Positions 1 through 64,000 of a stretch of 64,000 nt of DNA are shown piece after piece (position 1 is the stretch's first letter; every line of letters starts with the position of its first letter). The notes beneath the pieces are model-generated. The model was given only the letters and a program-made list of their open reading frames with translations. It was not told the DNA's origin and ran no database searches. Made by a program: the position numbers and the translations under genes. Location of the stretch: NCBI RefSeq assembly GCF_000024925.1, contig NC_013521.1, positions 806,001-870,000 on the forward strand. The letters are read 5' to 3'. The DNA is from Sanguibacter keddieii DSM 10542. GTDB taxonomy: Bacteria > Actinomycetota > Actinomycetes > Actinomycetales > Cellulomonadaceae.

Positions 1-230
1 GTGACCAGCTGTCCTCGTGACGGCTGCGAGGCGTCGTCAGTCGTCGGCCGAGGTCGATGCTTGCCGTCGCGTCGCGTCTAGCCTCCCGAAGAAGGTAGGC
101 TAGGGCAGGACTTTCCCGAGCGTGGGCGTCACGTGCGCCACTCGGAGTCGCCGGCCAGGTGCCGGCACGAGGCTCTGGGCGGTTCTACGACGTGCTGCGT
201 GAGCAGACCCGATCAACATTGCGAGGACCC
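1..230. other. Leader region, no gene assigned
   Basis: No convincing coding frame is seen before the small ribosomal protein gene; an upstream gene could end here but cannot be identified from this fragment. A 7-bp inverted repeat (CTAGCCT at 78-84 and AGGCTAG at 97-103) carries outward-facing TAGGCT boxes and may be promoter material. The stretch just before position 231 contains GCGAGGA, the likely ribosome-binding site of the next gene. Confidence 0.3.
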
Positions 231-329
231 ATGGGCTCCGTCATCAAGAAGCGCCGCAAGCGTATGGCAAAGAAGAAGCACCGCAAGCTGCTTCGCAAGA
301 CGCGCCACCAGCGTCGTAACAAGAAGTAG
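231..329 (+). CDS. bS22-type small ribosomal protein (AURKAIP1/COX24 domain)
   Basis: A 32-residue, extremely basic peptide that begins MGSVIKKRRKRMAKKKHRK and continues through an LLRKTRHQRRNKK tail. This pattern is the actinobacterial AURKAIP1/COX24-domain protein, known in mycobacteria as ribosomal protein bS22, which sits in the decoding region of the small subunit. More than half the residues are Lys or Arg and no fold other than a single rRNA-binding helix is expected. GAGG lies 6 nt before the ATG. It is followed at once by a strong GC hairpin, so it is probably a single-gene transcript. The gene is short and is often missed by gene callers. Confidence 0.93.
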   Translation: MGSVIKKRRKRMAKKKHRKLLRKTRHQRRNKK

Positions 330-336
330 TCTCGTC

Positions 337-360
337 CGGGCCCGGTTTCGACCGGGCCCG
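337..360 (+). terminator. Rho-independent-like hairpin after bS22
   Basis: CGGGCCCGG, loop TTTCGA, CCGGGCCCG: a perfect 9-bp stem 8 nt past the stop codon. There is no long U tract, as is usual for actinobacterial terminators. Confidence 0.75.
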
Positions 361-391
361 AGTCGTTCCCGGGGGTAGTGAGGACCACCAG

Positions 392-1441
392 ATGGCTACA
401 ACGATGCACGACGTCGCGCAGCTGGCTGGCGTCTCGATCAAGACGGTCTCGAACGTCGTCAACGGGTACCCGTACATCCGTGACACGACGCGCGACCGCG
501 TGCTCGCGGCCATCACCGAGCTCGACTACCAGATGAACGTCTCGGCCAGGAACCTCCGGTCGGGCCGCACGGGCATGATCTGCCTGGCGGTCCCGGAGCT
601 GAGCCTGCCGTACTTCGCCGAGCTCGCCGACTCCGTGATCCGCGCCGCGGACGCGGTGGGCCTCACCGTGCTCATCGAGCAGACCGGCGCGACGCGCGAG
701 CGCGAGCTCGAGGTGCTGTCGGGCAAGCGCAAGCACCTCACCGACGGGGTGATCTTCTCTCCCCTCGACCTCGGTCCCCAGGACCGCGCGGCCTTCGACG
801 TGGACTTCCCCGTGGTGCTGCTCGGCGAGCGCGTGTTCGACGTCGGGCACGACCACGTGACGATGCACAACGTCGAGGCTGCCCGGGCCGCCACGGCGCA
901 CCTCATCGCCCAGGGGCGCCGTCGCATCGCGCTCATCGGGGCCCACGTCGGCGAGGACGTCGGGTCGGCCGTGCTGCGCACGCAGGGCTACCTCAAGGCC
1001 CTCGAAGACGCAGGCATCGCCGCCGACCCCGCTCTCGTCGGCGAGGCGGGCCTGTGGCACCGCGCGGACGGCGCCGAGGCCATGCACCGCCTGCTCGACT
1101 CGGGGACGGAGATCGATGCGGTCTTCGGTCTCAACGACGCCCTCGCCCTCGGTGCGATGCACGCCCTGCACATGCGTCGGGTGTCCGTGCCGGACGAGGT
1201 CGCGGTCATCGGCTTCGACGACATCGACGAGGCCCGGTACGCCTCGCCGCCCATGACGTCGGTGTCGCCGGGACGCGAGGAGATCGCCACCACGGCCGTC
1301 CGCCTCCTCCAGGCCCGCATCGCGGCACGCGGCAGCGACGACTGGACCCCGACCTCGGTGGTCGCCGGCTTCGAGATCGTGGTCCGCGAGTCCACCGGCA
1401 CGTCCGGCTCCGGCTCAGAGCAGAGGTCCGGCGGCCTCTGA
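392..1441 (+). CDS. LacI family transcriptional regulator
   Basis: A 349-residue regulator of the LacI/GalR family. Residues 1-50 carry the helix-turn-helix and hinge helix (MHDVAQLAGVSIKTVSNVVN), and roughly 60-330 form a periplasmic-binding-protein-like effector domain. Such proteins bind palindromic operators and release them on binding a sugar. The usual N-terminal start is used, and the length is normal. No sugar gene is adjacent: the gene converges on a transporter of the RiPP-like cassette, 50 nt away. A plausible but unproven target is the arabinoside locus at 9-12 kb, which carries two LacI-type palindromes and has no regulator of its own in this window. The ligand is unknown. Confidence 0.9.
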   Translation: MATTMHDVAQLAGVSIKTVSNVVNGYPYIRDTTRDRVLAAITELDYQMNVSARNLRSGRTGMICLAVPELSLPYFAELADSVIRAADAVGLTVLIEQTGATRERELEVLSGKRKHLTDGVIFSPLDLGPQDRAAFDVDFPVVLLGERVFDVGHDHVTMHNVEAARAATAHLIAQGRRRIALIGAHVGEDVGSAVLRTQGYLKALEDAGIAADPALVGEAGLWHRADGAEAMHRLLDSGTEIDAVFGLNDALALGAMHALHMRRVSVPDEVAVIGFDDIDEARYASPPMTSVSPGREEIATTAVRLLQARIAARGSDDWTPTSVVAGFEIVVRESTGTSGSGSEQRSGGL

Positions 1442-1451
1442 GCCGGACCTC
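1423..1451. terminator. Hairpin across the lacI-type stop codon
   Basis: GAGGTCCGGC pairs with GCCGGACCTC (10 bp, 9-nt loop), and the loop holds the stop codon of the LacI gene. It lies between two convergent genes (LacI type and the MFS exporter) and could serve both. Confidence 0.6.
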
Positions 1452-1491
1452 CCTCGGGTCCCGGTTAGGACAGACGTGGCGCGCCTTCCGG

Positions 1492-2742
1492 TCACCGGTC
1501 GCGGAGCGACCTGTGTCCGATGAGCAGCGACGGCACCGCAGCGGACGCGGCGAGGACTCCCGCGACCACGAGTGCCACGGACAGGCTGGTCGCCTCGACG
1601 AGCCAGCCGAGGGCGAGCGAGCCGGCGAAGACCGAGACGTTCGCGACAGCGGACTCGAGGCTCAGCAGGGTGGCGCGCTGCGTGTCGTCCACCTGCCGGT
1701 GCAGCGTTGGCCCCTGGAGGGCGCTGACTGGTCCACCGAGGAAGAACGCGAGCGCGAAGCAGAGGACGAACCCGATGGTGGACGGCACCATCCCTGCAGC
1801 CATGATGGCTATGCCGGCGAGCAGCGACAGCAGCCCGACGGCGCGGTACCACACGTACCGTCCAGCCAGCCTGCCGCTCAGCGAGGCACCTGCTGCTGCG
1901 CTCAGCTGGGTCACGATGATGGCGACGGAGAACGCCGACGCCGCCGAGCCCGCCGAGCCGATCTCGGAGCGCATGTATAGCGGAGCGACGAGCTCGAAGG
2001 ACTGGAAGGCGGCTGCGAACAGCAACCACCGGCAGGCGAACAGCAGGAAGATCCGGTTCGTCGAGACGAGTCGGGCGGCGTCGTGCACCGCGTGCCGCAC
2101 GGTCGTGCTGCGCAGGTCAGGCTCGCGGGCCTGACTGGTCACGAGGTACAGCACCGCTACCAGGCAGACCACCTCGACCATGACGGCGACGAGAAGAGGC
2201 ACGGCCACCCCCGTCGTCTGCACGCCGGCGATCGTCACCTCGGGCGGGAGTGCTGCCGCCAGTCCGCCACCGAGCAGTGCGCCCAGTGCACCCCCGAGCG
2301 CCATGGTCGCGAAGCCGCGCCCGAGGCCACGAGACGTCGCGAGGTCGGCCTCGGCCGGAGTCGTGGCTGCGTTCCGCGTCCGTTCGACGAACCAGGCCTG
2401 CAGCGGGCCTGACTCGAAGGCCCGGCCCAGCGCGAAAACCACAGACCAGAAGATGAACTGCGGCAGCGAGGACGCGAAGAACAGGCCGGTGAAGGCGGCC
2501 CCTCGACCGAGGCACGCCGCTGCGAGGGCGGTCCGCCGGGACATCCGGTCGGAGGCGATGCCGAGGGGCACCTCGAGCAGGGCGATCGAGAGCGCACCGA
2601 CAGCCAGCACGAGCCCGACGTCTCGGACGGACAGGCCCCTCTCGCCCATGAGGATGACGAGCACCGGGAGCATCATCGACGTCCCGAGGATCTGGAGTGC
2701 CGTGAGCCCGGCGTAGCGCCGACGAACCTGCGCGACTGTCAT
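1492..2742 (-). CDS. MFS exporter, last gene of the RiPP-like cassette
   Basis: A 416-residue major facilitator superfamily protein with about 12 hydrophobic helices. The loop after helix 2 has the MFS signature A motif (GIASDRMSRR, about residues 61-70), and a long charged loop near the middle (about residues 200-220) splits the two six-helix halves. The ATG at 2742 is chosen because an upstream extension would run into the previous gene, whose stop is 14 nt away. The short gap makes this the final gene of a five-gene minus-strand operon, so the likely job is export of, or immunity to, the modified peptide made by the upstream genes. The substrate is inferred from context only; the family includes drug and metabolite exporters. 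Confidence 0.85.
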   Translation of the reverse strand: MTVAQVRRRYAGLTALQILGTSMMLPVLVILMGERGLSVRDVGLVLAVGALSIALLEVPLGIASDRMSRRTALAAACLGRGAAFTGLFFASSLPQFIFWSVVFALGRAFESGPLQAWFVERTRNAATTPAEADLATSRGLGRGFATMALGGALGALLGGGLAAALPPEVTIAGVQTTGVAVPLLVAVMVEVVCLVAVLYLVTSQAREPDLRSTTVRHAVHDAARLVSTNRIFLLFACRWLLFAAAFQSFELVAPLYMRSEIGSAGSAASAFSVAIIVTQLSAAAGASLSGRLAGRYVWYRAVGLLSLLAGIAIMAAGMVPSTIGFVLCFALAFFLGGPVSALQGPTLHRQVDDTQRATLLSLESAVANVSVFAGSLALGWLVEATSLSVALVVAGVLAASAAVPSLLIGHRSLRDR

Positions 2743-2756
2743 TGATGCTGCCCTCT

Positions 2757-3953
2757 TCAGATGTTGATCCCGTGGTGGGGGATTGGACCAGAGAATGCGG
2801 CATCTGCGCGCAGGCACGCACCGCTGTTGTGCTCCCACAGGAGTCCGTCGTCGCGCTTGGAGATCCATGAGGCGCCCCCGAGGTAGAGCTCTGCCAAGAC
2901 CTGGGGCGTCAACGAGATGTCTGGCGGTTCGAGAGCTGGCCAGACGGTTCCTGCGCCGTTCGTGACGGACAATCTCCAGGCACGTGAGTTCACGGGAAAC
3001 TCACGGTCGCTGAGTTGCAGAGTCAAGTTCACATCGGCACCGAAGGCTCTGGACTCGAAGGCTCTCACCGGATCGAGGATTCTCAGGTAGAGGCCAGGGA
3101 TCGTCGTCCCAGGGGAGTCAGGGGGGCGGGACTCGTCGAGAGGGCGTGGGCCGGAGAACACTCGGCATGAAGGGTAGGCGGCGACTATGAGGTCCCAGAG
3201 CTCTCGCTCTGCACGCACTGGGGCGCACAGGTCGAGGACCTGCAATGGCCGGCTGTTGTCGTCCCGCCGATAGGCCGCGACGGCGAACGCCTCCAGGCTG
3301 CCGTCCTGTCGGAGAAGTCTGATTGCGAATGGCTTCTCCAGGGACCCTCCCTGCTCGTCCTGCCACAACAAGTCGAGGTCCTCGGGGGTCGATGCGAGTG
3401 TTCCGACCCGCGAGGACCTAGATGACCGGAACCGCATCAATGATTCGGTCGTCGCACGGTCCAGCGGTGAGGACTCGAGAATCAGGCCAGCCGGATGTCC
3501 TGCTGGGACGCCAGCCGGAGGTCGCGGTTCGTGCAGGACCGACTGTGTAGCCATCCCTATCCCGAGCACAGAAGACTGGCGTGTACCCGCCAGCATGGTC
3601 GCCACCATGGCGTACTTCCGGGACGCGTGAGTGTCCTCCAGGAACTTCCGGAGAAGATCTCGCACGACCGGCTGCGCAGCGGTCTGGCCGTCAGAGATGA
3701 GCCACCTCACGGTTGGGACGAGCAAAGTGGCGCCGCCAGGGACTGTGAGCTCTCTGATCGGGCACGTCAGGCCCGCCGCGAGCTTCCGGACGCCTGCATG
3801 GTGCGTGAAGGCGCCGAGCGTCTCGTGGTCGGCTAGGGTCCTGAACCAGCGCGTGACGTGGCCGGGGGTGGGGTTCGCCAGTCCGTGGCCCTGCCAGGCA
3901 CGGAGGAGGTGCCGGATGTCCCGACGATCGAGGTTGGAGTAGTGCACCTTCAC
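2757..3953 (-). CDS. Eis-like tandem-GNAT/SCP2 protein with degenerate acetyl-CoA loop
   Basis: A 398-residue protein starting at GTG, 7 nt after the methyltransferase stop. By eye it follows the three-part plan of Eis-family N-acetyltransferases: first GNAT domain (about 1-155), second GNAT-like domain (about 165-285), and an SCP2-like C-terminal domain (about 290-398). The best matches to remembered Eis sequence are GLYLRILDPVRAFESR, the LAELYLGG segment, and a tail DAAFSGPIP before the C terminus. Eis uses its C-terminal carboxylate as catalytic base; here the last residue is Ile398. The motif that binds acetyl-CoA (P-x-x-R-R-x-G-x-x) is replaced at residues 85-97 by LISDGQTAAQPVV, and the Tyr-rich loop of Eis is VLGIGMAT. 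It may therefore be a pseudoenzyme or use another donor. It would act on the peptide, a self-resistance target or a partner protein; which is unknown. Confidence 0.7.
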   Translation of the reverse strand: MKVHYSNLDRRDIRHLLRAWQGHGLANPTPGHVTRWFRTLADHETLGAFTHHAGVRKLAAGLTCPIRELTVPGGATLLVPTVRWLISDGQTAAQPVVRDLLRKFLEDTHASRKYAMVATMLAGTRQSSVLGIGMATQSVLHEPRPPAGVPAGHPAGLILESSPLDRATTESLMRFRSSRSSRVGTLASTPEDLDLLWQDEQGGSLEKPFAIRLLRQDGSLEAFAVAAYRRDDNSRPLQVLDLCAPVRAERELWDLIVAAYPSCRVFSGPRPLDESRPPDSPGTTIPGLYLRILDPVRAFESRAFGADVNLTLQLSDREFPVNSRAWRLSVTNGAGTVWPALEPPDISLTPQVLAELYLGGASWISKRDDGLLWEHNSGACLRADAAFSGPIPHHGINI

Positions 3954-3960
3954 GAAAGCG

Positions 3961-4716
3961 TCAGCTCCTCGTGGCGAACAACCGGATCCGAGGACCTAAT
4001 GCTTGAGCCCGCGGTACCTCAACGACGCGAGCGTGCCGCACCAGCCCTGTCGCCTCGAACGAGCCGAGCACGTCGAGAGGATCGAGGACCCGCGTCGCGG
4101 GTGAGAAGGTCGCGAGCGTGAGCCGACCTTCTGGTCGTTCCTCCGACAGCGAGAGGTCGAAGGTGACGACGGGGCCGCTGCTCTGACGGCGTGCGGTGCC
4201 TTCGAGCCGATATGTGGTCGATCGCGTCCTGATCCATTTTGTCGGCAGGTCGACCTCGGCCGACGGCTGGGCGGTGATGCTCTGCGCGAGGGAGCGGATA
4301 TCGGGTATGTCGACGATGACTCGACCCTCACCCCGGCAGACGCGCAGGAGCTCGTGGGCCGCGCTATCCAGGTCCTCTCGGCTGAGCAGGTGTGAGTATG
4401 CGCCTCGAGGTGCTATCACGAGCTCGAACTGTTCGTCGTCGAAGGGCATCTGCCGCATGTCCCCCTGGACGAGACGCACGTCCTGCCCGGCGACACGCTC
4501 TCGAGCGCCCGCGAGCATGCCGAGCGAGATGTCGAGACCGACGCGACGAGCTGGTCTGGGAAGCTCTGAGAGCACTCGTCCGGTACCGCAGCCGACCTCC
4601 AGGATCGAGCTCGTCCCCGTGGACTCGGACCTCCAGAGGTCGAGGTCGGCATCTCCTCCGTGGAAGGCGAGGTCGTAGTACCTGCTGATCGGAGAGTAGA
4701 AGTCGGCTGCCATCAT
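3961..4716 (-). CDS. Class I SAM-dependent methyltransferase of the RiPP-like cassette
   Basis: A 251-residue Rossmann methyltransferase. Motif I is ILEVGCGTGRVL (about residues 37-48), followed by the acidic VGLDISLGML strand, the QGDMRQMPF segment (motif II region) and an LRVCRGEGRVIVDIPD strand-turn, the usual order for class I enzymes. The C-terminal half forms the substrate region and is not matched to a named family. The ATG at 4716 overlaps the stop of the radical SAM gene as ATGA, so the two are translationally coupled; the second ATG (4713) could also be used. In this context the likely substrate is the processed peptide (side chain or C terminus), but the sequence does not show which atom is methylated. 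Confidence 0.85.
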   Translation of the reverse strand: MMAADFYSPISRYYDLAFHGGDADLDLWRSESTGTSSILEVGCGTGRVLSELPRPARRVGLDISLGMLAGARERVAGQDVRLVQGDMRQMPFDDEQFELVIAPRGAYSHLLSREDLDSAAHELLRVCRGEGRVIVDIPDIRSLAQSITAQPSAEVDLPTKWIRTRSTTYRLEGTARRQSSGPVVTFDLSLSEERPEGRLTLATFSPATRVLDPLDVLGSFEATGLVRHARVVEVPRAQALGPRIRLFATRS

Positions 4717-5882
4717 GGCGCGGTCCCATCGGCGCGTGGAGCGTGGATCATGTCGAGCAAGTTGGCATCGAACGAGTCCTGCACGAGACCAGCGTGGTCG
4801 AGGTCCGGGGAGTGGTCCGAGGAGAATCCTTGGCAGGATTGCCATTTCTCGCCGCCGCCCGACAGGTACCCCGTTTCGACGGTCCCCATGGCGTACTCCG
4901 GCCGGCCCGCCGTCTCCCAGCTGCTGTACAGCGTGCCGTCTGGTCCGATCACCGCGCCGCCCTCTCCGGGCGGTGGCCCGCAGAACGAGCACCCTCCGTT
5001 CCTGGGGCGGGCCATCGTGAACCCGGCTGCGATCGACTCTCGCGCCATGGCCAGCAAGGTGTCGACCGTGCGCTTGACCGATGCCCCTGAGGATGACGAG
5101 AGATTCCACCGGTAGTCGCGGATGACAGCCAGGTCGAGCGTGATCTGAGAGGCATCGAGCTCAGCAGCCTGTTCGAGGAACCTCGGGAGCCCTTCCACGG
5201 TCTCAGAGGTGACGTTCAACCTGATGCTGATCTGCAGAGAGGTGGCCTCCTGCACGCGCCGAAGATTCTGGATGATCCGGTCGAAGGTCGGTCGTCCGCC
5301 TGCTCGAGTGGTACGCATGGTGTCGTGGTGCTCTCGCGCTCCGTCGAAGGTGACCTGGACGCTCTTGAGCCCAGATTTCCAGAGTCGAGTCGCTCGTGAT
5401 TCTGTCAGCAGATAACCGTTGGTGATGATCGAGGCGTGGCTCAAGACGTCGGAGAGGTCTTCAAGAACGGTCAAGCATGGACCAAAGCTCATGAGTGGTT
5501 CGCCGCCGAAGAGCAGTATTTTCGCAGTGCTTCTCTGCTGGGATCGCATCCTTCGCCTGATGTACGCCGTGATTTTCAAAGCGGATTCGTCGGTGAGTTG
5601 TGTCCGAGCTATCCGGTCGGGTGGCCCGTCTCCACCGTCGGCCACGTTCTGGAAGCAGTAGTAGCACCCGAAGTTGCAATCAGAAGAGGTGAGGATGGTC
5701 GCAGAGAAGGAGGTCTCGAGAGGAGGGTTCATGAGCCCTCGCTCCTCCAGGCGCCTCGTGAGCCCGGTTAGTGCGTGGCTGCTCTCTGCAGAGTCATCAA
5801 GAGTCCGTGGGACTCTGACGGTCGCCTTCGGCGTGAGGCACCAGATGGATGCGTCGGTTTTCAGGAATCGTACGGTACTCAC
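4713..5882 (-). CDS. Radical SAM peptide maturase with atypical SPASM-like tail
   Basis: A 389-residue radical SAM protein. Cys69, Cys73 and Cys76 (CNFGCYYC) bind the SAM-reactive [4Fe-4S] cluster; GGEP at 126-129, ITNGY at 153-157 and VTFDG at 177-181 are the expected SAM-binding and barrel elements. The C-terminal third looks like a SPASM/twitch domain that begins at Cys298-x-x-Cys301, but the position that normally gives the next ligand (G316 plus five) is Ser321 and the later CxxC cluster motif is absent; only Cys350 remains. The GTG start has GGAG 5 nt upstream, inside a hairpin. It lies 75 nt after a two-Cys peptide gene, so the likely reaction is a radical crosslink or epimerization on that peptide. 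The product type cannot be read from sequence. Confidence 0.88.
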   Translation of the reverse strand: MSTVRFLKTDASIWCLTPKATVRVPRTLDDSAESSHALTGLTRRLEERGLMNPPLETSFSATILTSSDCNFGCYYCFQNVADGGDGPPDRIARTQLTDESALKITAYIRRRMRSQQRSTAKILLFGGEPLMSFGPCLTVLEDLSDVLSHASIITNGYLLTESRATRLWKSGLKSVQVTFDGAREHHDTMRTTRAGGRPTFDRIIQNLRRVQEATSLQISIRLNVTSETVEGLPRFLEQAAELDASQITLDLAVIRDYRWNLSSSSGASVKRTVDTLLAMARESIAAGFTMARPRNGGCSFCGPPPGEGGAVIGPDGTLYSSWETAGRPEYAMGTVETGYLSGGGEKWQSCQGFSSDHSPDLDHAGLVQDSFDANLLDMIHAPRADGTAP

Positions 5883-5883
5883 A

Positions 5884-5930
5884 TGGGCTCCAGATGTTTC
5901 CTCGGCTCGTCAGGATCCATCTGGAGCCCA
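5884..5930 (-). promoter_or_regulatory. 13-bp hairpin covering the radical SAM ribosome-binding site
   Basis: TGGGCTCCAGATG (5884-5896) and CATCTGGAGCCCA (5918-5930) are perfect inverted repeats with a 21-nt loop. On the transcribed (minus) strand the second arm contains the CTGGAG ribosome-binding site and ends 1 nt before the GTG start. The hairpin can act as an attenuator or mRNA stabiliser that lets the peptide gene be expressed more than the enzymes, and it can hide the ribosome-binding site. Which of these occurs is inference. Confidence 0.8.
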
Positions 5931-5957
5931 CGGCGGTCGACGTTCGCGTGAGAGATG

Positions 5958-6053
5958 TCAGCAGATGACGTGGTTGACTCCGCAGTCCTGGAGCTCGTAG
6001 GTGATCTCGACGACCTCGAGTTCGTCGACGGTCTTGACGGGAATACTTTCCAT
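5958..6053 (-). CDS. Candidate RiPP precursor peptide, 31 residues
   Basis: A 31-residue open frame beginning MESIPVKTVDELEVVEITYE and ending LQDCGVNHVIC, with Cys24 and C-terminal Cys31. The N-terminal two thirds are acidic and helix-prone, like a leader; the last eight or nine residues have the look of a core. AGGGGG lies about 9 nt before the ATG, one of the stronger ribosome-binding sites in the window. It is the first gene of the minus-strand cassette, 75 nt before a radical SAM gene with a hairpin between them. This order is typical of radical-SAM RiPP operons. No named precursor family is recognised. Function as a precursor is inferred from size, position, composition and neighbours. 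Confidence 0.8.
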   Translation of the reverse strand: MESIPVKTVDELEVVEITYELQDCGVNHVIC

Positions 6054-6417
6054 TCTTTGCCACCCCCTCTCGTGTGATTGTCAGCACACTACGACCGAGC
6101 ACTGGCGGGCAGAAGAAGGTCGAGAAGAGTTGAGTGCGAATCCGTGCCACCTGAGTGTTCGGAGGGGCAGCTGGTAGGTGTTTCGCGCCCCTGTGTCCGG
6201 GATCTAGGTCATGTCGTGAGTGGTTGCTCACCGGTCGGTCGGCAAGATCTTGACCATCGGAGTGCGCGGCGTGCACATCCGGGTCGTTGGACGCGTGGGA
6301 CGCGAGCCGGCCCGTTGGGCTGGTCTCGCGCCTGCCTGTTTACCCGAGGGATCGCCACTGGACCTCGGCGGTCGTCCGGGGGAGGGTGGGGGTCTGTGCA
6401 CGAGACGAGGGAGTGAC
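6054..6417. promoter_or_regulatory. Divergent intergenic region between RiPP-like cassette and DLH gene
   Basis: A 364-nt gene-free stretch that must hold the promoter of the minus-strand peptide operon and the promoter of the plus-strand hydrolase. A short dyad, GTGTG (6072-6076) and CACAC (6085-6089) with 8 nt between, sits 19 nt before the peptide start and could be an operator. No strong -35/-10 pair can be named with certainty. No riboswitch or RNA gene is seen. Confidence 0.4.
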
Positions 6418-7011
6418 ATGGCTGAGGTAGTGCTGTTCCACCACGCGCTGGGGCTGACCCCGGGCGTCGAGACCTTCGCCGAGCTGCTGCGCGCAGCCGG
6501 TCACACCGTGAGCACGCCGGACCTGTTCGAGGGGCGGACCTTCGACGACATCGAGGCCGGCGTCGACCACGCCTCCGAGGTGGGCTTCGGGACGATCATG
6601 CGGCGAGGCGCCGAGGCCGCCGAGGGCACCCCTGCCGGTGCGGTGTACATCGGGTTCTCCCTCGGTGTCGTCCCGGCGCAGCGGCTCGCCCAGACCACCC
6701 CGGGTGCCGGCGGCGCAGTGCTGGTGAGCTCGTGCCTGCCGGTGGGCGAGTTCGGCGAGAGCTGGCCGGAGGGGGTCCCGGTCCGTGTGCTCGCGACCGC
6801 CGAGGACCCGTACTTCGTCGACGAGGGGGACATCGACGCCGCACGCCAGCTGGCCGCCGACTCGCCCGACGCCGAGCTGGTGCTGTTCCCCGGCAGCGGC
6901 CACCTGTTCGCCGACCCCGGGCACGCGTCCTACGACGCCGAGACCGCCGGGCTGCTCGTCGACCACGTGCTCGAGCTGCTCGCCCAGGTCGACGCGACCG
7001 CGCGGGGCTGA
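6418..7011 (+). CDS. Dienelactone hydrolase family protein
   Basis: A 197-residue alpha/beta hydrolase of the dienelactone hydrolase type. It starts MAEVVLFHHALGLTPGVETFAELLRAAG, has the small-fold features of the family (VYIGFSLGVVPAQ nucleophile-elbow region, where the usual Cys/Ser position reads FSLG, a DPYFVDEGD acidic region and the SGHLF histidine near residue 163), and fits the family length of 190-240. The ATG at 6418 is preceded by GAGGGAG; an open frame continues upstream but without a better start. It stands alone between a divergent intergenic region and a large bidirectional terminator. The substrate is unknown; many such proteins are general esterases. Confidence 0.82.
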   Translation: MAEVVLFHHALGLTPGVETFAELLRAAGHTVSTPDLFEGRTFDDIEAGVDHASEVGFGTIMRRGAEAAEGTPAGAVYIGFSLGVVPAQRLAQTTPGAGGAVLVSSCLPVGEFGESWPEGVPVRVLATAEDPYFVDEGDIDAARQLAADSPDAELVLFPGSGHLFADPGHASYDAETAGLLVDHVLELLAQVDATARG

Positions 7012-7062
7012 CCTGCGCGACCGCGCGGGCTGACGGCGCCGCTCGCCACTGCCGAGCGCACC

Positions 7063-7104
7063 ACGACGGCGGGGCCGGCACACCTGTGCCGGCCCCGCCG
7101 TCGT
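7063..7104. terminator. Bidirectional terminator, 20-bp stem
   Basis: ACGACGGCGGGGCCGGCACA pairs perfectly with TGTGCCGGCCCCGCCGTCGT around a 2-nt centre. It lies between the convergent hydrolase and sugar-permease genes and should stop both transcripts. Confidence 0.88.
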
Positions 7105-7124
7105 CGTCCGTGCTGGAGGGGTGA

Positions 7125-8018
7125 CTACTGGCCGGCGATGCCGGTCGTGGAGATCCCCTTGATGATCTGGCGCTGGAAGAACAGGAACGCGAGGATCAGC
7201 GGCAGCGCGGCGAGCACGGCTTGCGCCATGTTCTGGGCGTACTGGATGCCGTAGGCGCTGATCACCGTCTGCAGGCCGACGGGCAGCGTCATGAGGTCGG
7301 AGTCGTTGATGACGATGAACGGCCAGAGGAAGTTGTTCCACGCGCCGATGAACACGAAGATCGACACGGCCGCGAGGATCGGGCGGGACAGCGGCACGAT
7401 GATCTGGCGGAGGATCCGGAGCCGGCTCGCGCCGTCGACGAGGGCGGCCTCCTCGAGCTCGCGGGGGATCTGGTCGAAGAACTTCTTGAGGATGAACACC
7501 ATGGGCGCCGCGACGATCTGCGGCAGGATCACGCCCCAGTAGGTGTCGACGAGGTTGAAGTCGAGCATCTGCTGGAACAGCGGCACGATGAGGATCTGCC
7601 CGGGCACCATGATCGAGCCGATGATGACGGCCATCGCGACCTTCTTGCCCTTGAAGTCCAGGCGGGAGAGCGCGTAGCCGGCGAGGGCGCTGATGACCAG
7701 GGTGATGAGCGTGACGGCCGTGGCGGTGATGAGGCTGTTGAGCGCCCACCGCGGCACCTGGCTGGACGAGAGCACCCGGGCGTAGGCGTCGAGGGTGAAG
7801 CCGCTCTCCGGGATGATCGTGATCGGCGCGGCGGCTGCCTCGGCCTCCGTCTTGAGCGAGGTCATCACGGCCCACAGGACCGGCACGAGCCAGCCGAAGG
7901 CGAGCACCGCGATGACGACGTACGAGGCGATGCGTCCGGCGCGAGGCTTGCGCCGCGGCTTCCTCGTGGCCCCGCGCGCGGAGGTGACGGGCGTGCGTTC
8001 GAGAGTCTGAGCAGTCAC
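7125..8018 (-). CDS. Sugar ABC transporter permease, MalG type
   Basis: A 297-residue inner-membrane subunit of a CUT1-family carbohydrate importer. After a basic N terminus there are six membrane helices; the EAA loop that docks the ATPase is present (EAALVDGASRLRILRQIIVP, about residues 196-215). The start is GTG at 8018, which overlaps the stop of the upstream permease as GTGA. The gene is third in the operon binding protein - permease - permease. No ATPase gene follows, so the transporter probably uses a shared MsiK-like ATPase coded elsewhere, as is common in actinobacteria. The sugar is likely arabinose-containing because of the divergent GH51 gene; this is inference. Confidence 0.93.
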   Translation of the reverse strand: MTAQTLERTPVTSARGATRKPRRKPRAGRIASYVVIAVLAFGWLVPVLWAVMTSLKTEAEAAAAPITIIPESGFTLDAYARVLSSSQVPRWALNSLITATAVTLITLVISALAGYALSRLDFKGKKVAMAVIIGSIMVPGQILIVPLFQQMLDFNLVDTYWGVILPQIVAAPMVFILKKFFDQIPRELEEAALVDGASRLRILRQIIVPLSRPILAAVSIFVFIGAWNNFLWPFIVINDSDLMTLPVGLQTVISAYGIQYAQNMAQAVLAALPLILAFLFFQRQIIKGISTTGIAGQ

Positions 8019-8971
8019 GACCGTGCTCCTCTGCGGTTGATGACGAGGATGTTGACGAGGGACACGACGACGATGAGGAAGAAGAAGATGTACGAGATCG
8101 CCGACGCGTAGCCCAGCCGGTACCCGGTGAAGCCGACCTCGTAGACGTACTGGAGGATCGGGCGGGTCGCGCCGCCGGGGCCACCACCGGTCATCTGGTA
8201 GATCTGGTCGAAGACCTTGAGCGAGGCGAGCAGCTGCAGGATCGACACGAGGACGGTCGTCGGGCCCAGCTGGGGCAGCGTGATCGAGAAGAACTGGCGG
8301 CGGGTGCTCGCGCCGTCGAGCGCGGCCGCCTCGTACTGGTGGTCCGGGATGTTCTGGAGGGCGGACAGGTAGAGCAGGAAGTTGAAGCCCACGGTCCACC
8401 AGACGGTGGTCACCACGACGGACATCATCGCGGTCGACGGGTCTTGCAGCCAGGCCTTCGGCTCGATCCCGACCCAGCCGAGGACCTCGTTGACCAGGCC
8501 GAGCTGCGGGTTGTACATCCAGAGCCAGAACTGCGAGACGACGGTCGAGGCGAGCAGGAACGGCATGAAGAACGACAGCCGCCAGACCCACTGGCCCTTG
8601 AGGTTCATGTTGACCAGGGTGGCCAGCAGGAGGGCCACGACGACGAGCGGGATGGTGCTGAGCACGGTGAACACGACCGTGTTCCACAGCGACTTCCACA
8701 TCTCGGAGTCGGCGAAGGCCTCGGTGTAGTTGGCGAACCCCACGAGCTCGGACCCGGCGCCGGTGAGGCTGCGCCCGGTGAAGCTCATGAAGAACCCGGA
8801 GACGGTCGGCCAGACCAGGAACAGCAGGAAGGCGATCGCGAACGGCGCCATGTACATCCAGCCGCGGATGGTGTCGGAGCGCCGACGGGCGCTGAGCGAG
8901 CGCGCGGCGGCGTCGGGTGCCGCGGGGGAGGGGGGTGCGTCTGTGCGCCCCTTCAGGTCAGGTGTGGTCAT
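8015..8971 (-). CDS. Sugar ABC transporter permease, MalF type
   Basis: A 318-residue membrane permease, partner of the MalG-type protein downstream. It has a variable, proline/alanine-rich N terminus of about 35 residues, then six helices and an EAA motif (EAAALDGASTRRQFFSITLP, about residues 219-238). Length and topology match CUT1 UgpA/MalF-like proteins without a long periplasmic loop. It starts 28 nt after the binding-protein stop and overlaps the next permease by 4 nt, so the three are co-translated. It forms half of the membrane channel for the sugar delivered by the lipoprotein. Confidence 0.93.
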   Translation of the reverse strand: MTTPDLKGRTDAPPSPAAPDAAARSLSARRRSDTIRGWMYMAPFAIAFLLFLVWPTVSGFFMSFTGRSLTGAGSELVGFANYTEAFADSEMWKSLWNTVVFTVLSTIPLVVVALLLATLVNMNLKGQWVWRLSFFMPFLLASTVVSQFWLWMYNPQLGLVNEVLGWVGIEPKAWLQDPSTAMMSVVVTTVWWTVGFNFLLYLSALQNIPDHQYEAAALDGASTRRQFFSITLPQLGPTTVLVSILQLLASLKVFDQIYQMTGGGPGGATRPILQYVYEVGFTGYRLGYASAISYIFFFLIVVVSLVNILVINRRGARS

Positions 8972-8999
8972 GATGAGACTTCCTCGTCCCTCTCGTCGG

Positions 9000-10388
9000 T
9001 CAGACCGGGCTCGGCCGGGACATCAGGGTGTTGATGCGGTTCACGAACGCGTCGAGACCGTCGGCGGGGGCCACAGACCCCATGTAGACGCTCTGCATGG
9101 CGTCGCCGAAGTGCCGGTGCAGGTCGGACCCCGACCCGCTGAACCAGGCCTCGGGGTCGTAGACGACGTGGTCGACGGCGTCGGCGTAGTCGCGCTGGGG
9201 GACGAGCTCCTGGTAGGCGGGAGACTCGAGGACCGGCGTGTAGGCGGGGATGTGCCCGGCCTCGGCCCACTGGAGCGATGACTTGAGGAGGTCGGCCACG
9301 AACTCGTGCGACTTCTCGCGCTTCCAGGCGTCGGGGGACGACTGGTGCGGCAGCACGAAGGAGTGCGAGTCGCAGAAGGCCACGGGGTTGTCGAAGACGG
9401 TCGGGATGACCTGCATCCCGAGGTCGATGTCGTTCTCCTTGAAGGTGCCGATCTCCCACACCCCGCCGAGGAACAGGCCGGTGCGGCCGGTCGCGAACTC
9501 GGAGATCGCGGTGCCGCCGTCGTTGCTGCTCGAGGCGACCTCGTCGTCGAGGAGGGACTGGATCCACTCGAGGGACGTCATCGCGGCGTCGCGGTCGTAC
9601 TGGACCGTGCCGCCCTCGGGGAAGGACATCTCGGCGCCGGTCTGCTTGTACCAGGTGTAGAACATGCGCCACATGTTCGAGGGGTCGTTGAGGAACCCGT
9701 AGGCGAGCCCGTTCCCGCCGGTCACCTCGGCCATCGCGAGCGCGACGTCGCGGAAGCCCTCGGGGGAGTCGGCGCCGGTGATGAGGCCGGCCTCGTCGAG
9801 CACGCCGGCCTGGCCGGCGGCGGTCTTGTCGTAGTAGAGGACGAAGGGGTGCGTGTCGATCGCGACCGACAGGACGCGGTCGCCGTTGAGGCCCTTCTGC
9901 CACACCAGCTCGGGGACGGTCTCGGCCGAGACGCCGAGGTCGGCGAGGAGGTCGGCGTCCCAGGCGTCGAGCAGGCCGCCGGGCGCGTAGCCGGGGACCC
10001 GGGCGCTGTGCATCACGGCGATGTCGGGTGCGCGGCCGCCGGCCGAGGCCATGGCGAGCTTGGTGTAGTACGGCGAGCCCCAGCCGAGGATGGTCTGGCG
10101 GACCGTGACGTCGGTGTTCGCGGCGGTGAAGTCGTCGATCATCGTCGTCAGGGTGCGGCCGTCGCTGCCGGTGAGGAGGTGCCAGAAGCTCAGCTGGTCC
10201 TGGGGGCGGGCGACCGTGCCGCAGCCGCCGAGGGCCATGAGCGCGGCGCCGCCGGCCATGAAGGCGCTGCCGCGCAGGAACGAGCGTCGGGACAGGCCGC
10301 CTGCGTCGGGTCCGTCGTCTCGTCCGGGACGGGGGTGCGCCGGGCTGGTGCTGGCGCTCCGTCGGTCTGGGATAGCCCAGTCGTGCAT
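9000..10388 (-). CDS. Tat-exported sugar-binding lipoprotein of ABC transporter
   Basis: A 462-residue extracellular solute-binding protein (family 1 type). Residues 33-39 are a twin-arginine motif (SRRSFLR), followed by a hydrophobic stretch and a lipobox LGGC with Cys56 as the lipid-anchored residue, so it should fold in the cytoplasm, leave by Tat and sit on the outer face of the membrane. The body has the periplasmic-binding fold (FWHLLTGSDG, then TGRTGLFLGGVWEIGTFKEND). The ATG at 10388 has GGAG upstream; a longer frame exists but would cover the operator. It heads the sugar-uptake operon, and is transcribed away from the GH51 gene. The ligand is probably an arabino-oligosaccharide or arabinose. 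Confidence 0.92.
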   Translation of the reverse strand: MHDWAIPDRRSASTSPAHPRPGRDDGPDAGGLSRRSFLRGSAFMAGGAALMALGGCGTVARPQDQLSFWHLLTGSDGRTLTTMIDDFTAANTDVTVRQTILGWGSPYYTKLAMASAGGRAPDIAVMHSARVPGYAPGGLLDAWDADLLADLGVSAETVPELVWQKGLNGDRVLSVAIDTHPFVLYYDKTAAGQAGVLDEAGLITGADSPEGFRDVALAMAEVTGGNGLAYGFLNDPSNMWRMFYTWYKQTGAEMSFPEGGTVQYDRDAAMTSLEWIQSLLDDEVASSSNDGGTAISEFATGRTGLFLGGVWEIGTFKENDIDLGMQVIPTVFDNPVAFCDSHSFVLPHQSSPDAWKREKSHEFVADLLKSSLQWAEAGHIPAYTPVLESPAYQELVPQRDYADAVDHVVYDPEAWFSGSGSDLHRHFGDAMQSVYMGSVAPADGLDAFVNRINTLMSRPSPV

Positions 10389-10506
10389 AGCCACTCCTTC
10401 GTTGCTACGTGAACGCGCTGCACCGGTGCAGCGCGGCCTGGTCGTCCGTCCGTCCCGCTCGGAGCCGAGGCTCGTCAGGGTCGGTCTCGAGACCGCCGCC
10501 CGTGGT

Positions 10507-10522
10507 TCTTCATCGTTGTACA
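10507..10522. promoter_or_regulatory. LacI-type operator, transporter side
   Basis: TCTTCATCGTTGTACA matches the reverse complement of the GH51-side operator at 14 of 16 positions. It lies about 120 nt upstream of the binding-protein start. Central CG and TACA/TGTA arms are typical of LacI/GalR operators. Confidence 0.6.
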
Positions 10523-10707
10523 AAACTCGGGTAGACAGCACAGTAGCCCCCTCTGCCGGGTTTTGCCGACCCCTCGCCGCAGATCCGGGCGCAACCCGCC
10601 CGCTCTGCGCGGTGTGTCCGGTGTCACGTGGCGCCCGGGCCCCGTGGCCGTCCCGGTGATGGCGCTCGCGGCCTGTTGACGGTGCCGGGGGGGTGGGGCA
10701 TCATCGC

Positions 10708-10723
10708 TCTACAACGATGTAGA
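10708..10723. promoter_or_regulatory. LacI-type operator, GH51 side
   Basis: TCTACA-ACGA-TGTAGA has perfect 6-bp arms. It lies 82 nt before the GH51 start, where it could block transcription. The regulator that binds it is not adjacent; the LacI-type protein at 392-1441 is one candidate. Confidence 0.68.
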
Positions 10724-10804
10724 CACGACGGTCCGGACGAGCCAGGCTCGACCGGCCAGTCCGCCGTCCGGCACCGAGGCCGGGCGTCCCCTGACAGGAG
10801 CCCC

Positions 10805-12382
10805 ATGAGCACCCCAGCCCCTTTCCGCAGCGCCTCCGACGGCACAGCCTCCGACGGCACCGCCGCCGTCACCCTCACACTGGACCCCGCCTTCACGGTC
10901 GGCCCGGTCCGTCGTCGGACCTTCGGGTCCTTCGTCGAGCACCTCGGTCGCTGCGTCTACACGGGGATCCACGACCCCGAGCACGAGAGCGCCGACGAGA
11001 ACGGGTTCCGCGGCGACGTCGTCGAGCTGACCCGAGAGCTCGGCGTCTCGACGGTGCGCTACCCGGGCGGGAACTTCGTGTCGGGGTACCGCTGGGAGGA
11101 CGGCATCGGCCCGAAGGACCAGCGCCCCACCCGCCTCGACCTCGCCTGGCACTCGAGCGACCCCAACCTCGTGGGTGTCGACGAGTTCATGCAGTGGGCG
11201 CGCAAGACCGGCGTCGAGCCGATGATGGCGGTGAACCTCGGGACGCGCGGCATCCAGGAGGCCCTCGACCTGCTCGAGTACTGCAACGTGCCCGGCGGGA
11301 CGCACTTCTCCGACCTGCGCCGCGCCAACGGTCACGAGGAGCCCTACCGCGTGAAGATGTGGTGCCTCGGCAACGAGATGGACGGTCCGTGGCAGATCGG
11401 CCACAAGACCGCCGAGGAGTACGCCCGCCTCGCGACCGAGACGGCCCGGGCCATGCGCATGGTCGACCCGAGCATCGAGCTCGTGGTCTGCGGCTCGTCG
11501 TCGTCGGCGATGGAGACCTTCGGCGCGTGGGAGGCCACCGTGCTCGAGGAGTCCTACGAGCACGTCGACTACATCTCGGCCCACGCGTACTACTTCGAGG
11601 AGGACGACGACCTCGGGTCCTTCCTCGCGTCGTCGGTCGACATGGACCACTTCATCGAGTCCGTGACCGCCGCAGCCGACTACGTCCGTGCCGCCGGCAA
11701 GCACACCAAGCGCATCAACATCTCCTTCGACGAGTGGAACGTCTGGTACCAGAAGCGCGCCGAGTCGGTGCCGCCCACGGGCGACGACTGGCCGGTCGCC
11801 CCCGTCCTGCTCGAGGACCGGTACAACGTGGCCGACGCCGTGGTGGTGGGGAACCTGCTCATCTCGCTGCTGCGCAACACCGACCGCGTGCACGCCGCCT
11901 CGCTCGCCCAGCTGGTCAACGTCATCGCGCCGATCATGACCGAGCCGGGCGGCCGGTCGTGGCGCCAGACCACCTTCCACCCCTTCGCCCAGGCCTCCCA
12001 GCACGCCGTCGGCGACGTCCTTCAGGTCGGCATCGACGCGCCGACCTACGAGACCGCGCGGTTCGGCGAGGTCCCCGTCGCCGACGCGGTCGCCACCCGC
12101 GACCCCGAGACCGGTGCGGTCTCGCTCTTCACTGTGAACCGGTCGACGACCGAGACGACCACGGTCACCGTGGACCTGCGCGCGCTGCGACGCGAGGCCG
12201 ACGGCCAGGGCGTCGACGTGGTGGAGGCCCTCACCCTGGCGAACCCGGACCACACCTGGTCCGCGACCGCCGACGACGAGACCTCGGTGCTGCCGCAGGA
12301 CAACAGCACCGCCACGGTGGACGACGGTGTGCTCACCGTCGAGCTCCCGCCGGTCTCGTGGACCATGGTCCGCCTGGCCTGA
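10805..12382 (+). CDS. Alpha-L-arabinofuranosidase, GH51
   Basis: A 525-residue glycoside hydrolase family 51 enzyme that removes terminal alpha-L-arabinofuranosyl groups from arabinan, arabinoxylan or their oligosaccharides. Family marks are FGSFVEHLGRCVYTGI near the N terminus, VRYPGGNFVSGYRWEDGIGP, the acid/base Glu in CLGNEMDGPWQIG (about residue 190) and the nucleophile Glu in NISFDEWNVWY (about residue 312); a C-terminal beta-sandwich follows. There is no signal peptide, so it acts in the cytoplasm on imported oligosaccharides, which fits the divergent ABC importer. AGGAG lies 5 nt before the ATG. Expression is probably repressed through the palindrome at 10708-10723. Confidence 0.95.
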   Translation: MSTPAPFRSASDGTASDGTAAVTLTLDPAFTVGPVRRRTFGSFVEHLGRCVYTGIHDPEHESADENGFRGDVVELTRELGVSTVRYPGGNFVSGYRWEDGIGPKDQRPTRLDLAWHSSDPNLVGVDEFMQWARKTGVEPMMAVNLGTRGIQEALDLLEYCNVPGGTHFSDLRRANGHEEPYRVKMWCLGNEMDGPWQIGHKTAEEYARLATETARAMRMVDPSIELVVCGSSSSAMETFGAWEATVLEESYEHVDYISAHAYYFEEDDDLGSFLASSVDMDHFIESVTAAADYVRAAGKHTKRINISFDEWNVWYQKRAESVPPTGDDWPVAPVLLEDRYNVADAVVVGNLLISLLRNTDRVHAASLAQLVNVIAPIMTEPGGRSWRQTTFHPFAQASQHAVGDVLQVGIDAPTYETARFGEVPVADAVATRDPETGAVSLFTVNRSTTETTTVTVDLRALRREADGQGVDVVEALTLANPDHTWSATADDETSVLPQDNSTATVDDGVLTVELPPVSWTMVRLA

Positions 12383-12412
12383 GTGGCCTGAGGTCGCCCG
12401 GGTGGAGGATCA

Positions 12413-12442
12413 CGGCCGGTCCCGGTGCTCCGGGGCCGGCCG
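12413..12442. terminator. Bidirectional hairpin terminator
   Basis: CGGCCGGTCCCGG, loop TGCT, CCGGGGCCGGCCG: a 13-bp stem with one G-T pair between the convergent GH51 and HAD phosphatase genes. Confidence 0.82.
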
Positions 12443-12466
12443 CAGGTGTTCCCGAGGGGCGTCGGG

Positions 12467-13393
12467 TCAGCGGCCGAGGCGCCCGCGGACCGAGCGCGTC
12501 ACGGAGCGGACCACGAGGCCGGCGGCCCAGGCGAGGCCCGCCCAGCTGGCGGTCTTCATGCCGCGCTTGGCGGCGCGGCGCTTGCCGCGGAACTCCCGGA
12601 TGGGCCAGCCGATGGTTTTCGAGTGCTTGCGCAGCCGGGGGTCCGGGTTGATCGCGCAGGGGTTGCCGACCGTGGACAGCAGGGGGACGTCGTTCATCGA
12701 GTCGCCGTAGGCGGAGGAGGCGTCGAGGTCGAGGTCGAGCTCGACGGCGAGCTTCTGCACGGCGTTCGCCTTCGCCTGCCCGTGCATCATGTCGCCGACG
12801 AGGCTGCCGGTGTAGAAGCCGTTCTCGTGCCCGGCGACGGTGCCGAGCGCCCCGGTCGCACCGAGCCTGCGGGCGATGAGCTCGCCGATCTCGACGGGCG
12901 TCGCCGTGACGAGCCACACCTGGTGCCCGGCAGCCTGGTGCGCGTCGAGCAGCTTCTGGGTACCCGGGAAGATCTTCTGCGACAAGACCTGGTCGTAGAC
13001 CTCCTCGCCGATCGCCACGACCTCGGCGACCGAGTGGCCCGTCATGAGGAACAGCGCGCGGGAGCGGACCTCGTCGATCTGCTGGGTGGTCTCGCCGAAG
13101 GCGAGGTAGCGGGCCTGCTGGAAGGCGAAGTTGACGATGTCGCGCTTGCGGAAGAACCCGCGCTGCCACAGCGCCCGGGCGAGGTAGAACGAGCTGGCCC
13201 CGCGGATGATCGTGTTGTCGACGTCGAAGAACGCGGCCACCGGACGGGCGTCGTCCTCGGGGGCCTTCTCGCCAGGAGCCTCGGCCGCGACGTCGTCGTC
13301 GTGGTGGGTGGGCACGTGGTCTGCGGCCGCCTTGGCCAGCGCGACCTCGGCCACCACCTCGCCCGACTCCGGGTCTGTCCTGTCGATGCGCAC
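12467..13393 (-). CDS. HAD-IB family hydrolase (phosphoserine phosphatase-like)
   Basis: A 308-residue HAD-superfamily phosphatase of subfamily IB. The catalytic motif I is FFDVDNTIIRG (about residues 56-66), motif II is LVTATP, and motif III is the YGDSMNDVPLL aspartate pair. The cap and length suit SerB-like actinobacterial proteins. The first 50 residues are acidic and low in complexity, and the last 40 are basic. GTG at 13393 is preferred because a TAGAGT box lies 7 nt before it, which suggests a leaderless transcript; GTG at 13402 is an alternative. The substrate is uncertain; lysophosphatidic acid and phosphoserine phosphatases are both known in this subfamily. Confidence 0.88.
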   Translation of the reverse strand: MRIDRTDPESGEVVAEVALAKAAADHVPTHHDDDVAAEAPGEKAPEDDARPVAAFFDVDNTIIRGASSFYLARALWQRGFFRKRDIVNFAFQQARYLAFGETTQQIDEVRSRALFLMTGHSVAEVVAIGEEVYDQVLSQKIFPGTQKLLDAHQAAGHQVWLVTATPVEIGELIARRLGATGALGTVAGHENGFYTGSLVGDMMHGQAKANAVQKLAVELDLDLDASSAYGDSMNDVPLLSTVGNPCAINPDPRLRKHSKTIGWPIREFRGKRRAAKRGMKTASWAGLAWAAGLVVRSVTRSVRGRLGR

Positions 13394-13483
13394 GGCTCCC
13401 ACTCTAACCAGGCTCGCGCCGCGCGGCAGGTGGGGAGAGGTGCGCGGAGGGCGTCGCCGGGCCCGGGGCCTAGTGTTGGTCCC

Positions 13484-13738
13484 GTGAATGCTCAGCGACG
13501 CGTGGTGGTCTTCACCCGCCAGGACTGCCACCTGTGCGACGACGCCCTCGAGGTGGTGGCCCGGGTGTGCGAGGACCTCGGTGCTCCCTGGACCACGGTC
13601 GACGTCGACACCTCGGCCGCGCTCCGGGCGGAGTACGGCGAGCACGTGCCGGTCGTCGAGGTCGACGGCGTGCAGCAGGCCTTCTGGCGTGTGGACGAGG
13701 CGAGGCTCCGCCGGGCCTTGACCACTGCGCCGCGCTGA
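13484..13738 (+). CDS. Glutaredoxin family protein
   Basis: An 84-residue thioredoxin-fold protein with an N-terminal redox motif Cys15-His-Leu-Cys18 right after the first beta strand (VVVFTRQDCHLC) and the cis-Pro region HVPVVEVDG near residue 58. This is the small DUF836/glutaredoxin-like class common in actinobacteria, often next to rex, as here (1.3 kb away). It probably reduces protein disulfides or mycothiol adducts in the cytoplasm. The GTG start is supported by a TAGTGT box 7 nt upstream with no ribosome-binding site, i.e. a leaderless mRNA. Confidence 0.88.
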   Translation: MNAQRRVVVFTRQDCHLCDDALEVVARVCEDLGAPWTTVDVDTSAALRAEYGEHVPVVEVDGVQQAFWRVDEARLRRALTTAPR

Positions 13739-13779
13739 CTCCTGCCGCGCTGACCCCCCACCAGGTCGTCGACCGACGA

Positions 13780-14958
13780 TCAGTCCTGCTCGTCACCCGT
13801 GCGGTCCGCGTCGGTCGCCTCGCTCTGCTTCTCGGCCGCAGCCTCGGACTCGGCGTCCACGCTCACGGCGCGCACCGCGCGGTCGAGGGCGAGGACGAGC
13901 GCGCCGGCGGCGAGGAGGTCGCCCTCTCGGCGAGACCGCTGCTCCCGCACCTCGCGGCGCAGCCGGTCGACGGCCTCCCGGAGAGCCGTGGGCGGGTCGG
14001 GCAGGGTCGCGTCGGTCGAGGCCTCGAGCGCCCGCAGCGCCTCCGCGTACTCCGCGAGGGCGTCTGCGGCGGGCGGGCGCAGGTCCGGGCCGAGCGCGGG
14101 GTCTCGCACGTCGCGGGTCTCGGTCTCGGTGAGCAGGTCCGTGAGGTGGTCGACGAGCGTGGCGTGGCTCTCGAGCATCTTGGACCGCTGGGCCTGCGCG
14201 ACGGACCACGCGCTGTAGCGGCGCGCGTGCCAGTTGCCCCGGCTGGCCTCGGCCGCGTACGCGACGGCGGCGCGTGACTTCTCGAGGACGGGGCCGAGCG
14301 CGAACCGGCGTTCGTCCCACTCGCCCGGCGTCGGGGGGCGGTCGCCGCGCAGCCCGTCGGCGAGCGCGTCGAGCTGGTCGGCGAGGGTGTCGCGCAGGCC
14401 GTCGAGCGCTGCGTCCGACGGGGTCAGCGGCAGGGGCGGGAACGCGAGGTTGACGGCGATCCCGACGAGGGCACCCGCGGTGACCAGGCCCGCGTACGCC
14501 CCGACGAAGGCCTCGGGGTTGGCGCTGCCGATGACGAGGACGAACAGTGCCGTCGTGGTGACGTACGCGCCCATCTCGCCGAAGAACCTCCAGCCGGCTG
14601 CGACGGTGGCGATCCCGACCACCAGGGCGATGGACGGTGCGGCAGGGGGGAGGAAGGCGTCGGCGAGCCGGGCGACGACGACGCCGAGGAGGATCGCGGC
14701 GACGGTCTGGCTCGTCTCGCGCAGGGACCGGGCCACGGTCGTGGAGGTCGCGATCACGGCGCCGAGCGGCGCGTAGTAGGGGTAGTCCGAGAGCGGCTCC
14801 GGGGCGAGGACGCCGACGTACCAGGCGATCGCGGCGGCGACCGAGGCCTTGAGGGCCATGGACCACCGAGGGTGCAGCGTCCACAGGCGCAGCACGCGAC
14901 CGGTGAAGAGGCCGGTGCGGCTGGTCTTGATGCGGGCGGTGAGGTCGTCGGGGGGCAC
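13780..14958 (-). CDS. FUSC family membrane protein
   Basis: A 392-residue protein with an N-terminal block of about six membrane helices (residues 35-175, with SLRETSQTVAAILLGVVVARL typical of the FUSC/ArAE module) and a long helical, charged C-terminal half that is probably cytoplasmic. The family includes aromatic-acid exporters and membrane-bound small-molecule efflux proteins; a specific substrate cannot be named. The GTG at 14958 has a TACCGT box 6 nt upstream, and faces away from rex across an 83-nt gap, so promoters of the two genes lie back to back. Confidence 0.85.
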   Translation of the reverse strand: MPPDDLTARIKTSRTGLFTGRVLRLWTLHPRWSMALKASVAAAIAWYVGVLAPEPLSDYPYYAPLGAVIATSTTVARSLRETSQTVAAILLGVVVARLADAFLPPAAPSIALVVGIATVAAGWRFFGEMGAYVTTTALFVLVIGSANPEAFVGAYAGLVTAGALVGIAVNLAFPPLPLTPSDAALDGLRDTLADQLDALADGLRGDRPPTPGEWDERRFALGPVLEKSRAAVAYAAEASRGNWHARRYSAWSVAQAQRSKMLESHATLVDHLTDLLTETETRDVRDPALGPDLRPPAADALAEYAEALRALEASTDATLPDPPTALREAVDRLRREVREQRSRREGDLLAAGALVLALDRAVRAVSVDAESEAAAEKQSEATDADRTGDEQD

Positions 14959-15041
14959 GGCGTCACGGTACGGACCTCCGCGGCGGTCTGCCTGTCGAGA
15001 GCGCCACGGCCTGCTGCCGTCCGCGGACCTACCCTGGGGGG

Positions 15042-15743
15042 ATGACCGCGCCGCAGCCTGAGCCCCGACCCGCCGTGCCGGGGCTCGACGACGTCGTCGA
15101 GATCCGCCGGAGCATGCCCCAGGCGAGCGTCGAGCGGCTGCCCGGGTACCTGCGGGTGCTCACCGAGCTGTCCTCCCACGGCGTGACGAGCGCCTCGTCG
15201 CAGCAGCTGGCCGAGCTGGCCGGCGTCGGGCCTGCGCAGCTCCGCAAGGACCTGAGCCACCTGGGGTCGCACGGCCGCCGCGGCGTCGGGTACGACGTCG
15301 ACACGCTGCGCGAGCGGGTCCAGACGGCGCTCGGGCTCGTCGTCGAGCTGCCGGTGGCGATCGTCGGGGCCGGCAACCTCGGGCACGCCCTCGCCAACTA
15401 CTCGGGCTTCGGTGCGCGCGGCTTCACCGTCGTGGCGCTGCTCGACGCGAGCCCTGCGCTCGTGGGGACCGAGGTGGCGGGGGTGGTGGTCGAGGACGTC
15501 GCGCGCCTCGCGGAGGTCGTGCGCGACCTCGAGGTGGCCATCGTGGTCATCGCGACCCCCGGGGACCAGGCGCAGCGGGTGTGCGACGTGGTGGTCGGGG
15601 CGGGTGTCCGCGAGATCCTCAACTTCGCCCCGCGTGCGCTGCACGTGCCGGAGGGCGTCGAGCTGCGGTCGGTCGACCTCGGCAGCGAGCTGCAGATCCT
15701 CGCCTTCCACTCGCGCGAGCGGTCCGGTCGCCCGCAGGTGTAG
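15042..15743 (+). CDS. rex: Redox-sensing transcriptional repressor Rex
   Basis: A 233-residue Rex protein. Residues about 20-90 form the winged helix (RLPGYLRVLTELSSHGVTSASS, then LRKDLSHLGSHGRRGVGYDV), and about 100-215 a Rossmann domain with the NADH loop VGAGNLGHALANY. Rex binds TTGTGAA-N4-TTCACAA palindromes and lets go when NADH rises. An exact site of this form lies at 35931-35948 in front of the menJ-nuo operon in the same window. ATG at 15042 has TACCCT 6 nt before it and a run of Gs, so the message may be leaderless. No Rex site is seen upstream of rex itself. Confidence 0.95.
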   Translation: MTAPQPEPRPAVPGLDDVVEIRRSMPQASVERLPGYLRVLTELSSHGVTSASSQQLAELAGVGPAQLRKDLSHLGSHGRRGVGYDVDTLRERVQTALGLVVELPVAIVGAGNLGHALANYSGFGARGFTVVALLDASPALVGTEVAGVVVEDVARLAEVVRDLEVAIVVIATPGDQAQRVCDVVVGAGVREILNFAPRALHVPEGVELRSVDLGSELQILAFHSRERSGRPQV

Positions 15744-15767
15744 CGGACGACCCGGGTCCCGCAGACG

Positions 15768-15804
15768 CCTGAGGCCCGTCTGCCGCTGGCAGACGGGCCT
15801 CAGG
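15768..15804. terminator. Terminator after rex
   Basis: CCTGAGGCCCGTCTGCC pairs with GGCAGACGGGCCTCAGG around loop GCT, a perfect 17-bp stem between the convergent rex and yceI-type genes. Confidence 0.9.
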
Positions 15805-15886
15805 TGCGCTCAGGACCGGACGCCGGGGGACGCTCGGTACGGGGCGGCGGCAGCCGGTCGCGCGGGGCGCGCGGCTGCCGAGCGGA

Positions 15887-16432
15887 TCAGGCCTTGATGG
15901 CCGAGATGTCGAGCGAGATCTTGACCTTGTCGCTGACGAGCACGCCGCCGGCCTCGAGGGCGACGTTCCAGGTCAGGCCGAACTCCTTGCGGGAGATCTC
16001 GGTCTTGGCCTCGAAGCCCGCGCGGGGGTTGCCGTACGCGTCCACGGCTGCGCCGTCGAACTCGGTCTCGAGCTCGACCGACTTGGTCACGCCGTTGATG
16101 GTGAGGTCACCGGTGACGGTGAAGTCGTCGCCGTCGGAGGAGACGGAGGTCGAGGTGAAGGTCCAGGTGGGGTTCTTCTCGGCGTCCCAGAAGTCCGGGC
16201 CGGTGAGGTGCGCGTCGCGGTCGGGCGAGCCGGTGCTCACGGCGGTCGCGTCGAGCTCGGCGACGACGGAGGAGCTCTCGACGTCCTCGCCGATGGTGAT
16301 CACGGCGGAGTTGAGGCCCAGGGTGCCGCGGACCTTGGAGATGCCGGCGTGGCGGACCACGAACGCAGCGGTGCTGTGGCTGGGGTCGGCGTTGTACGTG
16401 CCGGCGACGAGGCCGTTGGGGAGTGCGGTCAT
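15887..16432 (-). CDS. YceI family protein
   Basis: A 181-residue lipocalin-like YceI-domain protein. Family marks are the start ...AGTYNADPSHSTAAFVVRHAGISKVRG, the SSVVAELDATAVSTGSPDRDAHL segment and the end SDKVKISLDISAI. YceI proteins bind amphiphiles such as polyisoprenoids. No signal peptide is present, so this one is probably cytoplasmic, unlike the periplasmic proteobacterial form. It is divergent from a MarR-type regulator with a palindrome between them, and that pairing is common in actinobacteria. A role in quinone or isoprenoid handling would suit the surrounding menaquinone genes, but is inference. Confidence 0.92.
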   Translation of the reverse strand: MTALPNGLVAGTYNADPSHSTAAFVVRHAGISKVRGTLGLNSAVITIGEDVESSSVVAELDATAVSTGSPDRDAHLTGPDFWDAEKNPTWTFTSTSVSSDGDDFTVTGDLTINGVTKSVELETEFDGAAVDAYGNPRAGFEAKTEISRKEFGLTWNVALEAGGVLVSDKVKISLDISAIKA

Positions 16433-16518
16433 GATGGGAGCTCCTTGGCAGTTCTGTGCCTGGGCGGGCGGGGCCCGACCCAGACGGGCGAGTGGACGGC
16501 GGGAGGTTCTCTCTCACC

Positions 16519-16531
16519 TTCAATACTTGAA
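16519..16531. promoter_or_regulatory. MarR-type operator between yceI and marR genes
   Basis: TTCAA-TAC-TTGAA is a perfect 5+5 dyad in an unusually A/T-rich patch, 87 nt before the yceI start and 161 nt before the MarR start. Position and form suit a binding site for the adjacent MarR regulator. Confidence 0.65.
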
Positions 16532-16691
16532 TCTTCTACTAAGTTCTGCGAGAGCGCAAGCCCCTCCCTCGTCCGATCTTTTCCCCTCTGTCCCGACAGC
16601 GCGCGTCGGGGCAGATAAGGTCCAGGTGACGCACAGCACGACCGACGCCGGCGCCCACCACCAGCGCGGGGACCCTCGAGAGACGTGAGAG

Positions 16692-17171
16692 ATGAGCAGC
16701 GACACCGCACCGACGCCCTGGCTCGACGAGGAGCAGCAGAGCAGCTGGAGGTCCTTCCTCGAGGGCAGCGCCCGGCTGACCGAGGCGCTCAACCGCGACC
16801 TCGACGCCGAGTCCGACCTCTCGCTCCACGAGTACGAGGTGCTCGTGAGGCTCTCCGAGAGCGAGCAGCGGACCCTGCGGATGTCGGCCCTCGCCGACAG
16901 CCTCGCGCACTCGCGCAGCCGCGTCACCCACACCGTGCGGCGCCTCGAGGACCGCGGTCTCGTGCGGCGGCAGGCCTGCGTCGTCGACGGCCGGGGCGTC
17001 GACTGCCTGCTGACGGACGCCGGGATGCAGACCCTCGCCGAGGCGGCCCCGCACCACGTGCGGTCCGTGCGGCGGCACATGGTCGACGTCCTCACCCCGG
17101 AGCAGCTGCGCACCCTCGGTCAGGCCATGGCCCTCGTCGCCGACGCCTGCCGGGACTCCGACGGCAGCTGA
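16692..17171 (+). CDS. MarR family transcriptional regulator
   Basis: A 159-residue MarR protein. Residues 40-110 form the winged helix (LSLHEYEVLVRLSE, then ALADSLAHSRSRVTHTVRRLEDRGLVRR with the recognition helix and the wing arginine-rich tip), and the ends supply the dimer helices. One Cys pair lies at QACVVDGRGVDC, which might respond to oxidation, but this is speculation. It is transcribed away from yceI, and TTCAATACTTGAA sits between them, so autorepression and repression of yceI are likely. The ATG at 16692 follows GAGACGTGAGAG. Confidence 0.92.
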   Translation: MSSDTAPTPWLDEEQQSSWRSFLEGSARLTEALNRDLDAESDLSLHEYEVLVRLSESEQRTLRMSALADSLAHSRSRVTHTVRRLEDRGLVRRQACVVDGRGVDCLLTDAGMQTLAEAAPHHVRSVRRHMVDVLTPEQLRTLGQAMALVADACRDSDGS

Positions 17172-17250
17172 GGCGCCCGGGTCGACGGGCGCCGAGGCCG
17201 GACGAGCCGACGGTGCCCCGCCGTCGCGAGAAGTTTGGGAGGATGGGCCC

Positions 17251-17895
17251 ATGGCCACCACCACAGTGCACCTCATGCGACACGGCGAAGTCTTCAACCC
17301 GGACAAGATCCTCTACGGACGGATCCCGGGCTACCACCTCTCCGAGCTGGGGCACCAGATGGCCCAGCGGGTCGCCGACCACTTCTCCGCGGGCGACTTC
17401 GACATCACCGTGGTCACCGCGTCGCCGCTCCAGCGCGCGCAGGAGACCGCGACCCCCATCGCCGCCGGCCTCGGGCTCGAGCTCGGGACCGACGAGCGCC
17501 TCATCGAGGCGGGCAACTACTTCGAGGGCAAGACCTTCGGCGTCGGCGACGGCTCCCTGCGGCACCCCGAGCACTGGCCGCACCTCATCAACCCCTTCCG
17601 CCCGTCGTGGGGGGAGGCCTACAAGGAGCAGGTGCAGCGCATGCACGCCGCGGTCGAGACCGCGCGCCAGCAGGCCGAGGGCCACGAGGCCGTGCTCGTC
17701 AGCCACCAGCTGCCCATCTGGATCGCCCGTCAGGCCTTCGAGAACAAGCGCCTCTGGCACGACCCCCGCAAGCGCCAGTGCTCGCTCGCCTCGGTGACCT
17801 CGCTGCGCTTCGACGGCGACCGCCTCGTCGGCCTGCACTACACCGAGCCGGCAGGCGACCTCCTCCCCGGCGCGTCAGGCGTCTCGGGCGCCTGA
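17251..17895 (+). CDS. Histidine phosphatase family protein
   Basis: A 214-residue phosphoglycerate-mutase-like phosphatase. The RHG motif is VHLMRHGEV (residues 6-14) with the phosphohistidine at His11; a second arginine (SPLQRAQETA), the catalytic Glu region (RLIEAGNYFEGK) and the second histidine (VLVSHQLP) follow in the expected order. Homologues often sit just before cytochrome c maturation genes in actinobacteria, as here. Substrates in this group vary widely (small phosphoesters, proteins), and none can be assigned. GAGGAT lies 6 nt before the ATG. Confidence 0.9.
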   Translation: MATTTVHLMRHGEVFNPDKILYGRIPGYHLSELGHQMAQRVADHFSAGDFDITVVTASPLQRAQETATPIAAGLGLELGTDERLIEAGNYFEGKTFGVGDGSLRHPEHWPHLINPFRPSWGEAYKEQVQRMHAAVETARQQAEGHEAVLVSHQLPIWIARQAFENKRLWHDPRKRQCSLASVTSLRFDGDRLVGLHYTEPAGDLLPGASGVSGA

Positions 17896-18000
17896 GCCAC
17901 GTGCTCGTCCGAGCAGCCGGTCGTCGGTCTCACACTCATCTCACACCGCTGACGGCCGGTTTCTCAGACATCTCTCAGTGACATCGGGGATAGTGGGCGC

Positions 18001-18654
18001 GTGCACCCTGCTCTCTCCCGCCCTCGCCCGACGTCCCCGTCCACCGAGCCCGGCCGGCGCAGACGCCGCGGCCTCGCTGCCGCCTCCCTCGTCGCATCAG
18101 CAGCCCTCGTGCTCTCCGGGTGCGCCTCGGACTCGGGCAACACGAACCCGGACGACGTCCAGGGCCAGGGCTACCAGTCGGGCGACGGCAGCCTGCGGAC
18201 CTGGTCCCTCGACGAGCGCGGCGACGTCGTCGACCTGGTCGGCGTCGACTTCGAGGGCAACGACGTCTCCTCGGACCCGGGCGACGGCGAGGTCGTCGTG
18301 CTCAACACCTGGTACGCGGCCTGCCCGCCCTGCCGGGCCGAGGCGCCCGACCTGCTGACCGTCGCGACCGACCGCGCCGACGACGGCGTGCGGTTCATCG
18401 GGATCAACGGCGTCGACGACGCCGGCGCCGCGCTCGCCTTCGAGCGCGAGCACGACATCACCTGGCCCTCGATCGCCGACACCGACGGCTCGGTCGTGGC
18501 CTCCCTGCAGAAGGTCGTCCCCGTGCGCGCTGTCCCCACCACCGTGGTGCTCGACCGCCAGGGTCGCGTCGCCGCACGCGTCCTCGGGCAGGTCGACGCG
18601 ACCACGCTCGACGGGTTGATCGAGGACGCCCTCGCCGAGCCGGCAGGGGCCTGA
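18001..18654 (+). CDS. resA: ResA/TlpA-type thioredoxin lipoprotein
   Basis: A 217-residue lipoprotein. A basic n-region, hydrophobic core and lipobox LSGC place lipidated Cys41 at the membrane face. The thioredoxin-like domain has redox Cys108-Pro-Pro-Cys111 (NTWYAACPPCRAEAPD) and cis-Pro at VRAVPTT. It should keep the haem-binding cysteines of apocytochrome c reduced, taking electrons from CcdA. It is the first gene of resA-ccdA-resB-ccsB. The GTG start at 18001 is backed by GATAGT 6 nt upstream (leaderless). The linker after the lipobox is Asp/Gly-rich. Confidence 0.93.
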   Translation: MHPALSRPRPTSPSTEPGRRRRRGLAAASLVASAALVLSGCASDSGNTNPDDVQGQGYQSGDGSLRTWSLDERGDVVDLVGVDFEGNDVSSDPGDGEVVVLNTWYAACPPCRAEAPDLLTVATDRADDGVRFIGINGVDDAGAALAFEREHDITWPSIADTDGSVVASLQKVVPVRAVPTTVVLDRQGRVAARVLGQVDATTLDGLIEDALAEPAGA

Positions 18655-18662
18655 TCAGCGCC

Positions 18663-19487
18663 GTGCAGACCATCCTCGGTGCAGGGGCCACCCTGCAGGC
18701 CCAGGCCGCCACGAGCATCGGCGAGACCTTCGCGACCACGGCCTTCAGCGGCGCCATGGCGCTCGCGATCCCGGTCGCGCTGCTCGCAGGCTTCATCTCC
18801 TTCGCCTCGCCCTGCGTGCTGCCCCTCGTCCCCGGGTACCTCGGGTTCGTCAGCGGGCTCTCCGCCTCGAGCGTCTCCGACCCCGGCGCGACCGGCAAGA
18901 AGACCGCGGGCCGTGGCAGGCTGCTGCTCGGCGTGAGCCTCTTCGTGCTCGGCTTCACCGTCGTCTACGTCGCGATCGGCATCGTCAGCGGCACCGTGGG
19001 CTCGTTCCTCGTGCGCTGGGAGGACGTCATCACCCGGGTCCTCGGCGTCGTGGTGATCGTCATGGGTCTCGCCTTCATCGGCGCCGTCCCGTTCCTCCAG
19101 CGCGAGCGCCGCATCCACGTGAGCCCCCGCGCGAGCCTGTGGGGAGCGCCGCTGCTCGGCTTCGCCTTCGGCCTCGGCTGGGCCCCCTGCATGGGCCCCA
19201 CCCTCGTGGCGATCAACGCGCTCGCCTTCCAGGAGGGCTCCGCGCTGCGCGGCGGCATCCTCGCGGTCGCGTACTGCATCGGCCTCGGCCTGCCGTTCCT
19301 GCTGCTCGCGCTCGGCCTGCAGTCCAGCAAGCGGGGGGTCGCGTTCCTGCGCAAGCACCGCCTCGCGGTCATGAGGATCGGCGGGGCGCTCCTCGTGCTC
19401 GTCGGCCTCGCCCTCGTCACCGGCCTGTGGGGCGAGCTCACGAGGTCCATGCAGGGCCTCATCAGCGGGACGGAGACTCTGGTCTGA
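18663..19487 (+). CDS. ccdA: Cytochrome c biogenesis protein CcdA
   Basis: A 274-residue membrane protein of the DsbD-gamma/CcdA family. The two redox cysteines lie in the first and fourth helices (FISFASPCVLPLVPGYLGFVSG and LGWAPCMGPTLVAINAL), in the conserved Pro/Gly contexts. Six to seven helices are predicted. It carries electrons from cytoplasmic thioredoxin to ResA. It starts 8 nt after the resA stop; GTG at 18663 is chosen as the nearest usable start, with AGGGG upstream, and the stop shares one base with the resB ATG (TGATG). Confidence 0.93.
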   Translation: MQTILGAGATLQAQAATSIGETFATTAFSGAMALAIPVALLAGFISFASPCVLPLVPGYLGFVSGLSASSVSDPGATGKKTAGRGRLLLGVSLFVLGFTVVYVAIGIVSGTVGSFLVRWEDVITRVLGVVVIVMGLAFIGAVPFLQRERRIHVSPRASLWGAPLLGFAFGLGWAPCMGPTLVAINALAFQEGSALRGGILAVAYCIGLGLPFLLLALGLQSSKRGVAFLRKHRLAVMRIGGALLVLVGLALVTGLWGELTRSMQGLISGTETLV

Positions 19488-21277
19488 TGACCGACGACAC
19501 CAGCGGCACCACCGCACGCGGCTCGTACCGCCCCGAGGGGATCGCCGACGAGTTCAGCGGCTCTGCGGACACCGGCACGTCGACCGGACCTACCGCGCCC
19601 CAGCTCGGCGTGGTCGGCATGCTGCGCTTCGCGTGGCGCCAGCTCACCTCGATGCGCGTCGCGCTGTTCCTGCTCATGCTGCTCGCGGTGGCCGCCGTCC
19701 CCGGCTCGGTGTTCCCGCAGAACCGGCAGGACCCGGCTGCCGTCGCGCAGTACGTGATCGACAACCCCACGCTCGGCGAGTGGCTGAACCGCCTCGGGTT
19801 CTTCGACGTCTACGCCTCGGTGTGGTTCTCGGCCATCTACATCCTGCTGTTCGCCTCGCTGGTCGGCTGCATCCTGCCGCGTACCAAGGCCCACCTGCGC
19901 GCGCTGCGCACGGCCCCGCCCCGCACGCCCCGGCGCTTCGCCCGGTTCCCTGCGCGTGGGCGGTACCTCGCGCCGGCCGACCTCGTCACCCCGGAGGACG
20001 TGAGCACGGCGGCGGTCAAGCACCTGCGTCGTCGCTACCTCGGGCTGCCGGCGTTCCGCGTGGTGACGTCCACCGAGAAGAGCGGCGCCCTCACGGTGAG
20101 CGCGGAGCGCGGCTACCTCCGCGAGACCGGCAACCTCGTGTTCCACATCAGCCTGCTCGGGATCCTCATCTCCTTCGGGGCCGGGCAGATGCTCGAGTAC
20201 CGCGGGCAGGCGATCGTCGTCGAGGGCCGTGGCTTCGCCAACTCGGTGGTCGACTACGACACCTTCGAGTCGGGGGCGCTCTTCGACGAGAACAGCCTCG
20301 TGCCGTTCTCCATGACGCTCGACTCGTTCCACTCCCAGTTCCGGATCACCGACGCCAAGGCCCAGGACTTCACGGCCTTCGTCACGGTCCGCGAGACCGA
20401 CGGAGACTCCCGCGAGGAGCAGATCAAGGTCAACCACCCGCTCAGCCAGTCCGGCGCCAAGATCTACCTGCAGGGCAACGGCTTCGCGCCGAGCGTCACC
20501 GTGCGCGACGCAGCCGGGGAGGTCGCCTTCGCGGGGGCCGTGCCGTTCCTCCCGCAGGACGACGTCTACACCTCGCAGGGCGTCATCAAGGTCCCCGACG
20601 TCTCGACGGGGGAGCAGGTCGGCCTCGTCGGCTACCTGCTGCCGACCGCAGAGGTCACCGACGACGGCGCCCGCTCGATCTTCCCCGACCCGATCAACCC
20701 GATGCTCGTGCTCACCGTGTTCCACGGTGATCTCGGGCTCGACGACGGCATCCCGCAGAACGTGTACCGTCTCGACACCGACGACATGACCCAGTCCCTC
20801 GAGGACGACGGCACCGCGGTCACCCTCCTCGTCGGCCAGGGCGACACCGTCGACCTCCCGGACGGCCTCGGCACCATCGAGTTCGACGCCCTCCCGAGGT
20901 TCGTGGCCCTCGACCTCCGTCACGACCCGACCCTGCTCTGGCTGCTCGTCTCCTCGCTGGGCGCGCTCCTCGGTGTGTCGGTCTCGCTGTTCACCCCGCG
21001 ACGACGCGTCTGGGTCCGCGCGACCCAGGACGAGGCCCCGGACCCCGACGGCAGCGGGCGGACCGTGCGTCGTACAGTGGTCGAGGTGGCAGGGCTCGCC
21101 CGTGGCGACGACACCGGTCTCCAGGGCGAGGTCGACGCACTCCTGCGGGCGCTGCCGGCGATCCCGGACGAGCTCACGCGACCGGACGACGACTCCGCAG
21201 ACGACACCGCTGACGGCACGTCCGCACCAGACTCTCCCAGCACCCCTGACAGCAGCACAGGAAAGGCCGACCGATGA
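19487..21277 (+). CDS. resB: Cytochrome c biogenesis protein ResB
   Basis: A 596-residue ResB protein, the large partner of CcsB in system II haem ligation. It has helices near residues 50-75, 105-125 and 205-230, a long extracytoplasmic domain (about 235-480) and a last helix near residues 485-510, then an acidic, Asp/Ser/Thr-rich cytoplasmic tail. Marks include VALFLLMLLAVAAVPGSVFPQNRQDP and SLGALLGVSVSLFTPRRR. The complex moves haem across the membrane and attaches it to CxxCH sites. It overlaps ccdA by one base and ccsB by four, so the set is co-translated. Confidence 0.95.
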   Translation: MTDDTSGTTARGSYRPEGIADEFSGSADTGTSTGPTAPQLGVVGMLRFAWRQLTSMRVALFLLMLLAVAAVPGSVFPQNRQDPAAVAQYVIDNPTLGEWLNRLGFFDVYASVWFSAIYILLFASLVGCILPRTKAHLRALRTAPPRTPRRFARFPARGRYLAPADLVTPEDVSTAAVKHLRRRYLGLPAFRVVTSTEKSGALTVSAERGYLRETGNLVFHISLLGILISFGAGQMLEYRGQAIVVEGRGFANSVVDYDTFESGALFDENSLVPFSMTLDSFHSQFRITDAKAQDFTAFVTVRETDGDSREEQIKVNHPLSQSGAKIYLQGNGFAPSVTVRDAAGEVAFAGAVPFLPQDDVYTSQGVIKVPDVSTGEQVGLVGYLLPTAEVTDDGARSIFPDPINPMLVLTVFHGDLGLDDGIPQNVYRLDTDDMTQSLEDDGTAVTLLVGQGDTVDLPDGLGTIEFDALPRFVALDLRHDPTLLWLLVSSLGALLGVSVSLFTPRRRVWVRATQDEAPDPDGSGRTVRRTVVEVAGLARGDDTGLQGEVDALLRALPAIPDELTRPDDDSADDTADGTSAPDSPSTPDSSTGKADR

Positions 21278-22296
21278 ACCTCTCAGAGATCAGCGATCTC
21301 TTCACGTGGGGTACCGCGACCGCGTACACCATCGCGATGATCGCCTTCGCGATCGACCTGTCGCAGGTCACCGACGCGATGGTCCAGCGCAAGACGGTCC
21401 GGGCGCAGGCACCTGTCCTGGCGGTCGGCGAGCCGGAGCGCTACGGCGCGTCGTCGGACACGGCGGTCTCCGAGGTCGTCGAGCGGCGCCGCAGCAGCAG
21501 GGCGCTCGGCATCGCGATGTCGGTCACCACCATCGGGTTCCTCCTCCACGCCGCCGCCTTCACCACCCGCTGGGTGGCCGCCGGCCGCGTGCCGTGGGCC
21601 AACATGTACGAGTTCTGGCTGAGCGGCACCTTCGTCGCCGTCGGTCTGTTCCTCGTGCTCCAGCTCAAGCGCGACGTGCGGTTCCTCGGGATCATCGTCA
21701 CCTTCCTCAGCGCGGTGTTCCTCGTCGTGGGTCTCAACTCGTTCCACGTCATCGCCGACGACGTCCAGCCGGCGCTGCAGAACTACTGGCTGGTCATCCA
21801 CGTCGGGGTCGCGGTCCTGGCGACAGGCGTCTTCACGGTCTCCTTCGCGACGAGCGTCCTGCAGCTGCTGCGCGACTCTCGCGACAACGGCTCCACGCTC
21901 CTGCGCGGTGAGGGCACCGTCGTGCGCGGCAAGAACGTCGCGGCCTGGCGCATCATGAACTGGCGGTTCCTCGACGGCATCCCGACGCCCTCGGCGCTCG
22001 AGGCCCTGAGCTTCCGGCTCAACGCGGTCGGCTTCGTGCTGTGGACCTTCACCATCATCGGTGGCGCCATCTGGGCCGAGGACGCCTGGGGCCGCGCCTG
22101 GGGCTGGGACCCCAAGGAGGTCTGGAGCTTCATCATCTGGGTCGTCTACGCCGCCTACCTGCACGCCCGCACCACGCGGGGCTGGTCCGGCCGCCGCGCC
22201 GCGTACTTCGTGATCGTCGGCTACGCCTGCGTCCTGTTCAACTTCACCGGCGTGAACCTGCTCTTCAACGGCAAGCACTCCTACTCGGGCATCTGA
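21274..22296 (+). CDS. ccsB: Cytochrome c biogenesis protein CcsB (CcsA/ResC type)
   Basis: A 340-residue member of the haem-handling CcsA/ResC/CcmC superfamily. About eight helices are seen. The tryptophan-rich WWD signature is WGRAWGWDPKEVWSFIIW (about residues 273-290), which binds haem, with conserved histidines in flanking helices (FHVIADD, LVIHVGVAVLA). It pairs with ResB as the cytochrome c synthase. It starts within the resB stop (ATGA) and ends 17 nt before a strong terminator, closing the operon. Confidence 0.95.
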   Translation: MNLSEISDLFTWGTATAYTIAMIAFAIDLSQVTDAMVQRKTVRAQAPVLAVGEPERYGASSDTAVSEVVERRRSSRALGIAMSVTTIGFLLHAAAFTTRWVAAGRVPWANMYEFWLSGTFVAVGLFLVLQLKRDVRFLGIIVTFLSAVFLVVGLNSFHVIADDVQPALQNYWLVIHVGVAVLATGVFTVSFATSVLQLLRDSRDNGSTLLRGEGTVVRGKNVAAWRIMNWRFLDGIPTPSALEALSFRLNAVGFVLWTFTIIGGAIWAEDAWGRAWGWDPKEVWSFIIWVVYAAYLHARTTRGWSGRRAAYFVIVGYACVLFNFTGVNLLFNGKHSYSGI

Positions 22297-22312
22297 CCAC
22301 CGGCCCGGACGA

Positions 22313-22352
22313 CCGCGAAGGCCCCCGCACCTCGGTGCGGGGGCCTTCGCGG
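22313..22352 (+). terminator. Terminator after ccsB
   Basis: An 18-bp perfect stem, CCGCGAAGGCCCCCGCAC with GTGCGGGGGCCTTCGCGG, loop CTCG, right after the cytochrome c maturation operon and before a convergent gene. Confidence 0.92.
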
Positions 22353-22413
22353 TTCTCGTGCGGGTGCTGCGGTCAGACGACCTGCCCTGCCGTCTGACCG
22401 CGGGGTGCGCCCG

Positions 22414-22953
22414 TCAGACGGACGGGCCCTTGGGCGGTGTCCCGCCCCCGTCGACGTCGTCCGTGCTGTCGCCGCGCGGGTCGCCCGGCAGGAGGTCGTC
22501 GGTCGAGCCGTCGCGCGGGTCGTCGGCGAGCAGGTCGCCGTGGTCCGTGCCCGGGGCGTCTGCAGCGCCGTCAGCGCCTGCAGAGTCGTCGACGGCGCCG
22601 TCGGTGCCGACACCCTCGCCGCGGTCCTTGCGGGCCTGCTCACGCTGGTCCCGGGCCAGGCGCCACAGGAAGTCGGGGTCGTCGTCGGGCGCCACGGGCT
22701 GACCCGGTCGGCGTCGGCCGCGAGGGGCCGCGCCCGGGAACCCGCCGCGCGCGGCAGGGGCCGCGGCCGCCGAGCGACGAGAACGGCTGTAGGCGATCCA
22801 GGCGAGCGGCCCGAAGTACACCAGCACCACGATGATGATCACCCACAGCCACTTGGGGATCCCACCCCGGTCGCGCTCGTCGCTCGTGGCGAAGTCGCTG
22901 AGGGCGTAGACGAGCAGGGCGAAGGCGGCGATGACTGCGAGTACGCGGAGCAT
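22414..22953 (-). CDS. PLD nuclease N-terminal-like small membrane protein
   Basis: A 179-residue protein with two membrane helices at the N terminus (residues 3-20 and about 33-55; IPKWLWVIIIVVLVYFGPLAWIAY). This is the PLDc_N (phospholipase D-nuclease N-terminal) pattern, which is found alone in many actinobacteria next to menA. The remaining two thirds are polar and Asp/Gly-rich and probably disordered. GGAGGG lies just before the ATG. The function is unknown; it is divergent from a DUF4229 membrane protein. Confidence 0.8.
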   Translation of the reverse strand: MLRVLAVIAAFALLVYALSDFATSDERDRGGIPKWLWVIIIVVLVYFGPLAWIAYSRSRRSAAAAPAARGGFPGAAPRGRRRPGQPVAPDDDPDFLWRLARDQREQARKDRGEGVGTDGAVDDSAGADGAADAPGTDHGDLLADDPRDGSTDDLLPGDPRGDSTDDVDGGGTPPKGPSV

Positions 22954-22983
22954 CCCTCCAGCCTAAGCGTTTAGTCTGGGAGC

Positions 22984-23298
22984 GTGCCCTTCATCATCTA
23001 CTCCGTCCTGCGTCTGGCCTTGATCGTCGCCGTCGGGTTCGTGCTCTACCTGGTCGGCATGCGCGGCTGGCTGCTCGGCGTGGTGGCCATCGTGGTGGCC
23101 CTGCTGGTGTCCTACCTGGCGTTGCGTCGTCAGCGCGAGGCCGCGGCGCTGTACCTCGCGACGCGTCGCAGCGACCGTCAGGCCAGCGGCGTGCAGCTCA
23201 ACGAGCGGCTCGACCGCGACAACGCCGCAGAGGACGAGGCGGTCGACGGTCGCACGGCGCCGGTCACCTCAGAGCGCGAGACCGAGCCCGAGAAGTAG
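22984..23298 (+). CDS. DUF4229 domain membrane protein
   Basis: A 104-residue protein with two adjacent helices (residues 3-22 and 27-45) followed by a charged tail with an LALRRQREAAALYLATRRSDRQ helix, the DUF4229 pattern. The role is unknown, but homologues sit beside menA across actinobacteria. GTG at 22984 has TAGTCT 6 nt upstream, a leaderless arrangement. Its 3' end overlaps the 3' end of menA by 30 nt on the opposite strand. Confidence 0.82.
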   Translation: MPFIIYSVLRLALIVAVGFVLYLVGMRGWLLGVVAIVVALLVSYLALRRQREAAALYLATRRSDRQASGVQLNERLDRDNAAEDEAVDGRTAPVTSERETEPEK

Positions 23299-24138
23299 GC
23301 CGAAGCCGAGCTCGTACATGCCGGTCCCCGCGAGGACGGGCACGAGCAGCAGCCCGCGCGCCCCGGCGACCACCGGGATGGACAGCAGCACCGCGGGGAA
23401 GGCGAGCAGCAGCACGATGACGGCCCACCCGCTCGCGAAGGCGCACAGCACGCCGAGCAGCAGCGGCAGCCAGATCATCGCCACGTACAGGCGCCGGGCC
23501 CGGAACTCTCCCAGCCGCACGGCGAGGGTGCGCTTTCCCGCGACCATGTCGGTCGGGACGTCGCGGATGTTGTTGACCATGAGGATCGCGCAGGCCAGCA
23601 GACCGACGGCGACGGCTCCCAGGACCGCGGGGACGCTGATGCGGTCCGCCTGGGTGTAGGTGGTCCCGAGCACGGCCACGAGCCCGAAGAAGACGAAGAC
23701 GCCGACCTCGCCGAGGCCGCGGTACCCGTAGGGGTTCTTGCCACCCGTGTAGTACCAGGCCGCGGCGATGGCGAGCGCGCCGACGAGCAGCAGCCACCAG
23801 TGGCCGGTGATCAGCACGAGCACCAGCCCGGCGAGGGCCCCCACCCCGAAGGAGGCGAAGGCCGCCGTCTTGACCTGCGACGCCTGTGCCGCCCCGGAGC
23901 CGGTCAGCCGCAGGGGGCCCACCCGGTCGAGGTCGGTGCCACGGATGCCGTCCGAGTAGTCGTTCGCGTAGTTCACGCCCACCTGGAGGGCGACGGCGAC
24001 CACGAGCGCGAGGAGCGCGGCACCCAGGTGGAAGCCGTCGATCTGCGCGGCGGCGCCGGACCCGACGATCACCGGGGTCGCAGCGGCAGGGAGGGTGCGG
24101 GGGCGTGCGCCCGCGACCCACTCGGAGGAGGTGGCCAT
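23269..24138 (-). CDS. menA: 1,4-dihydroxy-2-naphthoate polyprenyltransferase MenA
   Basis: A 289-residue UbiA-family membrane enzyme that joins the polyprenyl tail to 1,4-dihydroxy-2-naphthoate, giving demethylmenaquinone. The first Asp-rich motif is NYANDYSDGIRGTD (about residues 58-71) and the second NNIRDVPTD (about 186-194), both facing the active site with Mg2+. Eight to nine helices are seen. ATG at 24138 follows the menE stop by 10 nt. The tail substrate should come from the polyprenyl synthase at 54231. Its 3' end overlaps the convergent DUF4229 gene. Confidence 0.95.
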   Translation of the reverse strand: MATSSEWVAGARPRTLPAAATPVIVGSGAAAQIDGFHLGAALLALVVAVALQVGVNYANDYSDGIRGTDLDRVGPLRLTGSGAAQASQVKTAAFASFGVGALAGLVLVLITGHWWLLLVGALAIAAAWYYTGGKNPYGYRGLGEVGVFVFFGLVAVLGTTYTQADRISVPAVLGAVAVGLLACAILMVNNIRDVPTDMVAGKRTLAVRLGEFRARRLYVAMIWLPLLLGVLCAFASGWAVIVLLLAFPAVLLSIPVVAGARGLLLVPVLAGTGMYELGFGLLLGLGLAL

Positions 24139-24148
24139 GTGGCTCCGT

Positions 24149-25333
24149 TCAGCGTTCGGACGTCGAGGTCGGTCGACCGAGCCGACGCGCCGCGAGCAGC
24201 GCGACCGCCCGGCGGTCGACCTTGCCGGGTCCGCGGAGCGCGAGGGCGTCGGTGACGACGACGTGGCGCGGTGCGGCCGGTGCACCCAGGGTATCGGTGA
24301 CGACCGCCCGGGCCTGGGCGAGCAGGGTGTCCTCCGACACGTCCGGCGCCCCCGGGGCCACGGTCACCACGGCGACCACCACCTGGCCCCACTCCGGGTC
24401 CGGCAGCCCCACGACGCAGGCCTCGCCGACCTCGTCGAGACCGGAGAGCGCCGCCTCGACGGCGGCGGGGGCGACGTTCACGCCGCCGGTGATGACCACG
24501 TCGTCGGCCCGGCCGAGCACGGTGAGGGTCCCGTCGGCCGCGACCTCGCCGAGGTCGCTCGTCCGGAACCACCGTGCGCCTGCGCCTGCGCCTGCCCCAG
24601 CGCCTGCCCCTGTGCCTCCGGTCACGAAGGCCGCTGCCGTCGCGACCGGGTCGTCGACGTAGCCGTCGGCCAGCACCGGGCCGCTCAGCTCGACGCGCCC
24701 GTCGACCGTGCGCACCCGCACGCCGTCGAGAGGCTGCCCGTCGTACACGCACCCGCCGGCGGTCTCGCTCATGCCGTAGGTGGTCACGACCCGGACGCCC
24801 GCGCCGCGCAGCGCGGCGAGGACGGTCGGCGCCGTCGCCGCGCCCCCGAGGAGCACGGCGTCGAAGCCGGCGAGCGCCTCGAGCCCGGCGGGAGAGCCCG
24901 CGCGCGCCTCGTCGAGCAACCGGTGCACCTGCGTGGGGACGAGGGAGGTGAGGCGTCGCCCGGCGCCCAGCCGCCCGGCAGCCTCCGCGAAACCGGCCCC
25001 GCGGAACCCTGCCGAGAGGTCGAGGACGACGGGCTCGGTCCCGGCGAGCACGGACCGCGCCACGACCTGCAGCCCCGCGACGTGGGTCGTCGGCAGGGCG
25101 AGCAGCCACGTGCCGTGCCCGCCAAGGCGCGCCGCGGTGGCCTCGCCCGACGCGCGCAGCGCCGCGGCCGAGATCTTCACCCGGCGCGGCTCGCCCGTCG
25201 ACCCGGACGTCGGCACGACCACGCACGCGTCGTCCGAGGCCACGGGCGCGGCGAGGGCGGTCTCCACCCGCCGACGCGCCGTGCGGAACGCGGTGTTCGT
25301 CGTCTTCGCGGTGTTCTCTGACGAGTCCTTCAC
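24149..25333 (-). CDS. menE: o-succinylbenzoate-CoA ligase MenE
   Basis: A 394-residue ANL-family adenylate-forming enzyme that activates o-succinylbenzoate with ATP and CoA. The phosphate loop is PTSGSTGEPRRVK (about residues 40-52), followed by TYGMSETAGGCVYDG and the C-terminal hinge GRADDVVITGGVNV and catalytic Lys region (GPGKVDRRAV). It is shorter than E. coli MenE (about 450) because the N-terminal part is reduced, as in other actinobacteria. A Gly-Ala repeat (about residues 240-254, bases 24574-24618) is inserted before the hinge. GTG at 25333 has TAGGCT 6 nt upstream. It forms an operon with menA. Confidence 0.93.
   Translation of the reverse strand: MKDSSENTAKTTNTAFRTARRRVETALAAPVASDDACVVVPTSGSTGEPRRVKISAAALRASGEATAARLGGHGTWLLALPTTHVAGLQVVARSVLAGTEPVVLDLSAGFRGAGFAEAAGRLGAGRRLTSLVPTQVHRLLDEARAGSPAGLEALAGFDAVLLGGAATAPTVLAALRGAGVRVVTTYGMSETAGGCVYDGQPLDGVRVRTVDGRVELSGPVLADGYVDDPVATAAAFVTGGTGAGAGAGAGAGARWFRTSDLGEVAADGTLTVLGRADDVVITGGVNVAPAAVEAALSGLDEVGEACVVGLPDPEWGQVVVAVVTVAPGAPDVSEDTLLAQARAVVTDTLGAPAAPRHVVVTDALALRGPGKVDRRAVALLAARRLGRPTSTSER
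24574..24618. repeat. Hexanucleotide repeat in menE
   Basis: About seven imperfect copies of GCGCCT/TGCGCC encode a (Gly-Ala)n stretch in MenE. The repeat is in frame and likely variable in length between strains. Confidence 0.7.
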
Positions 25334-25441
25334 CGACTCAGCCTAGGTCGCGCCCTACTCTTGTCACGACCGCACCGGCCGACCACCGTCGTCCGCGCAC
25401 AGCACCAGCCGGTCTCCCGGCCTGTCACAAGGAGCACCCAC

Positions 25442-26530
25442 GTGCAGCGAACCACCCGCACGCCGATCGCCACCCTCCGGCGGGACCGTCGGACGACGCT
25501 CGCCGCCGCGCTGGTCTCGACCGCGCTGCTGCTCGCCGGCTGCTCGGGGTCCGGCGGTGCCACCGCGACCGCAGGGGTGACCCCGGACGCGACCGCAGAC
25601 CGGTCCGCCGCACCTGACCCGGCGCTGCCCACCACGTGGCCGCTCACCGGTGTGGCCTCCGAGGAGATCGCCAACCGGCCGGCCCTCGCGGTCAAGATCG
25701 AGAACTCGCGCGAGGCCCGCCCGCAGACCGGCCTGGAGAACGCCGACGTCGTCTGGGAAGAGGTCGTGGAGGGTGGCGTCACGCGCTACATCGCGGTCTA
25801 CCACTCCCAGCAGCCCGAGGTCGTCGGGCCGATCCGCTCGGTGCGCCCCATGGACGCCCACATCATCGCGCCGCTGCACGGCCTCATGGTGTTCTCCGGC
25901 GGGCAGCCGCCCTTCGTCGACGCCGTCGCGGGCAGCGGGCTCCAGGTGGTCTCCAACGACCGCGGCGACGCCGGGTTCTCGCGGTCGACCGACCGCCGCG
26001 CCCCGCACAACGTCTACGGTGCGCTCGCCGAGTTCGCCGGCCAGGCCGACGCCGACCACCTCGACTCCCCGGCGCAGCAGTTCCTCTTCGCGGAGGACGC
26101 CGCCACGGCCTCCACGGCCGCCGGTACCCCGGCGTCGGTGCTCGGGATCCGCATGTCCGGCTACAGCACGCCGTCCTGGGCCTTCGACGCGGCCTCCGGC
26201 CGGTACCTGCGCTCCGAGGGCACCACGCCCGCCGTGTCGGTCACGGGGGAGCAGCTCGCCGCGACGAACGTCGTGGTGATGAGCGTCCCGGTGGTCGACA
26301 CGGAGTTCCGCGACCCCGCGGGCACCCCGGTCCCGGAGACCCAGGTGATCGGCACGGGCGAGGCGCTCGTCGTCTCGGGCGGGATGTCGGTCCCGGCGAC
26401 GTGGAGCAAGGAGAGCACCCTCGCGCCGGTCACCCTCACCGGGGCCGACGGCGAGCCGGTCTCGCTGGCGCCCGGCAACACCTGGGTCGAGCTCGTCCCG
26501 AGCAACGGCGGCGAGTACACGGTCGGATGA
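25442..26530 (+). CDS. DUF3048 domain lipoprotein (YerB-like)
   Basis: A 362-residue exported lipoprotein. A basic n-region, a hydrophobic core and lipobox LAGC place lipidated Cys34. A Gly/Ala/Asp-rich linker leads to a DUF3048 domain: RPALAVKIENSREARPQTGLENADVVWEEVVEGGVTRYIAVY, VGPIRSVRPMD and the C-terminal half with TWVELVPSNG. B. subtilis YerB belongs to this family; the function is unknown but an outer-surface role is certain from the lipobox. GTG at 25442 has AAGGAG 6 nt upstream. It stands alone and ends at a strong terminator. Confidence 0.9.
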   Translation: MQRTTRTPIATLRRDRRTTLAAALVSTALLLAGCSGSGGATATAGVTPDATADRSAAPDPALPTTWPLTGVASEEIANRPALAVKIENSREARPQTGLENADVVWEEVVEGGVTRYIAVYHSQQPEVVGPIRSVRPMDAHIIAPLHGLMVFSGGQPPFVDAVAGSGLQVVSNDRGDAGFSRSTDRRAPHNVYGALAEFAGQADADHLDSPAQQFLFAEDAATASTAAGTPASVLGIRMSGYSTPSWAFDAASGRYLRSEGTTPAVSVTGEQLAATNVVVMSVPVVDTEFRDPAGTPVPETQVIGTGEALVVSGGMSVPATWSKESTLAPVTLTGADGEPVSLAPGNTWVELVPSNGGEYTVG

Positions 26531-26536
26531 CTCATC

Positions 26537-26574
26537 CGTCAGGCTGACCCGGGACGCGCCGGGTCAGCCTGACG
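26537..26574 (+). terminator. Terminator after DUF3048 gene
   Basis: CGTCAGGCTGACCCGG, loop GACGCG, CCGGGTCAGCCTGACG: a perfect 16-bp stem 6 nt past the stop. Confidence 0.9.
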
Positions 26575-26646
26575 CATGACAGGGGTGCCAGCGGGACCAG
26601 CCGCCGGCTGGATGTGCCGGTGCGCGCGGCTCGGCAGGATCGAGTC

Positions 26647-26901
26647 ATGGCAACTTTCACGCACCCCAGGCTCCCCGTCCGCCCAGCCGGTACCTCGCGC
26701 GCAGCCCGTACCGCCCGCACCGCCCGCAAGACCGTCACGTCCCGCGCCGTCACCGGCTACGACTCGACCGGCGAGCCCCGCCGGGCCGCGTCCGTCCTGC
26801 CGGTCCTCGTGGCCTTCGGGGCGCTCGTCGCCCTCTCGGTCGGCGCCGCGTACTTCGGTCGAGAGGCGCTCGTGCTCCTCGGGTCGTTCCTCCAGGGCTG
26901 A
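26647..26901 (+). CDS. Hypothetical single-pass membrane protein
   Basis: An 84-residue protein with a basic, Arg/Thr/Ala-rich N-terminal 50 residues (contains RAARTARTARKTV) and one hydrophobic helix (about residues 54-76, VLPVLVAFGALVALSVGAAYF) near the C terminus. No family is recognised. ATG at 26647 has CAGGAT 6 nt before it, as in the leaderless genes here. It lies between two terminators, so it has its own transcript. Codon use is normal for the genome, so it is probably real, but the evidence is modest. Confidence 0.6.
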   Translation: MATFTHPRLPVRPAGTSRAARTARTARKTVTSRAVTGYDSTGEPRRAASVLPVLVAFGALVALSVGAAYFGREALVLLGSFLQG

Positions 26902-26903
26902 CA

Positions 26904-26935
26904 CCGGCTCCTGACGCCCGCCCGGTCAGGAGCGG
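26904..26935 (+). terminator. Hairpin after the small membrane protein gene
   Basis: GCTCCTGAC (26907-26915) pairs with GTCAGGAGC (26925-26933), flanked by CCG/CGG with one bulge. It overlaps a 19-nt direct repeat. Confidence 0.6.
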
Positions 26936-26954
26936 CCCGCCCGCTCAGGAGCGG
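26917..26954. repeat. Adjacent 19-nt direct repeat
   Basis: CCCGCCCGGTCAGGAGCGG (26917-26935) is followed at once by CCCGCCCGCTCAGGAGCGG (26936-26954), one mismatch. It lies between two convergent genes. Confidence 0.7.
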
Positions 26955-26957
26955 CTC

Positions 26958-27923
26958 TCAGAAGTAGTACGGGTACGCCGACCAGTCCGGGTCGCGCCGC
27001 TCGAGGAACGCGTCACGCCCCTCGACCGCCTCGTCCGTCATGTAGGCCAGGCGCGTCGCCTCGCCCGCGAAGACCTGCTGCCCCGCGAGACCGTCGTCCG
27101 CCAGGTTGAAGGCGAACTTGAGCATCCTGATCGCCTGCGGCGACTTCGTCGCGATGGTGCGCGCGTACTCGAGCGCCAGGTCCTCCACGTCGTCGTGGTC
27201 GGCCACCTCGTTGACGGCGCCCCACTCGTACGCGTCCTGCGCCGAGTACTCCCGCGCCAGGAAGAACACCTCGCGCGCCCGCTTCTGCCCCACCTGCCGC
27301 GCGAAGAGCGCCGAGCCGTAGCCCGCGTCGAAAGACCCGACGTTCGCGTCGGTCTGCTTGAACCGTGCGTGCTCGCGGCTCGCGATCGACAGGTCCGCCA
27401 CCACGTGCAGGGAGTGGCCGCCGCCGGCAGCCCACCCGTTGACGACAGCGATGACCACCTTGGGCATGGTCCGCATGAGCCGCTGCACCTCGAGGATGTG
27501 CAGGCGCCCGGCCTGCGCCGGGTCGATGTGGTCCGCGGTCTGCGCCGCGGCCCCGGAGTCGTCGGCCGTCGTGTAGCGGTATCCGTCGCGGCCCCGGATG
27601 CGCTGGTCGCCGCCCGAGCAGAACGCCCACCCGCCGTCCTTGGGGCTCGGCCCGTTGCCGGTGAGGATCACGGCGGCGACGTCCGAGGTCATGCGGGCGT
27701 GGTCCATCACCCGGTGCAGCTCGTCGACGGTGTGCGGTCGGAAGGCGTTGCGCACCTCGGGTCGGTCGAAGGCGATGCGCACCACGGGCAGGTCGCGCTC
27801 CTGCTCACCGGTCCGGTCGACGCCCCGGTGGTAGGTGATGTCGGTGAGCTCCTCGAAGCCGGTGACGAGCCGCCACCGGGCGGGGTCGAAGGTCTGGGAC
27901 ACCGGTGCGGGGAGTGAGCTCAC
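26958..27923 (-). CDS. menB: 1,4-dihydroxy-2-naphthoyl-CoA synthase MenB
   Basis: A 321-residue crotonase-fold enzyme that closes the second ring of the naphthoquinone from o-succinylbenzoyl-CoA. Diagnostic segments are AFCSGGDQRIRG (oxyanion region), VNGWAAGGGHSLHVVADLSIAS, the ARFKQTDANVGSFDAGYGS active-site loop and the C-terminal end WSAYPYYF. The length matches the longer actinobacterial form (mycobacterial MenB about 314). GTG at 27923 has TATGGT 6 nt upstream (leaderless). It is a single transcription unit, divergent from a TetR-type gene. Confidence 0.96.
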   Translation of the reverse strand: MSSLPAPVSQTFDPARWRLVTGFEELTDITYHRGVDRTGEQERDLPVVRIAFDRPEVRNAFRPHTVDELHRVMDHARMTSDVAAVILTGNGPSPKDGGWAFCSGGDQRIRGRDGYRYTTADDSGAAAQTADHIDPAQAGRLHILEVQRLMRTMPKVVIAVVNGWAAGGGHSLHVVADLSIASREHARFKQTDANVGSFDAGYGSALFARQVGQKRAREVFFLAREYSAQDAYEWGAVNEVADHDDVEDLALEYARTIATKSPQAIRMLKFAFNLADDGLAGQQVFAGEATRLAYMTDEAVEGRDAFLERRDPDWSAYPYYF

Positions 27924-28003
27924 CGGACCACCATAGGCGAGGAGGGCCGCGAGCGGACCCGCCACGAAACATGCCGGTCACAGAGCGTCGCTAGGGTCTG
28001 CGG

Positions 28004-28747
28004 GTGACCACGCCGACGCGCCGCCAGCCCAGGGGTGCAGCGCGCCGCGACGCGATCGTCACCGCGGCGGCCGCCCTCGTCCTCGACGTGGGTCCCGCGG
28101 CCCTCACCCACCGGACCATCGCGCAGCGCGCCGACGTGCCGCTCGCCGCGACCACCTACTACTTCGCGTCGCTCGACGACCTCGTCGGGGCGGCCGGGAC
28201 GCTCCTCGCCGAGAGGTGGGCGACGCACGCCGACGGCGTCGTCGAGTCCCTCGCTGCCGAGGTCCTGCCGGCCGGCGGTCCCGGCGGTGCCGTGAGCGAC
28301 GATCCCGCCGTGGAGGGGCGTGCGGGCGGCCCCTCCGCTCTGACGGCCGAGCGCCGGTGCGCGGTGCTCGTCGACGCGGTCCTCCCCGCCGGGGACGACC
28401 GCGCTGTGCGCGGGCACTACGAGCACCTGGTGAGCGCGGGCCGCGACGAGGTCCTCGCCGCCGCCTATGCCGCCGGCCGGGCCGGCCTCGACGACGCCGT
28501 GACCCGGCTCGTCGACCTCCTCGGGGTGCCGGCCGGACCCGAGGTGGTCGTCGCGGTGGTCGACGGGGCCGCGGTCTCGGCGCTGAGCGAGGGGCGCGAC
28601 GTGCGGGTGCACGCCGAGCTGCTGCTCCGCCGCCTGCTGCTCGCGCTCGAGCCCGGCGGCGAGCCCGTGCCGAGGATCCTCAGAGGCGGCAGCGCCGACA
28701 GTGCCGTCAGCACCCACAGCGCCCTTGATGAGGCGCACGGGGCCTAA
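28004..28747 (+). CDS. TetR family transcriptional regulator
   Basis: A 247-residue TetR-like regulator. Residues about 12-58 form the helix-turn-helix (GAARRDAIVTAAAALVLDVGPAALTHRTIAQRADVPLAATTYYFASLDDLV). The ligand domain is all-helical with an Ala/Gly/Pro-rich loop near residues 90-112, and the C terminus extends past the usual length. GTG at 28004 has TAGGGT 6 nt upstream. It lies 80 nt from menB and 9 nt before menC, so control of menaquinone genes is plausible but not shown; no clear palindrome was picked out in the 80-nt gap. Confidence 0.85.
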   Translation: MTTPTRRQPRGAARRDAIVTAAAALVLDVGPAALTHRTIAQRADVPLAATTYYFASLDDLVGAAGTLLAERWATHADGVVESLAAEVLPAGGPGGAVSDDPAVEGRAGGPSALTAERRCAVLVDAVLPAGDDRAVRGHYEHLVSAGRDEVLAAAYAAGRAGLDDAVTRLVDLLGVPAGPEVVVAVVDGAAVSALSEGRDVRVHAELLLRRLLLALEPGGEPVPRILRGGSADSAVSTHSALDEAHGA

Positions 28748-28756
28748 CCTGAGGTG

Positions 28757-29761
28757 GTGCACGTCTACTCGACCCCCCTGACCACCCGGTTCCGCGGCCT
28801 CGACGCGCGCGACGGCGTCCTGCTCGAGGGCGAGGCCGGCTGGGGCGAGTTCTCCCCCTTCTGGGACTACGACGACGCGGAGGCCCTCGCCTGGTGGCGC
28901 GCCGCCCGCGAGGCCGCGGACGAGGGCTGGCCCGCCGCGGTCCGCACCCGCGTCCCGGTCAACGTCACCGTCCCGGCGACCGACCCCGAGCGTGCCCGCA
29001 GCATCGTCCTCGCCTCCGGCGGCTGCCGGACCGCCAAGGTGAAGGTGGCCGAGCGCGGCCAGACCCTCTCCGACGAGATCGCCCGGCTCGAGGCCGTCCG
29101 GGACGCGCTCGGACCCGGCGGGTCGATCCGCGTCGACGCCAACGGCGCCTGGGGCGTGGACGAGGCCGTCGAGCGCCTCGTCCACCTCGACCGCGCGGCC
29201 GGAGGGCTCGAGTACGTCGAGCAGCCCTGCGCGGACGTCGCGGGCCTCGCCGCCGTGCGGCGCCGCACCCACGTCCCGGTCGCCGCCGACGAGTCCGTCC
29301 GCCGGGCCGAGGACCCCTTCGAGGTGGTCCGCCAGGACGCCGCGGACATCATCGTGCTCAAGGTGCAGCCGCTCGGCGGCGTGCGCGCCTGCCTCGAGCT
29401 CGCCGAGCAGGTCGGGCTGCCCGTCGTCGTGTCCTCCGCCCTCGAGAGCTCGGTGGGGCTGGCGGCCGGGGTGGCGCTCGCGGCCGCCCTGCCCCGCCTC
29501 GACCACGCCTGCGGCCTCGCGACCTCTCAGCTGCTGGCCCACGACGTGGTGCCCGAGCCGCTCCTGCCGGTCGACGGCGACATCCTCGTGGGACGCCCGG
29601 TCCCGACCGCGGCCACGCTCGCGGCGACCGACGCGCGCCGTCTCTCGCCCGACGTCGCAGCCCGCTGGCTCGAGCGGGTGTCGCGCGTGGAGGCTCTCGC
29701 CGCGGGGATCCGGTCCTCCCGCGGTACGTCCACGACGCGACGCGACGGAGCGGGCGCGTGA
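28757..29761 (+). CDS. menC: o-succinylbenzoate synthase MenC
   Basis: A 334-residue enolase-superfamily dehydratase giving o-succinylbenzoate. The catalytic KxK is AKVKVAE, the metal ligands are RVDANG, EQPC and AADES, and the opposite base lysine is VLKVQPLGG, all in order and unbroken. Of two adjacent GTGs the second, at 28757, is preferred because TAACCT lies exactly 6 nt before it, the spacing of the other leaderless genes here; the first GTG (28754) would add one residue. It overlaps menD as GTGA, so the pair is translationally coupled. Confidence 0.93.
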   Translation: MHVYSTPLTTRFRGLDARDGVLLEGEAGWGEFSPFWDYDDAEALAWWRAAREAADEGWPAAVRTRVPVNVTVPATDPERARSIVLASGGCRTAKVKVAERGQTLSDEIARLEAVRDALGPGGSIRVDANGAWGVDEAVERLVHLDRAAGGLEYVEQPCADVAGLAAVRRRTHVPVAADESVRRAEDPFEVVRQDAADIIVLKVQPLGGVRACLELAEQVGLPVVVSSALESSVGLAAGVALAAALPRLDHACGLATSQLLAHDVVPEPLLPVDGDILVGRPVPTAATLAATDARRLSPDVAARWLERVSRVEALAAGIRSSRGTSTTRRDGAGA

Positions 29762-31647
29762 GCGGGGCTGGCGGCGACCGCGGCGTCGCACCCGAGACGC
29801 CGGCTGCTGCGTCCAGCGCCCCCTCGGTCGTGGCGGCGCACACGCTCGTCGAGACGCTCGCCGGCCTCGGTGTCCGTGAGGTGGTGCTCGCACCGGGCTC
29901 ACGCAGCGCACCTCTCGCGTACGCCCTCGGGCACGCGGTCCTCACCGGCCGGCACCCCGGCCTGCGGCTGCACGTGCGCGTCGACGAGCGAGACGCCGGG
30001 TTCCTGGCGCTCGGGCTGGCCCGAGCCGGGTCCCTCGACGCAGACCGAGCAGCCGACGAGGTGAACGGACCGGCGACCGTGCGTCCTCCGGCTCCCGTCG
30101 CCGTCGTGACCACCTCGGGCACCGCCGTGGCGAACCTGCACCCGGCCGTCCTCGAGGCGCACCACGCCGGGGTCCCGCTGCTGCTGCTCACCGCCGACCG
30201 TCCGCACGAGCTCCGGGGGACCGGCGCCAACCAGACGGCGGACCAGGTCGGGATCTTCGGCCGGGCAGCCCGGCTCGCGCTCGACGTCCCCGCGCCGACC
30301 GGGCGTCCGGGCGAGCTCACCGACCTGCGCGCCCAGCTGGTCCGCGCCGTCGCGGCAGCCACCGGGGCCCGCAGCAGCGCCCCCGGTCCGGTCCAGGTGA
30401 ACCTCGCCTACCGCGACCCGCTCGTGCCCACGGCCGCAGACCTCGAGCTGCTCGGCGGTGCGGACGGTGGGGCAGAGCTCGCGGACGGCCTGCCGGCGCC
30501 TGCCCTCCCCGCGGTCACCGACGTCGTCGCGCGCGGCACCTCGACCGACGCGACGCCCGAGGTCCTCGCCCTCGCCGACGAGCCGGCGACGGTGGTCGTC
30601 GCGGGCGACGGCGCGGGCGACCTCGCCCGGCGCCTGGCTGAGGCGCGCGGGTGGCCCCTGCTCTCCGAGGTGTCCTCCGGAGCGTGCGGCGGGCCGAACC
30701 TCGTGGCTGCGCACCGCCTCGTGCTCTCCGGGTCCTCGCTGACCGCCGAGGTCCGACAGGTCGTCGTCCTCGGGCGTCCCACGGTGTCGCGGCCCGTCCA
30801 GGCGCTCCTCGGCTCGGGTGCGCGCGTCGTCGTCGTCGCCCCGGGCGCGGAGCAGTGGCCCGACGCAGCACGGTCTGCGTCCGTCGTGCTTGCCGCGGTC
30901 CCGACCGGGTGGCTGGAGGCACCCGAGAGCGCGTCCGGCCCCTGGCTCGACCGCTGGCTGGCAGCCTCGGGGGCTGCGCGTGCCGTCGTCTCCGACGCTG
31001 TCCGTGCCGGTGGCGCGGCGGGCGGACGTCCGTCGTCGCTCGCGGTCGCAGCCGAGGTGGCCCGGGCCAGCGCGCCCGACGACGTCCTCGTGGTCGGCTC
31101 GAGCAGCCCCGCCCGCGACCTCGAGCTGGTCGCCGGCTGGGAGACTGCGCCGGCCGTGGTCGCGAACCGTGGGCTGGCCGGCATCGACGGCACGGTCTCG
31201 ACGACCCTCGGCGTGGCCCTCGGTGTCCAGGCGCACGCGCCCCGGACGGTGCGTGCGCTGCTCGGAGACCTCACCTTCCTGCACGACGTCGGCGGGCTGC
31301 TCCGCGGCCCCTCCGAGCCTGAGGTGCAGGCGCAGGTGGTGGTCGTCAACGACGACGGGGGCGCGATCTTCGCGACCCTCGAGCACGGCCGCCCCGAGCA
31401 CGCCGACGTGTTCGAGCGGGTCTTCGCGACACCGCACGGGGCGGACCTCGCCTCGCTCTGCGCGGGCTACGGCGTCCCGCACGAGGCCGTGACGACCGTC
31501 GAGCGGCTCCGCGCGGTGCTCGCACACCCGCGGCCAGGGGTCAGCGTCGTCGAGGTGGCGGTCGACCGCCAGGACCGGGGACCGCAGGGGCGCGAGCTCG
31601 CGCGGGCGGTCGCGGTCGCGCTGGAGACGCTCGAGACGCCGCGGTAG
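29758..31647 (+). CDS. menD: SEPHCHC synthase MenD
   Basis: A 629-residue thiamine diphosphate enzyme that adds succinyl semialdehyde from 2-oxoglutarate to isochorismate, the first committed step to menaquinone. Motifs: [15 protein letters not shown], the catalytic Glu region RVDERDAGFLALGLARAG, TTSGTAVANLHPAVLEA, LTADRPHELRGTGANQT and the ThDP-binding GDLTFLHD ... NDDGGAIFATLEHG. A longer N terminus (about 25 residues) than E. coli MenD is present. GTG at 29758 overlaps menC. The next step in the textbook pathway, MenH, has no gene here. Confidence 0.96.
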   Translation: MSGAGGDRGVAPETPAAASSAPSVVAAHTLVETLAGLGVREVVLAPGSRSAPLAYALGHAVLTGRHPGLRLHVRVDERDAGFLALGLARAGSLDADRAADEVNGPATVRPPAPVAVVTTSGTAVANLHPAVLEAHHAGVPLLLLTADRPHELRGTGANQTADQVGIFGRAARLALDVPAPTGRPGELTDLRAQLVRAVAAATGARSSAPGPVQVNLAYRDPLVPTAADLELLGGADGGAELADGLPAPALPAVTDVVARGTSTDATPEVLALADEPATVVVAGDGAGDLARRLAEARGWPLLSEVSSGACGGPNLVAAHRLVLSGSSLTAEVRQVVVLGRPTVSRPVQALLGSGARVVVVAPGAEQWPDAARSASVVLAAVPTGWLEAPESASGPWLDRWLAASGAARAVVSDAVRAGGAAGGRPSSLAVAAEVARASAPDDVLVVGSSSPARDLELVAGWETAPAVVANRGLAGIDGTVSTTLGVALGVQAHAPRTVRALLGDLTFLHDVGGLLRGPSEPEVQAQVVVVNDDGGAIFATLEHGRPEHADVFERVFATPHGADLASLCAGYGVPHEAVTTVERLRAVLAHPRPGVSVVEVAVDRQDRGPQGRELARAVAVALETLETPR

Positions 31648-31799
31648 GACGCAGGCCGAGGGCGTCTGGGCGCCGGGGCTCCGAGGCACCTCGCGAACCG
31701 GACATCATTCGCAGCCAATTCCCAGCGAAGATCAAGGGTCGCTCCAGGACGACGGGGTTGAGTGTGGGTCAGCAGGAAGACCCGAGGAGAGGGAACCCC

Positions 31800-33458
31800 A
31801 TGACTTCGCAGAACACCCCGGCCGACGACGCAGCCCGCACGCAGGGCGCCCAGCCCACCGAGCCCGTCCGCCCCGCCGAGCAGACCACCCGTCCGCTGCC
31901 CCCCGTCCCCGTGGCGCCGACCCTCGCGCAGCCGCAGGCACCGACCCAGCCGCAGCAGGGTGGGTACCGGGCGCAGCCGACCGCGTACCAGCCGCAGCAG
32001 CAGGGCAGCACGCAGCACAGCCCGTCCGCTCAGCACGGCGCGCACGGGTACGCCCAGCAGGGCTACGAGCAGCCCGGCCACCAGCCGCAGCAGCAGCCGT
32101 TCTCCTCCACGTCCCGGCAGGAGCCGCAGCAGGGCACGACCACCGTCGCGGCGGCACCCAAGCGTCGCCTGGTGCTGCCGATCGCGACCACGGCCGTCCT
32201 GGCCGCGGTCCTGGCGAGCGTCGGCACCGCCGCGCTCACGGGACAGATCGGCTCTGACAGCGCCGCCGGCACCACGAGCTCGACCGGTTACAGCAGCATC
32301 GGGAAGCAGAGCGGCTCGTCGGGAGCGGTCCCGGTCGCCGAGTCGACCGACGGCTCGGCCGACTGGAAGGCCGTGAGCGCCGCCGTGGCCCCGTCCGTCG
32401 TCGCGATCAAGGTGACCACGCAGCAGGGCGAGGGCGAGGGCTCCGGTGTCGTCATCGACGACCAGGGCCACATCCTCACCAACGACCACGTGGTCTCGGG
32501 CGCCGTGGACGACACGGTCAAGGTCACCCTGTCTGACGGCCGCGTCTACGAGGCGAAGATCGTCGGCCTCGACCCCGCGACGGACCTCGCCGTCGTCAAG
32601 CTCGTCGACCCGCCCGAGGACCTCCAGCCGGCCGTCCTCGCCGACTCGTCCCAGGTGAACGTCGGCGACGCGGTGATGGCCGTCGGCAACCCGCTCGGCC
32701 TGTCGAACACCGCGACCACCGGCATCGTGTCGGCCCTCGACCGGCCGGTGAGCACCGCGACGTCCGACAGCAACCAGACGGCCGTCGTGACGAACGCGAT
32801 CCAGATCGACGCGGCCATCAACCCGGGGAACAGCGGCGGCCCGCTCTTCAACGCGAAGGGCGAGGTCATCGGCATCACGTCGTCGATCGCTGCCCTGCCG
32901 TCGTCGGGAGCGTCGAGCCAGTCCGGCTCGATCGGCCTGGGCTTCGCCATCCCGTCGAACCTGGTGCAGAACATCGGCGGCCAGCTCATCGAGAAGGGGA
33001 AGGCGGAGCACGCGTTCCTCGGCGTGACGCTCGCCGACGGCGAGGCCACGGCAGACGGCACCACCCGCCAGGGTGCGGTCGTCCGCGTGGTCACCGACGG
33101 GTCGCCCGCCGCCGCGGCCGGTCTCCAGCCCGACGACGTGGTGGTCGCGATCGACGGCAAGTCCGTGACCGGCCTCCAGTCGCTCACCGGATTCGTCCGT
33201 GCGCTCACCACTGGCACCGAGGTGACCCTCACGGTGGTCCGCGACGGCAAGGCTCTCGACGTCCCGGTGACGCTCGCGACCAGGACCGAAGAGGCGACCA
33301 GCAACGACGAGGACCCGGGCAGCACCGACGGCACCGCCCCCGACCAGGGGACCTTCCCGGGCCAGGGTGACCAGCCGGGCGAGGCCACGCAGCCCGGCTC
33401 CGAGTCGCCGAACAACGTCCCGGACCTCTCGGACCTCTTCCCCGGCCAGAACGGCTGA
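31800..33458 (+). CDS. HtrA/DegP-like membrane-anchored serine protease with PDZ domain
   Basis: A 552-residue S1C protease. Residues 1-120 are Pro/Gln-rich and cytoplasmic (many PQQ and QQG repeats), one helix follows (about 122-142), then the extracytoplasmic trypsin-like domain with catalytic His230 (LTNDHVV), Asp262 (ATDLAVV) and Ser345 (NPGNSGGPL), and a PDZ domain (about 400-490). The acidic, Pro/Gly/Gln-rich C terminus is disordered. It degrades or refolds damaged envelope proteins. GAGAGGG lies 6 nt before the ATG. It stands alone, with two tandem terminators after it. Mycobacterial HtrA and PepD are close relatives in plan. Confidence 0.93.
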   Translation: MTSQNTPADDAARTQGAQPTEPVRPAEQTTRPLPPVPVAPTLAQPQAPTQPQQGGYRAQPTAYQPQQQGSTQHSPSAQHGAHGYAQQGYEQPGHQPQQQPFSSTSRQEPQQGTTTVAAAPKRRLVLPIATTAVLAAVLASVGTAALTGQIGSDSAAGTTSSTGYSSIGKQSGSSGAVPVAESTDGSADWKAVSAAVAPSVVAIKVTTQQGEGEGSGVVIDDQGHILTNDHVVSGAVDDTVKVTLSDGRVYEAKIVGLDPATDLAVVKLVDPPEDLQPAVLADSSQVNVGDAVMAVGNPLGLSNTATTGIVSALDRPVSTATSDSNQTAVVTNAIQIDAAINPGNSGGPLFNAKGEVIGITSSIAALPSSGASSQSGSIGLGFAIPSNLVQNIGGQLIEKGKAEHAFLGVTLADGEATADGTTRQGAVVRVVTDGSPAAAAGLQPDDVVVAIDGKSVTGLQSLTGFVRALTTGTEVTLTVVRDGKALDVPVTLATRTEEATSNDEDPGSTDGTAPDQGTFPGQGDQPGEATQPGSESPNNVPDLSDLFPGQNG

Positions 33459-33474
33459 CGGCAGAGCACAGACC

Positions 33475-33507
33475 CCTCGCCGGCACGCCCCCCTCGTGCC
33501 GGTGAGG
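33475..33507 (+). terminator. First terminator after htrA-type gene
   Basis: About 13 bp, CCTCGCCGGCACG with CGTGCCGGTGAGG (one G-T pair), loop of 7 nt. Confidence 0.75.
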
Positions 33508-33511
33508 CACC

Positions 33512-33546
33512 AGCGGCGCCACGTCCCCCCCTGACGTGGCGCCGCT
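33512..33546. terminator. Second terminator after htrA-type gene
   Basis: AGCGGCGCCACGTC pairs perfectly with GACGTGGCGCCGCT (14 bp), loop CCCCCCT. With the first it forms a tandem pair between htrA and the convergent menF. Confidence 0.85.
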
Positions 33547-33618
33547 CCTCTGCGTCCACGAGGGCGCGCCCGTCCGCGGGAGGTCTGCGGTCTCTCGGGC
33601 CTGCTGTGCTCTCGAGGC

Positions 33619-35046
33619 CTAGGGCAGCGGGGTGGTCGAGAGGGCGAGGCGCATGGGCTCGAGCTTGGCCTCGGTCTCGGCGAGCTCGGACGCCGGGTCC
33701 GACGCCGCGACGACGCCGCAGCCGGCGAACAGCCGGGCAGCACGGTCGTCCTCGGGGTCGAGGGAGGCCGAGCGCAGGGCGATGCCCCACTCGCCGTCGC
33801 CGTCGCCGCCCACCCAGCCCACCGGGCCGGCGTAGCGCGCGCGGTCCATGCCCTCGAGCTCACGGATGAGGTCGTTCGCGACGGCGGTCGGCGTGCCGCA
33901 CACGGCGGCCGTCGGGTGCAGCGCGGCGGCGAGGCTGAGGCTCGACGGAGCCACGCCGTGGCCGCCGACGACCGGGGCGGCGGCCGACGCCGTGCTCGTC
34001 GTGCTGGTCAGGTTCCCGGCCACGGGCGTGCCCGAGGTGCACAGCACCCCCGTGACGTCGCTCGCCAGGTGCAGCACGTTCGGCAGGTGCAGCACGAAGG
34101 GCGTCTCGGGCACGTTGAGGGACTGGCAGTAGGGAGCGAGCGCCTCGGCCACCGAGGCGACGGCGTACTCGTGCTCCTCGAGGTCCTTGGACGAGTGCGC
34201 GAGCTTCGCGGCCCGCGCGAGGTCGGCCTCCTCGCCCCCGGTGCGCCGGATGGTCCCGGCGAGCACGCGGGACGTGACGAGCCCCTTCTCGCTGCGGACG
34301 AGCAGCTCGGGGGTCGCGCCCACCATGCCGTCGATGCTGAAGGTCCAGCACCCGGTGTACGCGGTCGCGAGGCGGGTGAGCAGCCAGCGCGGGTCGATCG
34401 GGTGCTCGGTGCGGGCCTCGACGTCGCGCGCCATGACCACCTTGTCGAGGCGTCCGTCGCGGATCCTGCGGACGGCCTCCTCGACCGACGCCGTCCAGTC
34501 GTCGTCGGCGACGGCACCGCGGGAGTAGGTGACCGCGCCGGGGGAGGTCACAGGGTCGACGTCGTCGAGGACGTGCGCGAGCGTCGGCACCGGCGCGAGG
34601 GTCGGAGCCGAGCCCGCGGAGGTCTGCGTCGTGGTGATGGTGGTGATCCACGCGGTCGAGCCGCGGCGGCCGACCACGACGCGCGGGACCACGAGCACGC
34701 TGCGCTGGTCCGACCCGTCGTCGAAGGCGAAGGACCCGAAGGCGACCGGCCCGGTGCCCGGGACCTTGACGTCGTCGCGCACGACGGCGCGCGATCGCAG
34801 GGAGGCCCAGACGGCCTCGGCGTCGGCGAAGCGTCCGGGCCCGGTGGTCTCGACGCGGGCGACCTCGCCCCAGGCGACGAGCCCGTCCCCGCGGCGGACC
34901 CAGGCGAGCGGCGCGGTGCGGGGGAGGAGGGCGAGCAGCGCGGCGGGGTCGTCGTCGAGGACGGTGCCGAGCAGCGTCGTGCGGACCACGAGCTGGGGTG
35001 ACAGCGGTTCGGGGGCAACGTCCGTCACGGACGACTGGGTGCTCAT
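33619..35046 (-). CDS. menF: Isochorismate synthase MenF
   Basis: A 475-residue chorismate-utilising enzyme that makes isochorismate, the entry compound of menaquinone synthesis. The C-terminal chorismate-binding domain has KVVMARDVEA, LAGTIRRTGG, KDLEEHEYAVASV (substrate Glu/His), LHPTAAVCGTPT and GPVGWVGGDGDGEWGIALRSA. The isochorismate form is inferred from menaquinone context; siderophore enzymes (DhbC, EntC) look alike, but there are no siderophore genes here. ATG at 35046 has GGAGG closely upstream. It is divergent from menG. Confidence 0.9.
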   Translation of the reverse strand: MSTQSSVTDVAPEPLSPQLVVRTTLLGTVLDDDPAALLALLPRTAPLAWVRRGDGLVAWGEVARVETTGPGRFADAEAVWASLRSRAVVRDDVKVPGTGPVAFGSFAFDDGSDQRSVLVVPRVVVGRRGSTAWITTITTTQTSAGSAPTLAPVPTLAHVLDDVDPVTSPGAVTYSRGAVADDDWTASVEEAVRRIRDGRLDKVVMARDVEARTEHPIDPRWLLTRLATAYTGCWTFSIDGMVGATPELLVRSEKGLVTSRVLAGTIRRTGGEEADLARAAKLAHSSKDLEEHEYAVASVAEALAPYCQSLNVPETPFVLHLPNVLHLASDVTGVLCTSGTPVAGNLTSTTSTASAAAPVVGGHGVAPSSLSLAAALHPTAAVCGTPTAVANDLIRELEGMDRARYAGPVGWVGGDGDGEWGIALRSASLDPEDDRAARLFAGCGVVAASDPASELAETEAKLEPMRLALSTTPLP

Positions 35047-35126
35047 CGCCTCCAAGCGTACGACCGTCCGGCCGAGGGCGACGCCGGAGTGCGCGCGGGC
35101 CGGTGCACTGGTGAGACGATGGGGCC

Positions 35127-35822
35127 ATGTCACGTGCGAGCCTGGACAAGAAGCCCACCGAGGTCGCGTCGATGTTCGACGGGATCGCCCAGCACTACGA
35201 CCTCGTCAACGACCTCGTCTCGGCGGGGCAGACCAGGTCCTGGCGCCGCGCGACGCTGCGTGCCGTCGACGCCCAGCCCGGCGAGCGGGTCCTGGACCTC
35301 GCGGCCGGCACCGGGACGTCGAGCGAGCCCTTCGCCGCCGCGGGCGCCCAGGTGGTGCCCTGCGACTTCTCCTTCGGCATGCTCTCCGTCGGCAAGGCAC
35401 GCCGACCCGACCTGCCCTTCACCGCGGGCGACGCGACGCGGCTCCCCTTCGCGGACGCGTCCTTCGACGCGGTGACCATCTCCTTCGGGCTGCGCAACGT
35501 GGTCGACACCGTGGGCGCGCTCCGCGAGATGCTGCGGGTCGTGCGCCCGGGCGGCCGGATCGTCGTGTGCGAGTTCTCGCAGCCCACGTGGGAGCCGTTC
35601 CGCACCGTGTACGTCGAGTACCTCATGCGGGCGCTCCCCAAGGTCGCCGGTGCCGTCACCAAGGACGCGGGCTCCTACGAGTACCTCGCCGAGTCGATCC
35701 GCGCCTGGCCGGACCAGGAGGGCCTCGGGCGGGTGCTGCTGCAGGCGGGCTGGGAGTCGGTCGGGTACCGGAACCTCACCGGCGGGATCGTCGCCCTGCA
35801 CCGGGCGACACGCCCGGCCTGA
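35127..35822 (+). CDS. menG: Demethylmenaquinone methyltransferase MenG (UbiE family)
   Basis: A 231-residue class I methyltransferase that adds the C2 methyl of menaquinone. The UbiE signature is visible: [29 protein letters not shown] at the N terminus, motif [17 protein letters not shown] and the UbiE-specific [14 protein letters not shown] with [12 protein letters not shown]. It starts at ATG 35127, 80 nt from the divergent menF, with GACGAT 6 nt before it. The next gene, on the same strand, is a quinone-tail reductase candidate. Confidence 0.94.
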
Positions 35823-36026
35823 GGAGTCTCAAGCGGCCGCAGCGCTCTGACCTCGGTCTTCTACGAGCCTCAGGCAAGGTATGCCTAAGCAGACAACCCG
35901 GTGTGATCCTGGATACAGTTGCCCCACTGCTTGTGAAGAAGTTCACAAGCGGAGCACGACCACACAGGCAGTGCACGACCTCACGGGCCGCACCCGCGGC
36001 TCGCAGCGGCGGACGGGTGGCAGGGC
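35823..36026 (+). promoter_or_regulatory. Promoter region of the menJ-nuo operon
   Basis: A 204-nt intergenic region. A possible -10 is TACAGT inside GGATACAGTT (35911-35920), and the Rex operator at 35931-35948 lies just downstream of it, a place suited to block transcription. Upstream, CAGGCA-AGGTA-TGCCTAAG (about 35871-35889) is a partial match to DtxR/IdeR iron boxes (11 of 19). The main promoter is inferred. Confidence 0.55.
35931..35948. promoter_or_regulatory. Rex operator (ROP) upstream of menJ-nuoA-N
   Basis: TTGTGAA-GAAG-TTCACAA is an exact match to the Rex consensus TTGTGAA-N4-TTCACAA, with C and G flanks extending the dyad to 20 bp. In Streptomyces coelicolor Rex represses nuo and cyd through such sites. 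It lies 79 nt before the menJ start. Confidence 0.92.
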
Positions 36027-37322
36027 ATGAGACTCCAGGGCAACGACGACGCGGACGTCATCGTCGTCGGCGCGGGCCCGGCCGGGTCTGCGGCCGCGCA
36101 CTACTGCGCCGCTGCCGGGCTCGACGTCATCCTCATGGAGAAGTCGTCCTTCCCCCGCGACAAGATCTGCGGCGACGGCCTCACCCCGCGCGCGGTCGGC
36201 GAGCTCGTCCGCATGGGCGTCCCCACCCGCGAGGAGGACGGCTGGATCCGCAACATCGGCCTCCGGGCCGTCGCCGGCGGACGGTCCTTCGAGTTCCCCT
36301 GGCCCGAGCTGCGCGCCTACCCGTCGTACGGCCTCGCGCGCTCGCGGATGAACCTCGACCAGACGCTCGCCGAGCACGCCCGCGCGAGCGGCGCCAAGCT
36401 CATGGAGCGCACCAACGTCACGGGCCCCGTGGTCGACGAGCGCACCGGCCGCGTCGTCGGCGTCACCGCCCGGCCGGTCGACTCGAACGGCCGCCGGGCC
36501 GGCGAGGAGACCACGTACCGGGCCCCCGTCGTCATCGCCGCCGACGGCGTCTCGGCCCGCATGGCCACGTCGCTGGGCATCGAGAAGGCCATGAACCGGC
36601 CGATGGGCGTGGCGGTCCGCACGTACTTCACCAGCCCGCGCCACGACGACCCGTGGATGGAGTCCCAGCTCGAGCTCTGGGACGGCAAGCCCGGCGAGTC
36701 GAACCTGCTCCCCGGCTACGGCTGGATCTTCGCGCTCGGTGACGGCACCGTCAACGTCGGGCTCGGGTCGGTGTCCTCGACCGCGGCCGCGACCAAGATC
36801 GACTACAAGGCCCTGTTCGCCCGCTGGATGGAGAACACCCCGGAGGAGTGGGGGTTCACCCCCGAGAACCAGATCGGCCCGGTGCGCGGTGCTGCGCTGC
36901 CCATGGCCTTCAACCGCAAGCCGCTCTACACCCGTGGTCTCATGCTGGTCGGCGACTCCGGCGGCATGGTCAGCCCCTTCAACGGTGAGGGGATCGCCTA
37001 CGCCCTGCAGGCGGGGCGGGTGGCGGCCGACGTCGTCTCGCAGGCGACCGCGCGCACCACGGACGACTCGCGCGAGCGGGCGCTGTCCACCTACGCGGAC
37101 GCCATGAGCCGTGAGCTCGGCGGCTACTTCACGCTCGGACGGATCTTCGTCCGGGTCATCGAGCACCCGCGCGTCATGCGGCTGTGCACCACCTACGGGC
37201 TGCCGCGGCCGCTCGTCATGAGGCTCGTCGTCAAGCTCCTGTCCGACTGCTACGAGCCCCACGGAGGCGACGTCGTCGACCGTGTGATCGCCGGGCTCAC
37301 GAGGGTGGTGCCGAAGGCATGA
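36027..37322 (+). CDS. Geranylgeranyl reductase family flavoprotein (MenJ candidate)
   Basis: A 431-residue FAD-dependent reductase. The Rossmann motif is VIVVGAGPAGSAAAHYCAAAGLDVILMEK (about residues 11-39), the family motif is RDKICGDGLTPRAV, and the second FAD motif is LVGDSGGMVSPFNGEGIAYALQAGR. The family reduces isoprenoid double bonds; Mycobacterium tuberculosis MenJ (Rv0561c) saturates one unit of menaquinone-9. Its place between menG and nuoA, its 4-nt overlap with nuoA, and the Rex site in front favour a quinone-tail reductase that works with complex I. A phospholipid-tail reductase is the alternative. Confidence 0.87.
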   Translation: MRLQGNDDADVIVVGAGPAGSAAAHYCAAAGLDVILMEKSSFPRDKICGDGLTPRAVGELVRMGVPTREEDGWIRNIGLRAVAGGRSFEFPWPELRAYPSYGLARSRMNLDQTLAEHARASGAKLMERTNVTGPVVDERTGRVVGVTARPVDSNGRRAGEETTYRAPVVIAADGVSARMATSLGIEKAMNRPMGVAVRTYFTSPRHDDPWMESQLELWDGKPGESNLLPGYGWIFALGDGTVNVGLGSVSSTAAATKIDYKALFARWMENTPEEWGFTPENQIGPVRGAALPMAFNRKPLYTRGLMLVGDSGGMVSPFNGEGIAYALQAGRVAADVVSQATARTTDDSRERALSTYADAMSRELGGYFTLGRIFVRVIEHPRVMRLCTTYGLPRPLVMRLVVKLLSDCYEPHGGDVVDRVIAGLTRVVPKA

Positions 37323-37681
37323 ACAACCCCTACGTCCCGCTGCTGGTCCTCATGGGGATCGCGATGGTCCTCGCCCTCGGCGGCGTCGCCGCGAGCGCGG
37401 TCATCGGCCCCAAGCGCTACAACAGGGCCAAGCTCGACGCCTACGAGTGCGGGATCGAGCCCACGCCCCAGGCCGCGGGAGGCGGGCGCTTCCCGGTCAA
37501 GTACTACCTGGTGGCGATGACCTTCATCATCTTCGACATCGAGGTCGTGTTCCTCTACCCCTGGGCCGTCGACTTCTCGACGCTGGCCATGTTCGGCCTG
37601 GTCGCGATGCTCTCGTTCCTCGCCCTGATCACCGTGCCGTTCGTGTACGAGTGGCGTCGCGGAGGGTTCGAGTGGGACTGA
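37319..37681 (+). CDS. nuoA: NADH-quinone oxidoreductase subunit A
   Basis: A 120-residue membrane subunit with three helices. The conserved acidic loop between helices 1 and 2 holds KLDAYECGIEPTPQAAGGGRFPVKYYLVAMTFIIFDIEVVFLYPWA, whose Cys45 region marks the quinone-cavity loop. ATG overlaps the stop of the upstream reductase (ATGA). It joins the membrane arm with NuoH, J and K. A 22-codon frame that begins in its stop codon fills the gap to nuoB. Confidence 0.96.
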   Translation: MNNPYVPLLVLMGIAMVLALGGVAASAVIGPKRYNRAKLDAYECGIEPTPQAAGGGRFPVKYYLVAMTFIIFDIEVVFLYPWAVDFSTLAMFGLVAMLSFLALITVPFVYEWRRGGFEWD

Positions 37682-37753
37682 TGGCCACCGACCAGCGCAC
37701 CTGCAGGTACCGAGCACGCATGCACACGCCGCGCGACGAAAGGTTCTGACGCC

Positions 37754-38305
37754 ATGGGGATCGAAGAAGCTCCCTCAGGATTCCTCCTGACGACCGTCGA
37801 GGACCTCGCCGGCTACTTCCGCAAGGGCTCGTTGTGGCCGGTGACCTTCGGGCTCGCCTGCTGCGCGATCGAGATGATGGCGGCGGGGGCCAGCCGGTTC
37901 GATCTGTCGCGGTTCGGCATGGAGGTGTTCCGTGCGTCTCCGCGCCAGGCCGACCTCATGATCGTGGCCGGCCGGGTGAGCCAGAAGATGGCCCCCGTGG
38001 TCCGTCAGGTCTACGACCAGATGCCCGAGCCCAAGTGGGTCCTGTCGATGGGCGTGTGCGCGTCGAGCGGCGGCATGTTCAACAACTACGCGATCGTCCA
38101 GGGCGTCGACCACATCGTGCCGGTCGACATCTACCTCCCCGGGTGCCCGCCCCGCCCCGAGATGCTCATCAACTCGATCCTCGCGCTGCACCAGCAGATC
38201 CAGGACCAGCCGCTCGGCGTCAACCGCAAGGAGGCGGCTCGCGCCGCCGAGGCGGCCGCGCTCGAGGCGACGCCCACCTCCGCGATGAAGGGCCTGCTGC
38301 GATGA
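37754..38305 (+). CDS. nuoB: NADH-quinone oxidoreductase subunit B
   Basis: A 183-residue peripheral-arm subunit that binds cluster N2, the last [4Fe-4S] centre before quinone. The ligands are the tandem Cys36-Cys37 ([12 protein letters not shown]), a Cys in [12 protein letters not shown] and one in [10 protein letters not shown]. The C-terminal 25 residues are an Ala-rich extension. It starts 72 nt after nuoA, the largest gap in the operon, and its stop overlaps nuoC. Confidence 0.97.
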
Positions 38306-39063
38306 CGAGCACCCCGGACGCGCCCCGGACCGACGTGACCCCGGGCGGTGACGCGCTGGCCGTCCCGGAGGCGCGCGAACAGCTCGAGGTCGTCGAGGTC
38401 CGCACCGGGATGTTCGGTGCCCACGGCTCGGGCGACACGTCGGGCTTCGGCGGGCTCGTCCGCCCGGTGACCCGGCGGCTCGCGAGCCCGAGGCCCTACG
38501 GCGGCTGGTACGACGACGCGGTCGACGTCCTCGCCGAGGTGCTGGCCGAGGACGGCGTCGCCTTCGACGCGGCGGTCGAGGGCGTGGTCGTCGACCCGCC
38601 GGCCGGCTCCGGCGCACGGACGGAGCTGACGATCCACGTCCGCCGGGAGCACCTCGTGGCGGTGTGCCGGGCGCTGCGCGACGACCAGGACCTGCGCTTC
38701 GAGCTGAGCCTCGGCGTCTCGGGCGTGCACTTCCCGGGGGACACGGGGCGCGAGCTGCACGCCGTCTACCACCTGACCTCGGTGACGCACGGCCGCTCGC
38801 TGCGCCTCGAGGTGACGGTGCCCGACGCGGACCCGCACGTCCCGACGACCACGACGGTCTACCCGACCAACGACTGGCACGAGCGCGAGACGTGGGACTT
38901 CTTCGGGATCGTGTTCGACGGTCACCCTGCCCTCGCCCGGATCGCGATGCCGGACGACTGGCCCGGCCACCCGCAGCGCAAGGACTACCCGCTCGGTGGC
39001 ATCCCCGTGGAGTACAAGGGTGCGACGGTGCCCCCGCCGGACCAGAGGAGGTCCTACTCGTGA
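38302..39063 (+). CDS. nuoC: NADH-quinone oxidoreductase subunit C
   Basis: A 253-residue 30-kDa subunit. The core (about residues 60-245) has the [24 protein letters not shown] strand set and the signature [37 protein letters not shown]. The first 50 residues are Ala/Gly/Thr-rich and extra compared with E. coli. It bridges NuoB and NuoD, holding no cofactor. It overlaps both neighbours by 4 nt. Confidence 0.96.
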
Positions 39064-40412
39064 GCACGCAGAGCAGCAGCACGCCGCACGCGGCGCGTCC
39101 GCCGGTCGACGACACCTCGGTCCCGTCCTTCGAGTCGTCGGGCGGAGACTGGGACGAGATCGCGGCCGAGATCGCCGAGCTCGGCGAGGAGCGCATCGTC
39201 GTCAACATGGGCCCGCAGCACCCGTCGACCCACGGCGTGCTGAGGCTCATGCTCGAGATCGACGGCGAGACGGTCACCGAGGCACGGTGCGGGGTGGGCT
39301 ACCTGCACACGGGCATCGAGAAGAACATGGAGTTCCGCACCTGGACGCAGGGCGTCGCGTTCTGCACCCGGATGGACTACCTGGCGCCGTTCTTCCAGGA
39401 GGCCGCGTACTGCCTCGGGATCGAGCGGCTGCTCGGCGTCGAGGACGACGTCCCCGAGCGGGCGCAGGTGATCCGGGTGCTGCTCATGGAGCTCAACCGG
39501 GTGGCGAGCCACCTCGTGTGCCTGGGGACCGGCGGCAACGAGATGGGCGCCACGACGGTGATGACCGTGAGCTTCACGGCACGCGAGGAGATCCTGCGGA
39601 TCTTCGAGTCGATCACCGGGCTGCGGATGAACCACGCGTTCATCCGCCCGGGCGGGGTGGCCCAGGACGTCCCGGCGGGTCTGACCGAGGACTTCTGGCA
39701 CATGGACACCGAGGTGCGCAAGTACCTCGCGCAGCTCGGCGACCTCATGCTCGCCAACCCGATCTTCAGGTCTCGTCTGGTCGGCACCGGGCACCTCAAC
39801 CTCGCGGGCTGCATGGCGCTCGGGGTCACCGGTCCCGTGCTCCGCTCGGCCGGCCTGCCCTACGACGTCCGCAAGTCCGCGCCGTACTGCGGCTACGAGA
39901 CCTACGACTTCGACGTCCCGACCTCCACGGAGGCCGACTGCTACTCGCGCGTGGTGCTGCGCATCGAGGAGTGCTACCAGTCGCTCAAGATCGCGGCGCA
40001 GTGCATCGAGCGCCTCGAGCGCTCGACGGGCGACCCGGTGATGGTCGCCGACAAGAAGATCGCGTGGCCCGCGCAGCTGGCCATCGGCACCGACGGCGCC
40101 GGCAACTCCCTCGAGCACATCAGGGAGATCATGGGCGAGTCCATGGAGTCGCTGATCCACCACTTCAAGCTCGTGACCGAGGGCTTCCGGGTCCCGGCGG
40201 GGCAGGTGTTCCAGACCGTGGAGCACCCGCGCGGCGAGCTCGGCGTGCACCTCGTCTCCGACGGCGGGACGAGACCCTACCGGGCGCACTTCCGTGACCC
40301 GTCGTTCAACAACCTGCAGGCCGTGGCCCTGATGTGCGAGGGCGGCCAGGTCGCCGACGTCGTCGTCGCGGTGGCCTCGCTCGACCCCGTCCTCGGAGGT
40401 GTAGACCGATGA
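39060..40412 (+). CDS. nuoD: NADH-quinone oxidoreductase subunit D
   Basis: A 450-residue 49-kDa subunit that forms most of the quinone site. Marks: [24 protein letters not shown] with the quinone-head His, [34 protein letters not shown] and the end [39 protein letters not shown] at 39060 overlaps the nuoC stop. The N terminus has about 35 extra residues. It should be the place where menaquinone from the neighbouring pathway is reduced. Confidence 0.97.
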
Positions 40413-41368
40413 GCACCGACGCCCAGCACCAGCACCCGACCGCCCCCTCGGGGACCGGCTACGACGAGGTCACGCTCGCCCGGCTGACGGCCGACGCGCA
40501 CCAGATCGTCGGCCGGTACCCCCAGGCACGCTCTGCGCTCCTGCCGATGCTGCACCTGGTGCAGTCCGAGGACGGCTACGTGTCCCGCTCCGGGATCACG
40601 TTCTGCGCCGAGGTCCTCGACCTCACCCCGGCCGAGGTCTCGGCCGTCGCGACCTTCTACACGCAGTACAAGCGGCGCCCCAACGGCACGTACACCGTCG
40701 GGGTCTGCACCAACACGCTCTGCGCGATCATGGGCGGCGACGAGATCTTCGACGAGCTCTCCGAGCACCTGGGGATCGGGCACGACGAGACCACCGAGGA
40801 CGGCGCCGTCACGCTCGAGCGCGTCGAGTGCAACGCGGCCTGCGACTACGCCCCGGTGATGATGGTCAACTGGGAGTTCTTCGACGACCAGACCCCGGCG
40901 AGCGCCCGCGGGGTCGTCGACGACCTGCGGTTCGGCAAGGACGTCGTGCCGACACGCGGCGCCTCGTCCGTGTGCACCTTCAAGCAGATGTCCCGGGTGC
41001 TCGCGGGGTTCACCGACGGGCGCGCCGACGAGGGCGTCGGCGCCGGCGGAGCCACGGTCCGCGGGACGCGGCTCGCCCGCGAGAAGGGCTGGACGGCCGA
41101 CCCGGCACCGGAGCAGCCGGCAGAGTCCGCGGCGGGTGCCGAGGCTGATCAGCCGGCTGCCGACGCGACGCCGTCGACCGGCGCCGAGCAGTCGAGCGCC
41201 GAGCGCACCGAGGAGACCCCGGCCGACACGTCGTCGGGCACGGCCGCCTCGGCAGACGAGGCGACGCCGGCGGCGGACGAGAAGTCCGAGCCGGCAGCGC
41301 AGGACACGACCTCGTCGACCTCGTCGGCACCGACCACGTCCGCACCGACCACCGAGGGGGAGCGATGA
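40409..41368 (+). CDS. nuoE: NADH-quinone oxidoreductase subunit E with long tail
   Basis: A 319-residue 24-kDa subunit. The thioredoxin-like domain binds the [2Fe-2S] cluster N1a through Cys residues in [14 protein letters not shown] and [12 protein letters not shown]. coli NuoE has 166 residues; here about 85 residues beyond the fold are an Ala/Thr/Ser/Glu/Asp-rich tail (from about residue 232 to the end) that is surely disordered. Such tails occur in other actinobacterial NuoE proteins. It overlaps nuoD and nuoF. Confidence 0.95.
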
Positions 41369-42714
41369 GCACCGAGCTGGCACCGGTCCTCTCCGCGCAC
41401 TGGGACGCCGAGCGCTCCTGGACGCTGGAGACCTACCTGGCGAACGGCGGGTACGAGGGCCTGCGCGCCGCGCTGGCCCAGCCCGCGGCCGACGTCGTGC
41501 AGACCGTCAAGGACTCCGGGCTGCGGGGTCGCGGCGGTGCCGGGTTCCCCACCGGCATGAAGTGGGGCTTCCTGCCCGCACCCGACGGCGGGCCCCGGTA
41601 CCTCGTGGTCAACGCCGACGAGTCCGAGCCGGGCACCTGCAAGGACATCCCGCTCATGCTCGCCTCGCCCCAGACCCTCGTCGAGGGCGTCGCCATCACC
41701 TCGTACGCCATCGGGTGCCACCACGCCTTCATCTACGTGCGCGGCGAGGTGCTGCACGTCTACCGGCGCCTGCTCAAGGCCGTCGAGGAGGCCTACGCCG
41801 CCGGGTACCTGGGCAAGGACGTCCTCGGCTCGGGCTTCGACCTCGACGTCACGGTGCACGCCGGGGCGGGTGCGTACATCTGCGGCGAGGAGACCGCGCT
41901 CCTCGACTCCCTCGAGGGGCTGCGCGGGCAGCCGCGCCTCAAGCCGCCCTTCCCCGCGGTCGCCGGCCTCTACGCCCGCCCGACCGTGGTCAACAACGTC
42001 GAGTCGGTCGCGTCGGTCCCGCAGATCGTCGCCCGCGGTGCCTCGTGGTTCACCTCGATGGGCACCGAGCGCTCGGCCGGGCACGGCCTCTTCTCGCTGT
42101 CCGGGCACGTGACCCACCCGGGCCAGTACGAGGCGCCGCTCGGCATCACGCTGCGCGAGCTCCTCGACATGGCCGGCGGGGTCCGCGGCGGCCGGGCGCT
42201 GAAGTTCTGGACGCCCGGGGGCTCGTCGACCCCGATCTTCACCGCCGAGCACCTTGACGTGCCGCTCGACTACGAGTCGGTCGCCGCGGCGGGCTCGATG
42301 CTCGGCACCCGCGCGCTGCAGATCTTCGACGAGACCACGTCGGTGGTCCGCGCGGTCACGCGGTGGACGGAGTTCTACGCGCACGAGTCCTGCGGCAAGT
42401 GCACGCCGTGCCGCGAGGGCACCTACTGGCTCAAGCAGGTGCTCCGGCGCCTCGAGGCAGGCCAGGGCACGCAGGGCGACATCGACACGCTCCTCGACAC
42501 CTGCGACAACATCCTCGGGCGCGCGTTCTGCGCCCTCGGCGACGGCGCGACGTCGTGCATCACCTCGGCCGTCCAGTACTTCCGCGAAGAGTTCGAGGCC
42601 GGGATGCACACCCCCGCGAGCGAGCTGTTCCCGCCCGAGAGATCGGCACTGTTCGGCTACACCCCGAGGACGCGCGCGGCGACGCTCGCGGGAGCAGGCG
42701 CTGGAGGCCACTGA
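41365..42714 (+). CDS. nuoF: NADH-quinone oxidoreductase subunit F
   Basis: A 449-residue 51-kDa subunit that oxidises NADH. The FMN/NADH site is [18 protein letters not shown], followed by [12 protein letters not shown] and the glycine loop [19 protein letters not shown]. The N3 [4Fe-4S] ligands are [10 protein letters not shown] plus the Cys of [15 protein letters not shown]. The length is normal. Overlaps with nuoE (ATGA) and nuoG (TGATG) keep production in step. Confidence 0.97.
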
Positions 42715-45353
42715 TGACTGTCACGGAGAGCAAGGGCGCTGCCGGGACCGCGGCACAGCCGCCCGCACGACCAGACCACGTCACCTTCACCCTCGACGGC
42801 GTCGAGATGTCCGTCCCCAAGGGCACGCTCGTCATCCGCGCGGCCGAGCAGGTGGGCGTGCAGATCCCCCGGTTCTGCGACCACCCGCTCCTCGAGCCCG
42901 CCGGCGCCTGCCGCCAGTGCCTCGTCGACGTCGCCATGCCCGACCGCGAGGGCAACGTCCGGCCGATGCCCAAGCCGCAGGCCTCGTGCACGCTCGAGGC
43001 CGCCCCCGGGATGATCGTCAAGACCCAGCACACCTCGCCGGTCGCCGACAAGGCCCAGCAGGGGGTCATGGAGCTGCTGCTCATCAACCACCCGCTCGAC
43101 TGCCCGGTGTGCGACAAGGGCGGCGAGTGCCCGCTGCAGAACCAGGCGATGAGCAACGGTCGCCCCACCAGCCGCTTCGTCGACGTCAAGCGGACCTTCC
43201 CCAAGCCCATCTCCGTCTCGACCGAGATCCTCCTCGACCGCGAGCGCTGCGTCCTGTGCCAGCGCTGCACCCGGTTCTCGAAGCAGATCGCCGGGGACGC
43301 GTTCATCGACCTGCAGGAGCGCGGCGCCCGTCAGCAGATCGGCCGGTTCGACACCGACGTCCTCGACTTCGCGGACCCGGTCGCCGCGGACGGCGACGTC
43401 CCGACGGGTGGTGCGGAGCCCGACGAGTCCGGCCAGCCCTTCGCGTCGTACTTCTCGGGGAACACCGTGCAGATCTGCCCGGTCGGCGCCCTGACCGGTG
43501 CGGCCTACAGGTTCCGCTCCCGGCCCTTCGACCTCGTCTCGACCCCGTCGGTCTCCGAGCACGACTCCTCCGGGTCCGCGATCCGCGTCGACCACCGTCG
43601 CGGCACGGTGATGCGGCGGCTGGCGGGGGAGGACCCGGCGGTCAACGAGGAGTGGATCACCGACAAGGACCGCTTCGCCTTCACCTGGCAGACCGCGCCG
43701 GACCGGATCACCTCGCCGATGGTCCGCGACCGCGGGGCCGACGGCTTCCGCGGCGAGCTGCGCCCCGTCAGCTGGATGGAGGCCTTCGACGCGGCCGCCG
43801 CCGGCCTGCGGGCGGCCTGCACGGCCGACCGCCGCTCCGACGGCGGCGTCGGTGTGCTGCCCGGCGGGCGCCTCACGATCGAGGACGCCTACGCCTACGC
43901 CAAGTTCGCGCGGGTGGTCCTCGGCACGAACGACGTCGACCACCGGTCTCGCGTGCACTCCGACGAGGAGCTCGCCTTCCTCGGCAGCACGGTCGCAGGC
44001 TCTGGGCTCGGCGTCACCTTCACCGACCTCGAGGCGGCGTCCGCGGTGCTGCTGGTCGGGCTCGAGCCCGAGGAGGAGGCCGGCGTGGTGTTCTTGCGCC
44101 TGCGCAAGGGCGCCCGCTCCCACGGGCTCAAGGCCTTCAGCGTCGCGCCCTTCGCCTCGCGCGGCCTGCGCCGGGTCGGCGACCGGGGCGGCGTGCTGCT
44201 CCCCGCCGCACCGGGGACAGAGCCCGAGGTGCTCGACGCCGTCGGGACCGACGACGACCTCGCCCACGTGCGGGACGCGCTCGCGGACGACGGCCGCGGT
44301 GTGATCCTCGTGGGCGAGCGCCTGGCCGGTGTCCCCGGCGGGTACTCGGCGGTGCTGCGGCTCGCCGGGCGCACCGGGGCCCGCGTCGCGTGGGTGCCGC
44401 GGCGTGCGGGCGAGCGCGGCGCGGTCGAGACCGGCACGCTGCCCACCCTGCTGCCGGGCGGCCGTCCGGTGGCCGACGCCGCGGCGCGGGTCGACCTCGC
44501 CGCCGCCTGGTCGGTCGACTCCCTGCCCGCGACCCCGGGCCGGGGGACCGCAGAGATCGTCTCGGCTCTCGCCGAGGGGCGGCTGCGCGGGGTGGTGGTC
44601 GGCGGCCTCGAGCTCGCCGACCTGCCCGACCCTGTCGCCGCACGCGCGGCGCTCGAGGTCGCGGACTTCGTGGTGTCCCTCGAGGTCCGTGCGAGCGACG
44701 TCACCGAGCACGCCGACGTGGTCTTCCCCGTCGCGCCGCCTGCCGAGAAGGCCGGGGCGTACTGGAGCTGGGAGGGACGGATCCGTCCCTTCCCCGCGGC
44801 GCTGGACTCCGCGGCCCTGTCCGACCACCGGGTGCTCGACGCGATCGCGGACGTGCTCGGGGTGCGGCTGGGGCTGGGGTCGCTCGACGCGGTCCGCGCC
44901 GAGATCGAGCAGCTGGGCCCGTGGGACGGTGCCCGGGTCGAGCCGCCGGCCGAGCCGGTCCCCGAGCCGCCCCGGCTCGTGGCCGGGCAGGCCGTGCTGG
45001 CCGGGTGGCGGATGCTCCTCGACTGCGGACGGTCCCAGGACGGCGAGGTGTTCCTCGCCGGGACCGCCAAGCGTCCGGTCGCCCGGATGTCGGCTGCCAC
45101 GGCGGCCGGTCTGGCCGGAGCCGGTGGCGCTGCGCCAGGGGGCGCAGCGCCTCGGACGGTCGAGGTCTCGACGGCCACGGGCGCGGTCCGGCTCCCGCTG
45201 GTCGTGACCGACATGCCGGACCACGTCGTGTGGCTGCCGCTCAACTCTCCCGGGTCTCAGGTGCACCGGACCCTCGGGGTCGCGCCGGGCGCGGTCGTCC
45301 AGGTGCGTGCGGCCGACGCCGCGGCGACCGCGAGCGAAGGGCACGGTGCGTGA
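42714..45353 (+). CDS. nuoG: NADH-quinone oxidoreductase subunit G
   Basis: An 879-residue 75-kDa subunit. The N-terminal ferredoxin-like part carries the [2Fe-2S] ligands ([20 protein letters not shown]), then [14 protein letters not shown], the N5/N4 motifs [17 protein letters not shown] and the ICPVGALTG cysteine. The rest is a molybdopterin-oxidoreductase-like domain that binds no molybdenum in complex I. The C-terminal region is Ala/Gly-rich. It completes the electron path from NuoF to NuoI. Confidence 0.96.
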
Positions 45354-46696
45354 TGGTCGACTTCTCGAACGACACCTTCTGGACGTACCTCGTCAAGGCC
45401 GTCCTCATCATCGTCTTCCTGCTCACCAGCGTGCTCGTCGCGATCTGGTTCGAGCGCAAGGTCGTGGCGCGGATGCAGGTGCGGCCCGGCCCCAACGTGC
45501 ACGGGCCCTTCGGTCTGCTGCAGTCGCTCGCCGACGCGATGAAGCTGCTCCTCAAGGAGGACATCACCGTCAAGGCGGCCGACAAGGTCGTGTACCTCGT
45601 GGCGCCCATGATCTCGGTGTTCTGCGCGCTGCTCACCTTCGCGGTCATCCCCTTCGGGCCGCAGGTGACCATCCCGTTCACGGACATCTCGACGCCGGCG
45701 CAGCTCACCGACTTCCCCGTCGCGGTGCTGTACATCCTGGCCTGCGCGTCGGTCGGGGTGTACGGGATCGTGCTGGGCGGCTGGTCCTCGGGCTCGACGT
45801 ACCCGCTGCTCGGCTCGGTGCGCTCGACCGCCCAGGTCATCAGCTACGAGCTCGCGATGGGGCTCTCGCTCGTGTCGGTCTTCATCATGGTCGGCTCGAT
45901 GTCCACGGGGGACATCGTCAGCTACCAGACCGAGTACTGGTTGATCCTGCCGCTGTTCCCCGCGTTCCTCATCTACGTGATCTCGATGGTCGGCGAGACC
46001 AACCGCCTGCCCTTCGACCTCCCCGAGGCCGAGGGCGAGCTCGTCTCCGGGTACATGACCGAGTACTCCTCGATGAAGTTCGCGTGGTTCTTCCTCGCCG
46101 AGTACATCAACATGATCAACGTCTCCGCCGTGGCGACGACGCTGTTCCTCGGTGGCTGGCGCGCACCCTTCCCGATCTCCACCATCAACGACGGCATGTT
46201 CAACGAGGGCTGGTGGCCGGTCCTCTGGTTCCTCGTGAAGATGTGGGGCTTCATGTTCCTCTTCGTGTGGATCCGTGGGACCGTGCTGCGGCTGCGCTAC
46301 GACCAGTTCATGCGCTTCGGCTGGAAGGTGCTCATCCCCGTCGCCCTCGGCTGGATCGTGTGCGTCTCCGTGGTCCGCGGCGTCCGCGAGTTCAGCGGCG
46401 TTGACCTGCAGACCGTCGGCGTGGTGGTCTTCGTGCTGGCTGTGGTCGCGATGCTCGCGCTGCGGTTCTGGCCGCAGAAGCAGCCGGAGGCTGCCGCCAC
46501 GACCGAGACCGACGGTGCGGCACCCTTCGACGCCTTCGCCGGCGGGTACCCCGTCCCGCCGCTGCCCGGTCAGACCCTCCCGCCCTCGCCGCGCGCCGCC
46601 CGGCGCGAGCGGGCGGCGGCCGGTGCGCTGGCAGCCGCACCCCCTGCACCGTCCGACAGCTCCACGGCACACGCACAGGAGGCCGACGATGAGTGA
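45353..46696 (+). CDS. nuoH: NADH-quinone oxidoreductase subunit H
   Basis: A 447-residue ND1 homologue with eight or nine helices. Marks: [18 protein letters not shown] (quinone tunnel entrance), the acidic loop [33 protein letters not shown], and the helix [25 protein letters not shown] polar tail of about 70 residues, Ala/Pro-rich, follows the last helix and is missing in E. coli (325 residues). The gene shares one base with nuoG and overlaps nuoI by 8 nt. Confidence 0.96.
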
Positions 46697-47447
46697 CCGC
46701 AGCACGCCCGGACCGGGCAGCACCCCCGAGCCCGGCACCACGAGCCCCGGCTACCAGCAGCTGCGCCCGAAGCCCACGGGGGTCCGCGAGCTCGTCGCCC
46801 CGGTCGCCGGCTTCGGGGTCACCTTCTCGTCGATGTTCCGGCCGACGGTGACCGAGCAGTACCCCTTCGAGAAGGTCCCGACCAAGCCCCGGTACCACGG
46901 GCGTCACCAGCTCAACCGCTACGCCGACGGCCTCGAGAAGTGCATCGGGTGCGAGCTCTGCGCCTGGGCGTGCCCGGCCGACGCCATCTACGTCGAGGGC
47001 TCTAGCAACGCCGAGCTCCCCGACGGCGGCCACAGGTCGCCGGGGGAGCGGTACGGGAGCGTCTACCAGATCAACTACCTGCGCTGCATCTTCTGCGGGC
47101 TGTGCATCGAGGCCTGCCCCACGCGCGCCCTCACCATGACCAACGAGTACGAGCTCACCGGCCCCACCCGCGAGGGGCTCATCTGGGAGAAGGAGGACCT
47201 CTTGGCCCCGCTGCGCGACGGCATGCTCGCCGCACCGCACCCCATGGTCCCCGGGACCGAGGACACCCAGTACTACCGCGGCGAGGTCACCGGCCCGACC
47301 CCCGAGCAGGTCGCCTGGGTCGCCGAGCACCGCCCCGACGACCCGACGCTCGACGCGGCCCGCGCCGCGGCGGGCCAGGGCACCGCCACCGCCACCGCCT
47401 CGTCAGCCGGGACACCGGCCGCCGCGACCGGGACGGTCCGCTCGTGA
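46689..47447 (+). CDS. nuoI: NADH-quinone oxidoreductase subunit I
   Basis: A 252-residue 8Fe ferredoxin-like subunit. The two [4Fe-4S] clusters N6a and N6b use [12 protein letters not shown] and [12 protein letters not shown], separated by about 30 residues. It carries electrons to NuoB. An N-terminal 30-residue Pro/Gly/Thr-rich stretch and a C-terminal Ala/Thr-rich tail are extra compared with E. coli. It overlaps nuoH by 8 nt and nuoJ by 4 nt. Confidence 0.97.
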
Positions 47448-48316
47448 CGAGCGGGGCGGAGGCCGTCCTCTTCTGGTGCCTCGCACCCCTCATGGTGGTC
47501 GCAGCGCTCGGCCTGCTCTTCGCCCGCAAGGCCGTGCACGCCACGCTCTGCGTCGTCTTCGTCATGGTGTGCCTGGCGGTCATGTACGTCGCCCTCGAGG
47601 CGCCGTTCCTCGGCATCGTGCAGATCGTCGTCTACACCGGCGCCGTGATGATGCTCTTCCTCTTCGTCATCATGCTCGTCGGCGTCGACGCCTCGGACTC
47701 GCTGGTCGAGACCATCCGTGGGCAGCGGCTCGTCGGCTGGCTGCTCGGCCTCGGCCTCGGCGCGGTCCTGGTCGGCGTGATCCTGCGGGTGTCCTTCCCG
47801 GAGGGCATCGGCCTGGAGGCCGCCAACGCCGAGACCAACCCCGTCGCGATCGCCCGCGTGCTGTTCGGCGACTTCGTGTTCAACCTCGAGGTGGTCGGCA
47901 TCCTGCTCATCACGGCCGCGCTCGCGGCCCTCACGCTCACCCACAAGCAGCGGCTCACGGCGCGCGTGGGGCAGAAGGAGCGCGCCGACGCGCGGGTCGC
48001 CAGCGGCGAGTCGCTCGTCCCGCTGCCCGCCCCGGGCGTCTACGCCCAGCGCAACGCGATGGACGTGCCGGCGCTCGACCCGCAGGGACGCCCGATCGAG
48101 GCGTCCGTGTCGCGGGTGCTGCGCGTCCGCGGCCAGGAGCGCCAGGCGCCGGTAGACGGCGAGATCGCGAACCAGTCCGAGCAGGGCCCGCGGGTGTCCG
48201 GCAGCGAGACCCAGGGCCCCCAGGGTCAGGTCGAGACCGGTGCCCCGGTCGAGCCGCCCGAGGACCCGTCTCCCGCCAGCCCGCCCCCGCCCCGGACCAC
48301 CGAGGAGGAGCGCTGA
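47444..48316 (+). CDS. nuoJ: NADH-quinone oxidoreductase subunit J with extended tail
   Basis: A 290-residue ND6 homologue: five helices in the first 170 residues (with [28 protein letters not shown], the pi-bulge helix) and then about 110 residues of polar Pro/Gln/Glu-rich tail that is probably cytoplasmic. E. coli NuoJ has 184 residues. GTG at 47444 overlaps the nuoI stop. Single-base spacing to nuoK. Confidence 0.95.
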
Positions 48317-48317
48317 C

Positions 48318-48617
48318 ATGGACATGTCCAACTACCTCGTGCTCTCGGCGCTGCTGTTCTCGATCGGTGCCGCGACGGTGCTGCTGCGGCGCAACGCGAT
48401 CATCGTGTTCATGGGCATCGAGCTCATGCTCAACGCCTCCAACCTCGCCTTCGTGACCTTCGCCCGCATGCACGGAGACCTCAGCGGCCAGGTCATCGCG
48501 TTCTTCGTGATGGTCGTCGCGGCCGCCGAGGTGGTCGTCGGGCTCGCCATCATCGTGTCCATCTTTAGAACCCGCAGGTCTGCGTCGGTCGACGACGTCA
48601 ACCTGCTGAAGAACTGA
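48318..48617 (+). CDS. nuoK: NADH-quinone oxidoreductase subunit K
   Basis: A 99-residue ND4L homologue with three helices. The two membrane glutamates needed for proton passage are in [16 protein letters not shown] (Glu36 region) and [18 protein letters not shown] (Glu71 region). A second ATG two codons in (48324) is also possible. The gene lies 1 nt after nuoJ and 16 nt before nuoL. Confidence 0.96.
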
Positions 48618-48633
48618 CGGGGAGCGGACACCT

Positions 48634-50559
<1,926 letters not shown>

Positions 50560-50572
50560 GAGGGGCGGACAG

Positions 50573-52276
50573 ATGACCATCGACCCGAACATCCCGTGGC
50601 TCACCCTGCTGGCCGTCGTGCCGCTCGTGGGCGCTGCCGTCGTGTGGGCGCTGCCCCACGGCTCCCGCCGGCTCGCGCGCCCCGTCGCGCTCGGCTTCTC
50701 CCTCCTCGAGGTGGTGCTCGTCGTCCTCGCGGTCGCCGCCTTCGACACCTCGGCCGCGTCGACGCACCAGCTCGTCGAGACGCACGCCTGGATCCCGCAG
50801 ATCGGTGCGAGCTACGCGCTCGGCGTCGACGGGGTCGGCCTGCTGCTCGTCGCGCTGAGCGTCGGGCTCGTGCCGCTCGTGATCGGCGCCGCGTGGCGCG
50901 AGCAGGGCGTCGAAGACGCTGTGAGCACTGTGAGCACTGTGAGCACTGAGGGTGCTGCCGGTGCTGCGGGTGCGGCCGCCCCAGCGCGTGGCGCAGGCAC
51001 CGCGAAGAGCCCCGCCGGAGCCGACGACCGACCCGGCGAGGGCCGGCTGCGGCACTACCTCGCCCTGGTCCTCGTCCTGCAGACCTTCATGGTGCTCGTG
51101 TTCAGCGCGCGCGACGTGTTCCTGTTCTACGTCGTCTTCGAGGCGATGCTCGTCCCCGTCTACTTCATGATCGGCGGGTTCGGCGAGGGGGCCCGGCGCC
51201 GCTACGCCGCGATCAAGTTCCTCATCTTCTCGCTCGCCGGCGGCCTCGTGATGCTCGCCGCCGTGATCGTCCTCTACGTGCAGGGCCCCGGTGGGGAGCA
51301 GGGCTTCCTCACCGAGAACCTCACGGGCCTGGGCCTCGACCAGACGACGGAGCGGCTGCTGTTCCTCGGGTTCTTCCTCGCCTTCGCGATCAAGGCCCCG
51401 ATGTTCCCGGTGCACTCCTGGCTGCCCGACGCGGCCGAGCACGCCCCCGCAGGCACCTCGGTGCTGCTCGTGGGGGTGCTCGACAAGGTCGGCACCTTCG
51501 GGATGCTCACCCTCTGCCTGCCGCTGTTCCCCGACGCGAGCCGGTGGGCCGCGCCCGTGGTCATCGTGCTCGCCGTGGTGTCGATCATCTACGGGGCGCT
51601 GCTGGCGCTCGGCCAGGACGACCTCATGCGGCTCGTCGCGTACACCTCGGTCTCGCACTTCGGCGTGATCGTGCTCGGCATCTTCGCCTTCACCCAGCTG
51701 AGCGTCTCCGGCGCGTCCTTCTACATGGTCAACCACGGGATCTCGACCGGGCTGCTGTTCCTCGTCGGCGGCTTCGTGGTCCGGCGGACCGTCTCCGGGC
51801 GCTCGCGTCGGATCAGCGAGCTCGGCGGCCTGGCCAAGGTCACCCCGGTGCTCGCCGGCGTGTTCCTGCTCGCCGGTCTCTCGGCCCTGTCGCTGCCCGG
51901 TCTGTCGACCTTCGTCTCCGAGATCATGGTGTTCATCGGTGCCTTCGGCCGGTACCCCGTCGCGGCGATCGTCTCCGCCGTCGTGGTCGTGCTCGCCGCG
52001 CTGTACGTGCTGCTCACCTACCAGCGGATCTTCACCGGTCCGGTGCGCCCCGAGCTCGCCGAGGTCCGTGACCTCTCGGCCCGGGAGCGCTGGGTCGTCG
52101 CCCCGCTCGTCGTCGCGCTGCTCGTCCTCGGCTTCGTGCCGGGGCCGGCGCTCGACCTCGTCGGCGACCCCGCCGCCGTGACCCTCGAGCAGGTCGGCGT
52201 CACCGACGTCGTCCCGCAGCCCGAGGCGGCCGACGCCGCGCTCGTCGACGCACCGACCGAGGGGAGCGACTCATGA
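50573..52276 (+). CDS. nuoM: NADH-quinone oxidoreductase subunit M with low-complexity insertion
   Basis: A 567-residue ND4 antiporter-like subunit. The core has YVVFEAMLVPVYFMIGGFG and FAIKAPMFPVHSWLPDAAEHAPAGTSVLLVGVLDKVGTFGML, with the conserved proton-path Glu and Lys residues. Residues about 115-158, in a loop between helices, are a low-complexity insertion made of Val-Ser-Thr triplets and Gly-Ala-Ala triplets. The insertion is in frame and the rest of the protein is intact. The gene overlaps nuoN by 4 nt. Confidence 0.96.
   Translation: MTIDPNIPWLTLLAVVPLVGAAVVWALPHGSRRLARPVALGFSLLEVVLVVLAVAAFDTSAASTHQLVETHAWIPQIGASYALGVDGVGLLLVALSVGLVPLVIGAAWREQGVEDAVSTVSTVSTEGAAGAAGAAAPARGAGTAKSPAGADDRPGEGRLRHYLALVLVLQTFMVLVFSARDVFLFYVVFEAMLVPVYFMIGGFGEGARRRYAAIKFLIFSLAGGLVMLAAVIVLYVQGPGGEQGFLTENLTGLGLDQTTERLLFLGFFLAFAIKAPMFPVHSWLPDAAEHAPAGTSVLLVGVLDKVGTFGMLTLCLPLFPDASRWAAPVVIVLAVVSIIYGALLALGQDDLMRLVAYTSVSHFGVIVLGIFAFTQLSVSGASFYMVNHGISTGLLFLVGGFVVRRTVSGRSRRISELGGLAKVTPVLAGVFLLAGLSALSLPGLSTFVSEIMVFIGAFGRYPVAAIVSAVVVVLAALYVLLTYQRIFTGPVRPELAEVRDLSARERWVVAPLVVALLVLGFVPGPALDLVGDPAAVTLEQVGVTDVVPQPEAADAALVDAPTEGSDS
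50921..50947 (+). repeat. 9-nt tandem repeat in nuoM
   Basis: Three perfect copies of GTGAGCACT encode Val-Ser-Thr three times, followed by imperfect GGTGCTGCC-type copies that encode Gly-Ala-Ala. It lies in a loop region of NuoM and probably varies by slippage. Confidence 0.85.
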
Positions 52277-54078
52277 TCGCCACGACAGCCGCCGTAGCGG
52301 CCGGCTCCGCGGCTGCTGCCGCCACGGCCACGGGGACCTTCACGCCGCCCGAGGTCCAGTGGACGGCGCTGGCACCGCTGCTCGTCGTCTTCGGGGCCGG
52401 CGTCGTCGCCGTCCTCGTCGAGTCCTTCGCACCGGCCCGGCTGCGCCGCACCATCCAGGTGCCGCTCACCCTCGTGGCGCTCGTGGCCGCGCTCGCCGTC
52501 GTCGTGTGGCAGGGCGTCTCGTGGCTCGGCCCCGGCAGCCGGGGCGGGGTCGTCGTGCTCGGCGGGTCCCTCGTGATCGAGGGCATCTCGCTGCTGTTCC
52601 AGGGCATCATCCTGGTCGTCGCGGTCCTGGCGGTCCTCGTGGTGGTCGACCGCAGCCCGGGCGGGCAGGACGCCTTCGCGCCGAGCGCCGCGGCGATCCC
52701 CGGCTCCGACTACGAGGAGCTCGCCCGCCGTCGCGGGCTCCAGCAGACCGAGGTCTTCCCGCTCCTGCTCTTCGCGATCGGCGGGATGCTCATCTTCCCG
52801 GCGGCCGCCGACCTGCTCACCATGTTCATCGCCCTCGAGGTGCTCTCGCTCCCGCTGTACGTCATGTGCGGGATGGCGCGGCGTCGCCGGCTGCTCTCGC
52901 AGGAGGCGTCCTTCAAGTACTTCGTGCTGGGGGCCTTCGCCTCGGCGGTCTTCCTCTTCGGCTCGGCGCTGCTCTACGGCTACGCGGGCTCGGTCCGGTT
53001 CAGCGACATCTTCACGGCGTCGAGCACCGTCGCGCAGGGCGGGTCCCCCGAGGGCTGGGAGCTGCTGTGGCTCGTCGGCTTCCTCATGGTGGTCTGCGGG
53101 CTGCTGTTCAAGGTCGGTGCGGTGCCCTTCCAGGCCTGGGTGCCCGACGTCTACCAGGGCGCCCCGACGGCCATCACCGGCTTCATGGCCGCCTGCACCA
53201 AGATCGCCGCCTTCGGTGCACTCGTGCGCATCCTGTGGTTCGGCGGCTTCGGCGGGACGCTCGACATGCTCGTCTCCGTCAAGACCGCGCTGTGGGTCGT
53301 GGCCATCGCGACCATGGCGGTCGGCGTCGTCGTCGGTGCGACCCAGACCGACATGAAGCGCATGCTCGGGTACTCCTCGATCGCCCACGCCGGGTTCGTG
53401 CTCGTGGCGGTCCTCGGCTTCAACACCGACGGCATCGTCGCGGTGCTCTTCTACCTCGCGGCCTACGGCCTCGCCACGGTCGGCGCCTTCGGCGTCGTCA
53501 CGCTGGTGCGCGAGACCGGCAGTGGGGGAGAGGTCCTCGGCGAGGCCACGCACCTGGGCCAGTGGGCCGGCCTCGGCAAGCGCAGCCCGTGGCTCGCGGC
53601 CTGCTTCTCGGTGTTCCTGCTGTCCTTCGCCGGGATCCCGCTCACCGCAGGGTTCATCGCGAAGTTCGGGGCGTTCTCGGCCGCTGTGCAGGGGAGCGAG
53701 CAGCTGGGGACCGGCGAGGTCCTCGCCGTCGTCGGCGTGCTCGCGTCGGCCGTCGCGGTGTTCTTCTACATCCGCATCATCGTCATCATGTTCTTCATGG
53801 ACCCGGCCGGGTCCGACGCGGCGAGCCCGGTGGTCGACGCGGACTCGGGGATCGAGGGCGCGACCGAGGGCTCTGCCGACCTCGCGCCCGACGGCACCTC
53901 GACCAGCCCGGCGACGACGTCCGTGCTGCTCGCCGACGGGGCGCCGCGCGTCACGGTGGTGGGCGGCTTCGGCCCGACGGCCGTCGCGGTGGCGGTCACC
54001 GCGGTCGCGGTCGTGGTGCTCGGTGTGTACCCCACCCCGCTGCTCGAGCTCATCGGCTGGGCGACCGGCCTGGGCTGA
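52273..54078 (+). CDS. nuoN: NADH-quinone oxidoreductase subunit N
   Basis: A 601-residue ND2 antiporter-like subunit, last gene of nuoA-N. Marks: FIALEVLSLPLYVMCGMARR, ASFKYFVLGAFASAVFLFGSALLYGYAGS, FKVGAVPFQAWVPDVYQGAPTAITGFMA and MKRMLGYSSIAHAGFVLVAVL. A loop of about 50 residues between the last two helices (about 500-550) is acidic and Ser/Thr-rich. After the stop only a weak GC hairpin (CCGGGC/GCCCGG, 54083-54096) is seen, so some transcripts may read on. Confidence 0.96.
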   Translation: MIATTAAVAAGSAAAAATATGTFTPPEVQWTALAPLLVVFGAGVVAVLVESFAPARLRRTIQVPLTLVALVAALAVVVWQGVSWLGPGSRGGVVVLGGSLVIEGISLLFQGIILVVAVLAVLVVVDRSPGGQDAFAPSAAAIPGSDYEELARRRGLQQTEVFPLLLFAIGGMLIFPAAADLLTMFIALEVLSLPLYVMCGMARRRRLLSQEASFKYFVLGAFASAVFLFGSALLYGYAGSVRFSDIFTASSTVAQGGSPEGWELLWLVGFLMVVCGLLFKVGAVPFQAWVPDVYQGAPTAITGFMAACTKIAAFGALVRILWFGGFGGTLDMLVSVKTALWVVAIATMAVGVVVGATQTDMKRMLGYSSIAHAGFVLVAVLGFNTDGIVAVLFYLAAYGLATVGAFGVVTLVRETGSGGEVLGEATHLGQWAGLGKRSPWLAACFSVFLLSFAGIPLTAGFIAKFGAFSAAVQGSEQLGTGEVLAVVGVLASAVAVFFYIRIIVIMFFMDPAGSDAASPVVDADSGIEGATEGSADLAPDGTSTSPATTSVLLADGAPRVTVVGGFGPTAVAVAVTAVAVVVLGVYPTPLLELIGWATGLG

Positions 54079-54230
54079 GCAGCCGGGCCTGCCCGGTCGA
54101 GGGCCGAAGGTCCCTTGCCCCTGCGCCGCGAGGGTGCTCCGGGTCTCGGGACGAACGGTGCGGTTCCCCACACCGTCGCGGCAGGGTGTCAGTGCACGCC
54201 CAGACCACGACAGACGATAGGTTCTACCCT

Positions 54231-55244
54231 GTGACTACTGCTTCGATCGGGCTGCCTGTCCCGGACCCAGACCTCGCCGAGAGGCTCGGCGTCCGGCTCG
54301 CCTACGTCGAGGAGCGCCTGCGCGACTCGGTGACCCACGCCGACGAGCTCGCGAACACCACGTCGCGGCACCTCGTCGACGCCGGTGGCAAGCGCCTGCG
54401 CCCGCTCCTCGCGCTGCTCACCGCCGAGCTCGGCGAGTCCGCCCGCCCGGAGGTCATCGACGCCGCGGTCGTCGTCGAGCTGACGCACCTCGCGACGCTC
54501 TACCACGACGACGTCATGGACTCGGCGCCCCTGCGGCGCGGAGCACCTGCAGCGCACGAGGTGTGGGGCAACTCCGTGGCCATCCTCACCGGGGACCTGC
54601 TGTTCGCCCGCGCCTCCGTGACGGTCGCCGGCCTCGGCCCCGAGGCCGTGCGCTGGCAGGCGGAGACCTTCGAGCGTCTCTGCCTCGGCCAGCTCCACGA
54701 GACCGTCGGTCCGCGCCCCGACGAGGACCCGGTCCAGCACTACCTCCAGGTGCTGTCGGACAAGACGGCGTCGCTCATCGCGACCTCGGCACGCTTCGGC
54801 GCCCGGTACGCGGGGTGCCGGCCCGAGATCGTCGAGATCGTCGCGAACTTCGGCGAGAAGGTGGGTGTCGCCTTCCAGCTGGCCGACGACGTCATCGACC
54901 TCACCTCTGACGGTGCGCTGACCGGCAAGACCCCCGGCACCGACCTGCGCGAGGGCGTCCCGACCATGCCGGTGCTGCTGCTGCGCAGCCACGTGGCCGC
55001 GAGCGACGAGCCCTCCGCCGGGGACCTCGCCCTCCTCGAGCTCCTCGACTCCGACCTCACCTCCGACGAGGCGCTCGCCGGTGCTGTCGCCGCCCTGCGC
55101 GACCACCCCGTCGTCGCCGAGACGCGCGCCCAGGCCGTGGCGTGGGCGCAGGACGCCGTCGCCGAGCTCGTCCCCCTGCCCGACGGCCCGGTCAAGGACG
55201 CGCTCGTGGCCTTCGCAGAGTCGCTCGTCGACCGCACGGCCTGA
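54231..55244 (+). CDS. All-trans polyprenyl diphosphate synthase
   Basis: A 337-residue trans-isoprenyl synthase that builds the menaquinone tail for MenA. The first Asp-rich motif is LYHDDVMDSAPLRRG (about residues 94-108) and the second is FQLADDVIDLTSD; GGKRLRPLLALL near residue 46 holds the substrate diphosphate. The residues before the first motif (THLAT) lack bulky aromatics, which favours long chains. Mycobacterial homologues lie next to menJ. GTG at 54231 has TAGGTT 7 nt upstream and no ribosome-binding site, so the transcript is probably leaderless. Confidence 0.92.
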   Translation: MTTASIGLPVPDPDLAERLGVRLAYVEERLRDSVTHADELANTTSRHLVDAGGKRLRPLLALLTAELGESARPEVIDAAVVVELTHLATLYHDDVMDSAPLRRGAPAAHEVWGNSVAILTGDLLFARASVTVAGLGPEAVRWQAETFERLCLGQLHETVGPRPDEDPVQHYLQVLSDKTASLIATSARFGARYAGCRPEIVEIVANFGEKVGVAFQLADDVIDLTSDGALTGKTPGTDLREGVPTMPVLLLRSHVAASDEPSAGDLALLELLDSDLTSDEALAGAVAALRDHPVVAETRAQAVAWAQDAVAELVPLPDGPVKDALVAFAESLVDRTA

Positions 55245-55270
55245 CCGCTCGTCGACTGGACGGCCTGACC
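55223..55270 (+). repeat. 24-nt tandem duplication at the 3' end of the prenyl synthase gene
   Basis: Two near-identical 24-nt units (55223-55246 and 55247-55270) that begin GCTCGTCGA and end ACGGCCTGACC; a third unit starts and decays. The first covers the last codons and the stop, so the second repeats the same coding end downstream of the stop. Confidence 0.75.
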
Positions 55271-55524
55271 GCTCGTCGTCCGCTCGGCTCGGCGGGCATC
55301 GTCTCGCTCGCCGTTGGTCGGACGGCCGTGCAGGTCTGCCACACCAGGTCCGGCCGCGCACGCCAGAGGGCGCCCGCCGCGCGGGGAGTAGTCCCCATCG
55401 CAGCGTCGGGCGCCGACGACTAGCGTCGAGTGTGCCCGCACGGGCGGTGCGCAGCCGCAGGGCCGACGTACGCGACACGCGCCTACGTGGGGCGCACTCT
55501 CGAGACACGGGTAGGTGACGGGCA

Positions 55525-56325
55525 GTGGACCAGCGGCACGCCGTCAGCGCCCTCCGGTGGGGCGCGACCACCCACGCCGGCCGACGCCGCGCAGCCAACG
55601 AGGACGCCTTCCACGCCGAGCGCGGCGTGTACTTCGTCGCCGACGGGATGGGCGGTCACGAGGCGGGCGCCCGGGCGAGCGCCGCGGCCGTCGAGGTCCT
55701 GTGCTCCCTGGCGGAGTCGGACGACGTGACGATCGAGCAGCTGCAGGCGACGGTCCACGAGGCGCACCGTGCCGTGGCCCAGATCGCCACCCAGCCCGGC
55801 CGGCACGCTGGCACGACGATGACCGGCGCCGTGGTGGTCCAGCGCGACGGCGTCCCCACCTGGCTGGTGGCCAACATCGGCGACTCGCGCACCTACAGGT
55901 TCGTGGAGGGCGCGCTGCAGCAGATCACCGTCGACCACTCCCTGGTCCAGGAGCTCGTCGCGGCGGGCGAGGTCTCGCCCGAGGAGGCCCGGACCTTCGC
56001 GCGGCGGCACGTGATCACCCGCGCCCTGGGCGGGCCCGTCGACCCGGAGCCGGACTGCTGGAGCCTGCCCATGGTCCCCGGGGAGCGCCTGCTCATCTGC
56101 TCCGACGGGCTGACGGAGGACGTCTCGGTCGAGCAGATCGCCGAGGTGCTGCGCCAGCAGCCGCACCCCCAGCTGGCCGCCGACCAGCTCGTCAACTACG
56201 CGCTCCTCGCCGGCGGACGGGACAACGTGACGGTCGTGGTCGTCGACGTCGCCACCTCGCTGTCCGGCCCCGCCCCGACGACACCGGCCCACGGCGGTCG
56301 CCCGGGCCGGACCGTCTCCGCGTAG
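55525..56325 (+). CDS. PP2C-family Ser/Thr protein phosphatase
   Basis: A 266-residue soluble PP2C phosphatase. Metal and phosphate motifs appear in order: RRAANEDAFHAE, YFVADGMGGHEAGARAS, GTTMTGAVVVQ, ANIGDSRTYRF, ICSDGLTED and GGRDNVTVVVVD. Unlike mycobacterial PstP it has no membrane helix. It opens a phospho-signalling group with FHA proteins and a membrane kinase and probably reverses the kinase. GTG at 55525; a TAGGTG box lies 7 nt before it. Confidence 0.93.
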   Translation: MDQRHAVSALRWGATTHAGRRRAANEDAFHAERGVYFVADGMGGHEAGARASAAAVEVLCSLAESDDVTIEQLQATVHEAHRAVAQIATQPGRHAGTTMTGAVVVQRDGVPTWLVANIGDSRTYRFVEGALQQITVDHSLVQELVAAGEVSPEEARTFARRHVITRALGGPVDPEPDCWSLPMVPGERLLICSDGLTEDVSVEQIAEVLRQQPHPQLAADQLVNYALLAGGRDNVTVVVVDVATSLSGPAPTTPAHGGRPGRTVSA

Positions 56326-56422
56326 CAGACTCACCGACGACGCAGTACCGTCCAGGCAGCACCACCCACGACAGCCGCACGCGCACCACGCGGACTCCCC
56401 CCGGCACGAGAACGAGGAACAG

Positions 56423-58267
56423 ATGTCGATCAGCTACGCGCCCGGAACGGCTTTCGCCCTGGTCCGACCGGGGGTGGTCGTGCTCCTCGACGGCTCCGTC
56501 GCGGCGGCCTCGGTGTCGTCGGTCTGGGCGTCGCTCGAGCGGCTCGGACGTCCCGAGACGAGCATGGCTGACGTCCTCGACGCCGTCACGACGGTCCTCG
56601 ACCCCTCCCTGCGCGAGCTGCCCGACTTCGCGATCGTCCTGCACGAGGTGGCGGCAGGAGGCGAGGAGACCGGTGTGCTGCACGTCGTCGCCCGCGGCAC
56701 CGTGTCGGTGCACCTCGCCGGCGAGGTCGGCAGCGAGACCATCGAGGCCTTCGACATGACCACCTGGGCCGACAAGCGCTTCACCGACGTCGACCACTAC
56801 GAGGTCGCCACCGGCCCGACGGGCCTGCCGGCCGAGCTCTCGCTCGCGCTGAGCACAGGAGTGGTCACCGCGAGGTCCGTCAGCTGGCAGCGCCCGGCCG
56901 AGGCGCCGTCCGCGGGCGACCACGAGGCACCGGCCGTCCCGGCGGAGGTCGGCGACGCCGGCTCGGGCAGCGAGGTCCCGGCCCCGCAGGCCGTGGTCGC
57001 GACCGTCGAGCCCGTCGCGGAGCCCGACCCTGCCATGGTGCCGGTGCACCCGGCCGAGCCGGACTTCGCCCGCACGCTCGGCGAGTTCCCGGACGGAGCC
57101 CTCGATGACGGAGCCCTCGACGACGTAGCTCTCGACGACGACTTCGTCGACCACGGCTCTCGTGACGGTGCACCGTCCGACGAGGACCTCCCCGCCGGTG
57201 CTGAGATCCCTGCGGACGAGGCGCCGGCTGCCGAGAGCCTTGCCGGCGCGAGCGCCGCCGCCGAGGAGCCCGTGCCCGACGACGCGACGGTGGACGGCAC
57301 GGCCGACGCGCTCGCAACGGCCGACGCGCTCGCCGTGGCCGGAGGCAGCGCACCGGCTCCCGAGGAGCCGGAGCACGACGAGACCGGCGGCGGCGCCGGC
57401 GACGACGAGGAGGTCGAGGACGACACCGTGCTCTCGATCGACGGCCTGCGCAGCTTCATGAAGGACCGGGACGGGGCCGCCCCCGTGACCGCCGAGCCGA
57501 CGGACGTGGCTCCGCAGCCGGTGCGTCCGGCGCTGCCCCCGGTGCCCCCGCCGCCGCCCGCGCCCCCGGTCGAGCAGGAAACCCCGGCTGCTCAGCAGCA
57601 GGCTCCGGTCGGCTCCGGCGACTCGCCCTACCCGGTGTACCAGGCTGCGCCCCAGACCCCGCCCGGTGAGGCGTATGCCCCTGCGCCTCAGACACCGCCC
57701 GGCGAGTCCTACGCCCCTGTGCCTCAGCAGTGGACGGTCCAGCTCCCGGGGACGCCGGTGGCGCCCGCCGCCGTGGTCGGTCCGGCCCCCGTGCCTGCGG
57801 CCGACGTCCCGACGATCCTGGCGCGCAGCTGCGCCTACGGGCACGCCAACACCCCGGTCCGCTCGACCTGCGCCGTGTGCGGGGGAGGGCTCAACCCGCA
57901 GGCCGAGGTCGTGCCCCGTCCGTCGCTCGGCCGCGTCGTGATCTCGACCGGCGACGTCGTCGAGCTCGAGCAGCCCGTCGTGTTCGGCCGCTACCCGCAG
58001 GCGCACGTGGTCACCGCCCAGGCGCAAGCACCTCGCCTGGTCACGGTCCCGAGCCCCAGCCAGGACATCTCGCGGTCGCACCTTGAGGTGCGGCTCGAGG
58101 GCTGGAACGTGCTGCTGGTCGACCTGACCACCGTCAACGGGACCACCCTCCTGCGCCCGGGGCAGCCGCCGCGCCGCCTGCACCCGCAGGAGCCCACGCT
58201 CGTGGTGAGCGGCGACGTCGCGGACCTCGGCGACGGCGTCCGCCTGACCTTCGAGGGCGTCGCGTGA
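56423..58267 (+). CDS. FHA-domain protein with zinc-ribbon and long linker
   Basis: A 614-residue protein. Residues 1-150 form an unassigned mixed alpha/beta domain, 155-460 are a long acidic then Pro/Ala/Gln-rich linker with tandem PQTPPGE(A/S)YAP repeats, about 470-490 are a short Cys motif (CAYGHANTPVRSTCAVCGG, a rubredoxin-like zinc ribbon), and about 505-612 are an FHA domain (FGRYPQAHV ... SQDISRSHLEVRLEGWNVLLVDLTTVNGT). FHA domains bind phosphothreonine, so the partner is probably the kinase encoded 14 nt downstream. The N-terminal domain could be a scaffold. AACGAGGAAC precedes the ATG. Confidence 0.85.
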   Translation: MSISYAPGTAFALVRPGVVVLLDGSVAAASVSSVWASLERLGRPETSMADVLDAVTTVLDPSLRELPDFAIVLHEVAAGGEETGVLHVVARGTVSVHLAGEVGSETIEAFDMTTWADKRFTDVDHYEVATGPTGLPAELSLALSTGVVTARSVSWQRPAEAPSAGDHEAPAVPAEVGDAGSGSEVPAPQAVVATVEPVAEPDPAMVPVHPAEPDFARTLGEFPDGALDDGALDDVALDDDFVDHGSRDGAPSDEDLPAGAEIPADEAPAAESLAGASAAAEEPVPDDATVDGTADALATADALAVAGGSAPAPEEPEHDETGGGAGDDEEVEDDTVLSIDGLRSFMKDRDGAAPVTAEPTDVAPQPVRPALPPVPPPPPAPPVEQETPAAQQQAPVGSGDSPYPVYQAAPQTPPGEAYAPAPQTPPGESYAPVPQQWTVQLPGTPVAPAAVVGPAPVPAADVPTILARSCAYGHANTPVRSTCAVCGGGLNPQAEVVPRPSLGRVVISTGDVVELEQPVVFGRYPQAHVVTAQAQAPRLVTVPSPSQDISRSHLEVRLEGWNVLLVDLTTVNGTTLLRPGQPPRRLHPQEPTLVVSGDVADLGDGVRLTFEGVA

Positions 58268-58280
58268 GGGGGCCGGTCGC

Positions 58281-59987
58281 ATGAGGTCGCGCAGGCCTCC
58301 GTCCGCGCCGCCCGACATCGCCGGCTACGAGTACCTGCGGGTCATCGGCTCGGGCGGCTTCGCCGACGTGTTCCTCTACCAGGAGCTGCGCCCGCGCCGG
58401 AAGGTCGCCATCAAGGTGCTCCTCCCGCAGCGCGCCGACGAGGCGACGCGGGCCGCGTTCACGGCCGAGGCCGACCTCATGGCCATCCTGTCGAGCCACC
58501 CCTCGATCGTCACGATCTTCGACACGGACGTCACGGACGACGGCCGGCTCTACCTGGCCATGGAGTACTGCTCGCGGTCGACCATGTCGGCCCGGTACAA
58601 GCGCGAGCCGCTCGGGGTCGCCGAGACCCTGAGGGTCGGCATCCAGATCGCCGGGGCGGTCGAGACCGCGCACCGCAACGGGATCGTGCACCGAGACATC
58701 AAGCCCGCCAACATCCTGGTCACCGACTACGGTCACCCTGCCCTCACCGACTTCGGGATCTCGGCGACCATCGAGCAGAGCGAGGCCGGCGCCGACGGCA
58801 TGTCCGTGCCGTGGTCGCCGCCCGAGAACCTCACCGCCGACCCGCGGTCGGGGGTGCGCAGCGACGTGTGGTCGCTCGGGGCGACCGTCTACACGCTCCT
58901 GGCCGGGCGGTCGCCCTTCGAGGTGACCGGCGGCAACAACACGCAGCGCGCGCTCGTCGAGCGCATCACCCAGGCGCCGCTGCCCCCGATCGGGCGCGGC
59001 GACGTGCCGGCCGAGCTCGAGCAGGTGCTCGGTGCGGCCATGGCCAAGTCGCCCGACATGCGGTACCCGTCGATGCTCGACCTCGGACGGGCGCTGCAGC
59101 GCGTCCAGTCCGGGCTGAACCTCACCGCGACCACGATCGACATCATCGACGACTCGACGAGCACCACGGTCTCGCACCTCGGCGGGGACGGCGGGCCGAC
59201 CGACGGGCAGGACGAGACCGGCGAGGGCGGCACCCGCATCCGGCTGGCGAGCGACCGGTTCCACCCGGGCTACGGTGTGGGGCACGCCGAGCAGTCGTGG
59301 TCCCGCGGCTCCGACGCCGACAGCGCGGCCGGACCCTACGGGATCGTCGTCGACTCGGTGTCGGGCCACCGCAGCGACTCCTTCACCAGCAGCAGCTACG
59401 GCAGGGTGGGCGGGGCGCCGTACGTGCCGCTGCCGGCGGCCGACGCAGCCCAGGGAGGCGCCTCGCCGGAGTACGGGACCTCGTACCCCGGGGGAGCCCT
59501 CGGGACCGTGGCCGCACCGACGGCTCCAGGATCACCCGGCACGCAGGGTCTCCCCGGGGCGCCGCGACCCCACCCCGGCGACCGTGCCGGTCGTCGCCGG
59601 TCGCGCTGGCGCTCGCCCACGGCCATCACCTCCGCCGTGGCCGTGGTGGCCCTCGCCGCCGTGGGCGTCGTCGCCGTCGAGCGTGCCAACCGCCCCGACC
59701 TGCTCGCCGCGTCGACCGTGCCTGCCCCCGTCGACCTCACGGTGAGCGGGAGCGAGGGGTCGAACCAAGTGGTCTTCGCGTGGGAGAACCCCGAGCCCGG
59801 CGCCTCCGACCTCTACGCCTACCGGTCGACCACGACGCTCGACGCCGCGTCGAGCGAGTCGTACCGGCAGACCCGGTCGTTGAGCGCGACCGTCAACGCC
59901 TTCGGGGTCACCAACCCCTGCCTCGAGGTCGCGATCGTGCGGGACGGCCGGCTGTCCGGCTCCCCGGCGCGGGCGTGCCTCGACTGA
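58281..59987 (+). CDS. Membrane-bound Ser/Thr protein kinase (PknB-like)
   Basis: A 568-residue Hanks-type kinase. The catalytic domain (about residues 14-275) has GSGGFADVF, VAIKVL (catalytic Lys), HRDIKPAN (catalytic Asp) and TDFGIS. A long Gly/Ser/Pro-rich juxtamembrane linker (280-440) precedes one helix (about 447-470). The outer part of about 95 residues looks like a fibronectin-III-like fold with SNQVVFAWENPEPGASDLYAYRST and a late Cys pair, not PASTA repeats. It should sense something outside and phosphorylate proteins with FHA readers encoded on either side. Confidence 0.93.
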   Translation: MRSRRPPSAPPDIAGYEYLRVIGSGGFADVFLYQELRPRRKVAIKVLLPQRADEATRAAFTAEADLMAILSSHPSIVTIFDTDVTDDGRLYLAMEYCSRSTMSARYKREPLGVAETLRVGIQIAGAVETAHRNGIVHRDIKPANILVTDYGHPALTDFGISATIEQSEAGADGMSVPWSPPENLTADPRSGVRSDVWSLGATVYTLLAGRSPFEVTGGNNTQRALVERITQAPLPPIGRGDVPAELEQVLGAAMAKSPDMRYPSMLDLGRALQRVQSGLNLTATTIDIIDDSTSTTVSHLGGDGGPTDGQDETGEGGTRIRLASDRFHPGYGVGHAEQSWSRGSDADSAAGPYGIVVDSVSGHRSDSFTSSSYGRVGGAPYVPLPAADAAQGGASPEYGTSYPGGALGTVAAPTAPGSPGTQGLPGAPRPHPGDRAGRRRSRWRSPTAITSAVAVVALAAVGVVAVERANRPDLLAASTVPAPVDLTVSGSEGSNQVVFAWENPEPGASDLYAYRSTTTLDAASSESYRQTRSLSATVNAFGVTNPCLEVAIVRDGRLSGSPARACLD

Positions 59988-60096
59988 CAGCGCTTCCCGC
60001 TAGAGTCGAGCGGGCGAGCACACGCGGCGCAGGGCACCGAGCCCGGCACCGAGCACGACGCCCCCAGGGGGCACGAGAGAGAGTGTGGACTGAGCG

Positions 60097-60792
60097 ATGA
60101 CCGAGCTGGCGATCGACTACTGCGGCGAGTGGTTCAAGCCGTCCCTCGACGAGCCCTTCGACATCGGGCGCGAGGCCGACCTCTCCGTCGACGACAACCC
60201 GTACCTCCACCGCAGGTTCCTGCGGATCACGCACGTCGACGGCATCTGGTGGCTGTCGAACGTCGGCTCGCTCATCTCCGCGACCATCTGCGACGCGAGC
60301 GGCGGCGTGCAGTCGTGGCTCTCTCCCGGCAACCGGCTGCCCATCGTCTTCAAGACCACCACGATCGTCTTCACCGCGGGGCCCACCACCTACGAGCTGC
60401 TCGCGCACCTCGAGGGGTCGCCGTACCAGGAGGTCCTCACCGACGACCCCCTCATCGGCGAGACCACCATCGGCGTGATCTCCTTCACCACGAGCCAGAA
60501 GCAGCTCATCGTCGCGCTGTGCGAGCCGATGCTCAAGCGTGACGGTGCCGGCTTCAGCGAGATCCCGTCGACCGCCGAGGCCGCCAAGCGCCTCGGCTGG
60601 GCGACGACGCGCTTCAACCGCAAGCTCGACAACGTGTGCGACAAGCTCGACCGGATGGGTGTCAAGGGGCTGCGCGGCGGACCCAAGCAGCTCGCCACGA
60701 ACCGGCGGTCCCGTCTCGTCGAGTACGCGGTGACCTCGCGCCTGGTCACCTCGGCCGACCTGCCCCTGCTCGACGTGGACTCCGACGACTGA
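60097..60792 (+). CDS. FHA-domain protein with C-terminal helix-turn-helix
   Basis: A 231-residue cytoplasmic protein. Residues about 20-105 look like an FHA domain (FDIGREADLSVDDNPYLHRRFLRI, WWLSNVGS) although the phosphothreonine-contact Ser and Asn are not obvious by eye. Residues about 125-215 are helical with a winged-helix feel (STAEAAKRLGWATTRFNRKLDNVCDKLDRMGVKGLRG). The pairing suggests a phospho-controlled DNA-binding protein, which is inference. It lies 109 nt after the kinase gene and its stop overlaps the next ATG. Confidence 0.75.
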   Translation: MTELAIDYCGEWFKPSLDEPFDIGREADLSVDDNPYLHRRFLRITHVDGIWWLSNVGSLISATICDASGGVQSWLSPGNRLPIVFKTTTIVFTAGPTTYELLAHLEGSPYQEVLTDDPLIGETTIGVISFTTSQKQLIVALCEPMLKRDGAGFSEIPSTAEAAKRLGWATTRFNRKLDNVCDKLDRMGVKGLRGGPKQLATNRRSRLVEYAVTSRLVTSADLPLLDVDSDD

Positions 60793-61271
60793 TGCCCGGC
60801 ACGCTCTCCTTCCCGTCCGACGCCTTCCCCGCGTACCCGGCGCTCGAGATCGACCAGCCCGACGGCTGGGTCGCGCTCGCCGGCGTGGGCCTGCCGCTCG
60901 CCCTCGCCGCCGAGGTGCCCTCCGGGCAGTTCCGCCCCAACGTGCTCGTCACCGTGCAGCGCTTCGGGGTCGGCCACACCGTCGCCGACTCCCGCTCCGC
61001 GGTGAACAAGAGCCTCAAGGCGCTGCCGCGGTTCACGCAGACCCTGCGCGAGGACTCGATCGAGATGCTCGGGTCCCCGGGCATGCGGGTCGAGGGGTAC
61101 TTCTCCGACGGCAAGGGCGGGACGATGGTCCAGGCCCTGCGCATGTGCGTGGTCGAGGCCGGGCCGGTCTTCGACGTCGTGCAGATCACCGGGACGTGCT
61201 CGGGCCCGCAGACGGAGGCGTTCTTCGGGCAGATCCGCGAGATCCAGGACACCCTGAGGCTCGCGGGCTGA
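60792..61271 (+). CDS. LpqN/DcrB-like protein, no signal peptide
   Basis: A 159-residue protein with a single alpha/beta domain: EIDQPDGWVALAG at the start, PNVLVTVQRFGVGHTV, then a repeat of helices and strands ending EIQDTLRLAG. The pattern resembles the LpqN/LpqT and DcrB group, which are usually lipoproteins, but no lipobox or signal is present. It starts inside the stop of the FHA-HTH gene, so it probably works with it. The function is unknown. Confidence 0.6.
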   Translation: MPGTLSFPSDAFPAYPALEIDQPDGWVALAGVGLPLALAAEVPSGQFRPNVLVTVQRFGVGHTVADSRSAVNKSLKALPRFTQTLREDSIEMLGSPGMRVEGYFSDGKGGTMVQALRMCVVEAGPVFDVVQITGTCSGPQTEAFFGQIREIQDTLRLAG

Positions 61272-61388
61272 CGACCGCCCGGCGGTCGTGGCACGCACCT
61301 CGCGGGCAGGTAAGCCTAGACTCAGTAGCCAGGACGACCTCTCTGCCGAGCCGCGCTCGCAGATCCCTATCGGAAGGCATGCATCTCC

Positions 61389-62762
61389 GTGAGCACTGAC
61401 CGTCAGCTGCGCGTCGCGATCGTCGGAGCGGGACCGGCCGGCATCTACGCCGCCGACATCCTCTCCAAGACGGAGCTCGACGTCTCCATCGACCTGTTCG
61501 AGCGCCTCCCCGCGCCCTTCGGACTCGTGCGGTACGGCGTCGCGCCCGACCACCCGCGCATCAAGCAGATCATCACCGCCCTGCACCGGGTGCTCGAGCG
61601 CGGCGACATCCGCCTGCTCTCGAACGTCGACTACGGCATGGACATCAAGCTCGACGAGCTCCGCGAGTTCTACGACGCGGTGATCTTCTCGACGGGCGCG
61701 ATCACCGACGCAGCCCTCGACGTCCCGGGCGTCGAGCTCGAGGGGTCCTACGGCGCTGCCGACTTCGTCTCCTGGTACGACGGTCACCCCAGCGTGCCGA
61801 CCACCTGGCCGCTCGACGCCCAGCAGGTCGCGGTCATCGGTGCCGGCAACGTGGCCCTCGACGTGGCACGCGTGCTGGCCAAGCACGCCGACGACCTGCT
61901 CGTCACCGAGATCCCCGAGAACGTCTACGCCGGCCTCAAGGCGTCGCCCGTCACCGACGTGCACGTCTTCGCCCGTCGCGGCCCGGCGCAGGCGAAGTTC
62001 TCGCCGCTCGAGCTCCGTGAGCTCGGCCACGTCCCCGACGTCGACGTCATCGTGTACCCGGAGGACTTCGAGTTCGACGAGGGCTCGGTCGCCGCGATCG
62101 GCTCGTCCAACCAGACCAAGCAGATCGTCAAGACGCTCACCGACTGGACGCTCAACGACCCGTCGACCTTCTCCGCGTCGCGCCGCCTGCACCTGCACTT
62201 CCTGCACGCGCCCGCGGAGATCGTGGACGCCGACGGCGACGGCAAGGTCGACCTGCTGCGCACCGAGCGCACCCGCCTCAACGGCGACGGCACCGTGAGC
62301 CGCACGGGCGAGACGCACGACTGGCCCGTCCAGGCCGTCTACCGTGCCGTCGGGTACTTCGGGTCGCCCCTCGCCGAGCTGCCCTTCGACGACGTCAAGG
62401 GCGTCGTGCCCAACGCCGAGGGTCGGGTCCTCGACCTCGACGGCGAGCACCTCGAGGGCGTGTACTGCACCGGGTGGATCAAGCGCGGACCGGTGGGGCT
62501 CATCGGCCACACCAAGTCGGACGCCTCCGAGACCGTCCGCCACCTCGTCGAGGACAGCGAGAAGGACGGCTTCGCGTCGGCCACGCAGCCCTCGCCCGAC
62601 GCGATCACGGCGTTCCTCGCCGACCGCGGCGTCGAGGTCGTGCAGTGGTCCGGGTGGGAGCTCCTCGACGCCCACGAGCGTGCCCTCGGTGAGGCTGCCG
62701 GCCGAGAGCGCATCAAGGTGATCGCCCGCGACGAGATGCTGGACATCACCCTCGGTCGCTGA
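61389..62762 (+). CDS. fprA: FprA-type ferredoxin/adrenodoxin-NADP+ reductase
   Basis: A 457-residue FAD enzyme of the adrenodoxin-reductase type. FAD site: [17 protein letters not shown]; then [22 protein letters not shown], and NADP site [17 protein letters not shown]. It moves electrons between NADPH and small iron-sulfur proteins. GTG at 61389; the upstream region has TAGACT and a partial iron-box match (AGGTAAGCCTA, 61309-61319). Single-gene transcript, ending before a hairpin. Confidence 0.95.
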
Positions 62763-62799
62763 GCACGCCGCCGGAGGAGCTGCTGCTGCGCACCTGCTG

Positions 62800-62848
62800 A
62801 CGAGCCCCTGTGAGCTTCCTGGAGACGGGAACGCCCACGGGGGCTCGT
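62800..62848 (+). terminator. Hairpin between fprA and htpX
   Basis: ACGAGCCCCTGTG (62800-62812) and CACGGGGGCTCGT (62836-62848) pair over 13 bp with one G-T, loop 23 nt. It ends fprA and leads into the htpX leader. Confidence 0.7.
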
Positions 62849-62895
62849 GCGTTGTGCCAGGTGGACGTCGCAGAAGAGAGACAGAGGTGGGCACG

Positions 62896-63798
62896 ATGGG
62901 CCACAGGCACTACAACGGCCTGAAGACAGCGGTGCTGTTCGGACTCCTGTGGGCGGTGCTGCTCGGGCTGTGGGCGCTCATCGGGCAGGGCAGCGGGCCC
63001 ATGCTCGTGCTGTTCTGCGGGATCGGTGTCGCGACCACCGCCTACGGGTACTGGAACTCCGACAAGCTCGCGATCCGCGCGATGCACGCCCGGCCGGTCA
63101 GCGAGATCGAGCAGCCGGCCATGTACCGGATCGTCCGTGAGCTCTCGACGGCTGCGCGCCAGCCGATGCCGCGGCTGTACGTGTCGCCGACGGCGGCCCC
63201 GAACGCCTTCGCGACGGGCCGCAACCCGCAGAACGCCGCGGTGTGCTGCACCGAGGGCATCCTCACGCTGCTCGACGAGCGCGAGCTGCGCGGGGTGCTG
63301 GGGCACGAGCTCATGCACGTGTACAACCGCGACATCCTCACGTCGTCGGTGGCGTCGGCCTTCGCCGGCGTGATCACCGGCATCGCCCAGTTCCTCATGT
63401 TCTTCGGCGGCAGCCGGGACCGCGGCGGCAACCCGATCGCGATGCTGGCCATGGCGTTCCTCGCCCCGCTGGCCGCGACCGTGGTGCAGCTCGCGATCTC
63501 CCGGACGCGCGAGTACGACGCGGACGAGGACGGCGCGAAGCTCACCGGGGACCCGCTCGCGCTCGCCTCGGCGCTGCGCAAGCTCGAGTCCGGTACGCAG
63601 CGCGCCCCGCTGCCGCAGGACCAGCGCCTCGTGGACGTCGCGCACATGATGATCGCCAACCCGTTCCGCGGTGGTGGCGTCAAGAAGCTCTTCGCGACCC
63701 ACCCGCCCATGCCCGACCGCATCCAGCGCCTCGAGCGCATGGCCGGCGGTCCCGCCGGGGGACGTGGCACGCAGGACGGCCCGATCACGCGGTACTAG
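62896..63798 (+). CDS. htpX: Zinc metalloprotease HtpX
   Basis: A 300-residue M48B membrane protease. Two helices start the protein (about residues 9-48), the metal motif is [12 protein letters not shown] (about 139-150), two more helices follow, and the third ligand lies in [12 protein letters not shown]. Helices and motif order are those of HtpX, which degrades misfolded membrane proteins. ATG at 62896 gives the common start (M[13 protein letters not shown]); GTG at 62887 is an alternative. Stand-alone gene; no heat-shock promoter element could be named. Confidence 0.94.
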
Positions 63799-63987
63799 CA
63801 GGATGCGGGACGGCGGCTCGCCGGGGCGACGTGCCCCGGTGGTCGGCCGGGGGTGTGGCCCGGGGCGCAGATGTCACCCGCTGGGCGGGCGAAGTTCCCG
63901 CGGGTAACACGTCACGCAGCGCCTCGCGCGGTCGATAGGTCCTGCATGCCCACCAGGGCGGAACCTGTTCACCGAGGAGCACTCCCC
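63799..63987 (+). other. Leader of the last gene
   Basis: No gene is seen. The region has GATAG (63935-63939 area), a possible -10, and GAGGAG about 10 nt before an ATG at 63988. Contains no clear terminator. Confidence 0.35.
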
Positions 63988-64000
63988 ATGTCGTCCACCC
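63988..64000 (+). CDS. Start of an unidentified gene (cut by window end)
   Basis: ATG at 63988 with GAGGAG upstream begins an open frame (MSST...) that leaves the window after four codons. The product cannot be named. Confidence 0.5.

Follow-up and report, generated by a model that had tools for sequence, protein, structure and literature searches.

A horizontally acquired gene cassette in Sanguibacter keddieii that very probably encodes a radical SAM-modified peptide

Several described radical SAM (rSAM) maturase systems bear comparison with a locus of Sanguibacter keddieii DSM 10542, analysed here within a 64,000-nt stretch of its DNA (the window). The nearest solved fold to the model of the window rSAM protein, among 1000 chains compared, is 5why/5wgg (CteB), a thioether maturase; these entries also rank first by sequence. 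In contrast to the CteB/SCIFF system, with six Cys in about 45 residues, the window precursor carries two Cys in 31 aa, one of them common to its relatives, the auxiliary domain of the enzyme is short with three invariant Cys, and TIGR03974 gives 51.3 vs 425 bits. The best NCBIfam matches to the rSAM protein are the CefB (NF038107, 127 vs 600 bits) and TIGR04463 (102.7 vs a cutoff of 525 bits) maturases; both cutoffs are far off, and the window precursor, with Cys at 24 and 31, is neither Cys-rich nor arranged with Cys at every fifth position as in CefB precursors. The score of the PapB ranthipeptide model (NF047865) is 67.8 vs a cutoff of 340 bits. According to PMC8326336, the streptococcal ranthipeptide NxxcA/NxxcB features an N-x-x-C unit, a Cys-Asn pair spaced by two residues; the window core resembles NxxcA in the pair and its two-residue spacing, with the order reversed to C-x-x-N. 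In the literature outside subscription papers, no description was recognised as the present precursor-rSAM family, part of which may appear in the supplementary precursor table of the decRiPPter study (PMC7794033), among candidate Streptomyces RiPP families.

The five minus-strand ORFs that the first-pass annotation had read as a RiPP-like cassette all exist at 1492..6053, with the described 4-nt overlap of the rSAM and methyltransferase genes and gaps of 7 nt (methyltransferase to Eis-like) and 14 nt (Eis-like to MFS); the peptide-rSAM gap is 75 nt. By eye, the peptide, rSAM, Eis-like and MFS starts each have a Shine-Dalgarno-like stretch before them; at the methyltransferase start none is clear. 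A search for promoter-like sites found none, an Rfam search gave no match, and the single terminator-like site is within chance expectation. The five genes very probably form a RiPP cassette, because the precursor ranks first among the scored ORFs, a Cys peptide lies in most related loci and a hairpin recurs in most peptide-to-enzyme gaps, as detailed below. As a whole, the best explanation of the locus is a transferred RiPP cassette working through the steps proposed further on, to which a probability of roughly 0.6 is assigned.

The precursor gene (5958..6053) encodes a 31-aa peptide, MESIPVKTVDELEVVEITYELQDCGVNHVIC, with a beta-strand-prone LEVVE stretch in the leader, a Cys24-Gly-Val-Asn27 core and a C-terminal Cys31. 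Its earlier description as a two-Cys peptide is right in that both residues are present; comparison with the relatives backs Cys24 alone as shared. The finding named in advance as speaking against the cassette was rSAM homologues without a short Cys peptide; of 30 related actinobacterial loci, 28 have such a peptide in the neighbourhood of the rSAM gene and two showed none, an outcome that does not refute the cassette. The count is without chance control, and Cys was itself a picking criterion, so that its presence is no independent evidence. The relatives' peptides were partly chosen by visual inspection of Cys-filtered ORF lists, and some are separated from the downstream rSAM gene by other genes and by up to about 2.7 kb. 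An EVVAH/EVVE-type leader motif occurs in 25 of the 30 loci (L013 and L014 carry DVVAH), and the commonest core, Cys followed by N, H or Q at +3, in 18. The same precursor type is present in Streptomyces, Kitasatospora, Catenulispora, Amycolatopsis, Virgisporangium and other loci.

A profile built from 18 precursors beside rSAM relatives, with the window peptide excluded, places that peptide at rank 1 of 1,762 scored ORFs. Together with the peptides of the 28 related loci, this agrees with the conserved pair of precursor gene and modifying enzyme expected of a RiPP. With the core-only profile, 0 of 1761 null ORFs match the peptide's score, and with the leader-only profile 15 do. When nine of the 18 training precursors were left out in turn, five beat all 1761 null ORFs; for L034, L040, L032 and L038, respectively, 8, 19, 9 and 5 null ORFs did equally well, a poorer fit to the profile for the deep-branching precursors. 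L033, which has no leader site, stands outside the training set. A peptide ORF that arose by chance, the rSAM substrate being something else, would suit its length of 31 aa and the finding that no NCBIfam or Pfam model reaches cutoff for the precursors tested; set against the first rank under a profile that had not included it, and against a hairpin and position common to relatives, this is highly improbable.

The peptide-rSAM gap contains an RNA hairpin (5884..5930, minus strand), recognised as an inverted repeat and by folding energy. The 105-nt stretch has an MFE of -44.7 kcal/mol (z -4.3; none of 200 shuffled sequences folds as well), and the 3' arm contains CUGGAG, the Shine-Dalgarno-like stretch of the rSAM gene. 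A strong hairpin is present in 17 of 21 peptide-to-enzyme gaps and is not significant in the other four, as judged against random 90-mers that are mostly coding rather than intergenic gaps. The 21 come from 31 loci, window included, after removal of seven with intervening genes, two without a peptide, and L036.

The rSAM gene (4713..5882, GTG start) encodes a 389-aa protein assigned by Pfam Radical_SAM, family alignment and an AlphaFold2 model (pLDDT 85.9). The CxxxCxxC motif comprises C69, C73 and C76, and the cluster cysteines are intact. A full SPASM domain is a seven-Cys auxiliary motif; in this family C298, C301 and C350 are invariant (27 of 27 rows), 23 of 27 have a further Cys where the window protein has Ser321, and no other column of the C-terminal region has at least 9 Cys in the 27 rows. 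The protein thus combines an rSAM core with a C-terminal auxiliary-cluster domain, as in ranthipeptide maturases, the domain being partial. A frameshift was considered as the cause of the short C-terminus and rejected, since the 27 family rows share it; this alignment omits L022, L024 and L042 as near-duplicates and L043 for a doubtful start. The N-terminal domain (residues ~1-50) has three strands and two helices. The model aligns with 5why and 5wgg from residue 6 or 1 up to residue 381-383; for a putative RRE, it has strands and helices at 5-47, a part that the comparison barely covers. Identity to the nearest rSAM proteins is 38-41%, and the searches gave no close relative of the cassette as a whole.

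The cassette probably installs a Cys-based crosslink at the C-x-x-N unit of its LEVVE-leader peptide. By analogy with the thioether maturases, a thioether at this unit is a tentative assignment, at somewhat under even odds; a ring to an alpha carbon would make the product a sactipeptide, one to another carbon a ranthipeptide. Since the residue at +3 is N, H or Q in just 18 of the 30 loci, the relatives do not compel a crosslink to Asn. The same RiPP cassette could instead employ other rSAM chemistry, namely epimerisation, closure of a ring through a carbon-carbon or an ether bond, or Cys24 oxidation as in sulfatase maturases; this is a credible but less favoured possibility, given that a thioether maturase tops both the fold and sequence comparisons and that the core profile around Cys picks out the window peptide.

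The methyltransferase (3961..4716, 251 aa) belongs to class I SAM-dependent enzymes (Pfam Methyltransf_25, E 9.4e-20); its best NCBIfam match is the daptide methyltransferase (NF041820), at 48.1 bits vs a cutoff of 175. The adjoining gene (2757..3953, 398 aa, GTG start) had been annotated as an Eis-like GNAT protein. The Eis fold is retained, whereas the acetyltransferase signatures are lost: in contrast to Eis family acetyltransferases, TAAQP, Ser and Ile occupy the places of the acetyl-CoA loop, the catalytic Tyr and the terminal Phe. In the family rows, the HRRRG columns are kept in 21, 21, 23, 22 and 23 of 24, Tyr in 24 of 24 and Phe in 23 of 24. Loss of all three sites implies that acetylation is improbable, and the protein is, judging from these residues, likely not an acetyltransferase. 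The final gene (1492..2742, ATG at 2742) encodes a predicted MFS exporter of 416 aa (Pfam MFS_1, E 9.3e-25). BLASTP against the proteins encoded around the rSAM gene at the other loci gives no match to it, and 25 of the 30 loci contain another, unlike MFS gene. This frequency, the last position of the MFS gene in the window cassette, the tandem core repeats of several relatives' precursors and the lack of a dehydrogenase gene within the five all count against a non-secreted peptide that is the scaffold of a small redox cofactor of the PQQ or mycofactocin type; the very short precursor and an M16-family peptidase pair in one related locus would fit such a role, which is nevertheless quite unlikely.

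The lower GC reported by the first-pass annotation (31 G/C per 60 at 5521-5580), and the transfer read from it, are borne out. The cassette has 65.4% G+C, compared with 72.3% for the part of the window on its right side and 69.7% for that on its left. The rSAM gene, at 61.8%, is lower than every one of the 282 sliding 1170-bp windows on the right side. Relative to 190 genes sampled from this genome, codon usage is odd for rSAM (percentile 3.2), Eis-like (4.2) and methyltransferase (11) genes; at percentile 34, that of the MFS gene is unremarkable. In the same-genus genome G205, homology by blastn covers window positions 68-1453 and 6401-11997, and the two flanking blocks are separated there by 111 bp, corresponding to an empty site. 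The inserted segment (1454..6400), about 4.9 kb in one piece, has blastn boundaries whose true ends may shift by tens of bases or more. The rSAM gene has no match at E 1e-20 in the five other same-genus genomes and is patchily distributed (2 of 221 family genomes). Acquisition of the five genes as a horizontal unit is therefore supported. As for the vehicle, a mobile element was rejected (the cassette genes include no integrase, and neither a tRNA nor a direct repeat pairing both boundaries was found), as were a plasmid (four distant tblastn matches, none covering 80%) and a phage (two weak matches in viral contigs among the matches listed). The patchy distribution and the loss of all three Eis signatures could also mean a decaying, perhaps silent import; with five open frames, intact rSAM cluster cysteines, and an Eis-like gene with coding-like composition (GC3 0.76 vs 0.52 at position 2) and a full-length fold model, this is unlikely.

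For the favoured transferred RiPP cassette, the following sequence of events can be proposed. The 31-aa precursor would be produced in excess, and the hairpin, from its position over the rSAM ribosome-binding site, would lower the enzyme dose. The N-terminal domain of the maturase may capture the leader strand LEVVE. The rSAM core and one auxiliary cluster would then carry out a radical modification at Cys24; the likeliest product, by analogy, would be a thioether ring in Cys-Gly-Val-Asn that joins the sulfur to a carbon of Asn27. The methyltransferase would cap or decorate the peptide, and the Eis-fold protein may serve as a non-acetylating binding partner for escort or self-protection. A cellular protease encoded outside the cassette would trim the leader, and the MFS protein would export the product; that the cassette contains no protease gene counts against this scheme.

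As a conserved system, the five-gene order does not hold: the Eis-like gene has a match (E 1e-25) in this genome alone among 296 of the class, three related genomes have a methyltransferase of this general type close to their rSAM gene, and the window MFS protein is unmatched, so that among the loci examined the combination is seen in the window alone. The shared unit is peptide-hairpin-rSAM, usually plus some MFS gene. The 30 related loci represent 29 genomes, as L034 and L039 belong to a single strain. L017, which shares its contig with L040, and the contig fragments L019 and L020 were dropped, as were the distant L021 and L111, which served as tree outgroups; L045-L101, from at least 80 loci, were left out as distant, with L045, L046, L048 and L071 as outgroups. 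It is conceivable, if somewhat doubtful, that these loci define a distinct actinobacterial RiPP class with EVVAH/EVVE leaders, single-Cys C-x-x-[N/H/Q] cores and an uncurated short-auxiliary rSAM family, joined here by two recruited partners in maturation or self-protection, a catalytically dead Eis-fold protein and a methyltransferase. The precursor-enzyme family is unnamed by the curated models used, and its one-Cys cores, some in tandem, make the chemistry directly testable. The window is a compact version of such loci, inserted as a unit, and its Eis-fold pseudoenzyme in a peptide operon offers a testable case of an acetyltransferase scaffold in another role.

A small protein of one BLAST cluster also lies within the locus in 18 of the 30 related loci; no such protein was noted in the window. 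By eye, 17 of 21 of these proteins end in EV[QE][AG]H plus a tail, resembling the EVVAH of the precursors. Unlike aroma-sacti proteins (NF045560/NF045559), they have no Cys in their 40-residue tails; the small protein of L022, the sole one scanned, matches NF045560 with 81.3 bits vs a cutoff of 30.

All five minus-strand genes described in the first-pass annotation were found, with the spacings it gave. The cassette opens with a gene for a 31-residue peptide (5958-6053), followed after 75 nt by the radical SAM (rSAM) gene (4713-5882), which overlaps a methyltransferase gene (3961-4716) by 4 nt; gaps of 7 and 14 nt lead to an Eis-like gene (2757-3953) and to an MFS exporter gene (ATG at 2742, end at 1492). 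The lower GC content ascribed to the region was also recovered: the cassette has 65.4% G+C versus 72.3% in the window to its right, and the rSAM gene, at 61.8%, lies below all 282 sliding windows of equal length on that side. Deviation from the genome extends to codon usage only in part: relative to 190 genes sampled across fifteen 20-kb stretches of this genome, the rSAM and Eis-like genes are low (percentiles 3.2 and 4.2), the methyltransferase gene lies at 11, and the MFS gene, at 34, does not stand out. The Eis-like product keeps the fold and has lost the acetyl-CoA loop, the catalytic Tyr and the terminal Phe. Elsewhere the genome holds two more SCP2_2 (Eis-type) genes (G000:C1:678495-678818 and 2729843-2730151); in the one that was aligned (L147), the HRRRG loop is intact and the terminal Phe is present.

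The Sanguibacter genome, a single contig of 4,253,413 bp, was compared with a same-genus genome without the cassette (G205). There, matches to the flanking LacI gene (91% identical) and hydrolase gene (85%) lie 154 bp apart, and the blocks of DNA homology, at 68-1453 and 6401-11997 of the window, are separated by 111 bp. Relative to G205 the cassette is a clean insert some 4.9 kb long, and its transfer is directly supported. At E 1e-20, no rSAM match occurs in the five other genomes of the genus, and 2 of 221 family genomes, its own counted, have one. Neither a tRNA nor an integrase gene was seen, nor a direct repeat that pairs the two ends of the insert. The insertion comes between the gene of a LacI-type regulator (392-1441) and a stretch (6418-10259) with a hydrolase gene and what, judged by eye, resembles a sugar ABC transporter operon; these are contiguous in G205. 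In the nearest relative's genome (G001), an ORF that we take to resemble a transposase end (L002:1-156, minus strand) lies upstream of the peptide gene, at a distance of about 1.1 kb.

The rSAM gene is carried by 9 of 394 genomes at E 1e-25 and, by profile at E 1e-50, by 4 of 396, its own genome counted in each of these class- and order-wide samples. From a scan of genome contigs, with at least 80 loci among the matches listed, 23 actinobacterial loci were used (L022-L044); together with L012-L016, L018 and L110 they give 30 loci in 29 genomes, the window not counted. In the tree, the window sequence is sister to that of a same-family genome (L012; support 99/98), and the pair groups with Lentzea and Actinokineospora sequences (97/94). 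Among the best 25 NCBIfam families, none reaches its cutoff with the window protein, the highest scores being 127 bits for CefB (cutoff 600) and 102.7 for TIGR04463 (cutoff 525). For seven other rSAM proteins the comparison was limited to E-values, at best around 1e-36.

Homologues without a short Cys peptide had been named as evidence against the cassette; such a peptide lies near the rSAM gene in 28 of the 30 loci, in an uncontrolled count of peptides picked by eye with Cys itself as a criterion, and none was found in L018 and L110. Most precursors have an acidic N-terminus and then a motif prone to form a strand: EVVAH in streptomycetes and, in the window and the deeper branches, IEIIA, IEVLD, IEIVE or LEVVE. 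In these the core follows and holds at least one Cys. Cores include WCGVH, WCGVN, GCIIN, CGVQ, GCLVH, CGTN (L012) and CGVN (window); C-x-x-[NHQ] is present in 18 of the 30 loci, and the core is repeated in tandem in L015, L025, L033, L039 and L043. At L033:9653-9883 and L043:9431-9721 the tandem cores carry Gln for Asn/His at +3 (CGIQIGA, CGVQIGA, CGVQLG). Three informative pairs of relatives give precursor dN/dS of 0.08/0.41, 0.03/0.29 and 0.09/0.23. A position-specific profile was built from 18 precursors other than that of the window, and ORFs were taken from the window and from 16 stretches of its genome (one overlapping the window's first 4 kb). The profile puts the window peptide at the top of the 1,762 scored ORFs, and also at the top of all 1,327 with a length of 20-60 aa, whether or not they received a score. 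The peptide is equalled by 0 of 1,761 null ORFs with the core-only profile, by 15 of 1,761 with the leader-only profile, and still by none when training is restricted to EVVAH-type precursors. In leave-one-out runs on nine relatives, five scored above every null ORF and four deep-branching ones were equalled by 5 to 19. Against curated models, no precursor gave an above-cutoff match (11 searched in NCBIfam, 7 in Pfam).

An inverted repeat at 5884-5930 lies between the window peptide and rSAM genes, and its 3' arm includes the Shine-Dalgarno-like stretch of the latter. The intervening stretch has a folding energy of -44.7 kcal/mol (z -4.3). Across 21 loci with the peptide directly upstream, window included and start codons chosen by us, 17 gaps have z < -2 (median of all 21, -3.1) versus 3 of 60 control sequences, which were random 90-mers from the window rather than other intergenic gaps; the four gaps above this threshold are those of L013, L014, L016 and L043. 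The hairpin's position is common to the loci and its sequences are divergent. We infer that it serves as dose control, with abundant precursor and scarce enzyme.

What the analysis shows is the gene anatomy, the transfer, the precursor family, the position of the hairpin, the rSAM fold and the loss of the Eis signatures; every chemical step is inferred. The precursor would be made in excess, and the N-terminal domain of the rSAM protein would bind the leader strand. Radical modification would then occur at Cys24, with a ring closing on or near Asn27, and the modified peptide would be methylated. The Eis-fold protein may act as a binding partner, a protease encoded outside the cassette would cut off the leader, and the MFS protein would export the product. 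In its mode of action the cassette would resemble a ranthipeptide or sactipeptide pathway; it cannot be filed under a named subfamily because the window rSAM misses the model cutoffs of SCIFF, PapB, CefB and TIGR04463 and the thioether is putative. No description of this precursor-rSAM family was recognised in searches of an open-access library; the decRiPPter paper (PMC7794033) has a supplementary list of precursors of candidate Streptomyces RiPP families, which may include part of it.

Small proteins of one gene cluster occur in 18 of the 30 loci (e.g. L022:5066-5311, minus strand, matching the aroma-sacti model NF045560). By eye, 17 of 21 end in EV[QE][AG]H and a short tail such as xxAGGALF; a narrower scripted pattern, E[VI]xAH, counted 12. 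The motif, common to these proteins and the nearby precursors, suggests a shared leader end or protease site. At L029:9843-17886 and L035:9717-9794 the rSAM gene adjoins another peptide type, RC[VI]GxGG[YF]H[DN]LGDY. L029 also has an M16-type peptidase pair, with BLAST-cluster mates in L035, and then a RamC/LanC-like synthetase, perhaps a hybrid or adjacent class III lanthipeptide cluster.
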